DNA of 36,526 nucleotides from a virus: IMG/VR virus record IMGVR_UViG_3300030329_002446, positions 1-36,526 of that record. One strand, written 5' to 3'. The position numbers and the translations under genes are program-made. The stretch's first letter is position 1, and each line of letters opens with the position of its first letter. This document shows, piece by piece, positions 1-36,526 of this stretch. The notes below the pieces were generated by a model. The model made no database searches and was not told where the DNA came from. It saw only the letters and a list, made by a program, of their open reading frames with translations.

Positions 1-695
1 ATTTGTAAGAAACTATCATAATGAACAATCGTACCACATAACCATATCCATCCTTCTTTTCCTGGAGATTCCTCTAACGCAGGAAATACAGTAGATACAA
101 TCCATTTTTTAATTTCATCTCTTCTTTCAGGAGTTTTGGTATTTAATTCAGATTCAAAGTCATCTAAGATAATACCAGTATAGCGAACATCTATCTCAGT
201 TCTACCACGAAGTCTTTGAGAAGTACCCTTAGCAATCAACCTGTCTCCTTTGGTAGTTACAATATCCTTTTCAGTCCATCTATTACCAACTGAATCCCCA
301 GCTAGATTTCCAAAGTAGTATCTTATTGACTCATTATATTCTAAATGACTTTTAACATATTTAAGATGGTCAATGGCCTGACCTTGTTCCTCAGCTACCC
401 AGGCAATGAATTGTCGTTGTCCTTTCGGCGCGAAGCAAATCTTGTGTAGAATAGCAGCCTTTGATAAAATGGATTTTCCAAAGCCCCTCGGTAGAATATT
501 GCATATACGGGCGCCAGGGCTAGTGTCAATAAGTTTTTGACCCACCTCTTCATGAAAGGCGGGAGAAGAGCTTTTATTAAGGAAATCAGCGGGTAGAAAA
601 GCCCTACCAAAATAAAGAAGGTCACTATAAGAACGCGCAAGAACCTCATCTTTTTCCTTTAGGTCTGATATAATATTTATTTCTTTGTTTTCCAT
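1..695 (-). CDS. terL: Terminase large subunit, N-terminal ATPase part (3' end off window)
   Basis: This is the ATP-driven DNA packaging motor that docks on the portal. It opens at ATG 695 with MENKEINIIS and stays open to the window edge (231 full codons). Visible motifs are a Walker A variant PRGFGKS (residues 69-75), GTSQRLRGR (157-165), a Walker B strand IILDDFE (175-181) and GTIVHYDS (221-228), which fits the coupling motif. The C-terminal RNase H-like nuclease domain is missing because the gene leaves the window, not because it is broken. The start has no strong ribosome binding site, and no other start with one was seen. It follows the small terminase and a Cys-rich gene on the same strand, the usual packaging order. 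The family call is firm; the subfamily is not determined. Confidence 0.93.
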   Translation of the reverse strand, partial: MENKEINIISDLKEKDEVLARSYSDLLYFGRAFLPADFLNKSSSPAFHEEVGQKLIDTSPGARICNILPRGFGKSILSKAAILHKICFAPKGQRQFIAWVAEEQGQAIDHLKYVKSHLEYNESIRYYFGNLAGDSVGNRWTEKDIVTTKGDRLIAKGTSQRLRGRTEIDVRYTGIILDDFESELNTKTPERRDEIKKWIVSTVFPALEESPGKEGWIWLCGTIVHYDSFLQ

Positions 696-712
696 TAAAT
701 TCTATACGGTAT

Positions 713-955
713 TTAAGCATACCCTTTAATATCTGAGTAAACATCTAAATCTCCAATATCTATAAGATTATCATCGTAATCATATAATGATGTACATTTT
801 GGACATAACCAACCAGATACAACTTTGAATATATCCATCAACACCACTTTTTGACTATCAATCAATGGTTTATCACATACGATACAACAACTAAGTTCAC
901 TATGAATTCCTAAATCATGTAGAGTCAGGTTTGTCATCGATTCTTTTTTCAGCAT
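713..955 (-). CDS. Small Cys-rich protein between small and large terminase
   Basis: A protein of 80 residues of unknown function. It has a CCIVC cluster (residues 23-27) and a CPKC knuckle (51-54), the spacing of a small zinc-binding fold; the rest is acidic (DYDDNLIDIGDLD). ATG 955 lies inside the end of the small terminase gene and is preceded by AAAGGTG. An internal Met at 937 is an alternative start. Its position between the two terminase genes suggests late co-transcription with the packaging module. No enzymatic motif was seen, so zinc binding is an inference from the cysteine pairs. Confidence 0.7.
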   Translation of the reverse strand: MLKKESMTNLTLHDLGIHSELSCCIVCDKPLIDSQKVVLMDIFKVVSGWLCPKCTSLYDYDDNLIDIGDLDVYSDIKGYA

Positions 956-1685
956 GAGCCAACACCTTTACGTTTTCAGAGCTTATCTTTTTTAACTGTT
1001 CTTCACTAAATCCTTGAAATACAGTCAATGATTCTGTTTTCTTATCATTAGGGAACATTCCAGCTATTTTCATCATTAATTCGATTGCTCTTAGTTTATC
1101 TCCATCTTTACCATCTATATTATCAATGATATTCTTTGTCATCTCAAGTAGATAATGCTTAGACGCTCCAATCTCACTTAAGATAACTTCTATTTCTTCT
1201 GTAACCAATTTTTGTACCCTTTCAGTTTTCAACAGTCCACGAGCAGTCTCTTTAGCGTATTCTTTCTTATTTGTAGGAAAAACACGTAAATAAGCTTCTG
1301 TGGGACTCATTCCCTTTGCAACATACTTTGCAAACAAGAACTCATTATTTGTTGGTTCTTTTCGTTCTTCACGAAGTTTCTTAGAAAACTTCTTATTTGA
1401 GAACGAATATACATTTTTTGGAGGAAGTCCTCCCATATCAACATTAGGATTTGTTGTATATGTTCCTAATATCGTTCTAACGTAGTCTATAGTCCTACCT
1501 CTGCGGTTATCCATAGTACTTCGTCTTAAAATCTTACATACTTGTAAATCATCCGTCATTACCCATTGTCCTTCTTGTCCATTTCTCCAATTAGACACTA
1601 ATTCCTTCTCTGGGTAAAAATTACGAAATTCTTCTACATTTTCGTATAACACCTCTTGGTTTCGGGAAATTGTCTTTGTTCTCAT
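915..1685 (-). CDS. terS: Terminase small subunit-like protein
   Basis: Likely the DNA-recognition subunit of the packaging terminase. The 256-residue product has a Terminase_2-like helical core around residues 112-170, including FAKYVAKGMSPTEAYLRVFP followed by a helix with KETARGLLKTERVQKLV. This is the helix-turn-helix pattern of phage small terminases. The N-terminal 110 residues are an extension not typical of short small terminases and may bind DNA or another partner. The C-terminus (FQGFSEEQLKKISSENVKVL) looks like the usual oligomerisation or large-subunit contact tail. The codon just before ATG 1685 is an in-frame TAG. A GGGAG ribosome binding site lies 8 bases before the start, within a possible RNA hairpin. 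Confidence 0.82.
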   Translation of the reverse strand: MRTKTISRNQEVLYENVEEFRNFYPEKELVSNWRNGQEGQWVMTDDLQVCKILRRSTMDNRRGRTIDYVRTILGTYTTNPNVDMGGLPPKNVYSFSNKKFSKKLREERKEPTNNEFLFAKYVAKGMSPTEAYLRVFPTNKKEYAKETARGLLKTERVQKLVTEEIEVILSEIGASKHYLLEMTKNIIDNIDGKDGDKLRAIELMMKIAGMFPNDKKTESLTVFQGFSEEQLKKISSENVKVLAHAEKRIDDKPDST

Positions 1686-1741
1686 CTACACTGCTCCCAA
1701 CCTGTTGATTAGGTGCCCGAAGCCACCCCTCCGAGTGTAGA
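1685..1741 (-). promoter_or_regulatory. Stem-closed structured element upstream of small terminase
   Basis: TCTACACT (1685-1692) and AGTGTAGA (1734-1741) form a perfect 8-bp closing stem. On the minus strand the enclosed bases can form GGTG/CACC around a C-UUCG-G cap, and an ACCT/AGGT hairpin with a 7-base loop that shares bases with it. The segment is clearly richer in G+C than its surroundings. The first base of the small terminase ATG is also the last paired base of the closing stem. It could be a translational control hairpin, a packaging (cos/pac) recognition site, or both. Confidence 0.45.
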
Positions 1742-1763
1742 CAAGTAAGGAAACAGTAATCAT
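1686..1763 (-). CDS. Possible 25-residue leader ORF in frame with small terminase
   Basis: ATG 1763 is preceded by GGAG (overlapping the stop of the phosphoesterase gene) and encodes MITVSLLVYTRRGGFGHLIN followed by RLGAV. It ends in TAG immediately before the small terminase ATG and in the same frame. It exactly fills the gap between the two genes, so translational coupling or occasional TAG read-through are possible. It may be only a by-product of the structured element in the same place. Low confidence as a real gene. Confidence 0.3.
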   Translation of the reverse strand: MITVSLLVYTRRGGFGHLINRLGAV

Positions 1764-1771
1764 AGTAACTC

Positions 1772-2548
1772 CTACTTGTTTCCATCTATCGTCTGCCCCC
1801 AGACGAAAGTCTTTCCCTTATGAATGTCAACCACATCCATTCTAAAATCTCCTGTACTAAACCAATCTATAATCCCAAAACAATGGGCCCAGTTATGTAA
1901 TCTACCTCTTAACCACTTATTTTGTTCCCTTGACATATCTTTTAAACAACCTAAACTCCAAGAACCAATCGTACCATTCAACTTTGTGCCAGTCATTCTT
2001 TGGATATCGTGAGTATGTCCATAAACGATATTAGCACCATAAGTATCTAAATGTTTCTTAGCATGGTTAATCGTAGCAAAGGCACCATGAATAAAGGTCA
2101 ATTTACCTATTCTAAGTGGATAATTGTATGGTAGGTACTTATATCCTCGTTCATCCCACCTACAAGCCTTTCTAAAGGTATAATCCTTCATATAAGGATA
2201 TCGTTCCACAAAAGCATCTAACCATTCATCATGATTACCTGCACATATGTACCGTTCCTTACATTTTATCTTATCTAAGACCTTATCGAACATATCAATT
2301 CCTTCATTGACTGATTCTATCTCTTTATCAATAAATGGTAGTTGATATTCTAATTCTGGTAACTTTTTACCCTTGTATTTCCAGGCTGAAACGGATTCCC
2401 ACTCACCAACATCCCCTAGATTTATGAAAATATTAGGTTTTACAAGTTCAATCGCCTTTAAAACAACATTCACAGCCGCTTGGTCATGAATAGGGAAGTG
2501 TTGGTCAGGAATGACTATTGCACGTCTATGCTTCTTTTGTCTTGGCAT
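1772..2548 (-). CDS. Calcineurin-like metallophosphoesterase
   Basis: A 258-residue member of the binuclear metallophosphoesterase superfamily. The ordered metal-ligand motifs are PDQH (D15, H17), GDVGE (D46), GNHDE (N105, H106), IHG (H154) and GHTH (H178, H180). These are essentially the complete set, so activity on a phosphodiester or phosphomonoester is likely. The substrate cannot be read from the sequence; phage relatives have been linked to nucleic acid or nucleotide hydrolysis. The third motif is GDxxE rather than the commoner GDxxD. It starts inside the end of the upstream Cys-containing gene and is followed by the small terminase, so it is probably late-expressed with packaging genes. 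Confidence 0.88.
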   Translation of the reverse strand: MPRQKKHRRAIVIPDQHFPIHDQAAVNVVLKAIELVKPNIFINLGDVGEWESVSAWKYKGKKLPELEYQLPFIDKEIESVNEGIDMFDKVLDKIKCKERYICAGNHDEWLDAFVERYPYMKDYTFRKACRWDERGYKYLPYNYPLRIGKLTFIHGAFATINHAKKHLDTYGANIVYGHTHDIQRMTGTKLNGTIGSWSLGCLKDMSREQNKWLRGRLHNWAHCFGIIDWFSTGDFRMDVVDIHKGKTFVWGQTIDGNK

Positions 2549-2792
2549 CCTTTTTCTTGTCCTTTCGTTGGTAAAGTACTATTTTATCTCTTTTACGAGC
2601 TATTTCAGTTGCTTTGTTGTCTCTCGACATAGCAATTGCTATTTTACCATCTTCAGATTTGAACTTATCAGCTCCCTTACCCACCGCTTCGATTACAACG
2701 AGATGTCTAAGGCTACAATCACAGCACCATAAATAAAAATATGACTCTGCATCTACAAGTAGAGTTTCATCATCGAACATTGTTATGTGCAT
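2526..2792 (-). CDS. Hypothetical protein with CCDC motif and basic tail
   Basis: A protein of 88 residues with no recognised family. It has a CCDC cluster (residues 23-26) in an otherwise hydrophobic N-terminal half, and a very lysine-rich C-terminus (QRKDKKKDAKTKEA) that could contact nucleic acid. ATG 2792 overlaps the end of the preceding gene and is preceded by AAAGGTA; Met5 is an alternative start. Its end overlaps the phosphoesterase start by 23 bases, typical of coupled phage genes. Confidence 0.65.
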   Translation of the reverse strand: MHITMFDDETLLVDAESYFYLWCCDCSLRHLVVIEAVGKGADKFKSEDGKIAIAMSRDNKATEIARKRDKIVLYQRKDKKKDAKTKEA

Positions 2793-2980
2793 ACTTTACC
2801 TTTCAGTACGATTTCTTCAAAATATTGACAACCATCATCGACAACACATGGTTTACCAGCAAATTTCTTGTCAACATGGATATACAGCTTATCATCTTCT
2901 CTTTTAAACATACAACCTAAACACTTGCCGTTGTTCCAATTTGCACAATGTTTCCTTGCTATCGGTATTTGGCTTGTCAT
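2783..2980 (-). CDS. Cys-rich small protein, first gene of the minus-strand packaging block
   Basis: A protein of 65 residues with six or more cysteines: C12, then CLGC (residues 20-23), then C45, C51 and a final C64. The pattern C-(x7)-CLGC ... KPCVVDDGCQYFE resembles a small Cys-rich protein common in phages and fits a compact metal-binding or disulphide fold; this is a motif impression only. It is the first gene reading leftward from the control region at 2981-3574, so any late promoter for this block should lie just upstream of it. Confidence 0.7.
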   Translation of the reverse strand: MTSQIPIARKHCANWNNGKCLGCMFKREDDKLYIHVDKKFAGKPCVVDDGCQYFEEIVLKGKVCT

Positions 2981-3040
2981 TCTCTACTCTAATTTACATT
3001 AGACGGCAAAAAGCTTCAAGAAGTTTCCGTTTTTCTTCCC

Positions 3041-3090
3041 TATATATAGTATATATATATAATATATATATTATAAGCTAAATATATAGA
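3041..3090. other. Alternating AT tract in the divergent control region
   Basis: A run of alternating T and A with short interruptions (tatatatagt, atatatatat, aatatatata) lies between the divergently transcribed blocks. Reading leftward it contains several TATAAT-like hexamers within about 110 bases of the first minus-strand gene, so a late promoter could sit here. Such DNA also melts easily, as at replication origins. No -35 element or iteron set was clear enough to choose between these. Confidence 0.35.
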
Positions 3091-3126
3091 ATATAAAGCT
3101 TAATAAAAACTAAACTAAAGCTATTA

Positions 3127-3159
3127 AAGCCTAGGCCTAGGCTTCCAGAAAAATTCTGG
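3127..3159. repeat. CCTAGG double palindrome plus short hairpin
   Basis: AAGCCTAGGCCTAGGCTT (3127-3144) is a perfect 18-bp palindrome made of two AvrII-like CCTAGG cores. It is followed directly by CCAGAA-AAA-TTCTGG (3145-3159), a 6-bp hairpin. Related CCTAGG arms occur at 11021-11050 and 19240-19249, each also beside an alternating AT tract. Possible roles are factor-independent termination, a protein-binding site or a cruciform. Confidence 0.6.
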
Positions 3160-3246
3160 CAAAAATTTTGGTAAAATGAATTTATCAATTTTTCGAGAGG
3201 TGGGGAAATTTTTTAAAAAAATGTTGAAAATTTAATGATTTTGTGT

Positions 3247-3279
3247 GTGGGTCTTTTATCCCCCACCGTATCGGGGTGG
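3247..3279. promoter_or_regulatory. Mutually exclusive hairpins in the control region
   Basis: GTGGG (3247-3251) can pair with CCCAC (3262-3266). The overlapping CCACC (3263-3267) can instead pair with GGTGG (3275-3279). Only one can form at a time, the logic of an attenuator. A CCTCGAGG palindrome follows at 3289-3296. This GC-rich patch stands out in an AT-rich stretch with no credible gene. Confidence 0.3.
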
Positions 3280-3346
3280 TCGGTTTTCCCTCGAGGTCAT
3301 ATTTCGTTGAAAACCATATGACTATTCGACAAATTTTAAAATGACC

Positions 3347-3352
3347 TATAAT
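3347..3352 (+). promoter_or_regulatory. Candidate -10 element (TATAAT) of the rightward early promoter
   Basis: A perfect TATAAT lies about 220 bases upstream of the first plus-strand gene. The best upstream hexamer at normal spacing (TTCGAC) is a poor -35, so either the promoter is extended or activator-dependent, or the match is chance in AT-rich DNA. The context TTAAAATGACCTATAAT resembles TTAAATAGTCTATAAT before the methyltransferase gene. Confidence 0.25.
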
Positions 3353-3450
3353 ATATGTTATGAATAGTTTTTTTGGTGAAATCTTGTCCGAGGAAGAAGT
3401 GGTCAAGGTCGTAGGTTAAAAAGAAATACCACCAATAAGATAAACTATAC

Positions 3451-3522
3451 CAAGTATTAAGTTTTGATTGTTGATGAAGTGAAATATTTATTTAATACTT
3501 GTTTTATTTAATACTGAGTATT
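3451..3522. promoter_or_regulatory. Candidate operator cluster: CAAGTATTAA dyads
   Basis: CAAGTATTAA (3451-3460) and its exact inverse TTAATACTTG (3492-3501) flank 31 bases. Next to them is AATACT-G-AGTATT (3510-3522), a 13-bp palindrome. All share the AGTATT half-site and lie 50-125 bases before the first plus-strand gene. The same CAAGTATTAA recurs at 11104-11113 upstream of the ribbon-helix-helix-like gene. A regulator-binding array is the simplest reading. Confidence 0.45.
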
Positions 3523-3574
3523 GTTAGATTCTTTTGTGAATATAACTAATAATCAATCGGAAGGAGTAAATCTT

Positions 3575-4006
3575 ATGAGTAAAGATTCTCGTAAAACTTC
3601 CAAAGTTACTAATAATTCTGTAAGTGTAGAACCTACATCAACAGATATTAAAGACGTTGTTAAATCTGATAAGGAATTAAAACTTTCCAAGAAGTCAGTT
3701 GATAGTGTTTTAAGTAATTTGGAGGGATTTTCTTCAGAAGAACAACAACAGATACAAGATGTATTCAAGAAGTTAAGTGAAAAAGGGAGGGTTACTAATG
3801 GTCAAGGTGGTGGAACTTCTTATGATACACCTGAAATTACAGAATTTAGAAGTAATTTCGATAATTCTGTAGAGTCAATAAGTGATGGACATGATGTAAC
3901 TAAAACAGGACTTAAGAAACATTATATTATTGATAAGAATGGTACTAAACGTTATCCTATGTTGTATCTTAGAAGTAAATCTGAAATGAACAAGACTAAA
4001 AAATAA
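3575..4006 (+). CDS. Hypothetical Ser/Lys-rich protein, first early gene
   Basis: A protein of 143 residues of unknown function. The start at ATG 3575 (MSKDSRKTSK) is chosen because GGAAGGAG lies just upstream; an in-frame TTG further upstream lacks such a site. The N-terminal 45 residues are Ser/Lys/Val-rich and low in complexity, a helical segment follows (residues 48-73, SVLSNLEGFSSEEQQQIQDV), and the C-terminus is basic (RSKSEMNKTKK). It stands alone between a candidate operator array and a strong terminator, so it is probably an independently regulated early transcript. That position suits a host take-over or regulatory protein, but no motif shows it. Confidence 0.72.
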   Translation: MSKDSRKTSKVTNNSVSVEPTSTDIKDVVKSDKELKLSKKSVDSVLSNLEGFSSEEQQQIQDVFKKLSEKGRVTNGQGGGTSYDTPEITEFRSNFDNSVESISDGHDVTKTGLKKHYIIDKNGTKRYPMLYLRSKSEMNKTKK

Positions 4007-4025
4007 TTAGTCGTAACCTTAAATT

Positions 4026-4060
4026 AATGGGTATGTCTTTATTGATGTACCCATTTTTTT
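4026..4060 (+). terminator. Rho-independent terminator after the first early gene
   Basis: AATGGGTA (4026-4033) and TACCCATT (4048-4055) form a perfect 8-bp stem with a 14-base loop, followed by a run of T to 4060. It begins 20 bases after the stop codon of the 143-residue early gene. Confidence 0.85.
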
Positions 4061-4103
4061 AAGTAAAATTTAGAGTAACTTAACAAAACCACATACTAAT
4101 ATA

Positions 4104-4529
4104 ATGAATAAAAAACCAACTACTGAAATTATTACAATAGATGATACAACTTTAGAAATTAAAGTTTATACAGAAGAAAATACAACCTCAAAAATTATTA
4201 CATTTACAAGTAAACTATCACTTACAAAATATATTGATAGGTTACGTAAAAATTTATATAAAACAGATATTCCATTAAGTATTATTGATACAATACGAAA
4301 TATTACGTTAAAATTTAATATTAATGAACAAAGTTCAGAAGTTACACAAGATTTAAATCACCAAGTTAAAAAGAGTGATAAGTTGCGCTTTATTCCTAAA
4401 ACTATGGTAAAAGTAGAGAAGTCGAGTAAAGACATCAAAAAGGAACGTATAAAAGAAATATTGCGAGATATCCAATTTGGAGATATGAAAGAAGCTCAAC
4501 ATAAATTAGACAAATACTTTGATAAGTAA
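4104..4529 (+). CDS. Hypothetical Thr/Ile/Lys-rich protein
   Basis: A protein of 141 residues, not recognised. The N-terminal half looks beta-rich (TEIITIDDTTLEIKVYTEEN); the C-terminal 40 residues are a charged helix (KDIKKERIKEILRDIQFGDM). No Shine-Dalgarno sequence precedes ATG 4104, unlike most genes here, and codon use is even more AT-biased than its neighbours. It may be a recent or poorly adapted acquisition, or be weakly translated. The TATAAT overlapping the start codon is not a plausible promoter for it. Confidence 0.6.
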   Translation: MNKKPTTEIITIDDTTLEIKVYTEENTTSKIITFTSKLSLTKYIDRLRKNLYKTDIPLSIIDTIRNITLKFNINEQSSEVTQDLNHQVKKSDKLRFIPKTMVKVEKSSKDIKKERIKEILRDIQFGDMKEAQHKLDKYFDK

Positions 4530-4544
4530 ACAAAGGAAGTTACA

Positions 4545-4676
4545 ATGAAAGAAGAACTTAAACATATCTTTGATGTTGTGCTTTTAGACATATTCGTAGA
4601 TGATATAAAAGTAATCGCGAGAAATGCTAAAAGTGAAATAGAATGGAAACAATATCAAAAGCATATCAAAGGATAG
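4545..4676 (+). CDS. Small hypothetical protein (43 aa)
   Basis: Encodes MKEELKHIFDVVLLDIFVDD followed by a charged helical tail ending KHIKG. AAGGAAG precedes the start at good spacing and the gene follows the preceding stop by 15 bases, so co-transcription is likely. The protein is probably all-helical and acidic at the N-terminus; function unknown. Confidence 0.55.
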   Translation: MKEELKHIFDVVLLDIFVDDIKVIARNAKSEIEWKQYQKHIKG

Positions 4677-4683
4677 GTTACAG

Positions 4684-4761
4684 ATGTTTGATGGATACAT
4701 AATACTCCTATTTGTATTTATTATAATTGCATTAGATATAAATAGAAGGATAAAAAATTAA
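4684..4761 (+). CDS. Single-span membrane micropeptide (25 aa)
   Basis: Encodes a 25-residue peptide: MFDGY, then a strongly hydrophobic stretch (IILLFVFIIIALDI), then a basic tail (NRRIKN). This is the arrangement of a one-helix membrane peptide with a cytoplasmic positive end. The GGTTACAG before it is a weak ribosome binding site. It could be an inhibitory or accessory membrane micropeptide. The chance that so short an ORF is random is real. Confidence 0.4.
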   Translation: MFDGYIILLFVFIIIALDINRRIKN

Positions 4762-4775
4762 TTACAAAAGATTTA

Positions 4776-4839
4776 GAGGTAGCGCGTCAACCACAACTGA
4801 CCTCCACTCCTTCCGCAGGGAACAAGGATGTGCTACCTC
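4776..4839 (+). promoter_or_regulatory. Structured 5' leader with anti-Shine-Dalgarno segment
   Basis: GAGGTAGCGC (4776-4785) pairs with GTGCTACCTC (4830-4839) over 10 bp with one G-U. Inside are GTCA/TGAC (4786-4789/4798-4801) and TCCTTCC-GCAG-GGAA-CAA-GGA (4808-4828), giving a three-way junction. TCCTTCC (4808-4814) is also exactly complementary to GGAAGGA (4850-4856), the ribosome binding site of the next gene. GAGGT (4776-4780) can pair with either ACCTC copy (4800-4804 or 4835-4839). Two alternative folds, one hiding the ribosome binding site, are therefore available. Confidence 0.55.
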
Positions 4840-4863
4840 AGACTTAATAGGAAGGAAATAACA

Positions 4864-5319
4864 ATGCAAAAAAACAAAGTAAACACAATAGATAAAGAGT
4901 TACCAAATAGTCAAGTAGCTCTACATTCTGTTGGTTCTGTACTTGATACAGAGACTGCAGTGCTTTATCCTATGTTTGAGGATGGTAGTGCAGATTATGA
5001 CAATCCTTTTTGCTTAGAAGATGTAGATAAAGAATGGTACTCAGAATTATCTGAAGCAGACCATCTTACTGCACATAACACAATGTTGTCATTTTCAAGT
5101 GCTCCACCTAATGATGTAGTGTATCTAAAACGATTGCTCGAAGAGACGTACTTATCAATTAAGGCGTTGAGCTTTGCTTTAGAACTAATGAAACAACGTC
5201 GCACATATGATGGGTATTCTGGTAATTTAAAGAAGGATACTGAATCATTATTGCAACGATTGGATTTGATTACTAGGGTAGGAATTAAAGCAGAGGAGAT
5301 TGAAAGATGGACAAGTTAG
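4864..5319 (+). CDS. Hypothetical protein downstream of the structured leader
   Basis: A protein of 151 residues with no recognised family. ATG 4864 (MQKNKVNTID) is preferred over an in-frame ATG at 4828 because GGAAGGA lies upstream at normal spacing and the earlier Met falls inside the leader hairpin. The N-terminal half is acidic (EDGSADYDNPFCLEDVDKEW); the C-terminal half is helical (YLKRLLEETYLSIKALSFAL). The last 13 bases overlap the next gene, indicating translational coupling. Its expression may be controlled by the switch-like leader. Confidence 0.7.
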   Translation: MQKNKVNTIDKELPNSQVALHSVGSVLDTETAVLYPMFEDGSADYDNPFCLEDVDKEWYSELSEADHLTAHNTMLSFSSAPPNDVVYLKRLLEETYLSIKALSFALELMKQRRTYDGYSGNLKKDTESLLQRLDLITRVGIKAEEIERWTS

Positions 5320-5720
5320 TGATAAAAGACTACACATCTGATAATACGCAACCTTGTTGTATCTGTAATGAAAAGATAGATGCAATGGTTGACCCTGAGA
5401 CTGGTAAGGAAATATGGACAAAAGGACATAATGCTGAACCTGTTGCAGATGGCAGATGTTGTAGTGATTGCAATAATAATATCATAGTTCCATTTCGTAT
5501 GATGAAACTAATAAGTAGTAAGCTACAAGATATTGGCGATTTATCCACAGAAGCTGCAGAAGACTATGAGACCGCTACTCTTACAGAAATTGAAGTAAGA
5601 GATGGTACTCAGAAACTTAAGGATGCTAATGCGAAACTTAAGAAAGCTCTTAAATTAGCTGAACATTGTCGTGGATTACTTGGTGGTGTTGGAAGGAAGC
5701 TAAATAATGAAGAGGACTAA
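5307..5720 (+). CDS. Phage zinc-finger protein with GHNA...CC..CN signature
   Basis: A protein of 137 residues. The first 60 carry a treble-clef-like arrangement: CCIC (17-20), GHNAEP (40-45), GRCCSDCN (49-56), followed by NNIIVPFRM. This signature recurs in small uncharacterised phage proteins; a structural zinc site is likely, with C17/C20 and C51/C54-type ligands plus the histidine. The C-terminal half is a long charged helix (LKDANAKLKKALKLAEHCRG), likely a coiled coil. Function unknown; nucleic-acid or protein binding would fit. It is coupled to both neighbours by short overlaps. Confidence 0.78.
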   Translation: MDKLVIKDYTSDNTQPCCICNEKIDAMVDPETGKEIWTKGHNAEPVADGRCCSDCNNNIIVPFRMMKLISSKLQDIGDLSTEAAEDYETATLTEIEVRDGTQKLKDANAKLKKALKLAEHCRGLLGGVGRKLNNEED

Positions 5721-5964
5721 TCACAAAGAAGACGCTATTGATATGTGTGCAGGTAAGACACCTGCTGAGATAATGTCAATAATTTGTGAAGCAAAAATAA
5801 ATAAAGCTTCTCCATTACTTATTCAACAGTTACAACAGATGTTGGATTTAAGCACAGAGGAAAGTCATGCGATTGAACGTAAAGAAACTGTTTTATCCGC
5901 TTGGGTGAATTACTGCAGAACTTCGTGGGTTTACAGATTATTGGAAAGGTTTGGATTTAGATGA
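5707..5964 (+). CDS. Hypothetical protein (85 aa)
   Basis: Not recognised. A mostly helical, mixed-charge protein (AGKTPAEIMSIICEAKINKA), ending in a Trp/Arg-rich tail (AWVNYCRTSWVYRLLERFGF). It starts inside the preceding gene and its stop overlaps the next ATG (ATGA), so it belongs to the small accessory operon. No metal-binding or membrane motif was seen. Confidence 0.65.
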   Translation: MKRTNHKEDAIDMCAGKTPAEIMSIICEAKINKASPLLIQQLQQMLDLSTEESHAIERKETVLSAWVNYCRTSWVYRLLERFGFR

Positions 5965-6209
5965 GCACACCGACACCTACGCCAAGGGAACAGGCGGTTA
6001 AGTTGTTCCCAGATATCGTTATATTTAAAGAAAAAGAATTTATAGCAAATAGATTTACTGGCGAAGAGATAGAACTTGAGCCAGAAGCAGTAGCAGTATA
6101 TGATTTAGTTATGGGAGCGGAAATGTTGGGTATGTACAAGATTGTACGTAAAGGATTGGACTGGTTCAAACAACATTACCCGAAAGAATATTTGGTGTTA
6201 CTAGATTAA
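5961..6209 (+). CDS. Small conserved-type phage protein ending KEYLVLLD
   Basis: A protein of 82 residues with the order 'ELEPEAVAVYDLVMGAEM' then 'GLDWFKQHYPKEYLVLLD', resembling small uncharacterised proteins in many phage early regions; this is an impression, not a search result. Likely compact and helical, with no catalytic motif. A second copy of its last eight codons sits at 6437-6463, after the next gene, showing that this 3' end was duplicated. Confidence 0.7.
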   Translation: MSTPTPTPREQAVKLFPDIVIFKEKEFIANRFTGEEIELEPEAVAVYDLVMGAEMLGMYKIVRKGLDWFKQHYPKEYLVLLD

Positions 6210-6210
6210 T

Positions 6211-6432
6211 ATGAATAGATTGCTTACATTTTTATATAAAAAGTATTGGTTTCCTTATGTTGGAAGTGATGCTAATAAAAGTAGATACTTTAGAAAGATA
6301 TTAGAGCATTTATTTAATCCTTATGGCGGGGGGTTTATAACTGAAGAAGAATTAATAAATGATTACTTTTTTGAAATAAAGAGCAAATTAAGAAGATTAG
6401 AGCGTAGAGTTAAGGAGCTCGAAAATAAATAA
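6211..6432 (+). CDS. Hypothetical protein with C-terminal coiled coil
   Basis: A protein of 73 residues, function unknown. The N-terminus is aromatic and basic (LLTFLYKKYWFPYVG); the C-terminus is a leucine/charged heptad helix (SKLRRLERRVKELENK) likely to oligomerise. It starts two bases after the preceding stop and sits between the original and duplicated copies of that gene's 3' end, so it may have been inserted during the duplication. Confidence 0.65.
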   Translation: MNRLLTFLYKKYWFPYVGSDANKSRYFRKILEHLFNPYGGGFITEEELINDYFFEIKSKLRRLERRVKELENK

Positions 6433-6433
6433 A

Positions 6434-6463
6434 CACAAAGAATATTTAGTATTGCTAGATTAA
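6434..6463 (+). pseudogene. Duplicated 3' remnant encoding HKEYLVLLD-stop
   Basis: Bases 6437-6465 match 6183-6211 (the 3' end of the 82-residue gene) with only a few changes, mostly at third codon positions. Read in frame it gives HKEYLVLLD then TAA. There is no upstream coding part, so this is a decayed duplicate or the scar of a recombination or insertion event. Confidence 0.7.
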
Positions 6464-6465
6464 TA

Positions 6466-6568
6466 GTGAGGATAGGGGTAGTGCCAGCAATGAGTTAAAT
6501 TGCCTAGAATTTGACGCTTTAGTTACCGTATTAAAGTAAGACATTGTGCTATGGCTCTCTATCCTCGC
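6466..6568 (+). ncRNA. Candidate structured RNA, long closing stem
   Basis: GTGAGGATAGGGG (6466-6478) pairs with TCTCTATCCTCGC (6556-6568) over 13 bp including three wobbles. After a TAGT bulge the stem continues as GCCA/TGGC (6483-6486/6552-6555). Inside are GCAAT/ATTGC (6487-6491/6499-6503, 7-base loop) and CTTTA/TAAAG (6517-6521/6532-6536). The segment carries no gene and lies just before a small membrane-protein gene. It could be a stand-alone small RNA, a processing site or a leader element. Confidence 0.5.
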
Positions 6569-6586
6569 AAGATTTATGAAAGAACT

Positions 6587-6733
6587 ATGTTAAAAACAAT
6601 AATAGTCGCAGGAGTTATAATTGCAATAATGGGAATGTACATTACATTCCTACACGGCATTATAGACGAGCTGCGTAAAAATAATAACGAACTTAAAAAA
6701 CAAAACAAAATACAAAAGTTAAGGTTACGTTAA
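6587..6733 (+). CDS. Small single-span membrane protein with coiled-coil tail
   Basis: A protein of 48 residues starting at ATG 6587 (MLKTIIVAGV). An in-frame ATG at 6551 lies inside the stem of the preceding RNA element and is less likely. Residues 4-24 are a transmembrane helix (TIIVAGVIIAIMGMYITF); the rest is a charged helix (DELRKNNNELKKQNKIQKLR). It ends directly against the AAA+ ATPase gene, so it may be co-expressed with it or be a membrane partner; that link is only positional. Confidence 0.55.
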   Translation: MLKTIIVAGVIIAIMGMYITFLHGIIDELRKNNNELKKQNKIQKLRLR

Positions 6734-8812
6734 ATGCATGAAATAACCGTTAAGGGCATACATAAGTCGCTTAATGAAAACGGATATATCTGCGGTGTAC
6801 CTTTTGCTGCTAGTATTACAAGTGCGATACAGACTAAACCAGTTAGTGGAGCATTTCTATACGGCCCAGCAGGTACAGGTAAAAGTTACCTTCCTATTGT
6901 TCTTAGCAAGACACTCGGAGTAGAAATGTTTTTCTATCAATGTGCTCCAGGAACAAGAGAAGATGACTTAGTGCTTAAGATGCTTCCTAGTGAAGTAACT
7001 AAAAGTGGCGTAGAGATTAAAAAATCAACCGTTTTCCAAGCTGCTGAGGCATCACATAAAAATAAAGTGATGCTAGTACTTGACGAGTGGGATAAAACAC
7101 GACCAACTGCTGATGGTTTCTTTTTAGATTTTCTTCAGTATGGGCGCTTATCAATCCCTGGAACTGATATAAATGCAAATCTTGATAATATGTTCATATT
7201 CTTCACTGCAAATGATGAACGTGAATTTCATGAAGCTTTGCTACGTAGATTTCCTAAGATTGATGTTAATCCGCTTGATTCAAGTCTTGTTATGTCAGCG
7301 TTAAGGTTAACTCACGATGGTCATCCGCATTTAGGTAATGCAATCAAGTTGTATGAGAAGGCTGTAATGAGCGGGATGTCAAAACCCGCAACAATACAGG
7401 AAATTAGACAACTTCTTGACGCTATTAGCTTTCTTGGTAAGGCAGCAGATTGGAATAGCTTGGTTTATCAGTTTATTACAAAAACACCTGAGAACCACAG
7501 TTTATTAAAAGATGCTCAAACATCCGAGTATGTACCTGAGAAGGATAATATTGCTGAATTAGACAGTAAGCGATTCGCAGGTGAGATAGTTGAGAAGAAA
7601 GTTGAGAAGAAGAAACTGATTATGCCAACTAAGATTGATTACCTAACTAAATCAAAGCCTATAGATGATGCTAAGGATATTCCTAGCGATGATGAAATCT
7701 ATGGCATTTATGACTATACTGATGAAAACTACTCTATGCTGGCACATCAAGATATGCAAAATCGTATCGCTAATAACGATGTTGCAATCGTGGATGACTT
7801 TGAGGTCATTCGCGGCAAATTAATACGTAAAAAACCTTATCAGCTTACAGATATTAACGAATCACAATATGCTAAGAGGGTCGATGGAGTTGCAGAAGTT
7901 GCTTATGTTGACAAGAACTGCACCTTCAAAGACTTAACTCGCATACCAAATTGGAAGTATTGGACAATACGTAGATATTCTAAAGATGAAGTTGTTGCTC
8001 GATATAGAACGAAGGAACAAGATGGAAGCGTAATTATGACAATAGATATGCGATGGACTAAGGATGAAGGAATTATTGTTATTGTTGCGGCTGAAAACAT
8101 TGTTAATAATACAGAGTTTTGGCGTCGTACTTCTAATGCTGGTCAGTTTGTGAATGTTAGTCAATTTGGTACTGATGAATCATCATTAGCCTTGTTTTCT
8201 AAAGCGTTAGATAATGGTAGAAGTAATGGTATACTTAATATACGCAATATTATAAACCACGATGGAATAGAATATTCTGCTATTATCAATGAGAACGTAT
8301 ACAGAGTAAGAGAGCTTGGATTATCTCAAATTGCTTCATCATCAACGGATATCATTAGAGACAGCGTATCTTCTACCTATATTGGTAAGGGATTCGAAGT
8401 TGGCATCTTTGGTAATGATTCAACTGACTATGCGATGGCATCAGTTAATATAACTGGTAATCCCACAAAACAAGCCCTTGAAGGTTTGTTTGCTTTGACG
8501 GTGAACTTATGTTCTATTAGTGGCGAGAGAAATGAATTGGGTATTCCTGTTTATAAAGCTGTAAAGGTAAATCAACGTAAATTAGCAAAACATTTGAAGA
8601 AGCGTGGATGGAGATTCTTAGGTTTAAGATTGGGAATGATGGGCAAGATGTATAAAAGCACGTCAAGCGTGTGTTATTGCTTTCTTTTTGAAAATCTTGC
8701 TATCTTTGGATTTCGATACAACTACAATAATGTTGCAAATAAATCACAAGCGTTCTCAAGAATGAGGCGTATTGTGTCACAGTTAGCGGAGGCTGCTTCA
8801 ATTCATGTCTAA
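6734..8812 (+). CDS. MoxR/CobS-like AAA+ ATPase with long C-terminal extension
   Basis: A 692-residue protein. The N-terminal 270 residues form an AAA+ module: Walker A GPAGTGKS (44-51), Walker B VMLVLDEWD (112-120), sensor-1 FFTAND (156-161) and an arginine-finger region ALLRRF (168-173). The order and spacing fit the MoxR/CobS group, which works with VWA-domain partners as a metal-insertion or protein-remodelling chaperone. Residues 300-692 form a large domain with no recognised family. The next gene overlaps by 8 bases and encodes a VWA-like protein, completing the typical pair. A role in cobalamin synthesis is unlikely in this context. Possible roles are virion or replisome remodelling, host inhibition or counter-defence; none is shown by the sequence. 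Confidence 0.85.
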   Translation: MHEITVKGIHKSLNENGYICGVPFAASITSAIQTKPVSGAFLYGPAGTGKSYLPIVLSKTLGVEMFFYQCAPGTREDDLVLKMLPSEVTKSGVEIKKSTVFQAAEASHKNKVMLVLDEWDKTRPTADGFFLDFLQYGRLSIPGTDINANLDNMFIFFTANDEREFHEALLRRFPKIDVNPLDSSLVMSALRLTHDGHPHLGNAIKLYEKAVMSGMSKPATIQEIRQLLDAISFLGKAADWNSLVYQFITKTPENHSLLKDAQTSEYVPEKDNIAELDSKRFAGEIVEKKVEKKKLIMPTKIDYLTKSKPIDDAKDIPSDDEIYGIYDYTDENYSMLAHQDMQNRIANNDVAIVDDFEVIRGKLIRKKPYQLTDINESQYAKRVDGVAEVAYVDKNCTFKDLTRIPNWKYWTIRRYSKDEVVARYRTKEQDGSVIMTIDMRWTKDEGIIVIVAAENIVNNTEFWRRTSNAGQFVNVSQFGTDESSLALFSKALDNGRSNGILNIRNIINHDGIEYSAIINENVYRVRELGLSQIASSSTDIIRDSVSSTYIGKGFEVGIFGNDSTDYAMASVNITGNPTKQALEGLFALTVNLCSISGERNELGIPVYKAVKVNQRKLAKHLKKRGWRFLGLRLGMMGKMYKSTSSVCYCFLFENLAIFGFRYNYNNVANKSQAFSRMRRIVSQLAEAASIHV

Positions 8813-9845
8813 GCTTATTAAACGAGATTGGAGAAATTGGAAACCACAGCAAACTCCGAGTGGTAAACGCCCAACACCAGGCTTTGATTCATTTCAAAGC
8901 TTGGGTGGGGGCGGTGATAAAAACGCTAAGGCTGTCAAACCTAAGATAGCTAAAAAGAAGGTGTTAAACGACAAGTTGCAAATAAAAAGTATAAAGAATA
9001 AAAATTTTACAAAATCAAAAGCATCAAGAACTAAATTATATGGCAACAAGTCAACTTTAAAGAACAAAAATTTTAATTTTAAAGCTCAAAATATGTCTGA
9101 AGACAGATTAGAGTATTTGCTTGATAGTTATGAGCAAAATAGAGATTGGTCGCATAATATAATTCGAGCTGAAAAAGCAGAGTATAAGAGAAACAAAGAC
9201 AGAGCTCCAAATATTATGACCAAAGCTAATGCAACAAGAGACAGAAGACTTTCATCATCTCTTGCTGTAATAATATCTAAATTAGCTGAAGATAAGACTG
9301 GTGAACCTATTATTGGCGAAGACGAATGGGATGTTCAAGAATTAATGATGCGTAGTATTACAAGACGTAATATTTATCATTGTATGCAGTCAAGAGAGCG
9401 TGAAAACATAGTATTGGTATTAGACAGCTCTCCAAGTTGTGAAAGGTCTGCTAAACTTTATGGTCAAATAGCATATCTATCTTGTAAGTTAGGTAATTTG
9501 GACATATACTTAGCCCCAAACGCCAGGTTAACCCATAAGATGAACGCTAAAACACACGAATATGAGAATATATTTAGCATGCCAGAAGATAAGAACTTAA
9601 TTGCTTGTCAGATGGATTCATTAAATAACTTTTTTCGCAATAGAGTTATATTGTTTTTTGGGGATTATGATGGAGTTAGGCATATTTGTTTAGCTTCGCA
9701 CAATAACGAAGTATATTGGCTCAACAATGATTACGAGGATGAATATGAGCATAAGAATCATTTGTACGACAGAAAATTTAATGGCACAGTATTTCAAGTG
9801 AATGATAGAAAAGACTTAATTAACGTAATAAGAAAGCTAAGGTGA
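8805..9845 (+). CDS. VWA-like (MIDAS) protein, partner of the MoxR-like ATPase
   Basis: A 346-residue protein. The first 95 residues are very basic and low in complexity (Lys/Asn/Gly), likely disordered or nucleic-acid binding. Residues 200-345 look like a von Willebrand A fold: strand NIVLVLDSSPS contains a MIDAS-type DxSxS (D207, S209, S211), and VILFFGDYDG (281-290) matches the strand ending in a metal-ligand Asp. ATG 8805 lies within the end of the ATPase gene, so the two are translationally coupled, as for RavA-ViaA and CobS-CobT pairs in bacteria. The VWA call rests on motif and context and is moderately secure. There are no transmembrane segments. Confidence 0.68.
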   Translation: MSKLIKRDWRNWKPQQTPSGKRPTPGFDSFQSLGGGGDKNAKAVKPKIAKKKVLNDKLQIKSIKNKNFTKSKASRTKLYGNKSTLKNKNFNFKAQNMSEDRLEYLLDSYEQNRDWSHNIIRAEKAEYKRNKDRAPNIMTKANATRDRRLSSSLAVIISKLAEDKTGEPIIGEDEWDVQELMMRSITRRNIYHCMQSRERENIVLVLDSSPSCERSAKLYGQIAYLSCKLGNLDIYLAPNARLTHKMNAKTHEYENIFSMPEDKNLIACQMDSLNNFFRNRVILFFGDYDGVRHICLASHNNEVYWLNNDYEDEYEHKNHLYDRKFNGTVFQVNDRKDLINVIRKLR

Positions 9846-9849
9846 ACAA

Positions 9850-10374
9850 ATGGACAATAGTAAAGATAGAGTAGCTCAACAAACAGTTGAAGTTACTTTA
9901 CAAATTCCACCTGGCGATTTCCGAAAAGTAGAGATAAATGATAAGCTACATATGAGCTTAAGTCATGATTTGGCTGAGTTTATGACCGCTAGTAAAGGAC
10001 AACCAGCTAAATTTTATATGATGGTAAAATTCTATTTATCTGAGCGTAAGGGATTGTACAGGGCAATAAAATCAAAGCATAAAGGCATGATTGGAGTGAT
10101 AGAAGCGTCTATGAATGCTACTATCGTATCTTTAATGACAGTAGCTCTTAATAATCAAATGGAGAATGTGATGGGTGGCGGAGATTTTCAAGCTGATGAA
10201 GAGTTACAAGGTTGCATTAAAGAACTTCGAGATGGTCTTAAATCAAAAGAGAGGATGCTTGATTTTGATAAATTTTGCAGTAAAAGATTTGATGTACATG
10301 CTATGGAAGCGTCTGTTTTTGGAACAGATGAAGGAAATATAGCTGTAGATAGTCATTTAGAAGCAAAATCTTAA
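9850..10374 (+). CDS. Hypothetical protein in the MoxR-VWA operon
   Basis: A 174-residue protein of unrecognised family starting 4 bases after the VWA-like gene. An N-terminal beta-rich part (VEVTLQIPPGDFRKVEINDK) is followed by helices and a central methionine-rich segment (GVIEASMNATIVSLMTVALN) that is amphipathic rather than clearly transmembrane. Its tight spacing makes it a candidate third component or substrate adaptor of the ATPase system; this is inferred from position only. Confidence 0.7.
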   Translation: MDNSKDRVAQQTVEVTLQIPPGDFRKVEINDKLHMSLSHDLAEFMTASKGQPAKFYMMVKFYLSERKGLYRAIKSKHKGMIGVIEASMNATIVSLMTVALNNQMENVMGGGDFQADEELQGCIKELRDGLKSKERMLDFDKFCSKRFDVHAMEASVFGTDEGNIAVDSHLEAKS

Positions 10375-10392
10375 GCAAAAGGAGTAATCTTA

Positions 10393-11004
10393 ATGGGATA
10401 CGACCTATACGGTCTTAATCCATCAAGCTCTAAAATACCAGATTGCGACTTTACTGATGAAGAAACTACAAAAGCATATTTTGCTTGGCAAGATAACACA
10501 AAAGGAGCATATTTCAGAAATAATGTATGGTGGTGGGCTCCTCTGTGGGATTATGTTATAAAAGAATGTAGCGATATATTATCAGTAGCAGATGTAACTG
10601 GTGGCGGAAATAATGGTGGACATAAGATAAGTAAAACAAAAGCAAAAAAGATAGCTAGCAGATTGCGGAGTTTAGAAAAAAAGGGCGAAATTGAATCTTA
10701 CGCTAGTACCTATAAAAATAAACAAAGGTCTTTGCCTACTGAAAAATGTAACGTATGCAAAGGAACTGGTACAAGAAAAGAATGGGAAGGTTGGCAATCA
10801 GAAGAAAAGTGGCTAAAATATCATAAATCTCTTGAAAATGACAAATCGACAGGATATGAATGGGCGCATAAATGTAAGGGATGTAATGGTTGTAGTGGCA
10901 AAGGTATGGTAAAAAACTGGCAATCAAATTATCCGTTTGATTCAGAAAATGTAATGAACTTTGCAGATTTCTGTGAACATTCAGGCGGATTTCGTATTTG
11001 TTAA
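10393..11004 (+). CDS. Conserved phage-type protein with DnaJ-like zinc finger
   Basis: A 203-residue protein opening MGYDLYGLNP with an aromatic segment YFRNNVWWWAPLWDYV (51-66 region). This resembles a family of uncharacterised phage and bacterial proteins. Residues 115-172 hold CNVCKGTG and CKGCNGCSGKG, DnaJ-type CxxCxGxG zinc-binding repeats, which appear inserted before the terminal segment ENVMNFADFCEHSGGFRIC. AAAGGAG precedes the start. It is the last gene before the control region at 11.0 kb and could be an adaptor or chaperone-like partner of the upstream ATPase; its function is not known. Confidence 0.75.
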   Translation: MGYDLYGLNPSSSKIPDCDFTDEETTKAYFAWQDNTKGAYFRNNVWWWAPLWDYVIKECSDILSVADVTGGGNNGGHKISKTKAKKIASRLRSLEKKGEIESYASTYKNKQRSLPTEKCNVCKGTGTRKEWEGWQSEEKWLKYHKSLENDKSTGYEWAHKCKGCNGCSGKGMVKNWQSNYPFDSENVMNFADFCEHSGGFRIC

Positions 11005-11020
11005 CTAACTACTTAAACAT

Positions 11021-11050
11021 AAGCCTAGGCTATAGCTTTAGCCTAGGCTT
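11021..11050. repeat. CCTAGG inverted repeat hairpin after the MoxR operon
   Basis: AAGCCTAGGCTA (11021-11032) and TAGCCTAGGCTT (11039-11050) form a perfect 12-bp stem with the loop TAGCTT. Each arm itself contains the CCTAGG palindrome. It starts 17 bases after the stop at 11004. It would act as a strong hairpin terminator, except that only a short mixed TGTT follows. It is related to 3127-3144 and 19240-19249. Confidence 0.7.
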
Positions 11051-11070
11051 TGTTAAAGTAATAGTTAAGC

Positions 11071-11120
11071 TATTATACTTATATATATATATTACTATAT
11101 ATACAAGTATTAAATAATAC
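11071..11120. promoter_or_regulatory. AT tract and CAAGTATTAA operator-like site
   Basis: An alternating AT stretch (11081-11102) is flanked by ATACTT (11075-11080) and AAGTAT (11105-11110). CAAGTATTAA (11104-11113) is identical to the site at 3451-3460 near the start of the early region. The segment lies in the 187-base gap before the ribbon-helix-helix-like gene and probably holds its promoter, though no clear -35/-10 pair could be chosen. Confidence 0.4.
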
Positions 11121-11191
11121 AAAAAAACATAAAAAAAGTATTTGTTTAAAATAATAATTGTAATAATTTCTTTAACTAATTGAGGACAAAA

Positions 11192-11380
11192 ATGGGAAAC
11201 ATGAGAACTTTCAGATGCGATAACGAGACTTGGCGTAAATTCAAGTTACTTTGCACAATGCAAAATGTATCTATGCAAACACAACTTGGCAACCTTGTTG
11301 AGGATTTCGTTAAAAGCAAATCAATCAACACAGATAAGATGACAAATGGCACAGAGCTCAAAAGTCACTCAAATCTATGA
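11192..11380 (+). CDS. Ribbon-helix-helix-like DNA-binding protein
   Basis: A 62-residue protein. ATG 11192 (MGNMRTFRCD) is preceded by TGAGGAC; an in-frame TTG at 11180 overlaps that site and is rejected. A short strand (MRTFRCD) followed by two helices (ETWRKFKLLCTMQ and MQTQLGNLVEDFVKS) is the CopG/Arc-type ribbon-helix-helix plan. It is the first gene after a control region holding AGTATT-type dyads, so it may be the autoregulator that binds them and the similar sites at 3451-3522. It overlaps the next gene by 35 bases. Confidence 0.6.
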   Translation: MGNMRTFRCDNETWRKFKLLCTMQNVSMQTQLGNLVEDFVKSKSINTDKMTNGTELKSHSNL

Positions 11381-12104
11381 TGATTACGTTGCTCACCTAA
11401 ACGCTGAGAAATCAAAAAGATATGATGGAAAAGAAGAATGGTTTCATTCTTCATCAGCAGGTATGTGTGCACGTAAACACTATTATTCGTCTGTAGAAAA
11501 GGTACAAACTCCTGAAATAAAAGCTGATACATTACGATTGTTTAGGCTTGGAGATGTGATACACTCAGACATACAAGACGCGATTCAATGGTATGCATCA
11601 AACAATGGAGCTCGTATTTTTATAGAAAAAGAATTATATATACATGACTTAAATGTCAGAGGATTTATTGACTTAGTTATGATAGATGATGGTGTGCTTT
11701 ACGATATAAAATCTTGTAATTATTGGAAATGGCGAACAATATTCGGTAAAACATATTATGACCCAAATTCAGTAAAAAATTATATGATGCAAACAGCAAC
11801 CTACACTCATTGGTATAACATAAATAATCCTGCTCAACATTACTTAAATGATTATCCAAAAATAAAATCAATGGCATTATTGTTTTATAACAAGAATGAT
11901 TCTCAGATGCGAGAATTAGAAATTCCAATGTCTATGATAGATGAGGCTGTTGAGTATTGGCAAAGAGTAAATGAATCTGTAAAAGAAGGAGCTCCTCCGA
12001 TTGAACTTGGTTTTGCTCCTGTTCTAAAATGGGAGTGTAATGATAAATATTGTTCATACTTCGAAGCTTGTGGAGGAGGTTTAATTGGCCAGCAGAAGCA
12101 ATAG
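11346..12104 (+). CDS. RecB/Cas4-like PD-(D/E)XK nuclease with Fe-S cysteines
   Basis: A 252-residue predicted exonuclease. Catalytic elements in order are H73 in RLGDVIH, D109 in GFIDL, and D120-x-K122 in LYDIKS, followed by a helix with YMMQTATYTHW (QxxxY-like). C41 in AGMCARKHYYS, together with C231, C236 and C242 in the tail, matches the split 4Fe-4S ligand set of Cas4/AddB-type nucleases. Such enzymes resect DNA ends to give single-stranded tails. With the annealing-protein candidate 1.3 kb downstream this suggests a phage recombination pathway. No CRISPR array is present, so a Cas4 role in spacer acquisition is not indicated. Confidence 0.85.
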   Translation: MAQSSKVTQIYDDYVAHLNAEKSKRYDGKEEWFHSSSAGMCARKHYYSSVEKVQTPEIKADTLRLFRLGDVIHSDIQDAIQWYASNNGARIFIEKELYIHDLNVRGFIDLVMIDDGVLYDIKSCNYWKWRTIFGKTYYDPNSVKNYMMQTATYTHWYNINNPAQHYLNDYPKIKSMALLFYNKNDSQMRELEIPMSMIDEAVEYWQRVNESVKEGAPPIELGFAPVLKWECNDKYCSYFEACGGGLIGQQKQ

Positions 12105-12300
12105 TTTAGATTGGAAATATTATAGGAGCGGATGGCAGTATAGTACAGATGCTCCACAAAATAAAAAGTGGAAAAAAGACAGAGCAGAGCTTTTTAAAAA
12201 GAATGGCAATGGATGGTGGTATTATCATGGATATATTCTTCGAAGCAATAAATTAGATAAAAATGAAAAGAGCACTATTGAAAAAACAAAGAAGTTTTGA
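12085..12300 (+). CDS. Small aromatic-rich hypothetical protein, TTG start
   Basis: A 71-residue protein starting at TTG 12085, directly after GGAGGAGGT, one of the strongest ribosome binding sites in the window, which decides the start. It overlaps the nuclease gene end by 20 bases. The sequence is rich in Trp/Tyr and Lys (WKYYRSGWQYST; NGNGWWYYHGYILR) with a charged tail. It is probably a small nucleic-acid or protein binder; no family is recognised. Confidence 0.6.
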   Translation: MASRSNSLDWKYYRSGWQYSTDAPQNKKWKKDRAELFKKNGNGWWYYHGYILRSNKLDKNEKSTIEKTKKF

Positions 12301-12318
12301 CATAATGGTGAGCTCATA

Positions 12319-12412
12319 GTGGGCTTGGTTGATTTAGGTTTTTATTATTACCCTAAACAGCGAGTATAAACGCCACCACAGGTTTATGTTTTTCCCTGTG
12401 TGCCAAGCCCAT
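12319..12412 (+). ncRNA. Candidate structured RNA with multi-branched fold
   Basis: TGGGCTTGG (12320-12328) pairs with CCAAGCCCA (12403-12411), extended by a G-U. The inner hairpins are TTTAGG/CCTAAA (12333-12338/12352-12357), a weak GCG/CGC in the middle, and CACAGG/CCTGTG (12377-12382/12395-12400). The 150-base gap has no gene. CCTGT (12395-12399) could instead pair with ACAGG (12437-12441), which overlaps the AGGAG ribosome binding site of the next gene. It lacks tRNA signatures. Confidence 0.55.
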
Positions 12413-12450
12413 CCTTTCATTAAAAAACATAGGGAAACAGGAGATATATA

Positions 12451-12678
12451 ATGGAAGATATAGTTAAATGGAAATTGGAAGACCTAATTGAAAGAATCGA
12501 AGCAATGATTGCAGATTCAAATCAAGGATGGTTAAATATCCATGGAGTAGCAAAGTACACCTCATTATCAATTCCCAAAATTCGTAGGGCAATTGCAAGT
12601 GGTGAATTAAAAGTCTCAAAGAACGGTGGGAGACTTCTATTCAAAAGAAAGTGGGTAGACCAATGGCTACTACCCTAA
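12451..12678 (+). CDS. Excisionase/MerR-type helix-turn-helix protein
   Basis: A 75-residue DNA-binding protein. After an N-terminal helix (VKWKLEDLIERIEAMI), residues 28-74 follow the winged HTH_17/excisionase pattern: WLNIHGVAKYTSLSIPKIRRAI, then GELKVSKNGGRLLFKRKWVDQWL. ACAGGAG precedes ATG 12451. In phages such proteins act as excisionases or transcription regulators. With no integrase seen, a regulatory role is more likely. The gene follows a structured RNA candidate that may control its translation. Confidence 0.78.
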   Translation: MEDIVKWKLEDLIERIEAMIADSNQGWLNIHGVAKYTSLSIPKIRRAIASGELKVSKNGGRLLFKRKWVDQWLLP

Positions 12679-12738
12679 AACAATATGCTACTTACATGTG
12701 GCAAGAAACCAAAAGAGTACCAATATAAGGAGTAAGAT

Positions 12739-12876
12739 ATGGAAATAGCAGATGCAATTACTGATGTAGCCGAGGAATTATCCTTAGTACACTATGACAA
12801 GACTCTGATGGAATTAGAAGAAAAGAAGCGTGAGGAGATTATGTTAATAGCTGAGAACGAAGTTTTAGGAATATAA
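12739..12876 (+). CDS. Small acidic helical protein (45 aa)
   Basis: Starts at ATG 12739 after AAGGAG and encodes MEIADAITDVAEELSLVHYD then a charged helix (ELEEKKREEIMLIAENEVLG). Its TAA directly abuts the next ATG. Likely a short coiled-coil protein; function unknown. Confidence 0.55.
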   Translation: MEIADAITDVAEELSLVHYDKTLMELEEKKREEIMLIAENEVLGI

Positions 12877-13116
12877 ATGAGTAGAAACATAGATTATGTA
12901 TCAGAGCCATGTGTTTTGTGCAACGGAAGGGGTAAGTCGACAGGCAACTCTATTAAAATTGACCTTCCTTGCGTTCCTTGTCGTGGTTTGGGTATTGAGT
13001 ATTTAACAAAAAAAGAATGGCATTCAAGAGTGTGTAAAGATAAAAAGTGTAAGGACTTTATACATAGTGATGTTATTTTTGCCTTTAGAAAGGTTTCAAT
13101 ATCGTTAGGAATTTAG
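12877..13116 (+). CDS. DnaJ-type zinc-finger small protein
   Basis: A 79-residue protein with CVLCNGRG (13-20) and CVPCRGLG (32-39), a pair of CxxCxGxG repeats forming one DnaJ-like zinc site. C54 and C59 (CKDKKC) may form a partial second site. It lacks a J domain and is too short to be a chaperone by itself. A related motif is in the 203-residue protein at 10393-11004. Role unknown; protein or nucleic-acid binding is plausible. Confidence 0.7.
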   Translation: MSRNIDYVSEPCVLCNGRGKSTGNSIKIDLPCVPCRGLGIEYLTKKEWHSRVCKDKKCKDFIHSDVIFAFRKVSISLGI

Positions 13117-13117
13117 T

Positions 13118-13300
13118 ATGGATAAGCATGATAGAAAAACAATGACAAAAGAATTATTAGAGGTAGGATTATACCCAGAGCTGTTGGATTCTTTAAGCGA
13201 TAGTCATATACAAAGACTATTTGAATTAATTGGATGGGCGGCTCCAGTATTTTATAGAGACCAAGTAGAAAGGAGTAAAGATGGCGAGAAGAAAGACTGA
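13118..13300 (+). CDS. Hypothetical protein (60 aa)
   Basis: Starts one base after the preceding stop and overlaps the following small gene by 20 bases. It is a compact acidic helical protein (TKELLEVGLYPELLDSLSDS) with a charged tail. No family recognised. The ribosome binding site is weak, so translation probably depends on coupling to the upstream gene. Confidence 0.55.
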   Translation: MDKHDRKTMTKELLEVGLYPELLDSLSDSHIQRLFELIGWAAPVFYRDQVERSKDGEKKD

Positions 13301-13364
13301 AAAGAGTAAATTTTTTAAGCAAGTAATAAAAGGATTTAAAAGAATCTTCGGAAAGGGATATTAA
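13281..13364 (+). CDS. Basic micropeptide (27 aa)
   Basis: ATG 13281 follows AAAGGAG at ideal spacing and encodes MARRKTEKSKFFKQVIKGFK then RIFGKGY. It is strongly cationic and potentially amphipathic, like a nucleic-acid-binding or membrane-active peptide. The good ribosome binding site and exact fit between neighbours support expression. Confidence 0.5.
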   Translation: MARRKTEKSKFFKQVIKGFKRIFGKGY

Positions 13365-13366
13365 TT

Positions 13367-13870
13367 ATGGCAGAAAAAAAGAATAAAAACAACAACTTGT
13401 TCTTATGGGAGCAGGTTGAAACTACTGACCCTGAGTTTACAACCAAAGTAAACCAGCGTGGTGGATTTACCGCTATTGGGGCTCAGTATCAAATTAAAAA
13501 TGCAACAGAAGTGTTTGGTGCTTTTGGTCATGGATTTGGAGTTAAAGACGAACAGTACACTCCAATACTAAATGATACACTTATTGTGTATACTGCAACA
13601 TTTTATTATAAATATGAAGATGAGGCTGGTGATGTAGAGGGAGAATTCCCTATTAGCAGTTCTATCAGAGTAATGATGGGTAGTAAACTTGATGACGATT
13701 GTATCAAAAAGGTACAGACAGATGCAATTACAAAAGGACTATCAAGACTTGGATTCAACGCTGATGTATTTATGGGTAGGTTTGATGGTAATAAATATGT
13801 TGATGCTAATGGTCAAAAGTTTGGTGGAGATACAGGAGTAGACGCAGATAATAAGGATGAGTGGATATGA
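13367..13870 (+). CDS. Candidate single-strand annealing protein (Rad52-like group)
   Basis: A 167-residue protein. WEQVETTDPEFTTKV (14-28), GGFTAIGAQYQIKNATEVFG (residues 32-51) and TDAITKGLSRLGFNADVFMG (119-138 region) resemble phage recombination proteins of the Rad52-type single-strand annealing superfamily, which include DUF1071-like members. Such proteins pair complementary single strands made by a phage exonuclease. The Fe-S nuclease lies upstream, and a DUF669-like partner and helicase follow. The C-terminus is Gly/Asp-rich and acidic (GGDTGVDADNKDEWI). The assignment is by remembered motif and context; a profile search would be decisive. Confidence 0.6.
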   Translation: MAEKKNKNNNLFLWEQVETTDPEFTTKVNQRGGFTAIGAQYQIKNATEVFGAFGHGFGVKDEQYTPILNDTLIVYTATFYYKYEDEAGDVEGEFPISSSIRVMMGSKLDDDCIKKVQTDAITKGLSRLGFNADVFMGRFDGNKYVDANGQKFGGDTGVDADNKDEWI

Positions 13871-14403
13871 GTGATATAGATAAGCTTCTTGATGACTTTG
13901 ATGATGAAGATGTTTACTATGACCCTGAAATGTCCACAATCATACCAGAAGGTTCTTATCCTGCTAAAATAATTGGTCTATATAGTAAAAAGATTACAAC
14001 AAAACGTGGAGGTAGGGGTATGTTGTACAAGCCAAAGTATCAATTAAACGCTGGTAAATATGAAGGTAGGGATGTTCAAGATGCTGGTGTATGGCGTTTC
14101 TATGGAACTAAAGATGAGGATGGAAGAAGAATTACTGGGGGTAGTAATGCGGGATATAAACGTTTTCTTGATAAATTGCACATACCATTACAAAAACTTG
14201 AATTAGATGGGAACTCTGATGCGGAGTCAAGAGTAGTACTTAAGCTCCCCGCAATCACAACAGACCTTATATTGAATAAATCAGTTGTAATTAGCGTTGC
14301 TCATGAAGAATGGACTGGTATGAATGGAAATAGAAATATTAGCGCTACAGCAACACTTGTACGATTAAGAAATGGTTCTGTCGATGGACAAGGAGACTCA
14401 TAG
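13867..14403 (+). CDS. DUF669-like recombination-associated protein
   Basis: A 178-residue protein; ATG 13867 overlaps the upstream stop as ATGA, preferred over a GTG six bases earlier. The N-terminus is highly acidic (DKLLDDFDDEDVYYDPE), followed by IPEGSYPAKIIGLYSKK and a beta-rich body with conserved-looking GRDVQDAGVWRFYGT. This layout recalls DUF669 and other OB-like proteins encoded beside phage annealing proteins and thought to bind single-stranded DNA. Function here is inferred from that resemblance and from its coupling to the annealing-protein candidate. Confidence 0.55.
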   Translation: MSDIDKLLDDFDDEDVYYDPEMSTIIPEGSYPAKIIGLYSKKITTKRGGRGMLYKPKYQLNAGKYEGRDVQDAGVWRFYGTKDEDGRRITGGSNAGYKRFLDKLHIPLQKLELDGNSDAESRVVLKLPAITTDLILNKSVVISVAHEEWTGMNGNRNISATATLVRLRNGSVDGQGDS

Positions 14404-14584
14404 GGTTGTACAATACTTACTTATACACGAATCAGCTAATGACTTGGATGTGTATATGTTAGGTATTCACAATATAAGTAGTACAATTAGAGAAGCGTTA
14501 AAATATGGATACAAAATAAAAAAGAAACATAGTGGAGTATTATGGAACAGAAGAACAACATATTACATGGAAACAATAAAATAG
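14384..14584 (+). CDS. Small winged-helix-like DNA-binding protein
   Basis: A 66-residue protein: HRVVQYLLIHESANDLDVYM, then LGIHNISSTIREALKYGYKI, then a likely wing strand (HSGVLWNRRTTYYME). This is the helix-turn-helix plus wing plan of short phage DNA-binding proteins. ATG 14384 is preferred because the fold begins there, although an in-frame ATG at 14372 is possible; neither has a strong ribosome binding site. It overlaps both neighbours (20 and 43 bases). It may load or position the helicase encoded next; that is inference. Confidence 0.55.
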   Translation: MDKETHRVVQYLLIHESANDLDVYMLGIHNISSTIREALKYGYKIKKKHSGVLWNRRTTYYMETIK

Positions 14585-15894
14585 TGGCACAATCTTTACC
14601 ACATTCTTATGAAATAGAAAAGGAATTGCTTGGTCAGATGATATTAGATAATTCTATTATTGATAAAATAATGCATTACATACCATCTGAAACAGTATTC
14701 TATAATGATTTTCATCGTAGCGTGTGGAGGGGTATACTAGATTTAAGGAAAAAAGGCACAGATGATATATCTATCAACTCTCTTGTAGCTGAAGTACCTC
14801 CATCAATAGCTACAAAAGAAATAGCATATAATTTAACTGGTTTAATAGATGTGGTAACGACATCAACCCATGAAAACAATGCTAAAATTTTATATGAAAA
14901 GTGGTTGCTTAGAAATGTAATCATAAAATCAGAGGAAGTTAAGGGTGTTATCAATGTAAAGAACTCAGATGCTAGGGGTGTATTAGAACAACTACATAGA
15001 GAAATTGAAAGTGTTCTTGATATGCAGATTGGTAATGGTTTTGATATTGATGGACTATTGGATGAAACATTTGAAAAGATGTTTGATGAAGATGCGTTGG
15101 TTAGGTTTGGATATCCTGAACTGGATGAACTTACTGGTGGAATGACAAGAGGAGAGATAACAGTTATTGCTGGTAGACCTGGTCATTTCAAATCAACAAC
15201 TATGTTAAATGTTGTTCGCAATCTTATACATAGTGGATATAAAGTTTTAGTGATGAACCGAGAAATGAGTAATGTAGAAATGATGAAGAAGCTCATTGTA
15301 TTAGAGTCTGAAAAGTTATCTTATGAGAAGATACGTATTGGAGAATTAGATGAAAATGATAGTAAGATGCTCGAAGAATCAAAGAAAAATATTAGAGATA
15401 AGTACAGAAATCTCATTATGTATGATAACATATTTGACATTGATGGTTCAATGCGTGAGATAAGAAAACATTCTCCTGATGTTGTTGTAGATGATTACAT
15501 TGGATTGGTAAGCGTGTCTGGTGTCGATGACAATAGATTACGTATTGATAATATCATGAAACAATATAAATGGGCAGCTAAAAAGAACAATATGGCTGTA
15601 CTATTGGTATCACAACTTAATCGTGAGTGTGAATCAAGAGCAAACAAAAGACCATTACTTAGAGATTTAAGAGATAGTGGTTCTATTGAACAGGACGCTG
15701 AAATTATATTGTTTATGTATTACGAATGGAGATATTATCTACAAGAATCTGATATGGGAGAATATGGAATTGAGATTATACTTGGAAAGAATAGATACGG
15801 TAAGAGTGGCAGAGTTAAAATGGGTGTCGCAGGAGACCGTTGTAAGATATACTCATCATCAGAAGAAGCATTAACGGAGGTGTTTAATGGCTAA
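14542..15894 (+). CDS. DnaB-type replicative helicase
   Basis: A 450-residue hexameric 5'-3' helicase of usual family length. The N-terminal helical domain (residues 20-125, EIEKELLGQMILDNSIIDKI) is followed by a RecA-like core. Walker A is GRPGHFKST (211-219), with His-Phe where most DnaB proteins have other residues; Walker B is DVVVDDYIGL (313-322). The motif LVSQLNRECESR and the following LRDLRDSGSIEQDAEIILFM are typical DnaB motifs. GTGGAG precedes ATG 14542. No primase or DNA polymerase is visible in the window, so the phage may rely on host enzymes or encode them in the missing part. Confidence 0.93.
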   Translation: MEQKNNILHGNNKIVAQSLPHSYEIEKELLGQMILDNSIIDKIMHYIPSETVFYNDFHRSVWRGILDLRKKGTDDISINSLVAEVPPSIATKEIAYNLTGLIDVVTTSTHENNAKILYEKWLLRNVIIKSEEVKGVINVKNSDARGVLEQLHREIESVLDMQIGNGFDIDGLLDETFEKMFDEDALVRFGYPELDELTGGMTRGEITVIAGRPGHFKSTTMLNVVRNLIHSGYKVLVMNREMSNVEMMKKLIVLESEKLSYEKIRIGELDENDSKMLEESKKNIRDKYRNLIMYDNIFDIDGSMREIRKHSPDVVVDDYIGLVSVSGVDDNRLRIDNIMKQYKWAAKKNNMAVLLVSQLNRECESRANKRPLLRDLRDSGSIEQDAEIILFMYYEWRYYLQESDMGEYGIEIILGKNRYGKSGRVKMGVAGDRCKIYSSSEEALTEVFNG

Positions 15895-16102
15895 AATAGT
15901 ATACAATGAAAGTGATTCAATATTAATTAGAAGTGTTTTAAAAATTGGATTAAAGTCCTTAAAGAACAAAAATGCTTTGAATAGTGCTGATGACCTAGAG
16001 AGACTTGAAAATATTATTAGAGATATGGAAACAATACAAGAACCTACAGTAGAGTCAGGCTCAACAACTGCTTTGTCAGATTGTAAAGAGTGCGAAGTAT
16101 GA
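15887..16102 (+). CDS. Hypothetical protein (71 aa) after helicase
   Basis: Starts 8 bases inside the helicase end after ACGGAGG. The helical N-terminus (SDSILIRSVLKIGLKSLKNK) is followed by an acidic segment and a C-terminal CKEC. No family recognised. Its stop overlaps the next ATG (ATGA), so it is coupled on both sides. Confidence 0.62.
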   Translation: MAKIVYNESDSILIRSVLKIGLKSLKNKNALNSADDLERLENIIRDMETIQEPTVESGSTTALSDCKECEV

Positions 16103-16377
16103 ATATCAGTAAACGAAAATTAAAGATGCGTGAACGTATAAAGAATCTTGAAGATTCTGTTCATTCTATGAGAATGGACACAATAGCATCATTAATTAGA
16201 GCGGTTAGTGTTCTTGGTAGTACATTTGAAGAATATATTAGCATGAAGGGTGACACAGATAAATTTGTTAAACATTTAGAAAAGGTGATAAACAATGAAG
16301 ACAAAGGCTCAAAGAAGGGGAAGAAGAAACAGGCAAAGAGGAGCGGAACTACAAAGACAAGCGGTAAAGATAGCTAA
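16099..16377 (+). CDS. Hypothetical coiled-coil protein with basic tail
   Basis: A 92-residue protein. ATG 16099 overlaps the preceding stop; an in-frame GTG nine bases earlier is less likely. The basic N-terminus (ISKRKLKMRERIKNLE) and central helices could dimerise. The last 30 residues are Lys/Gly/Ser-rich (DKGSKKGKKKQAKRSGTTKT) and are encoded in DNA shared, in another frame, with the start of the nuclease-like gene. The tail may be shaped as much by that overlap as by its own function. Confidence 0.6.
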   Translation: MNISKRKLKMRERIKNLEDSVHSMRMDTIASLIRAVSVLGSTFEEYISMKGDTDKFVKHLEKVINNEDKGSKKGKKKQAKRSGTTKTSGKDS

Positions 16378-16615
16378 GGATTTTGAACTTGAAGCGTATA
16401 ACAGAGATAGGGGTGGAGCTCAACATGAGCAAGGAGATATTGAGATAGAAGGCAAGTTCTATGGATGTAAAAGACGTAAGAAAGTTCCAGCTTGGGTATT
16501 GCCTGAAAAGGAAGAACATGGAGTTGTATTTCGTATGGATAGAGATATTCCTTATATCGCAATACCTTATGATACATTCTGTTTCCTTTTGAAGATGGGA
16601 AAAATGGAAGAATAA
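16295..16615 (+). CDS. PD-(D/E)XK Holliday-junction-resolvase-like protein with altered active site
   Basis: A 106-residue protein. RGAELQR (E18), GDIEIEG (D48) and FYGCKRRKKVPAW (K59) follow the order of Hjc-like resolvases and related phage endonucleases. The residue expected to be the second catalytic acid, two before K59, is Gly57 instead of Glu/Asp. Glu50 and Glu52 lie nearby and might substitute. The first 28 codons overlap the upstream gene in another frame by 83 bases. The basic N-terminus (KAQRRGRRNRQRG) suits DNA binding. A role in resolving recombination intermediates or branched DNA before packaging is inferred. Confidence 0.65.
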   Translation: MKTKAQRRGRRNRQRGAELQRQAVKIAKDFELEAYNRDRGGAQHEQGDIEIEGKFYGCKRRKKVPAWVLPEKEEHGVVFRMDRDIPYIAIPYDTFCFLLKMGKMEE

Positions 16616-16791
16616 TGGAACTTGATAATTTTAAAAAGAGAGCTGATAACTATGTGATACTTAGGTCATATAAGGAAGCTGTTGAAAATATTAGGGCTCA
16701 AGGTCGTGAACCATCGGCTCATACCTTAGCTAGGATTGCAAAATTAAAAATGAAAATCCGTTCTCACAGTAATGGACAAGCTGATAAATGA
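16615..16791 (+). CDS. Small hypothetical protein (58 aa)
   Basis: Starts at ATG 16615, overlapping the preceding TAA by one base, and ends overlapping the next start as ATGA. Encodes MELDNFKKRADNYVILRSYK and a basic helix (HTLARIAKLKMKIRSHS). It is predicted to be helical and possibly nucleic-acid binding. The tight overlaps on both sides support it as a real gene in the recombination operon. Confidence 0.6.
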   Translation: MELDNFKKRADNYVILRSYKEAVENIRAQGREPSAHTLARIAKLKMKIRSHSNGQADK

Positions 16792-17162
16792 ACGGTAACT
16801 TTGATATAGATTTAGACTTTGGTCAAATATACGAAGAAAAGATTAGAAATATATTTGAAGGTAAGGGCGGTATCGAAGTTAAAACGGAACGTGATATGTG
16901 GAAACGTACAGGTAATATTGCAATAGAAGTAAGATACAAAGGTAATCCGAGTGGATTATCGAGTACAAATGCAGATTGGTGGATACATATATTATCTGAT
17001 AATGGAGAAATAGATACTGCGTTCATGTTCAAGGTTAATAGACTAAGGAAGAAGATTCGTAGATTGGTATCAAGAAAAGAAGCTCGTATTGTTATGGGTG
17101 GAGATAATAGTGATAGCGAGATAGTTCTTGTTCCAATCAGTAAACTTTCACAAGTTACTTAA
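16788..17162 (+). CDS. PD-(D/E)XK-like nuclease candidate
   Basis: A 124-residue protein. FGQIYEEKI provides an early Glu. IEVKTERDMW (29-38) and TGNIAIEVRYKGNPSGL (41-57) offer acidic residues and a lysine in the arrangement of small phage PD-(D/E)XK proteins, followed by STNADWWIHIL (59-69). Which acids are catalytic is unclear by eye. Together with the two other nuclease-like genes it would give the phage three such enzymes. Alternatives are a non-catalytic DNA-binding relative or an unrelated small beta-rich protein. Confidence 0.5.
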   Translation: MNGNFDIDLDFGQIYEEKIRNIFEGKGGIEVKTERDMWKRTGNIAIEVRYKGNPSGLSSTNADWWIHILSDNGEIDTAFMFKVNRLRKKIRRLVSRKEARIVMGGDNSDSEIVLVPISKLSQVT

Positions 17163-17178
17163 ATAAGGAGTAATACTC

Positions 17179-17412
17179 ATGAGTGAATATGATAATACCA
17201 ATTCAGGTGTGTTGTTTGCTAACAACTACAAAGAAGATGGTGACTCTAGACCAGATTTCGTTGGCAGCGTAGATGTCAATGGAACTGAGTATCGTCTTGC
17301 GGGTTGGAAGAATACATCCAAAGCTGGTAAACGGTATATTTCCGTTAAGGTTGAGGATGCTAAACCTACAGATGGTGAAGGAGGAGGAGCTAAAGAAGAA
17401 GTTCCTTTCTAA
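17179..17412 (+). CDS. Small DUF736-like protein with SSB-type C-terminal tip
   Basis: A 77-residue protein after AAGGAG. The core VGSVDVNGTEYRLAGWKNTS with KRYISVKVEDAKP looks like a small beta-barrel protein of the DUF736 kind. The tail is Gly/Glu-rich and ends EEVPF, closely resembling the acidic ...DIPF tip by which single-stranded DNA-binding proteins recruit partners. It could be a minimal SSB-like protein or mimic the host SSB tail. It is the only SSB-like candidate in the window. Confidence 0.55.
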   Translation: MSEYDNTNSGVLFANNYKEDGDSRPDFVGSVDVNGTEYRLAGWKNTSKAGKRYISVKVEDAKPTDGEGGGAKEEVPF

Positions 17413-17432
17413 TTAGGGTGTAAAAAGACTTT

Positions 17433-17471
17433 TTTGGTAGTTAAATAGTCTATAATCTGAAAACTGCCAAA
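17433..17471 (+). promoter_or_regulatory. Methyltransferase promoter inside a 10-bp dyad
   Basis: TTTGGTAGTT (17433-17442) and AACTGCCAAA (17462-17471) form a 10-bp inverted repeat with one G-U in RNA. A perfect TATAAT (17451-17456) sits between the arms, 24 bases before the methyltransferase ATG. No good -35 is present at 17-18 bases. The arrangement suits an operator covering a promoter, or an RNA hairpin in the leader. Confidence 0.45.
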
Positions 17472-17479
17472 GATTTATT

Positions 17480-18427
17480 ATGAAAAATGAAATATTACAA
17501 GGCGATGTAATCGCTAGATTAAAAGATATACCTGATGACTATGTTCAGATGGTTTGCACAAGTCCGCCGTACTGGGCCTTAAGAGACTATGGAGAAGAGG
17601 GTCAGTTCGGATTGGAAGCTACTCCTGAACTGTATGTAGAAAAATTAGTCGAGATTGGTAAAGAGCTAAAACGTGTATTGCGTAAAGATGGTACGTTCTG
17701 GTTAAATCTTGGAGATACATATTGGGGAGGCGGATGGAGAGGAGCTGAACTAAATGACAATAGTGGAGAAGTTCAAAAAGCTCATGAAGGTACTCATTGT
17801 GGAGATTCAATGACAATGGGTAAAGGCTCTCATGATGTTATCAAGACTAAGGATATGGTAGGTATACCATGGCGTTCAGCATTTGGATTACAATCAGATG
17901 GGTGGTATCTAAGACAAGATATCATATGGAACAAACCTAATCCAATGCCTGAATCTGTTACTGACAGATGTACTAAGGCTCATGAATATATATTCTTGAT
18001 GTCAAAGTCTAAAAATTATTATTATGATGCGAATGCAATTAAGCAACCATACCGAGAGAATACCAAGCCAGGCTCCCAATTCGGTGGTAAGAAGGGTAAC
18101 TCAGAACTTGGCATGAAGACCAAGTTACAGAAATCAGAACAAGGTTTCTTTGAAATGAAAGATGGAGCAAATATGAGAAGTGTATGGACAATTCCTGTTC
18201 AACCATTCAAAGGAGCACATTTTGCCACATTCCCTCCAAAACTACCTGAACTATGTATCAAAGCTGGTTCTAAAAAGGGAGACATTGTATTAGACCCATT
18301 CTTCGGTAGTGGCACGACAGGATGGGTTGCTCAAAGACTTGGAAGAAAATGGTTAGGTATTGAACTAAATCCTGACTACGTTAAAATAGCAAAAGAAAGA
18401 TTTCAACAACAGGAGTTATTTGTATGA
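17480..18427 (+). CDS. Site-specific DNA methyltransferase (SPPY class, beta order)
   Basis: A 315-residue S-adenosylmethionine-dependent DNA methyltransferase. Catalytic motif TSPPYW (27-32) comes before the cofactor motif DPFFGSGTT (272-280), the beta-class order. The region between (about 85-225) would hold target recognition. SPPY with a following aromatic is typical of N4-cytosine enzymes and some N6-adenine ones, so the modified base is not certain. No restriction enzyme gene is adjacent, so this looks like an orphan phage enzyme that protects phage DNA from host restriction. It has its own candidate promoter and dyad but a poor ribosome binding site. Confidence 0.92.
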   Translation: MKNEILQGDVIARLKDIPDDYVQMVCTSPPYWALRDYGEEGQFGLEATPELYVEKLVEIGKELKRVLRKDGTFWLNLGDTYWGGGWRGAELNDNSGEVQKAHEGTHCGDSMTMGKGSHDVIKTKDMVGIPWRSAFGLQSDGWYLRQDIIWNKPNPMPESVTDRCTKAHEYIFLMSKSKNYYYDANAIKQPYRENTKPGSQFGGKKGNSELGMKTKLQKSEQGFFEMKDGANMRSVWTIPVQPFKGAHFATFPPKLPELCIKAGSKKGDIVLDPFFGSGTTGWVAQRLGRKWLGIELNPDYVKIAKERFQQQELFV

Positions 18428-18594
18428 TAGCTATAATTAAAGATAAAATTGATGATGAGTGTCAACATCAGAATAGGCACTATCAACCTGAAGAATATGA
18501 TACTAACGTTGCAGAATCCTACAGTTGTGAGGATTGTGGAGCAGAACTTGACATCCCTGAGCCAGATTGGGATTTACTTAGCAAGGAGATATAA
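18424..18594 (+). CDS. Small zinc-ribbon-like protein (56 aa)
   Basis: ATG 18424 overlaps the methyltransferase stop (ATGA). A Cys/His-containing first part (DECQHQNRHYQ) is followed by SCEDCGAELD, giving C-x2-C plus upstream Cys/His, a plausible single zinc site. The C-terminus is acidic. The ribosome binding site of the next gene (AAGGAG) lies inside its last codons. Confidence 0.6.
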   Translation: MIAIIKDKIDDECQHQNRHYQPEEYDTNVAESYSCEDCGAELDIPEPDWDLLSKEI

Positions 18595-18595
18595 T

Positions 18596-18802
18596 ATGGG
18601 CAAACTAAAGAATATGATAATAGAAATGGAAGAAATGAATCTAATGGCAGACCCTTTTCCTTGGGAAATGGGGGCTCCATTATGTAAACGCTGTGATAGT
18701 AGCAAGCAAGAAGTAATAACAAAGAACGATAAGACTATGATTGTTCCTTGCTCGTACTGTGACAAAGCAATACAAGTATTGGATACATCAAATGAAAGTT
18801 AA
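18596..18802 (+). CDS. Small zinc-ribbon-like protein (68 aa)
   Basis: ATG 18596 (MGKLKNMIIEMEEMN) is chosen because AAGGAG precedes it; an in-frame upstream extension would read through the other small gene. It contains CKRC (31-34) and CSYC (52-55) spaced by 17 residues, a four-cysteine zinc ribbon. The N-terminus is a methionine-rich helix. Function unknown; it may contact RNA polymerase or nucleic acid as many phage zinc ribbons do. Confidence 0.65.
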   Translation: MGKLKNMIIEMEEMNLMADPFPWEMGAPLCKRCDSSKQEVITKNDKTMIVPCSYCDKAIQVLDTSNES

Positions 18803-19226
18803 AGATTTTTTCAAGTGGGCTGACGAAGAGTTCAAGATAGAAATGGAATTGATGCGTGTTAAAGGTGAAGAATATACAGTTAGTAACGAAGATAAATTAA
18901 AGAATTTCAAATCGATAGCAGATAGACTGGAAACTACTCCTTCCGAAGTTGCTATGGTCTATCTCTTAAAGCATATGGATTCTATACGAAACTATGTGTT
19001 GAATGGTGTGGAGGCATCAGATGAGAGTATTTCAGGGCGGATACGAGATGCTCGTAATTATTTGATGCTTCTGCACGCTATCATATTAGAATCAAAAGGG
19101 TTGGATGAGAGAGAGGCTGATGAAAAAGTGCCTTGGTTTGGCGTAACTAGTTCATCTAGCCCTTTAAAATTTACAATGGTAGACGAAATAACTATGGCTG
19201 AAGCGTCTGAAATTGAATGTAATTAA
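18792..19226 (+). CDS. DUF1599/Nmad1-like protein
   Basis: A 144-residue protein starting at ATG 18792 (MKVKDFFKWADEEF), overlapping the previous gene by 11 bases. The pattern KGEEYTVSNEDKLKNFKSIA, then TPSEVAMVYLLKHMDSIRNY, then ISGRIRDARNYLMLLHA matches the DUF1599 (nucleotide-modification-associated) helical proteins, whose fold recalls MazG-type nucleotide pyrophosphohydrolases. A role in nucleotide pools or base modification is known only by association. It is the last plus-strand gene, near the methyltransferase. Confidence 0.72.
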   Translation: MKVKDFFKWADEEFKIEMELMRVKGEEYTVSNEDKLKNFKSIADRLETTPSEVAMVYLLKHMDSIRNYVLNGVEASDESISGRIRDARNYLMLLHAIILESKGLDEREADEKVPWFGVTSSSSPLKFTMVDEITMAEASEIECN

Positions 19227-19239
19227 TAATTAAAGCCTA

Positions 19240-19311
19240 AGCCTAGGCTGTTAATGGCTTATTATAGTTGTTAGCTAAATATATATATATATTATATATA
19301 TTAGCTAACAA
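19240..19311. repeat. CCTAGG palindrome and long AT hairpin at the convergent border
   Basis: AGCCTAGGCT (19240-19249) is a perfect palindrome of the same type as at 3127 and 11021. TTGTTAGCTAA (19268-19278) and TTAGCTAACAA (19301-19311) then form an 11-bp stem around an alternating AT stretch that can extend the pairing. It lies 14-85 bases beyond the last plus-strand gene and likely stops or separates converging transcription. Confidence 0.6.
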
Positions 19312-19374
19312 TATCAAATTCGTTGAATATGGACGTTTTTTTGTTTAGGTAGGGTCGTATAAGGGTTAGTATAT

Positions 19375-19393
19375 AAAAGCCTCGCCAGAGGTC
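19375..19393 (-). terminator. Possible terminator of the leftward late operon
   Basis: Read on the minus strand, CCTC-TGGC-GAGG (19391-19380) forms a short GC hairpin followed by CTTTT, about 15 bases after the stop at 19408. The stem is only 4 bp, so this is a weak call. Confidence 0.4.
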
Positions 19394-19407
19394 TATTAGG
19401 GGGGTTA

Positions 19408-20178
19408 TTATTGATTTGGGAATAATGATTCTACTGTAATTGGCTGAGATAATGAATCCAGTAGAGTTTCAAATCTTTTTCTTACGAGAGGTTCAATTTC
19501 TTCATGAGCTTCATACTCTACTGTTCCTGGAATGTTATATACTTCATCTTCAAACATATTTCTTTCTCTGTAAGCTCGTCTTATTTTCAATTCTCTTTTT
19601 AGTTCTTGTAATAATGAGTCTGTTATCGTAGGTTTATTTTTCCCAGGAGGTAAAATCATATCGCTGAATTGAAATTGTTTAGAATGAGCCAATTCAGCAA
19701 GTAAGTCATCTATGTCTCCCTTGCTTGCTCTGATTGTATCGACTGGAAAACCCTCAGGAAAATTCTTACCCATCGAAGCCTTATACCTTTTATCTGGCCT
19801 CCATTCGGGGAATGCGAAATTAATTTTCACTCCACCCGCAGGACTCTCATAAGAGAAATCTTGCTCGGGAGATATATATGGATTACCGTATTCTTCTACT
19901 AATTGAGCGATAGATTGACCATAGGGAGTATCTTCGGGCTCAATTCCTTTTGCAGTTGAAACAGATTCCCTAATAAAATCAAGTAAACTTGGCTCGATAT
20001 CTTTCTTTTTATGTATTAGCTTGTTTATCTCATCGTGAGCAACTCCAGTGGAAACAGCCTTCGTAGTTTCTGGAGAGGGAGATACAGGTTCTCTAAAAGG
20101 AATAATCTCATATGAGCCTCCTTCTCCTATAGCTCTTTTATAATATCCTTGCATTAACTCAAGTAAATTACCATTCAT
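19408..20178 (-). CDS. Virion-region protein, possible zinc metallopeptidase
   Basis: A 256-residue protein, last gene of the leftward block. LLAELAHSKQF (159-169) gives E162-x-x-H165, and GTVEYEAHEEIEP (218-230) adds H225 flanked by acids. ELAH...EYEAH resembles a metallopeptidase-like pair seen in some uncharacterised phage and bacterial proteins, but it is not the classical HExxH, so activity is unproven. The N-terminal 110 residues are low in complexity and Pro/Ser/Glu-rich. It may process a virion protein or act on the cell wall during entry. Its start overlaps the upstream small gene. Confidence 0.65.
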   Translation of the reverse strand: MNGNLLELMQGYYKRAIGEGGSYEIIPFREPVSPSPETTKAVSTGVAHDEINKLIHKKKDIEPSLLDFIRESVSTAKGIEPEDTPYGQSIAQLVEEYGNPYISPEQDFSYESPAGGVKINFAFPEWRPDKRYKASMGKNFPEGFPVDTIRASKGDIDDLLAELAHSKQFQFSDMILPPGKNKPTITDSLLQELKRELKIRRAYRERNMFEDEVYNIPGTVEYEAHEEIEPLVRKRFETLLDSLSQPITVESLFPNQ

Positions 20179-20338
20179 CTCTAATTGCCTTAATTCTATC
20201 TACACAGGCTTGTAAATTGTTAAAATTTACTTTACCATCTTTAAAAGCTTGAAATATCTGAGCTCTTTTTTTAGTTGGTAAACCTTCAGATTCTATTGCT
20301 AATAGTTTTTGTATGAAGTATCTTTCGTTATCGCTCAT
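20168..20338 (-). CDS. Small helical hypothetical protein (56 aa)
   Basis: Encodes MSDNERYFIQKLLAIESEGL then TKKRAQIFQAFKDGKVNFNN and a helix ending RDEW. ATG 20338 overlaps the stop of the upstream basic gene, and its own end overlaps the next start by 11 bases. Such nesting supports expression. Function unknown. Confidence 0.6.
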   Translation of the reverse strand: MSDNERYFIQKLLAIESEGLPTKKRAQIFQAFKDGKVNFNNLQACVDRIKAIRDEW

Positions 20339-20475
20339 CTACCCTGTCCTCTATATGCTTTACGGTATCTTTTCTTGCTACCTTTGATACCAAATTTAGA
20401 ACCTCTACCATTACCTATAGAAGTCTTTTTTGGGCCTCTTTTCTGTGAACCTGTTGCTACTGTAGGGAATTTCAT
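20335..20475 (-). CDS. Small basic Gly/Lys/Arg-rich protein (46 aa)
   Basis: Encodes MKFPTVATGSQKRGPKKTSI then a run rich in Gly, Lys and Arg ending AYRGQGR. Very cationic and probably disordered, like small virion or nucleic-acid-binding phage proteins. It overlaps the stop of the upstream 215-residue gene by 4 bases and the next ATG by 4. Confidence 0.6.
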   Translation of the reverse strand: MKFPTVATGSQKRGPKKTSIGNGRGSKFGIKGSKKRYRKAYRGQGR

Positions 20476-21119
20476 TTAAGAAAGTCTATAAGTCTTTTTT
20501 CTGTGTCCATCAGAGCTTCAGCTCTACGTGTTCCAAATAATTTCAACCATTTTTCAAATAATTGCAATTCACCTTCTCTTTTTCTTAATTCATCAGCTTT
20601 CATAGAATATCTAGATACCATATCATCATGGTCAACACCTTCTTTTTTAGCAGCATCAACAAATTTTTGAGCACTTTTCTTAGCTGATTTTGTTAGTCCT
20701 TGAGCAACTCCTATATCATCTAACACTTCTCTTTTTTTAAGACCCTCTATCAACCTCGCTCCCTGACCAGGCCCTACTGTTCCCATTACTAAACTTAATA
20801 AATCTTCTTGAGTAACTGGCTCTGTAGGTTGACCGAAGATATTCTTACCAGCAGGATAAAGAACTTCTGGTTCTCGATTTAAATACTCTTCAAACGGCAT
20901 TTCCCCCCTTAGTCCTTTCATAGGCATACCGACAGAAATCCCTAAAAACGCTTTTAACGCTCTATTTAAGTTTTCGTTTGTTAATTTTCCAGTTGTAGAC
21001 AATGGTGGAATATCACCAGATGTCTGATATCTGCCTCCTGTAATTAATGACAGCAAGGTATTATTGTTTATCTCATTATCTATTTGACTATGAGCATATA
21101 AATTACTATTTCCATTCAT
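20472..21119 (-). CDS. Hypothetical virion-region protein (215 aa)
   Basis: Not recognised. The N-terminus is Asn/Thr-rich (NSNLYAHSQIDNEINNNTLL). A central part carries LSLVMGTVGPGQGARLIEGL, and the C-terminal 80 residues form charged helices (KSAKKSAQKFVDAAKKEGVD). It follows the 2130-residue gene with a 9-base gap and is probably an internal or minor virion component, judged from position only. Confidence 0.65.
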   Translation of the reverse strand: MNGNSNLYAHSQIDNEINNNTLLSLITGGRYQTSGDIPPLSTTGKLTNENLNRALKAFLGISVGMPMKGLRGEMPFEEYLNREPEVLYPAGKNIFGQPTEPVTQEDLLSLVMGTVGPGQGARLIEGLKKREVLDDIGVAQGLTKSAKKSAQKFVDAAKKEGVDHDDMVSRYSMKADELRKREGELQLFEKWLKLFGTRRAEALMDTEKRLIDFLK

Positions 21120-21128
21120 AATTAAATC

Positions 21129-24100
21129 CTATCTTGATGGCCCAGGAAATGGGTCTAAGTCGTATTTTGAGCCATACTTGCTAATTGCAGCATTCCAAGC
21201 TCTTAGTTGTTTGGTATATTCATTTTCAATATACATCTCATCTTTTCTTGATTTAGGGTCAAGTTTAGACATATATATTTCATATCTTGTTTTAGCTCCT
21301 GTTGTTCTTTTTCTCCATGAACTTGGTATAGGTCTTTGAGCTGAAACAACAGTCTTTAAATTTGTTCTTGCAAGTTTCTTTGCCTTATGTGGAATTTTCT
21401 TTAAAGATGGGTCTTTATTAATCTCATGCTGAGCAATATAATTTCTAGCAGCGTAATACACACGAGCTTTTTCTTCTTCATTATCTGACCAAAATACCTC
21501 TTTAACCGCTCTGTAATATGGGCTCTTAGTTGTTAAGGTAGATAACTCACCTCCAAGAAAAGGCTTATCTCTAAAGTATACATCAGTAAACTGTCTTTGT
21601 CTACGTCTTGAATCATTCAACGATTTTTTCAATGGTCTATTTGATTTTTCCCATAGCTTTATCAACCTATTAAATAATACAACATTCTCAGAAGCTAAAT
21701 CTTTTAATGATTGGTCTATAAATTTCTTTCCAGTAAGAGTTGCGAATAAATTTTTAACCAACGACTCAACCGTTCTGTAAACAGCTGGTTTATACGATTC
21801 AACTACGTTACCATAGTCATCAAAAGCATTACTAAAAGACGCAAGTCCTTCAGCTTTTAAAGCTAACTCAAAATATTTATCACCACTTGCTTTGAATTGA
21901 TTTCTTTGTTCTTCATTAAACGCTGCGTAGTGAGCATGAAATATAGCAGCCCCACTTATAGGTAATAAACTAGCATATCTAACAAGAGGAACAGGATTTC
22001 CATCGGCTACCAATGGTTTAATAACAGAGTTAGCTACATTTTCTGTCATTCTATAAGCAACCCTATAAAACAATGTAAGTGGTTTTGACCAATTCTTACC
22101 CATCCATTGAGGAACAAATGGTAAACTTGGGCCACCTTGAGTTATTAAATGAGCCATTTGTTGAGCTCTTTGAATATAATCAGGTCTTTCAGATAATCTG
22201 TGACTACCTAGTTTTTTCATAAAAGCTATCTCAGCGTCAGTAAACTTAAACACATCTGTTAAAGTACGCATAGATGTATTTTCTGATACACCACGATTCA
22301 TAATATTTTTGATTCCATTAAGATTGTCAATATGAGTTCTTAATGCAGGTTCTCCTATTGATGTACTAATAATACGGTTCATAACCTCTGTAATTCTCAT
22401 CATACCTGGATTGTATTTAGAATAAACAATACGACCAGTCATAAGTTCATGGACACCTGCTTCTTTACCACCGATTCTACCTGTTAAAGTAGACATCGCT
22501 TTTCTATCAGCTAAGGCATTATACATTCCATTAGCAGCGAGTCTAAATCCAAATACTGTAGCATTACTTTGTTGGCCTAATAGGAAGTTCTTATATCCTG
22601 AAAATGGAGAAGATAATCCTATTTGGGCGGTGGTCATCGTTAAGTTTCTTATAGCGCTATCATACCATTTATTCTTTTGGACAGCATTAAGTTGTAAGGC
22701 CAATGACTCATGAGCCCATCCAGCAAATGACTCATCAGTTTCAAGAGCTAACCTATCCCTTTCTTTTAAAATCTTTTCGCTCTCAGCTCCTCCCTTACCA
22801 AAGAACTGAAATGTTGGAGCAATATGAGCAACCTTTTGACCATATCTTGAAATAATCTTATCAAAACTTCTTTCATATACATTAATCACTTTACCAACAG
22901 ATTTACGTTCTCCCCTAGCGTCTATAACAGTAGATTTCTTTGATACAGGATTACCATTGATATCTTTAAATCCTTTTAAGCTTATAATTTTATTTGTATT
23001 TGCTTCTAAAGCAATGATAGGAGGAAGATTGGCAATCCTAGTATACTGAGTTCCAAAAACACCAGCCTGGTCTCTCCAAAACTTATCAACATTATTTAAA
23101 TATCTTTTCGCAGCTTCTAATTTCTCCAATGGAGTTGCTTTCAAATTCTTAAACTGAGGGTCTGTTGAAGCAACAACCCAAGCCATTCCTTCTCTGAACT
23201 GCTTATTAAAAGCCATCATCTCTCTAAACTCATCTGTAATAATACGAGAAAGAAAATTTTTCTCTATATGGTGATTAAATTTACCAGACTCTCCATCTTT
23301 ATTGTGAACCTTAACATATTTATCGGACGCTGATTTAAAGTTTTTATTCTCTACTGTACCCTTGCCCAACATAATTGTTTTAACAGTATTTCTATCTTTC
23401 CATTCAAATACATATCTATTATTACCTTCTATGTACCATCCTCCGTCAAATTTTCCAGTATCTTTATTTAACTTCCTTAAACTTTTAACATATTCAAAAG
23501 GAAATGCATCAGTTTCTACATTAACAACTTTACCATCTACCATCTTTGCTGTTTCAGCGTTTTTAGGACGAGTTAAATTTCCATTACTATCTAAAAACTC
23601 TATTCCCTCAACCAATCTAATTGCATCATATGCATTTGCAAGTTCTATACGTTTTCCATTTCTATCATACGCTTCAAACAATGGCTCATATTTAGCATTT
23701 CTTGTAGCCGCATTACGAACTTCAACACCACTCGGTATAAGATATTCTGCAAGAACTTTATTTCGAAAAGCTGTGTATGTCTTAATAATTTCCTCATTAG
23801 GAAGCTTATCCATTAGTTTAGGATTATACCAATCACTATACTTTTTATCTATAATAGTAGAAATATTATCAAATTGTTTTGTAGTAAGATTAAATCCTTC
23901 CTTTAGACTTATCTTAAATTGGGAAAAATCACCAGTAATCAACTGTCTTGTTAATTCATGGTTTATCATATTTCTTCCCCACATACTAGCAATACGTGAC
24001 CTTGCCATTTGTAAAGTTGTATATACAGGTAGAGCAGCTTTAGCAGCTCCCATCTTAAACCTTTGCCACTTAGATTTTGTGTTACTCGCCATACTTACTG

Positions 24101-27100
24101 GGGGCACCATAGATGACATTTTATCTTGATATACTTTCGTATTACCTTCATTACTCAATAAAGCAGTTGCAACTTGAGCTTCTTCAAAGGTCATATTTTT
24201 TGACGAGCCACGACTTTCAGGAAACCATTCACTTAATAAATATTTATATTCTTCATCAGGTATACCCTGTTCTCTCTGTGCTTTCTTTAATGCACCTCTT
24301 TGTTGTTCAAATAATCTTTTTTCTGGGCCTTCTAGATTAGATATTTTACGAGATAGATTTGTAATAATACTTTCAACAGATTCGGAATTTATCCAATAAT
24401 CATTTGCAAATCTTTCAGCTTCTTCTCTTGTTTTGAACGTAGCAACTTTACCATCTTTCATTCCTCTTCGAGTTATGGTTGTTATCTTACTTCCTTTTCT
24501 AGAATCCCACTTAAAATTAACCGCCCAAGGAGCGTCATTTTGAGGGTTAAGTTCAGGATATGAATCATATATCTCTTTATCAATAAGAGCTTTTCTATCC
24601 ATTTTATTCATATCAGGCCAATTCTCAACTCTAGCTCCTTGAAATTGACTAAATTCTTGTCTTTCTTTTTCTCTTTTAACCTGCAAAGATTCTGCTATTG
24701 ACTCCATCTTTTCACGCTGATATCTTTGAATTAATTCAGGAGTAGCTTCTCCTTCAGGAAAAGCTTTTTCACCTGACTTAACCATCTTTCCTTCTGTTTC
24801 TGAATATCTTGCAGGTAATTCTATCTTTTTTAATCTAGATGGAGCATAGAAAAAATATTCTTTTTCTTTTGTAACAGGAATTTTATCAAAAACAATTCGA
24901 TTATACCTACCTCCACGCTTAAATCCATCCCATAATTCTTTAACTGAGCCTTTATATCCAGATTTAACAGCATCTTCATGTACTCTTTTAAAATCAGCAG
25001 TCATCCAAGGATTTTTTGTCTTAGCTCCATAATAACTAGCTACATTTTCTTCCCAACTTCTTTGATAAAAAGAAACGTCGCTAGCTGTATTTCTAAAATT
25101 CTCCGCAGCTGTATTACCCATTACATCCTTTGATTGGATTGCAAATTTACCCTTACCTTTAGTATATGTATATTTTCTTGTATCCTTAAATCCTGTTTCT
25201 TTTACAGATTGAGATAGTTCAGATGAACTTGGGCCTCTTGTAGATGTTTCTTCTACAATTACACTTTTTAATTCCTTAGCTCCTCCCCTTGGGGTATCTG
25301 TGAATAATTCTTTAAATATTGGATTCTTTGGATTATACCGACTTACTGGTTCTCTTCCTATATACTCTGTTCTAATAATAGGATTTTCTGATAACTCTTT
25401 AAATCTAGGATTATTTTCAGCATATTCAAGTAATGGTCTATCAGCCTCATTAGCTTTTACAATCGCTTCGTATACTTTTTTAGGTATCTTTCCACCTATA
25501 GCAACCCTAGCAGTTCTTGAGCCTCCGTGAGTCTTAATTTCAAATACAGGTATATCTCTAAAATAGTTACCATATTTTTTAGGTTCTCTTTTCATCCATT
25601 CTGGCATAATAATGTCTTTTTTATTTCTAAATTGGCCTAATTGTCCAATATATTTACCTACACCAGCTTTAGTATAGTCTAATTTACCAAGAGTAGAATC
25701 ATATTTAGGTATTTTTACAATCTCTCCAACTTCAAAATTTCCAGCAGGTTGAACTACAAAATCGCCCTTATCAACTGAAACCTCTTGACGAGCCTGCTCT
25801 AACTTTAATTCAGCATCACGCAATCTTCCTTCAGCTGATGTTATATCTTTATTATATTTATTTTTTAAATAATTTGGATTAATTTTACCTTCTGAGAGTT
25901 GCTGTTTGTAGGTTTCTTTTAAATTTACAATATCATTTTGCAACCTAGAAACTCTTCCACTCCAATGATTAACATCTGCAAGTCCAGTAGTTCTTTCAAA
26001 TGGAGTTTTGATAGTTTCGGTTACAGAAGATTGAGGAAGTTCGTAAACCTCTTTATCTCTTGAAGAGACCATAGCGTCTCTCATAATATTTTCTTGAGCT
26101 TTTAATCTAGTTAATTCAACTTTTTCTTCTGGAGTCAGATTTTTCCCAGTAATACGTTCTCTTAGTGGAGATATATTTTTACTAAACTTCTTATTTATAT
26201 TTCTCATAACATCTGGTCTAGAATCCCCTGTCACAGCAAATACCTCACCAGTATCTAATTCTTGAACCAAACCTCTATGTTTTTCTGTTTTTCCTTCAAC
26301 AGGAGCTTCAACTCGTATCAGCTGAACCTTTCTATCTGGATTTCTTCTATCTGAATAAGTAGGATATTTCAAAGCTTCTTTTAGTGAAGCGGTGATGACA
26401 TTATCCATACCTTTAGTATCCATAACAGAATTAAGTCTAGCTTCTGAAAGTTTTGGGTTAGCAAGTCTAAGAGCAGTTCCAATCTTTTCTTTTAAATGTA
26501 ATTTCCCAAGTCCTTGCCTTGCGTAGTGAAATCCTACTAAAGACGCTCCATGAATTAGTCTTTCTTCAAGAGACATATCAGTTTGACCAAGGTCTGAATA
26601 CATACCAGCTCCAAGCAGAGCCCCAGGCTCTACTCCATATTTAACACCCTTAGAAGCATATCCTAACATAGTTGGAAGACCAGCGACAGAGAATACAACA
26701 CTCGAAGCTGTATCCATTCCTAATTGCTCAAGTCTACCTTCTAATTTATCATATGGAAGTTTGGTTTGTCCGTACAAGGCAAATGTACCAACGTTGTTGG
26801 CAAAAAGATTTAAGGCTCTTGCGTGTTTTGGATTCTTTTCAGCGAGTTTTAATATTCTTTCACGGTATGGAGCTATTCTACCAAGTATACCAGTACCGCT
26901 TAATTGACCAATTTGTTTAGACACTATAGCGCTTGCAAATATCTCATCATTTTTTCTTGCAAAATGGCCCGCCCTATCCATGATTTTATCAGCTAAATCA
27001 GTTCTTCCACGCTTCTTAGCTGCTTTAGCAAGTTTAATTAATTTTGAAAATTGATTATATTTTCTTACAACATTAGCTCCACCAGCAGCAACTCCAACTC

Positions 27101-27521
27101 CACCAGTTAAGAAAGAGAATGGTAACATACCAGCTACAGCTCCACCTAATCCCCCAAGAGCCTCAGCCCATAATTCAGAAGATTCATCAGCGGGGGTATA
27201 TTGGGACTCCATTGTTCCAAAGTGAGGAACTGCTGATAATTTAGCACTGTCCCAAAATCTCTGCCAAAATGTAGCATCTCTATATGCTCTATCTGGCTCC
27301 ATACTACCTATCTCATTAGAATTTCTTTCAGCTCTATCATAATCAGTTTCTGCAAATCCAACATCAATACCAGGTAATCCTTGAGTTGTATCTATTTTAT
27401 TAGCAACAGCATCTACCCACAGACCGTGTACTTCTTCTTGTGAAGGTTGATTATAGGCATCGACTGAGAATCGATATCCATTATATTCTATGTCATAACG
27501 ATATAATTGTTGTTGAGGCAT
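21129..27521 (-). CDS. Giant putative internal virion/DNA-ejection protein (2130 aa)
   Basis: The largest gene, about 17% of the window. A hydrophobic Gly/Ala-rich segment (121-150, GGLGGAVAGMLPFSFLTGGV) near the N-terminus and mixed helical, Lys/Arg-rich sequence through most of the length resemble giant internal virion proteins of podovirus-like phages, which form an ejection conduit, and polyvalent multidomain phage proteins. There are few cysteines and no signal peptide. No catalytic motif could be named: a lysozyme or transglycosylase signature was looked for and not identified. Its place at the end of the structural block beside coiled-coil proteins supports an ejection role; a multi-toxin polyprotein is a less likely alternative. 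Confidence 0.72.
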   Translation of the reverse strand: MPQQQLYRYDIEYNGYRFSVDAYNQPSQEEVHGLWVDAVANKIDTTQGLPGIDVGFAETDYDRAERNSNEIGSMEPDRAYRDATFWQRFWDSAKLSAVPHFGTMESQYTPADESSELWAEALGGLGGAVAGMLPFSFLTGGVGVAAGGANVVRKYNQFSKLIKLAKAAKKRGRTDLADKIMDRAGHFARKNDEIFASAIVSKQIGQLSGTGILGRIAPYRERILKLAEKNPKHARALNLFANNVGTFALYGQTKLPYDKLEGRLEQLGMDTASSVVFSVAGLPTMLGYASKGVKYGVEPGALLGAGMYSDLGQTDMSLEERLIHGASLVGFHYARQGLGKLHLKEKIGTALRLANPKLSEARLNSVMDTKGMDNVITASLKEALKYPTYSDRRNPDRKVQLIRVEAPVEGKTEKHRGLVQELDTGEVFAVTGDSRPDVMRNINKKFSKNISPLRERITGKNLTPEEKVELTRLKAQENIMRDAMVSSRDKEVYELPQSSVTETIKTPFERTTGLADVNHWSGRVSRLQNDIVNLKETYKQQLSEGKINPNYLKNKYNKDITSAEGRLRDAELKLEQARQEVSVDKGDFVVQPAGNFEVGEIVKIPKYDSTLGKLDYTKAGVGKYIGQLGQFRNKKDIIMPEWMKREPKKYGNYFRDIPVFEIKTHGGSRTARVAIGGKIPKKVYEAIVKANEADRPLLEYAENNPRFKELSENPIIRTEYIGREPVSRYNPKNPIFKELFTDTPRGGAKELKSVIVEETSTRGPSSSELSQSVKETGFKDTRKYTYTKGKGKFAIQSKDVMGNTAAENFRNTASDVSFYQRSWEENVASYYGAKTKNPWMTADFKRVHEDAVKSGYKGSVKELWDGFKRGGRYNRIVFDKIPVTKEKEYFFYAPSRLKKIELPARYSETEGKMVKSGEKAFPEGEATPELIQRYQREKMESIAESLQVKREKERQEFSQFQGARVENWPDMNKMDRKALIDKEIYDSYPELNPQNDAPWAVNFKWDSRKGSKITTITRRGMKDGKVATFKTREEAERFANDYWINSESVESIITNLSRKISNLEGPEKRLFEQQRGALKKAQREQGIPDEEYKYLLSEWFPESRGSSKNMTFEEAQVATALLSNEGNTKVYQDKMSSMVPPVSMASNTKSKWQRFKMGAAKAALPVYTTLQMARSRIASMWGRNMINHELTRQLITGDFSQFKISLKEGFNLTTKQFDNISTIIDKKYSDWYNPKLMDKLPNEEIIKTYTAFRNKVLAEYLIPSGVEVRNAATRNAKYEPLFEAYDRNGKRIELANAYDAIRLVEGIEFLDSNGNLTRPKNAETAKMVDGKVVNVETDAFPFEYVKSLRKLNKDTGKFDGGWYIEGNNRYVFEWKDRNTVKTIMLGKGTVENKNFKSASDKYVKVHNKDGESGKFNHHIEKNFLSRIITDEFREMMAFNKQFREGMAWVVASTDPQFKNLKATPLEKLEAAKRYLNNVDKFWRDQAGVFGTQYTRIANLPPIIALEANTNKIISLKGFKDINGNPVSKKSTVIDARGERKSVGKVINVYERSFDKIISRYGQKVAHIAPTFQFFGKGGAESEKILKERDRLALETDESFAGWAHESLALQLNAVQKNKWYDSAIRNLTMTTAQIGLSSPFSGYKNFLLGQQSNATVFGFRLAANGMYNALADRKAMSTLTGRIGGKEAGVHELMTGRIVYSKYNPGMMRITEVMNRIISTSIGEPALRTHIDNLNGIKNIMNRGVSENTSMRTLTDVFKFTDAEIAFMKKLGSHRLSERPDYIQRAQQMAHLITQGGPSLPFVPQWMGKNWSKPLTLFYRVAYRMTENVANSVIKPLVADGNPVPLVRYASLLPISGAAIFHAHYAAFNEEQRNQFKASGDKYFELALKAEGLASFSNAFDDYGNVVESYKPAVYRTVESLVKNLFATLTGKKFIDQSLKDLASENVVLFNRLIKLWEKSNRPLKKSLNDSRRRQRQFTDVYFRDKPFLGGELSTLTTKSPYYRAVKEVFWSDNEEEKARVYYAARNYIAQHEINKDPSLKKIPHKAKKLARTNLKTVVSAQRPIPSSWRKRTTGAKTRYEIYMSKLDPKSRKDEMYIENEYTKQLRAWNAAISKYGSKYDLDPFPGPSR

Positions 27522-27522
27522 A

Positions 27523-29019
27523 TTAGTCTACTACTTTTGTAACGCTATGTACTTTCATTATATTGCTAACCCTCCTATTAAACTCATCAACAATAGCATC
27601 ATCTCCTGGTTTTACATCATAAAGAGATTTACCAAATTTAGACATAAATTCTTTCCAATTATATGACTTTCCATTAACAATATATCTTATTTGGTCTACA
27701 GTTTTAGCCATACTTGGAGAATCAATAATAACATTATATTTTTTACCTGTTTTTATTTCTGTCACCTCATCTCCAGAATTTAAAGTAATTTTTGAATGCC
27801 TATTCTCACGGTTAGCCATACTAAACAATCCAGGCTTCTCAGGAGATTCATACGACATTCCTCTAGCAAGTAGATTATCGTCTAAAGTTCCCCAACTAAA
27901 TTTCAGTATAGCTGAATCTTTAGATAATGTACCCTGACCAGACTCAATCATTCTTCGAGCTATGTCTCCTGTAAATTTTTGAGGATATACTTTGTTTGTC
28001 TTTGGATTAATCAAAGATACGAAAGCTGTTTTTGGTAGAGATACATTTTCATCAGATATCTCATTAATAGGAACATATTTAGGTGGTGGTGTAGTTGTTG
28101 CTCCTGGTGTAGTTGTTGCTCCTGGTGTAGTTGTTGCTCCTGGAGGAGTTGTAGACGGAGGTTCACCAACAGACCATCTATATAAAGCATCATCATATGT
28201 CATATTAGGAGATTGATACTTCGTAGGAAAATGAGGTCTTGATAAATTTTCAAACGCCTTAAGGTCATTATTCGCAAGAATAGTTGAAGCTCCGTTAGTC
28301 CCAAATTCTTTTAACATAGAATTATAATTTTTAACTAGTTGCTCGTGCCTTGCTTGTATTGTCTTCTGTTTATTTGCACTTCTTGTAGCAGCTGCATTTG
28401 CCCAATTTCTAGCTCCCTCCCAATCGCCTTCATCAACTCTTTTTTGATACTCATTCGCATCATCTTGATTTATCCATCCATCTGTAGAAAGTTCATTAAT
28501 AAGATTGGTTGTATTTGTTTTTTGAACCTCCTCTGCCCAAGCGGCTCCTCTCAGTCTTAATTTATTATTAGCAAAAGCAACATCTTGAGATGTTTCAGCC
28601 ATTTCAGCTAATCTCTTAGCGTTCTCATAATCCTTTTGAATATCTCCTGTAGCCTCACTTAGTTGGTCAAATTCAGTTCTATATTCTTGACGAGACTTTG
28701 ACGCTTTTGATAATCCATCAAAAAGCTCAGCTCCTCCATCTACTCCAGAGAAAACCTTTTCTAATTTTGGTAATACAAAATGTTTATCTTCATCTGGCGT
28801 AGCCTGATAAACATCTATCATATTTTTAACTCCTTGATTAGCCAAAGAATCCGCTCTTGCCTGTTTTTTATCTTGAAAATCAGCAATAAGCATATCTCTA
28901 CGCATCTTACTATCAGCTAAAGAAAATAAGTTATCGCTTACACTCTTTACAGCTTCAGCCCAAGGGTCTCTATATCCATATCTTGATAAGTATTTTAAAT
29001 CATTTGTTATACTAGCCAT
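27523..29019 (-). CDS. Putative virion protein with coiled coils and Pro/Thr linker
   Basis: A 498-residue protein. The first 265 residues are helical and charged, with coiled-coil character (ADSKMRRDMLIADFQDKKQA). A linker of repeated TTTPGA-type units follows at about 290-315, then a mixed C-terminal domain (residues 320-498) with NSGDEVTEIKTGKKYNVIID. This rod-linker-domain layout suits an internal or tail-associated virion protein. Its stop lies one base before the giant gene's ATG, so expression is linked. Confidence 0.68.
   Translation of the reverse strand: MASITNDLKYLSRYGYRDPWAEAVKSVSDNLFSLADSKMRRDMLIADFQDKKQARADSLANQGVKNMIDVYQATPDEDKHFVLPKLEKVFSGVDGGAELFDGLSKASKSRQEYRTEFDQLSEATGDIQKDYENAKRLAEMAETSQDVAFANNKLRLRGAAWAEEVQKTNTTNLINELSTDGWINQDDANEYQKRVDEGDWEGARNWANAAATRSANKQKTIQARHEQLVKNYNSMLKEFGTNGASTILANNDLKAFENLSRPHFPTKYQSPNMTYDDALYRWSVGEPPSTTPPGATTTPGATTTPGATTTPPPKYVPINEISDENVSLPKTAFVSLINPKTNKVYPQKFTGDIARRMIESGQGTLSKDSAILKFSWGTLDDNLLARGMSYESPEKPGLFSMANRENRHSKITLNSGDEVTEIKTGKKYNVIIDSPSMAKTVDQIRYIVNGKSYNWKEFMSKFGKSLYDVKPGDDAIVDEFNRRVSNIMKVHSVTKVVD
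28091..28144 (-). repeat. Three tandem 18-bp repeats in the Pro/Thr linker
   Basis: The plus-strand unit GTAGTTGTTGCTCCTGGT occurs three times in a row at 28091, 28109 and 28127, the last copy differing in its final base. Each codes for six residues (PGATTT in rotation). The copies are nearly identical in DNA, so the array is recent and probably variable in copy number. Confidence 0.9.
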
Positions 29020-29022
29020 ATT

Positions 29023-29847
29023 TTATCCTACTGTTCCTTCTAATTCATCCCATTCTTGTTCAGTTATCCAATTACCTTGGTACCAATAATATGTATTTCC
29101 ATCTATTACTTGAGTTTCACCCTCTCTAAATCTCTGTTCAGTTGGGTCTCTTTCAGGAGCTCCACCAGCATAAATATCAGCTTGAGTTTGAAATCCTCCA
29201 CTTAACGCATTTTGAATGGTTTGTAATAATTGATTATACTTATTAGCCTCCGCTTGCTCTATTCCAGCAATCCTTTGAGTCAATGTATTAACCATACTTC
29301 TTCTTCTAGTATCATCCCTTCTTCCAACTAATTGTCCTCTACCTGAAGTCTGAGCCGCGATATTAGCCTGTTGAGCAGCATCCATTTCATATGCTCTTTG
29401 CTGACCTCCATAAGCTTCTATATTAGCTATTTGTTTTGATAAATTAAGTAAATTAGGAAGACCTTGGAATCTATTAGAATATTCATCTGGAACATTAAAT
29501 AGTTCAGCGTATTCAGATGGCTCTACTCCACCTGGACTATTAATAAACTGAAGTAATAAATTTCTTTGTTTTTCATTTAATACAGATATATTCTTAACAA
29601 AATTACCAACAGAATCTCCAGATATTCCTTCTATGTCTGGGCCGGGAGAAGCTGGCCCTCTTGGTTTTATTGTTCCCCTAGTATAATCGGTGGTTGCTTT
29701 TTGACTTGTAAGTCCAGCCATTCCTCCAAGAGTATCAGCTGACTGTGGTAATTTAGCGTCTACCCCAAGATAATTATTTACATTAGATATCATTGAAGAT
29801 GGTCTTGAATATAAATCGTTACTTAAAAAATCATCATATATAGCCAT
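29023..29847 (-). CDS. Hypothetical virion-region protein (274 aa)
   Basis: Not recognised. A Ser/Asn/Gly-rich N-terminus is followed by helical Gln/Ala-rich segments (YEMDAAQQANIAAQTSGRGQ) and a C-terminus with a tryptophan-containing piece (DGNTYYWYQGNWITEQEWDE). The composition resembles phage internal or tail-associated proteins. It is separated by only 3 bases from the next gene. Role inferred from neighbours only. Confidence 0.65.
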   Translation of the reverse strand: MAIYDDFLSNDLYSRPSSMISNVNNYLGVDAKLPQSADTLGGMAGLTSQKATTDYTRGTIKPRGPASPGPDIEGISGDSVGNFVKNISVLNEKQRNLLLQFINSPGGVEPSEYAELFNVPDEYSNRFQGLPNLLNLSKQIANIEAYGGQQRAYEMDAAQQANIAAQTSGRGQLVGRRDDTRRRSMVNTLTQRIAGIEQAEANKYNQLLQTIQNALSGGFQTQADIYAGGAPERDPTEQRFREGETQVIDGNTYYWYQGNWITEQEWDELEGTVG

Positions 29848-29868
29848 TATTTATTCCTATTCTTCTAT

Positions 29869-30639
29869 CTATTTTGGGAAATTTAATCTCATATAAGGAT
29901 TCTTTAAATAAGATGAATATTGATATGGACTTTGACTCATATCTATATCACCACCACTAGTCGCTCCCTGTCGAACTAAGCTTAATAAATCTCCATATCC
30001 TTTTTGTCGATATTCTTGCTGTCCAGCTAAAAATTGTTTAGATAAGTCTCCGGTTGCAATATTTGACACTTCATCTCCTACTCCAGTTGATAATTTACCA
30101 AATTGGTCTTTAAGAAACTGCATCTTTAATACATCTATTGGAACATTTATTCCTGTACTTAAAGCTGATGGAAGTATTCCTTCTCTTATAGAAGAGACGC
30201 TTTCATCAATATCTGAAACAGCTTCTTTTAAATTAGACATCCCATATTTTACTTTAGGTGCTAAGGCAGCTAGATTACTAATATCTTTTTGTTTACCTTT
30301 TTTTCTAAAGTAACTATACAATCCAGCTCCTAATCCAGCCAATAAAGCAGCGTGAGGAACTGCAAATCCAAGTAATGGAGAAGTCGCTCCTTTCATACCA
30401 AGCTTTTGTAAAATAGCTGTTCCCGCTATTCCACCAAGTTTAGCCTGTACATCAGTTCTCCCTCCATATGCTAATACATCTCCAATTTTAGCTCCTGATT
30501 GACGTATATAGTCTTTTATAGATTCTAAATCTTGATATTTATCTTGTACTCCACTTACCATTCCTTGTAAACCACGTTGACCCGCTAATTGAGTCAATCC
30601 TGTAGCGAATGTAAATGGGTTATATCCTCCGTTTGCCAT
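29869..30639 (-). CDS. Putative virion protein with a hydrophobic segment (256 aa)
   Basis: AAGGAGAATATT precedes the start. The protein has Gly/Gln-rich ends and one strongly hydrophobic stretch (102-125, LLGFAVPHAALLAGLGAGLY) followed by basic residues (YFRKKGKQK), like a membrane-inserting segment. Together with the giant protein's own hydrophobic segment this suggests part of a DNA-ejection apparatus crossing the inner membrane. No catalytic motif was seen. Confidence 0.65.
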   Translation of the reverse strand: MANGGYNPFTFATGLTQLAGQRGLQGMVSGVQDKYQDLESIKDYIRQSGAKIGDVLAYGGRTDVQAKLGGIAGTAILQKLGMKGATSPLLGFAVPHAALLAGLGAGLYSYFRKKGKQKDISNLAALAPKVKYGMSNLKEAVSDIDESVSSIREGILPSALSTGINVPIDVLKMQFLKDQFGKLSTGVGDEVSNIATGDLSKQFLAGQQEYRQKGYGDLLSLVRQGATSGGDIDMSQSPYQYSSYLKNPYMRLNFPK

Positions 30640-30649
30640 AATATTCTCC

Positions 30650-31642
30650 TTATCGAGCCATTACAAGAGCATCTGCCTTGTCTGTTCCTGTTATGTCTAC
30701 TGTAGTACCACTTTCTGTGGTATATACTATACTTGTTAAAGCTCCAGATACACTACCTGTAGCTCCAAATTCTTGAGTAAAATCATCTAAAATTACATTA
30801 ACTCTAGTATCATTTGCTATTGCAGATGCGTAAAAGAAATCTAATGTTATAGTCTCTGTTCCATTCGACTCTCTGCTAGTTGACCAATCTGAAGCTAAAT
30901 AATTAGAGCTATCAAAAGCATTACTATTTTGTGTACCAACCCTTACATACCCATTAGCACTTAACAATCCTTCCCCAGCGAAAGATGAGAATGTTATAGT
31001 AAATGTAACTGATAACCTAACTACATTAGATATAGTTTTGTCATGACGAGCATCGTTAGAATCATAATTAACACTATTGGCAGGTGTTGACCCTAAAGCT
31101 GAACTTCTTTCAGATATCTCATCTTCAGTAAATGATGATGTAACAGTCGTAGTTCCAAGACTTCCTACATATAATTTAGCGGTTGGTAAAAATCCTGTAG
31201 TTGTTTTATTCTCAGCCGATAATTGTAGGTTTTGGTCAGAGCCACTATTGCCAGCATCAAAGACTTGAATATTTTTAGGGATAAACAAAACATCATATTC
31301 AGTATTTTCATAATCAGCAAACCCAGAATCAGTAAAATCAAGAGATGTACCAAAATTTACTTTATTAGCAGGTATTAATTGTACTTGTCTAGCATAATTA
31401 TGTTCTGTTGCTCCTCCATCTATTGAAAATGTCAATTTATCAGATGATAATTTACTAAATTTATTTGCAGAGCTGCTAACTTTAATATTAGACTCAGAAC
31501 TTGATATTTCAATACCTCTAGTTTTTAATCCTGAAGGAGTAGTTTCCCATCCACCTACTCGTTTTTGAGTTCTATTATACGAAGTATTTTTATCTTCACT
31601 CCTTCTTCTAGCGGCTTCACGATTTGTATTTAATATTGACAT
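30650..31642 (-). CDS. Beta-rich structural protein (330 aa)
   Basis: Ser/Thr/Asn-rich and almost free of Cys and Trp. The first 30 residues are basic (NREAARRRSEDKNTSYNRTQ), then come many short beta strands (NKTTTGFLPTAKLYVGSLGT; SNVVRLSVTFTITFSSFAG). This composition is typical of tail, fibre or decoration proteins. It lies directly after the propeller-like protein gene, with a 1-base gap, so the two probably assemble together near the tail. Confidence 0.68.
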   Translation of the reverse strand: MSILNTNREAARRRSEDKNTSYNRTQKRVGGWETTPSGLKTRGIEISSSESNIKVSSSANKFSKLSSDKLTFSIDGGATEHNYARQVQLIPANKVNFGTSLDFTDSGFADYENTEYDVLFIPKNIQVFDAGNSGSDQNLQLSAENKTTTGFLPTAKLYVGSLGTTTVTSSFTEDEISERSSALGSTPANSVNYDSNDARHDKTISNVVRLSVTFTITFSSFAGEGLLSANGYVRVGTQNSNAFDSSNYLASDWSTSRESNGTETITLDFFYASAIANDTRVNVILDDFTQEFGATGSVSGALTSIVYTTESGTTVDITGTDKADALVMAR

Positions 31643-31643
31643 A

Positions 31644-33719
31644 CTAATTCACACCTGTAGAAGGATTTTTTCTAGTTGTTCTATAGACTATTGTCATATC
31701 ATTAATTTGATAATTGCCATTAGCTGAAAACTTAAATTTTAAACTTGATACAGTCCCTATTCCAGTTAAGCTTATAACTTTTATCCCACTATTTGCAGCT
31801 GTTGCCCACGTTGATGAGTCTAATCCGTCTGGAGTTCCATCTCCATCCTTATATATATTTGTTGTTACAGTAACTCCTGAAGATGTTGAATAACTAACAA
31901 CAAGCTTTAATGGTCGTTTTAATAAAGCAGGATTACCAAAATCAAAATCTTTTGTCTCTAAAATCCAAGATGTCGAACCTTGAGCTGAAGAATACTTCTT
32001 TACATCATTACCTTCAAGCCATATACAATTATCTTGATTATTTTGCATATTGCTAATTGCAGCTAATGTATATGACCCAAGTTCTGTAAAAGATTTAGTT
32101 GCAAAGTCATAAACCAATGCATCTGATGACTGTGTACAGTCTTGAACAACAAGTAATTGTGAGTCAGGTGGATAATATCCAACAACAGGAGAGGCTAATC
32201 CTGTCATAGGAGCAGTATTTTTATCTAATTTTGAAGATAATTCTACTATTCCCTGACTAGGAGACCATGCATAAATACCTGTTTTTCTAGCCCAACAAAG
32301 ACCAAATTCAGTTTTAACAACTGCAGATGGTTTGTCAATACCTAGTCCATTGTGAGTAGATTCTAAAAACCATTCCGTATCATTAGGGGATGTAACATCG
32401 ATAATATATAATGTACTTTCTTTAAACGCTAATACTTTAGTTCCAAATGATTCTATCGCAGTAAAGTCTTCTCCATCATTAATTCCAATATCAATAAACT
32501 GATTAGGTGGAAATGTATCATATCTTCCAATAGGTGTATACAATATCCTATCAGGCATCAATTTTGTTTCAGCGCTACCAATCGATGTATAGTAATTAAC
32601 ATGAGCAACAAATACTCTTTGATTGCAAACAGTTGCATCTTTATAATATAATCCCGCAGCTTCTCCAAATGATAAATGTCCAACATCAGGACTATATCCA
32701 TTAAGTGATTCATACGTATCAATACTAGGCCCTTTTATTTCTATTCCACCATTATTTTTCCAATTATTGCTTGCAGGATTATGCCATGCGGTAAATTTAT
32801 CTCCTATATCTTTCCTTACTCCACGTTCAAAGTCGATATCAAGAAATAAAGTCCATAAATCATTACTATCCTTTTTTCTTATGTATACTCTACCACCTTT
32901 AATTCTATCAGAAAAATCATCTCCATCGTTAATTATACCTACTAAAATATTAGTAAAATAATTGTTAGTAGATAATGTTACGGATTCAGAATATGCAGTT
33001 AATAATGATTCCTGACTACCTTCATACACAAATGATTGAGCAAATTCATATGTAGTAGCTTCCCACAATCCATCGTCATCTGTTGTTTCTACAGTAATAT
33101 CAACATCAAATCCATGACCTGCTGTAGCATAGTTTGCGGAACCACTAGCTGTTATATTTGTTGCGGTAGGAGCAGCTAAATTATTTTGAGTAGAAACCCA
33201 AGCGTCTACCGCTCCTCCGGGAATGGTACCAGATTTATCGACATGACCAAACCATCTAGAGGTATTAGCATCTTGACCATTTTCTGAATCAGTAACTCGT
33301 AGAGCTCCATCAACATAATAATAAACAAACTCATCTCCACCATGATTACTACCTAAGTCAAAAGCAGCTAAGTGATTACTTACATCTCTAATTCCACCAG
33401 TATTAAATGGGTCTTCTAAAATATCAACCGTACTGCTAGCAACATCGCAAGCAGCGAGCAATTCTAAAGGTTTTCTTACCCCAGAGCTACTATCAATATC
33501 ATTATCAGCTTTAAATAAAAACAACCCTGAGCCAGAAGTTAAAGTTCCAGCGCTTCTGGACGTTACAGTAGCTGAAGCGGTAGATGAAAATAATTGACCA
33601 GATTTATAAACGTGTAAATTACTAACATTAGTAATTTCATCATCATTAATATCACGAGCATCGAATTTCGTATTCAATCCACCTGAAAAATTAGATAATT
33701 GTAAAAATTGTTTAGGCAT
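31644..33719 (-). CDS. Tail/stabilisation protein resembling P22 gp10-like propellers
   Basis: A 691-residue protein. The N-terminus FSGGLNTKFDARDINDDEIT is a signature of phage head-tail stabilisation or tail hub proteins. The middle has repeated strands with NDGEDFTAIESFGTKVLAFK, YIIDVTS and later KTGIYAWSPSQG, as in beta-propeller or gp10-like hub proteins. The C-terminus is Ser/Thr-rich and beta-rich. It is encoded just after the endolysin and overlaps it by one base. The stabilisation role is known for family members in podoviruses; assignment here is by motif only. Confidence 0.65.
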   Translation of the reverse strand: MPKQFLQLSNFSGGLNTKFDARDINDDEITNVSNLHVYKSGQLFSSTASATVTSRSAGTLTSGSGLFLFKADNDIDSSSGVRKPLELLAACDVASSTVDILEDPFNTGGIRDVSNHLAAFDLGSNHGGDEFVYYYVDGALRVTDSENGQDANTSRWFGHVDKSGTIPGGAVDAWVSTQNNLAAPTATNITASGSANYATAGHGFDVDITVETTDDDGLWEATTYEFAQSFVYEGSQESLLTAYSESVTLSTNNYFTNILVGIINDGDDFSDRIKGGRVYIRKKDSNDLWTLFLDIDFERGVRKDIGDKFTAWHNPASNNWKNNGGIEIKGPSIDTYESLNGYSPDVGHLSFGEAAGLYYKDATVCNQRVFVAHVNYYTSIGSAETKLMPDRILYTPIGRYDTFPPNQFIDIGINDGEDFTAIESFGTKVLAFKESTLYIIDVTSPNDTEWFLESTHNGLGIDKPSAVVKTEFGLCWARKTGIYAWSPSQGIVELSSKLDKNTAPMTGLASPVVGYYPPDSQLLVVQDCTQSSDALVYDFATKSFTELGSYTLAAISNMQNNQDNCIWLEGNDVKKYSSAQGSTSWILETKDFDFGNPALLKRPLKLVVSYSTSSGVTVTTNIYKDGDGTPDGLDSSTWATAANSGIKVISLTGIGTVSSLKFKFSANGNYQINDMTIVYRTTRKNPSTGVN

Positions 33720-34111
33720 TATTCTTTAATTTCAAAATGTACTAAGTCATCAAACTTATTATCTTTAGTCTTTGTATCCATATTCCAGTCTCCACCCCAT
33801 CTTATCTTTAAACCCATTTTAGCAGCGATTCCAAGAACATAACCACCAAAATAATGGAATCTGTCACGGTCACTCCAGTCTACTGGATACGGCGCAACAT
33901 CCACAGCGATACTCGGACTTTTATTATGTTTACCATTAGGGAACTTAACCTTACTGTTTCCTTTATTATACGCTTCATTTTGAGCCTTCTTTCCTCTGTG
34001 TCCTTCTATAATAGTACAATCAAATCCTTTAACCACTTCGTTAAAAAGTTCAACAAGTCTCTCATCGCAAGTATGAAGTCTTGACCTACTTCTTGTACTG
34101 AATCTAGGCAT
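33719..34111 (-). CDS. Endolysin, peptidase M15 family (VanY/L-Ala-D-Glu type)
   Basis: A 130-residue zinc peptidase that cuts peptidoglycan peptide bridges. Motifs are IIEGHRGKKAQNEAYNKG (34-51), GKHNKSPSIAVDVAPYP (60-76) giving zinc ligands H62 and D71, and DDLVHFEI (121-128) giving H125. WGGDWN precedes the last motif, as in phage M15 endolysins. There is no signal peptide, so release needs a holin, and several candidates lie immediately upstream. Full length for this family. Confidence 0.92.
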   Translation of the reverse strand: MPRFSTRSRSRLHTCDERLVELFNEVVKGFDCTIIEGHRGKKAQNEAYNKGNSKVKFPNGKHNKSPSIAVDVAPYPVDWSDRDRFHYFGGYVLGIAAKMGLKIRWGGDWNMDTKTKDNKFDDLVHFEIKE

Positions 34112-34343
34112 TATCTACTTTCTTTTTAAATTCAGCAAACCAAACATCGTCTAATTTATTCTTAGTTGATTTAACTAATTTTTCAACTATTTGAATAGCA
34201 ATCTTCTTTAAGACAGTTTCACTAATCATAGTTTTAAGTCCTGTTAGAACAAGACCTCTTACAAATGGTATGTACATTCCGCCACCAATTACAGCGATTG
34301 TACCTACAACACTTGTCCAATTACTCTGAATCCATTCAATCAT
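34104..34343 (-). CDS. Small membrane-associated protein of the lysis cassette (79 aa)
   Basis: ATG 34343 (MIEWIQSNWTSVVG) is chosen because GAGG lies upstream; an in-frame ATG at 34406 would overlap the previous gene more deeply. The hydrophobic segment at 12-32 (VVGTIAVIGGGMYIPFVRGL) is followed by an amphipathic basic helix (ISETVLKKIAIQIVEKLVKS). It overlaps the endolysin start by 8 bases and could be a holin or holin regulator. Confidence 0.65.
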   Translation of the reverse strand: MIEWIQSNWTSVVGTIAVIGGGMYIPFVRGLVLTGLKTMISETVLKKIAIQIVEKLVKSTKNKLDDVWFAEFKKKVDNA

Positions 34344-34567
34344 GGTATTAACCTCATTAATAATGTTACTATAATAGGGACAACAAATAAAGCAGCTGAA
34401 CCCCATGTTTTAAACATGATGATTGCATCGCTATTTTTACCTGTTTGTCCATTCAATTTTTCTAAATGCTTTTCAATTCTCTGAAGGGTCTTGAAGATAC
34501 TTATCTGCCTTTCATCCAATTTAACAAGCTTTGCAGTTGTTTCATTCCTATAGTCGTTCACATTCAT
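34340..34567 (-). CDS. XhlA-like protein: coiled coil plus C-terminal membrane anchor
   Basis: A 75-residue protein. The N-terminal helix (ETTAKLVKLDERQISIFKTL) continues as a coiled coil, then a C-terminal transmembrane helix (SAALFVVPIIVTLLMRLIP). This is the plan of haemolysin XhlA-type phage proteins that act with holin and endolysin at the inner membrane. Overlaps with both neighbours (4 bases each) point to coupled translation. Confidence 0.65.
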   Translation of the reverse strand: MNVNDYRNETTAKLVKLDERQISIFKTLQRIEKHLEKLNGQTGKNSDAIIMFKTWGSAALFVVPIIVTLLMRLIP

Positions 34568-34869
34568 CTCGATTTACCGTTAATCCTACCCTTTAAATAA
34601 GCTAAATCATCCGTAACATCATTTAATTCACGTACAATATCTTCTCTATGTCTTTGACTTGTTTCATCTGAACGATTCCATCTATCAAGCATCTTCAATA
34701 TAATCCCTTCTACATTAGCCATTTTAGTCTCTGATTTTGCAATAGCCTGACGAATCTGGTCTAAGTCTTCAGATTGTTCTTTCTGACTTTTAATGAGATT
34801 CATTATCAACATTACAAATAAAGATACAATGACTCCAATAGCACCATACTCAGCATATGTTTCAATCAT
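34564..34869 (-). CDS. BhlA/UviB-like holin candidate
   Basis: A 101-residue protein with an N-terminal transmembrane helix (YGAIGVIVSLFVMLIMNLIK) followed directly by SQKEQSEDLDQIRQAIAKSE and a long coiled coil. This matches the BhlA/UviB bacteriocin-type holin plan. It lies between two other small membrane proteins in the lysis cassette. Whether it forms the pore or regulates another protein cannot be told from sequence. Confidence 0.65.
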   Translation of the reverse strand: MIETYAEYGAIGVIVSLFVMLIMNLIKSQKEQSEDLDQIRQAIAKSETKMANVEGIILKMLDRWNRSDETSQRHREDIVRELNDVTDDLAYLKGRINGKSR

Positions 34870-35041
34870 CTATCACTTTCTTAGTTGCTCTTAATCCAAT
34901 TACAACCAGAGCCACAAGGGACACCGGTAAGTACATATCTTCCTTTATACTAAAAGCAATAACAATAGATAAAACAAACACAGCCAAAGCTATGGCCTTA
35001 TCTAAAGCACTACTCTTCTGAGTCGTCGCTACTTTTCTCAT
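34862..35041 (-). CDS. Two-helix small membrane protein, holin candidate (59 aa)
   Basis: Starts MRKVATTQKSSALDK, then helix one (AIALAVFVLSIVIAFSI), a short acidic turn (KEDMY), helix two (LPVSLVALVVIGL) and a basic end (RATKKVIDD). This is a class II holin topology. It overlaps the upstream gene by 32 bases and the downstream one by 8. Its compact hairpin shape makes it a strong alternative to the other membrane proteins as the pore-forming holin. Confidence 0.6.
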   Translation of the reverse strand: MRKVATTQKSSALDKAIALAVFVLSIVIAFSIKEDMYLPVSLVALVVIGLRATKKVIDD

Positions 35042-35249
35042 CTAAAGAAGCCTTTAAGGCATCTATAAACGCTTGTCTGCCAAATTGTAATTGTTGCAGA
35101 TTAAAAGTAGCCCCATCAATCTTTCTGTTCAAATCTGATAGATGTTGCACCATCAGTTTTTGGTCTTCACTAAGCTCATCAACAGAGTATTTCTCTCCGT
35201 CAATGTCAAGAAAGGGCTTCTTTTCTTTTTTATTTTGTTGTTTTGCCAT
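35010..35249 (-). CDS. DUF6447-like small protein (79 aa)
   Basis: The pattern KPFLDIDGEKYSVDELSEDQ, then VQHLSDLNRKI and FNLQQLQFGRQAFIDALKAS, fits the DUF6447 type of small phage protein, with a basic N-terminus and an acidic tail. No function is established for that group. It is soluble and helical, and lies in the cassette between membrane proteins. Confidence 0.65.
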   Translation of the reverse strand: MAKQQNKKEKKPFLDIDGEKYSVDELSEDQKLMVQHLSDLNRKIDGATFNLQQLQFGRQAFIDALKASLDEKSSDDSEE

Positions 35250-35264
35250 TTCATTTCCTTATCT

Positions 35265-35525
35265 TTATCGTTTTAAGCCTAATCTTTGCATTAGACTTCT
35301 GTTTTGTTCTTCCAGCTCCTCTATGTGTTGAGTTTCCATACCCTCAACAGAGGCATTAAGAACAGTTATTTTATTTTCTAACTCTTTAATTCTATTTTCA
35401 TGTTCTGCAAATCTAATCTGAACTTGATAGTATGTAGCAATTAACATTGAAATACCTATCATAGCTTTAATTAAAAAAGCTACGCTGATATGAACCTGAC
35501 TATCTGCATTCAGACCTTTACTCAT
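35265..35525 (-). CDS. Membrane protein with C-terminal coiled coil, spanin-like
   Basis: An 86-residue protein. Start ATG 35525 (MSKGLNADSQVH) overlaps the previous stop as ATGAGTAA; longer in-frame starts lie inside that gene. One transmembrane helix (SVAFLIKAMIGISMLIATYY) is followed by a periplasm-type coiled coil (RFAEHENRIKELENKITVLN). This is the layout of an inner-membrane spanin or similar. The adjacent lipoprotein candidate upstream would be its outer-membrane partner; this pairing is inference. Confidence 0.55.
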   Translation of the reverse strand: MSKGLNADSQVHISVAFLIKAMIGISMLIATYYQVQIRFAEHENRIKELENKITVLNASVEGMETQHIEELEEQNRSLMQRLGLKR

Positions 35526-35754
35526 GTCCGTTATTAATTCTTTGGGCATCAATATAAAACTTTTCAAAATCTATACTTGTGCTATCAAGCTGATATTGGA
35601 TTGACATTATAAGTGAATCAACCTCAAACATTTCCCTTGTTAGCTCTTCCCTTGTTTTACCAAAATAATACTCATCAGCACAAGATACGAAAATAAGAGC
35701 TAAAAGAAATCCAATAAAACTTGACATTATTATAACTCTTAATACGCTAGTCAT
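35518..35754 (-). CDS. Putative lipoprotein, outer spanin candidate
   Basis: A 78-residue protein if started at ATG 35754 (MTSVLRVIIM), preferred because GGAAAG precedes it and it gives a 24-residue signal ending in FVS before Cys25, a lipobox-like site. ATG 35781 is an alternative that overlaps the upstream gene. The mature part is acidic and helical (REELTREMFEVDSLIMSIQY). With the following transmembrane coiled-coil protein it would make a two-component spanin for a Gram-negative host. The lipobox is not canonical at -3. Confidence 0.5.
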   Translation of the reverse strand: MTSVLRVIIMSSFIGFLLALIFVSCADEYYFGKTREELTREMFEVDSLIMSIQYQLDSTSIDFEKFYIDAQRINNGHE

Positions 35755-35764
35755 TTCTTTCCAA

Positions 35765-35995
35765 TCAGGTACTACTCTCATAACTTTCTCTCTGACTATT
35801 AAATGTATCTTGTTGAGGAATATCTTCTATTGGATAAGGATTATTTATTTCCATATCTACTGAATCACTTGGAGCATAATAAACTGGGATTCCCAATTTC
35901 TGTTCTATCTTCTTCACAGTAGGCTCAAGTGTTCCGTTTACATCCGCAATCAGAATCACAATCGCAATCACACAATGTGTATAAAACCATGCCAT
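35765..35995 (-). CDS. Small protein with N-terminal membrane or signal segment (76 aa)
   Basis: MAWFYTHCVIAIVILIADVN is a short signal-like or membrane segment, followed by a soluble Pro/Asp-rich part (YYAPSDSVDMEINNPYPIED). No family recognised. The start overlaps the previous stop (TAATG). Part of the run of small membrane proteins between tail fibre and endolysin. Confidence 0.55.
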   Translation of the reverse strand: MAWFYTHCVIAIVILIADVNGTLEPTVKKIEQKLGIPVYYAPSDSVDMEINNPYPIEDIPQQDTFNSQRESYESST

Positions 35996-36087
35996 TAGTA
36001 TCCTATCTCAAATATAAAAGCAATAGCTGTCCATAATCCAAATACAGCTAGAACTCTAGCGTATAAATTCCCGAACTTCTGATTCAT
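35995..36087 (-). CDS. Membrane micropeptide (30 aa)
   Basis: Encodes MNQKFGNLYARVLAVFGLWT then AIAFIFEIGY: a basic N-terminus and one transmembrane helix. TAATG overlaps link it to both the upstream and downstream genes, which supports translation despite its size. Confidence 0.5.
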   Translation of the reverse strand: MNQKFGNLYARVLAVFGLWTAIAFIFEIGY

Positions 36088-36383
36088 TAAAGAGCTTTTA
36101 AATCTTTTTCTAATTGCTCCCATTCAGCTTGTTGAGCTTGAATAGATGATACTTGAGACTTACATCTATCTATTTCTCTAGATATATCTTTAAGACTGTA
36201 TGCCTGAACAGAGTCGCCTAAAGATTCTCCAGTCGTAGAATCATATCTTTTAGAAACGACTTGCAATTCTTCTGCAAGAGCTTGTGTCTTTATAGACCCA
36301 TCGTTATTGTACACAGCGTCAGCGGCTTCTTGCTTTCTAACTGAAACCTTACTCGCTGCTTTTAGCGCTTTATAATTTCGCAT
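36087..36383 (-). CDS. Hypothetical helical protein next to tail fibre (98 aa)
   Basis: AGGAGAAATA precedes ATG 36383. The protein has RYDSTTGESLGDSVQAYSLK in the middle, then a long helix (EIDRCKSQVSSIQAQQAEWE) ending DLKAL. It resembles small proteins often encoded right after phage fibre genes, which may be fibre-associated or assembly factors; this is a positional inference. No membrane segment. Confidence 0.6.
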   Translation of the reverse strand: MRNYKALKAASKVSVRKQEAADAVYNNDGSIKTQALAEELQVVSKRYDSTTGESLGDSVQAYSLKDISREIDRCKSQVSSIQAQQAEWEQLEKDLKAL

Positions 36384-36401
36384 TATTTCTCCTATTAATT
36401 G

Positions 36402-36526
36402 TTATTTTAATTTTGATTCTAATTCTTCTACTTTAGCTGATAATTCTTGGACTGCTTTTATTAATGGGATTACAAACATTTCCCTTGATATATTTTGTGA
36501 ACCATCTGATTTTTCCGACCAGCCCC
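36402..36526 (-). CDS. Tail fibre/spike C-terminal chaperone end (5' part off window)
   Basis: The last 41 codons of a longer gene, entering from the right edge: GWSEKSDGSQNISREMFVIP, then IKAVQELSAKVEELESKLK and stop. The 'I(P)LIKAVQELSAKVEELE' ending is typical of the intramolecular chaperone (peptidase S74, endosialidase-type) that trimerises and self-cleaves from fibres and spikes. The catalytic Ser/Lys part lies outside the window. It is followed by a strong AGGAG before the next gene. Confidence 0.7.
   Translation of the reverse strand, partial: GWSEKSDGSQNISREMFVIPLIKAVQELSAKVEELESKLK

Follow-up and report, generated by a model that had tools for sequence, protein, structure and literature searches.

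A 36,526-nucleotide stretch of DNA from an uncultivated phage (IMG/VR record IMGVR_UViG_3300030329_002446; the whole stretch is called the window) encodes on its + strand a MoxR-type AAA+ ATPase (6734-8812, 692 aa) and, overlapping it, a VWA-type partner (8805-9845, 346 aa). Related viral contigs keep the two genes, their order and their catalytic and metal-site residues, and selection has acted unevenly along the pair. We infer, with a probability of roughly 0.45, that the two proteins form a MoxR-VWA machine that remodels a complex for phage DNA replication or recombination. The pair type itself is known from viruses and bacteria; the ATPase/VWA family and the C-terminal arm of its ATPase are new.

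The AAA+ module

The motifs GPAGTGKS, VMLVLDEWD and FFTAND, picked out by a first-pass annotation of this DNA, all occur in the 692-aa open reading frame. The large subdomain (residues 1-180; 6734-7273, + strand) holds what we take to be Walker A (residues 44-51), Walker B (113-118), sensor 1 (N160) and an arginine finger (R171/R172). The helical lid (residues 181-262; 7274-7519, + strand), assigned from a NorQ fold match and from invariance, presumably contributes sensor 2 (R225). Walker A, the DE of Walker B, N160, R171/R172 and R225 show no variation across 12 aligned ATPases, that of the window counted. Because dN is only 0.03-0.06 at a dS of 0.66-1.20 against four relatives, the AAA part is held by selection; against a fifth relative dN is 0.16.

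Membership of the MoxR family is supported by plasmid-match labels, an HMM ranking and fold matches. The ATPase matches Pfam AAA_5 at 8.3e-11, and its 27 plasmid matches comprise 18 labelled MoxR, one labelled CO dehydrogenase subunit D, two generic AAA proteins and six without annotation. When 17 chosen comparators were ranked with an AAA HMM, the top three outside the lineage were MoxR-type genes, themselves picked from the plasmid matches; ClpA D2 came fourth (27.4 bits), above phage CobS and RavA, with RavA last. The best fold matches are NorQ and CbbQ, NorQ reaching Z 9.7 over residues 19-254 of a low-confidence model, with ClpA tying at Z 9.6. Block-mean pLDDT in this module is 24-72 and falls below 50 over residues 71-97, where a helix-2 insert would lie. 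Profile comparison with phage CobS, the only AAA family run, gave a probability of 97 and an E value of 5.6e-11.

Several further matches also lie within the AAA part. They include the PHROG labels 'clamp loader' and 'porphyrin biosynthesis', NCBIfam MadB (9e-8, 31.6 bits against a cut-off of 475) and, below threshold, the defence-linked PADLOC model PDC-M37B (6.8e-5); MadB, too, is presumably linked to defence. Among 50,697 phage records the ATPase has one match, limited to the AAA part of a gene annotated as an ATP-dependent protease, and no VWA gene is annotated in the stretch inspected around it. At least three loci on bacterial and archaeal genome contigs match at 24-25% identity, in the AAA region only.

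The VWA-type partner

The second gene overlaps the first by 8 bases, as the open reading frame coordinates confirm, and a GGAGG inside the ATPase gene (8788-8792, + strand), 12 bases before the second ATG, is its likely ribosome site. The N-terminus (residues 1-140; 8805-9224, + strand) is mostly modelled at low confidence and starts with a conserved RxWRNW. Its description as Lys-rich holds for six of seven sequences, with net charges of +12 to +22 (+22 in the window) and a charge of 0 in the seventh.

The MIDAS motif DxSxS (D207/S209/S211; 9423-9437, + strand) is unchanged in 8/8 phage sequences, the window counted, and in both plasmid partners examined. The proposed later metal-ligand strand is likewise present, followed by D287-x-D289 (9663-9671, + strand), which is invariant in all seven phage sequences covering the site and in the same two plasmid partners. 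The canonical MIDAS Thr is absent from its usual place, and the alignment has no conserved Thr at that site. T243 is invariant in 8/8 but sits at the base of a predicted beta hairpin, and the plasmid partners lack it. By analogy with the finger of NorD, this hairpin (residues 244-255, strands 244-247 and 252-255; 9534-9569, + strand) is a candidate 'finger' for the ATPase pore.

Strand order in the model fits the VWA topology, with block-mean pLDDT of 67-85 over residues 201-310. Midasin MIDAS domains (Z 7.4 over 164 residues, 3.7 Å) and chain G of NorQD complexes are among the structural neighbours of this model; unrelated HPRT chains score Z 6.0. Foldseek returned nothing at E<=0.001 (best, 7.8e-3). 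The protein has no match in Pfam (E<=10), NCBIfam (E<=1), PADLOC (E<=0.01) or 50,697 phage records (E<=1), and none better than E 0.27 in PHROG. When it was searched in Pfam together with seven aligned relatives, VWA_CoxE alone appeared, in one of the eight, at E 0.28. Taken with the plasmid relatives, HMM ranking and NorQ/CbbQ fold of the ATPase, the VWA-type topology and the DxSxS/DxD residues support the original proposal of a MoxR-like ATPase with a coupled VWA partner.

The C-terminal extension

The ATPase had been credited with an unrecognised extension of about 390 residues. It is still unrecognised, but its boundary has shifted: because the NorQ fold match reaches residue 254 of the low-confidence model, residues 181-262 are probably still part of the AAA module, and the extension proper therefore spans residues ~263-692. 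An acidic, variable linker comes first (residues 263-375; 7520-7858, + strand), with a net charge of -1 to -15 in 9/9 sequences and pLDDT below 50 as far as residue 310. A domain modelled confidently from about residue 390 follows. Its predicted structure resolves into two beta-alpha-beta4-alpha units, at residues 384-464 (7883-8125, + strand) and 512-591 (8267-8506, + strand), and a basic third unit at residues 604-691 (8543-8806, + strand), one strand of which has only two residues. Net charge over residues 597-692 is +6 to +14 in all nine sequences.

The repeat of the TBP family is a beta-alpha-beta4-alpha unit, and the three predicted units fit it. In a Foldseek search with the ATPase model, 21 of the best 50 rows fit TBP (best E 6.2e-4, TM by target 0.17-0.30, rmsd 11-13 Å): 14 by title, two as 'double stranded DNA binding protein' and five as TBP-sized chains of initiation complexes. 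Foldseek output gives no query ranges, and these rows were placed on the extension because the AAA module is unlike TBP. A second fold search of the same model had AAA matches alone among the matches listed.

Membership of the TBP family was rejected on sequence and survives as a fold-level lead alone. PF00352 (TBP) is absent from the whole record and from a Pfam scan of eight members, and profile comparisons of the extension with TBP were null, as was a shuffle control. Profile comparison found no similarity between the units, and the best match to PDB sequences was Flpp3, at E 0.13. A pattern-based search located the extension in 10 loci, every one on contigs already known for this ATPase.

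The arm (residues 401-692) evolves fast, with a dN of 0.58-0.80 against 0.03-0.16 for the AAA part. In the close pair of contigs L014 and L015, dN/dS is ~0.2 over residues 401-692 and ~0.3 over residues 263-400, values that give no sign of positive selection on the extension. A fast-evolving arm would also fit a host target.

Conservation and genomic context

A survey for the adjacent pair, suggested in the first-pass annotation, found it kept in 8/8 related viral contigs that extend beyond the ATPase; two of these stop within the VWA gene, and three further contigs stop within the ATPase. Because adjacency and order are retained in all eight, the pair is more than chance. One of the contigs is near-identical to the window (98-99%). 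In the other seven the ATPase shares 48-63% and the VWA protein 38-50% identity, apart from one in which the VWA protein is present only as a 24-residue stub (75%).

Next in order, in the six contigs reaching that point, is a 174-aa gene (9850-10374, + strand) with no family match in the libraries searched; its product is 29-42% identical in five contigs and 98% in the near-identical one. A 203-aa gene follows (10393-11004, + strand), with a weak match to the DnaJ-type CxxCxGxG zinc finger (E 0.0011, under the Pfam cut-off). Library matches identify a Cas4-like PD-(D/E)XK nuclease gene (11346-12104, + strand) and a DnaB-like replicative helicase gene (14542-15894, + strand). Between them, a 167-aa protein (13367-13870, + strand) matches three PHROG families, two of them labelled exonuclease and the third without an assigned function. 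The order ATPase-VWA-174-203-Cas4 is intact in 6/6 contigs reaching that far, with DnaB further along in 5/5 of those reaching it.

The fast-changing parts of this region are the arm, the VWA N-terminus and the 174-aa gene; the AAA core is strongly conserved. In contig L003 the VWA (50%) and 174-aa (42%) proteins have the lowest identity among the compared genes, and terS, the phosphoesterase, Cas4 and the 167-aa protein reach 86-95%. The ATPase of this contig (63%) is comparable to the 203-aa gene and the small genes upstream (54-74%). In contig L008 the nearest relative switches where the ATPase cassette begins. The window-like segment begins at window position 6569 and includes most of a 60-aa open reading frame preceding the ATPase (6551-6733, + strand). 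This suggests, on one contig, that the cassette has been exchanged between phages; an assembly chimera could also account for the switch.

Related pairs in viruses, plasmids and bacteria

The label 'undescribed phage system' holds for the family and its arm but is too strong for the pair, because viral MoxR/CobS-VWA/CobT pairs are already published. The respective papers describe adjacent AAA/VWA genes of tailed viruses as cobST (PMC8651126), an adjacent AAA+vWA pair in Hardycor1 (PMC7911831), a MoxR-type chaperonin of two subunits in phage 0305phi8-36 (PMC2147016) and the ATV pair p618/p892, for which there are biochemical data (PMC4124505). No description of this ATPase/VWA family, or of a phage AAA+/TBP-like fusion, was recognised among the papers listed in searches of the open-licence literature.

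The closest relatives detected outside viruses are plasmid-borne pairs of a MoxR and a VWA gene. In those of Gloeobacter morelensis and Thermovibrio ammonificans the ATPase likewise precedes its partner and the genes overlap, there by 4 bases. Outside the lineage, their ATPases rank highest with the AAA HMM (66.9 and 63.8 bits), and their partners share DxSxS and carry [GT]DWD[GA] where the window family has G/S-D-x-D-G. However, these ATPases are 324 and 274 aa long and hence lack the C-terminal arm. The partners (545 and 541 aa) are annotated as hypothetical and have long, dissimilar N-termini and a VWA_CoxE match under the Pfam cut-off. A search of viral contigs for relatives of one plasmid partner found none. 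NorQ, too, consists of one AAA+ module and lacks an arm of this type; the target of NorQD is nitric oxide reductase, and the N-terminal domain of NorD differs from that of the window partner.

Phage CobS/CobT is also a viral two-gene AAA/VWA pair, often close to replication genes. Of 12 such pairs inspected in named phages, nine have an annotated replication or recombination gene in the stretch around them; the count has no background rate and includes several related phages, and replication genes are plentiful in phage genomes. With the AAA HMM, phage CobS scores 1-11 bits, whereas the two plasmid MoxR genes reach 64-67. The CobT partners are larger than the window partner and resemble it at DxSxS alone (hhalign probability 2). 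Pfam CobT_C is found in the partners from ICP2 (7.6e-29) and BUCTxx99 (8.5e-30) and is absent from the window partner and seven aligned relatives. Absence of a Pfam match is not conclusive by itself, because the Syn19 partner lacks one too. A CobT identity for the window partner was rejected on CobT_C in the eight sequences and on the hhalign result.

Proposed mechanism and alternatives

As a remodeller of a phage replication or recombination complex, the ATPase would, like its family, assemble into a hexameric ring. After the NorQ/NorD model, the VWA protein would dock on this ring, probably through its C-terminal VWA domain and with the short hairpin in the pore, and its metal site would grip the target, which ATP hydrolysis would then twist or pull. 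The three-unit arm and the basic VWA N-terminus may bind the target or DNA. The target would most likely belong to the phage's own replication and recombination machinery, as a protein or as a protein-DNA complex; the genes for this machinery lie downstream of the pair in the same direction.

Rather unlikely is a role in host takeover or counter-defence. The ring would then target a host protein that varies, with specificity supplied by the 174-aa protein together with the arm and the VWA N-terminus. The divergence of the arm relative to the AAA part, the low identity of the VWA and 174-aa proteins in L003, the switch of relative in L008 and the sub-threshold AAA-level matches to MadB and PDC-M37B would all fit this role. 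However, PADLOC returns nothing for the partner or for the two genes that follow it, the L014/L015 ratios show no positive selection, and the L008 switch may be a chimera.

The ATV pair, a viral MoxR/VWA system, raises the prospect of a virion assembly chaperone. According to PMC4124505, p618 is a virion component assigned a role in tail development; as described there, and by description only, it resembles the window ATPase in its VWA partner and in the additional helices at its C-terminus. Such a function is improbable here: the pair lies on the + strand amid replication genes, whereas genes labelled head, lysis and internal virion protein occupy the - strand (31-34 kb and 0.9-1.7 kb).

Metal insertion of the cobaltochelatase CobS/CobT or NorQ/NorD kind, boosting a host cofactor enzyme, is also improbable. 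The AAA profile does match phage CobS, the fold does match NorQ, and phage cobST has been read in this way in print (PMC8651126). Against this stand the partner's lack of resemblance to CobT, the low HMM scores of phage CobS and the fact that none of the window proteins searched, a subset of the window genes, carries a metalloenzyme label. The evidence gathered on the window pair offers no support for metal insertion in particular.

Finally, a Clp-like unfoldase accompanied by a non-functional VWA protein is very unlikely. ClpA is the top PDB sequence match (E 0.0055) and ties with NorQ in fold, and the canonical MIDAS Thr is missing, but two plasmid MoxR genes score far higher by HMM and the window partner shares both DxSxS and DxD with the partners of those genes.

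Implications

A bolder and unlikely extension of the replication-complex reading is that viral MoxR-VWA pairs, those annotated as cobST vitamin-B12 genes included, are generally replisome or recombinosome remodellers. The ring described here would then carry TBP-fold DNA-binding arms, built-in TBP-like clamps that load, strip or reposition replication proteins on phage DNA. To our knowledge no AAA+ ring with a TBP-like arm has been known to date, and the one predicted here would be new if confirmed by structure.

MoxR-VWA machines are widespread, and their targets are known for few. In a compact phage version, with the target possibly encoded in the same gene cluster, the target question would be directly testable. 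Such a version also makes the vitamin-B12 interpretation of cobST genes in phages worth revisiting.

Gene pair and viral relatives

The window is an IMG/VR virus record of 36,526 bases. The ATPase gene (window 6734-8812, plus strand, 692 amino acids) and its partner gene (window 8805-9845, plus strand, 346 amino acids) are open reading frames that overlap by 8 bases, and a GGAGG lies 12 bases upstream of the partner start codon. Every motif that the first-pass annotation cited for a MoxR-like ATPase and a VWA-like partner is found in the window. In viral contigs the ATPase was located at 11 loci and the partner at 8. Identity to the window is 98-99% for one contig and 48-73%, over the part covered, for the others, except L008 (IMGVR_UViG_3300006924_001180), whose ATPase is 95% identical over residues 1-338. 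The adjacency holds in this lineage: the VWA gene directly follows the ATPase gene in 8/8 viral contigs extending beyond the ATPase, a count that includes two contigs ending within the VWA gene and leaves out three ending within the ATPase. Among 50,697 named phage records, the partner has no match at E≤1 and the ATPase has one, at the AAA level.

The AAA module

Pfam AAA_5 matches the ATPase at 8.3e-11. The Walker A and Walker B motifs, sensor 1, a pair of arginines in the Arg-finger position, and R225 are kept in 12 aligned sequences, window included. An HMM of the AAA part was scored against 17 hand-picked comparators, including three plasmid genes preselected for matching in a plasmid search. 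The Gloeobacter and Thermovibrio plasmid genes score 66.9 and 63.8 bits, followed by Microvirga MoxR (33.9), the second domain of Escherichia coli ClpA (27.4), phage CobS (1-11), the phage clamp loader gp44 (7.3), and E. coli RavA (-0.9). The 27 plasmid records matched by the ATPase are labeled MoxR (18), CO dehydrogenase subunit D (1), or AAA family (2), or are unannotated (6). Because of the HMM ranking and the 18/27 MoxR labels, the AAA+ clade left to be tested by the first-pass annotation comes out as MoxR. By these sequence measures the ATPase appears to lie inside MoxR, far from RavA and CobS, with ClpA nearer than either. Profile comparison with phage CobS, the sole AAA family run, gives a probability of 97 (E 5.6e-11). 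The AAA module is poorly modeled (block-mean pLDDT 24-72); VIA-align matches its predicted residues 19-254 to NorQ (Z 9.7, rmsd 7.4 Å), tied with ClpA (Z 9.6), and to CbbQ (Z 9.2).

The VWA-type partner

The window partner matches no Pfam or NCBIfam family and no PHROG below E 0.27; VWA_CoxE appears at E 0.28 in one of eight partner relatives. The strongest support for its putative VWA identity is sequence likeness to plasmid partners. DVSGS and a later [GT]DWD[GA] occur in the partners of both nearest plasmid ATPases, and in an alignment of six partners (four phage, two plasmid) five of the six invariant residues belong to DxSxS and DxD. Profile comparison covers 157 columns at P 6e-4, though with a probability of only 28. 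VWA_CoxE is detected in the plasmid partners at E 0.0022 (below Pfam's cut-off) and 0.2, and the MoxR gene of Microvirga, the third plasmid relative, adjoins an annotated VWA gene. A threonine at the usual MIDAS place was not seen in the partner.

Structure prediction, proposed earlier as a check on the VWA fold, gives a divided answer. The model (mean pLDDT 58; residues 201-310 at 67-85) has the expected VWA strand order, and midasin MIDAS domains (6qta; Z 7.4, 164 residues, 3.7 Å) and chain G of NorQD complexes are among its structural neighbors; however, Foldseek matches are weak (best 7.8e-3) and the unrelated HPRT scores Z 6.0. A predicted hairpin (residues 244-255) is located where a NorD-type "finger" could be. 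In NorQ/NorD, a finger of the VWA domain inserts into the ring pore (PMC13036017; PMC9976466).

The C-terminal arm

The model gives arm residues 391-692 a block-mean pLDDT of 55-92 (mostly 76-92) and residues 321-390 one of 49-71. Three predicted units (residues 384-464, 512-591, and 604-691) each run strand-helix-four strands-helix, the TBP-like topology of SCOP, although one predicted strand of the third is just two residues long. TBP fits account for 21 of the 50 Foldseek PDB matches listed for the ATPase model, five of them at E≤0.001. The best reaches E 6.2e-4 with probability 0.97, yet TM by target is 0.17-0.30 and rmsd 11-13 Å. In a viral library, two giant-virus TBP matches are listed, one at E 1.1e-3 (probability 0.44) and the other at E 4.5e-3 (probability 0.77). 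Every sequence test run for TBP likeness was negative, as were tests for mutual similarity of the three units. Unit 3 is basic in 9/9 sequences (+6 to +14), unit 1 weakly so in 8/9, and unit 2 in 3/9. The TBP-like arm is a fold-level candidate, a lead from modeling. A search for the extension detected it solely within the present viral lineage.

Evolution of the cassette

The window was compared with five related viral contigs. The AAA part (residues 1-180) is constrained, with dN of 0.03-0.06 and dS of 0.66-1.20 against L003, L013, L005, and L015, and dN of 0.16 with saturated dS against L016. The arm (residues 401-692) has a dN of 0.58-0.80 and dS from 1.6 to saturated; dN is 0.68-1.04 for the VWA N terminus and 0.27-0.47 for the VWA domain. 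Between L003 and the window, terS, the phosphoesterase, Cas4, and a 167-residue protein are 86-95% identical, small upstream genes and a 203-residue gene are intermediate (54-74%), and the ATPase, VWA, and 174-residue proteins reach 63, 50, and 42%. L008 is mostly about 99-100% identical to L015 up to ∼4835, lacking ∼390 bases of L015 there; where the ATPase cassette begins it turns window-like, with 95% identity over 1,180 bases, against 55-90% for L015. This switch of nearest relative, between about 4835 and 4886 in a contig that ends inside the ATPase, may reflect either exchange between phages or an assembly chimera.

Genomic setting

In the six contigs reaching it, the gene next to the VWA gene (window 9850-10374, plus strand) encodes a 174-residue protein of no family, whose identity is 29-42% except in the near-identical contig, where it is 98%. 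It evolves as fast as the VWA protein and is possibly a third component or the target of the pair. The 203-residue gene (window 10393-11004, plus strand) weakly matches a DnaJ-type zinc finger (CxxCxGxG) and PHROG tail assembly chaperone and antitermination families; it is kept in the six related contigs reaching it, at 52-66% identity, near-identical contig aside. Downstream lie a Cas4-like nuclease, the 167-residue protein, which matches families labeled exonuclease, a 180-residue gene, and DnaB. Gene order is conserved to Cas4 in 6/6 related contigs and to DnaB in the five reaching that far. Elsewhere, the window encodes a DNA methyltransferase (17480-18427; phrog_67, 3e-78) and, on the structural side, a 2,130-residue protein (21129-27521, minus strand) that matches no PHROG at E≤0.01 in its first 800 residues.

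Known pairs and a proposed role

Viral pairs of this kind are already published. They include cobST pairs, interpreted as B12 genes, in tailed viruses of eight orders (PMC8651126; PMC9503304), an AAA/vWA pair in Hardycor1 (PMC7911831), a MoxR-type chaperonin in phage 0305phi8-36 (PMC2147016), and the p618/p892 pair of ATV (PMC4124505). The earlier proposal of an undescribed phage system thus stands only in part: the general type is known, whereas the present family and its arm are new, because the libraries searched hold no curated entry for the family and the arm was found only in this lineage. Two-gene MoxR/VWA-type pairs also occur on plasmids of Gloeobacter (L049:3261-5869), where genes for a type I-D cas3 and a DNA methyltransferase lie upstream of the pair, and Thermovibrio (L050:3525-5971).

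The most likely role of the present pair is MoxR-VWA remodeling of a phage replication or recombination target. The sequences establish the pair itself, its motifs, its constraint, and its location. An ATP-driven MoxR ring would form, dock a VWA adaptor, and remodel this target, possibly in contact with DNA.

CobS-like genes occur in 468 and 496 (two queries) and CobT-like genes in 81 (one query) of 50,697 phage records. A replication or recombination gene lies in the stretch around CobS/CobT in 9/12 named-phage pairs inspected (Syn19, P-RSM6, S-SSM6a, ICP2, BUCTxx99, Mae-Yong1326-1, Nican01, RHph_X66, and SSU5), a raw count without background rate among phages several of which are mutually related. 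None was counted in Woes, Jumbo, or CRP-810, the last having a repair glycosylase and an integrase that were left out. The CobS partners annotated as hypothetical in BUCTxx99, P-RSM6, and S-SSM6a and as a peptidase in Syn19 were taken as CobT-type by alignment; no annotated CobT adjoins the CobS-like genes of Cece and Phendrix. Phage CobT/CobS-type pairs (L026:1070-4376, L037:3445-6840, L040:5989-9667, and others) sit amid genes for ligase, primase, DNA polymerase, or clamp proteins. A replication role would fit such phage pairs as well as, or better than, vitamin B12 synthesis.
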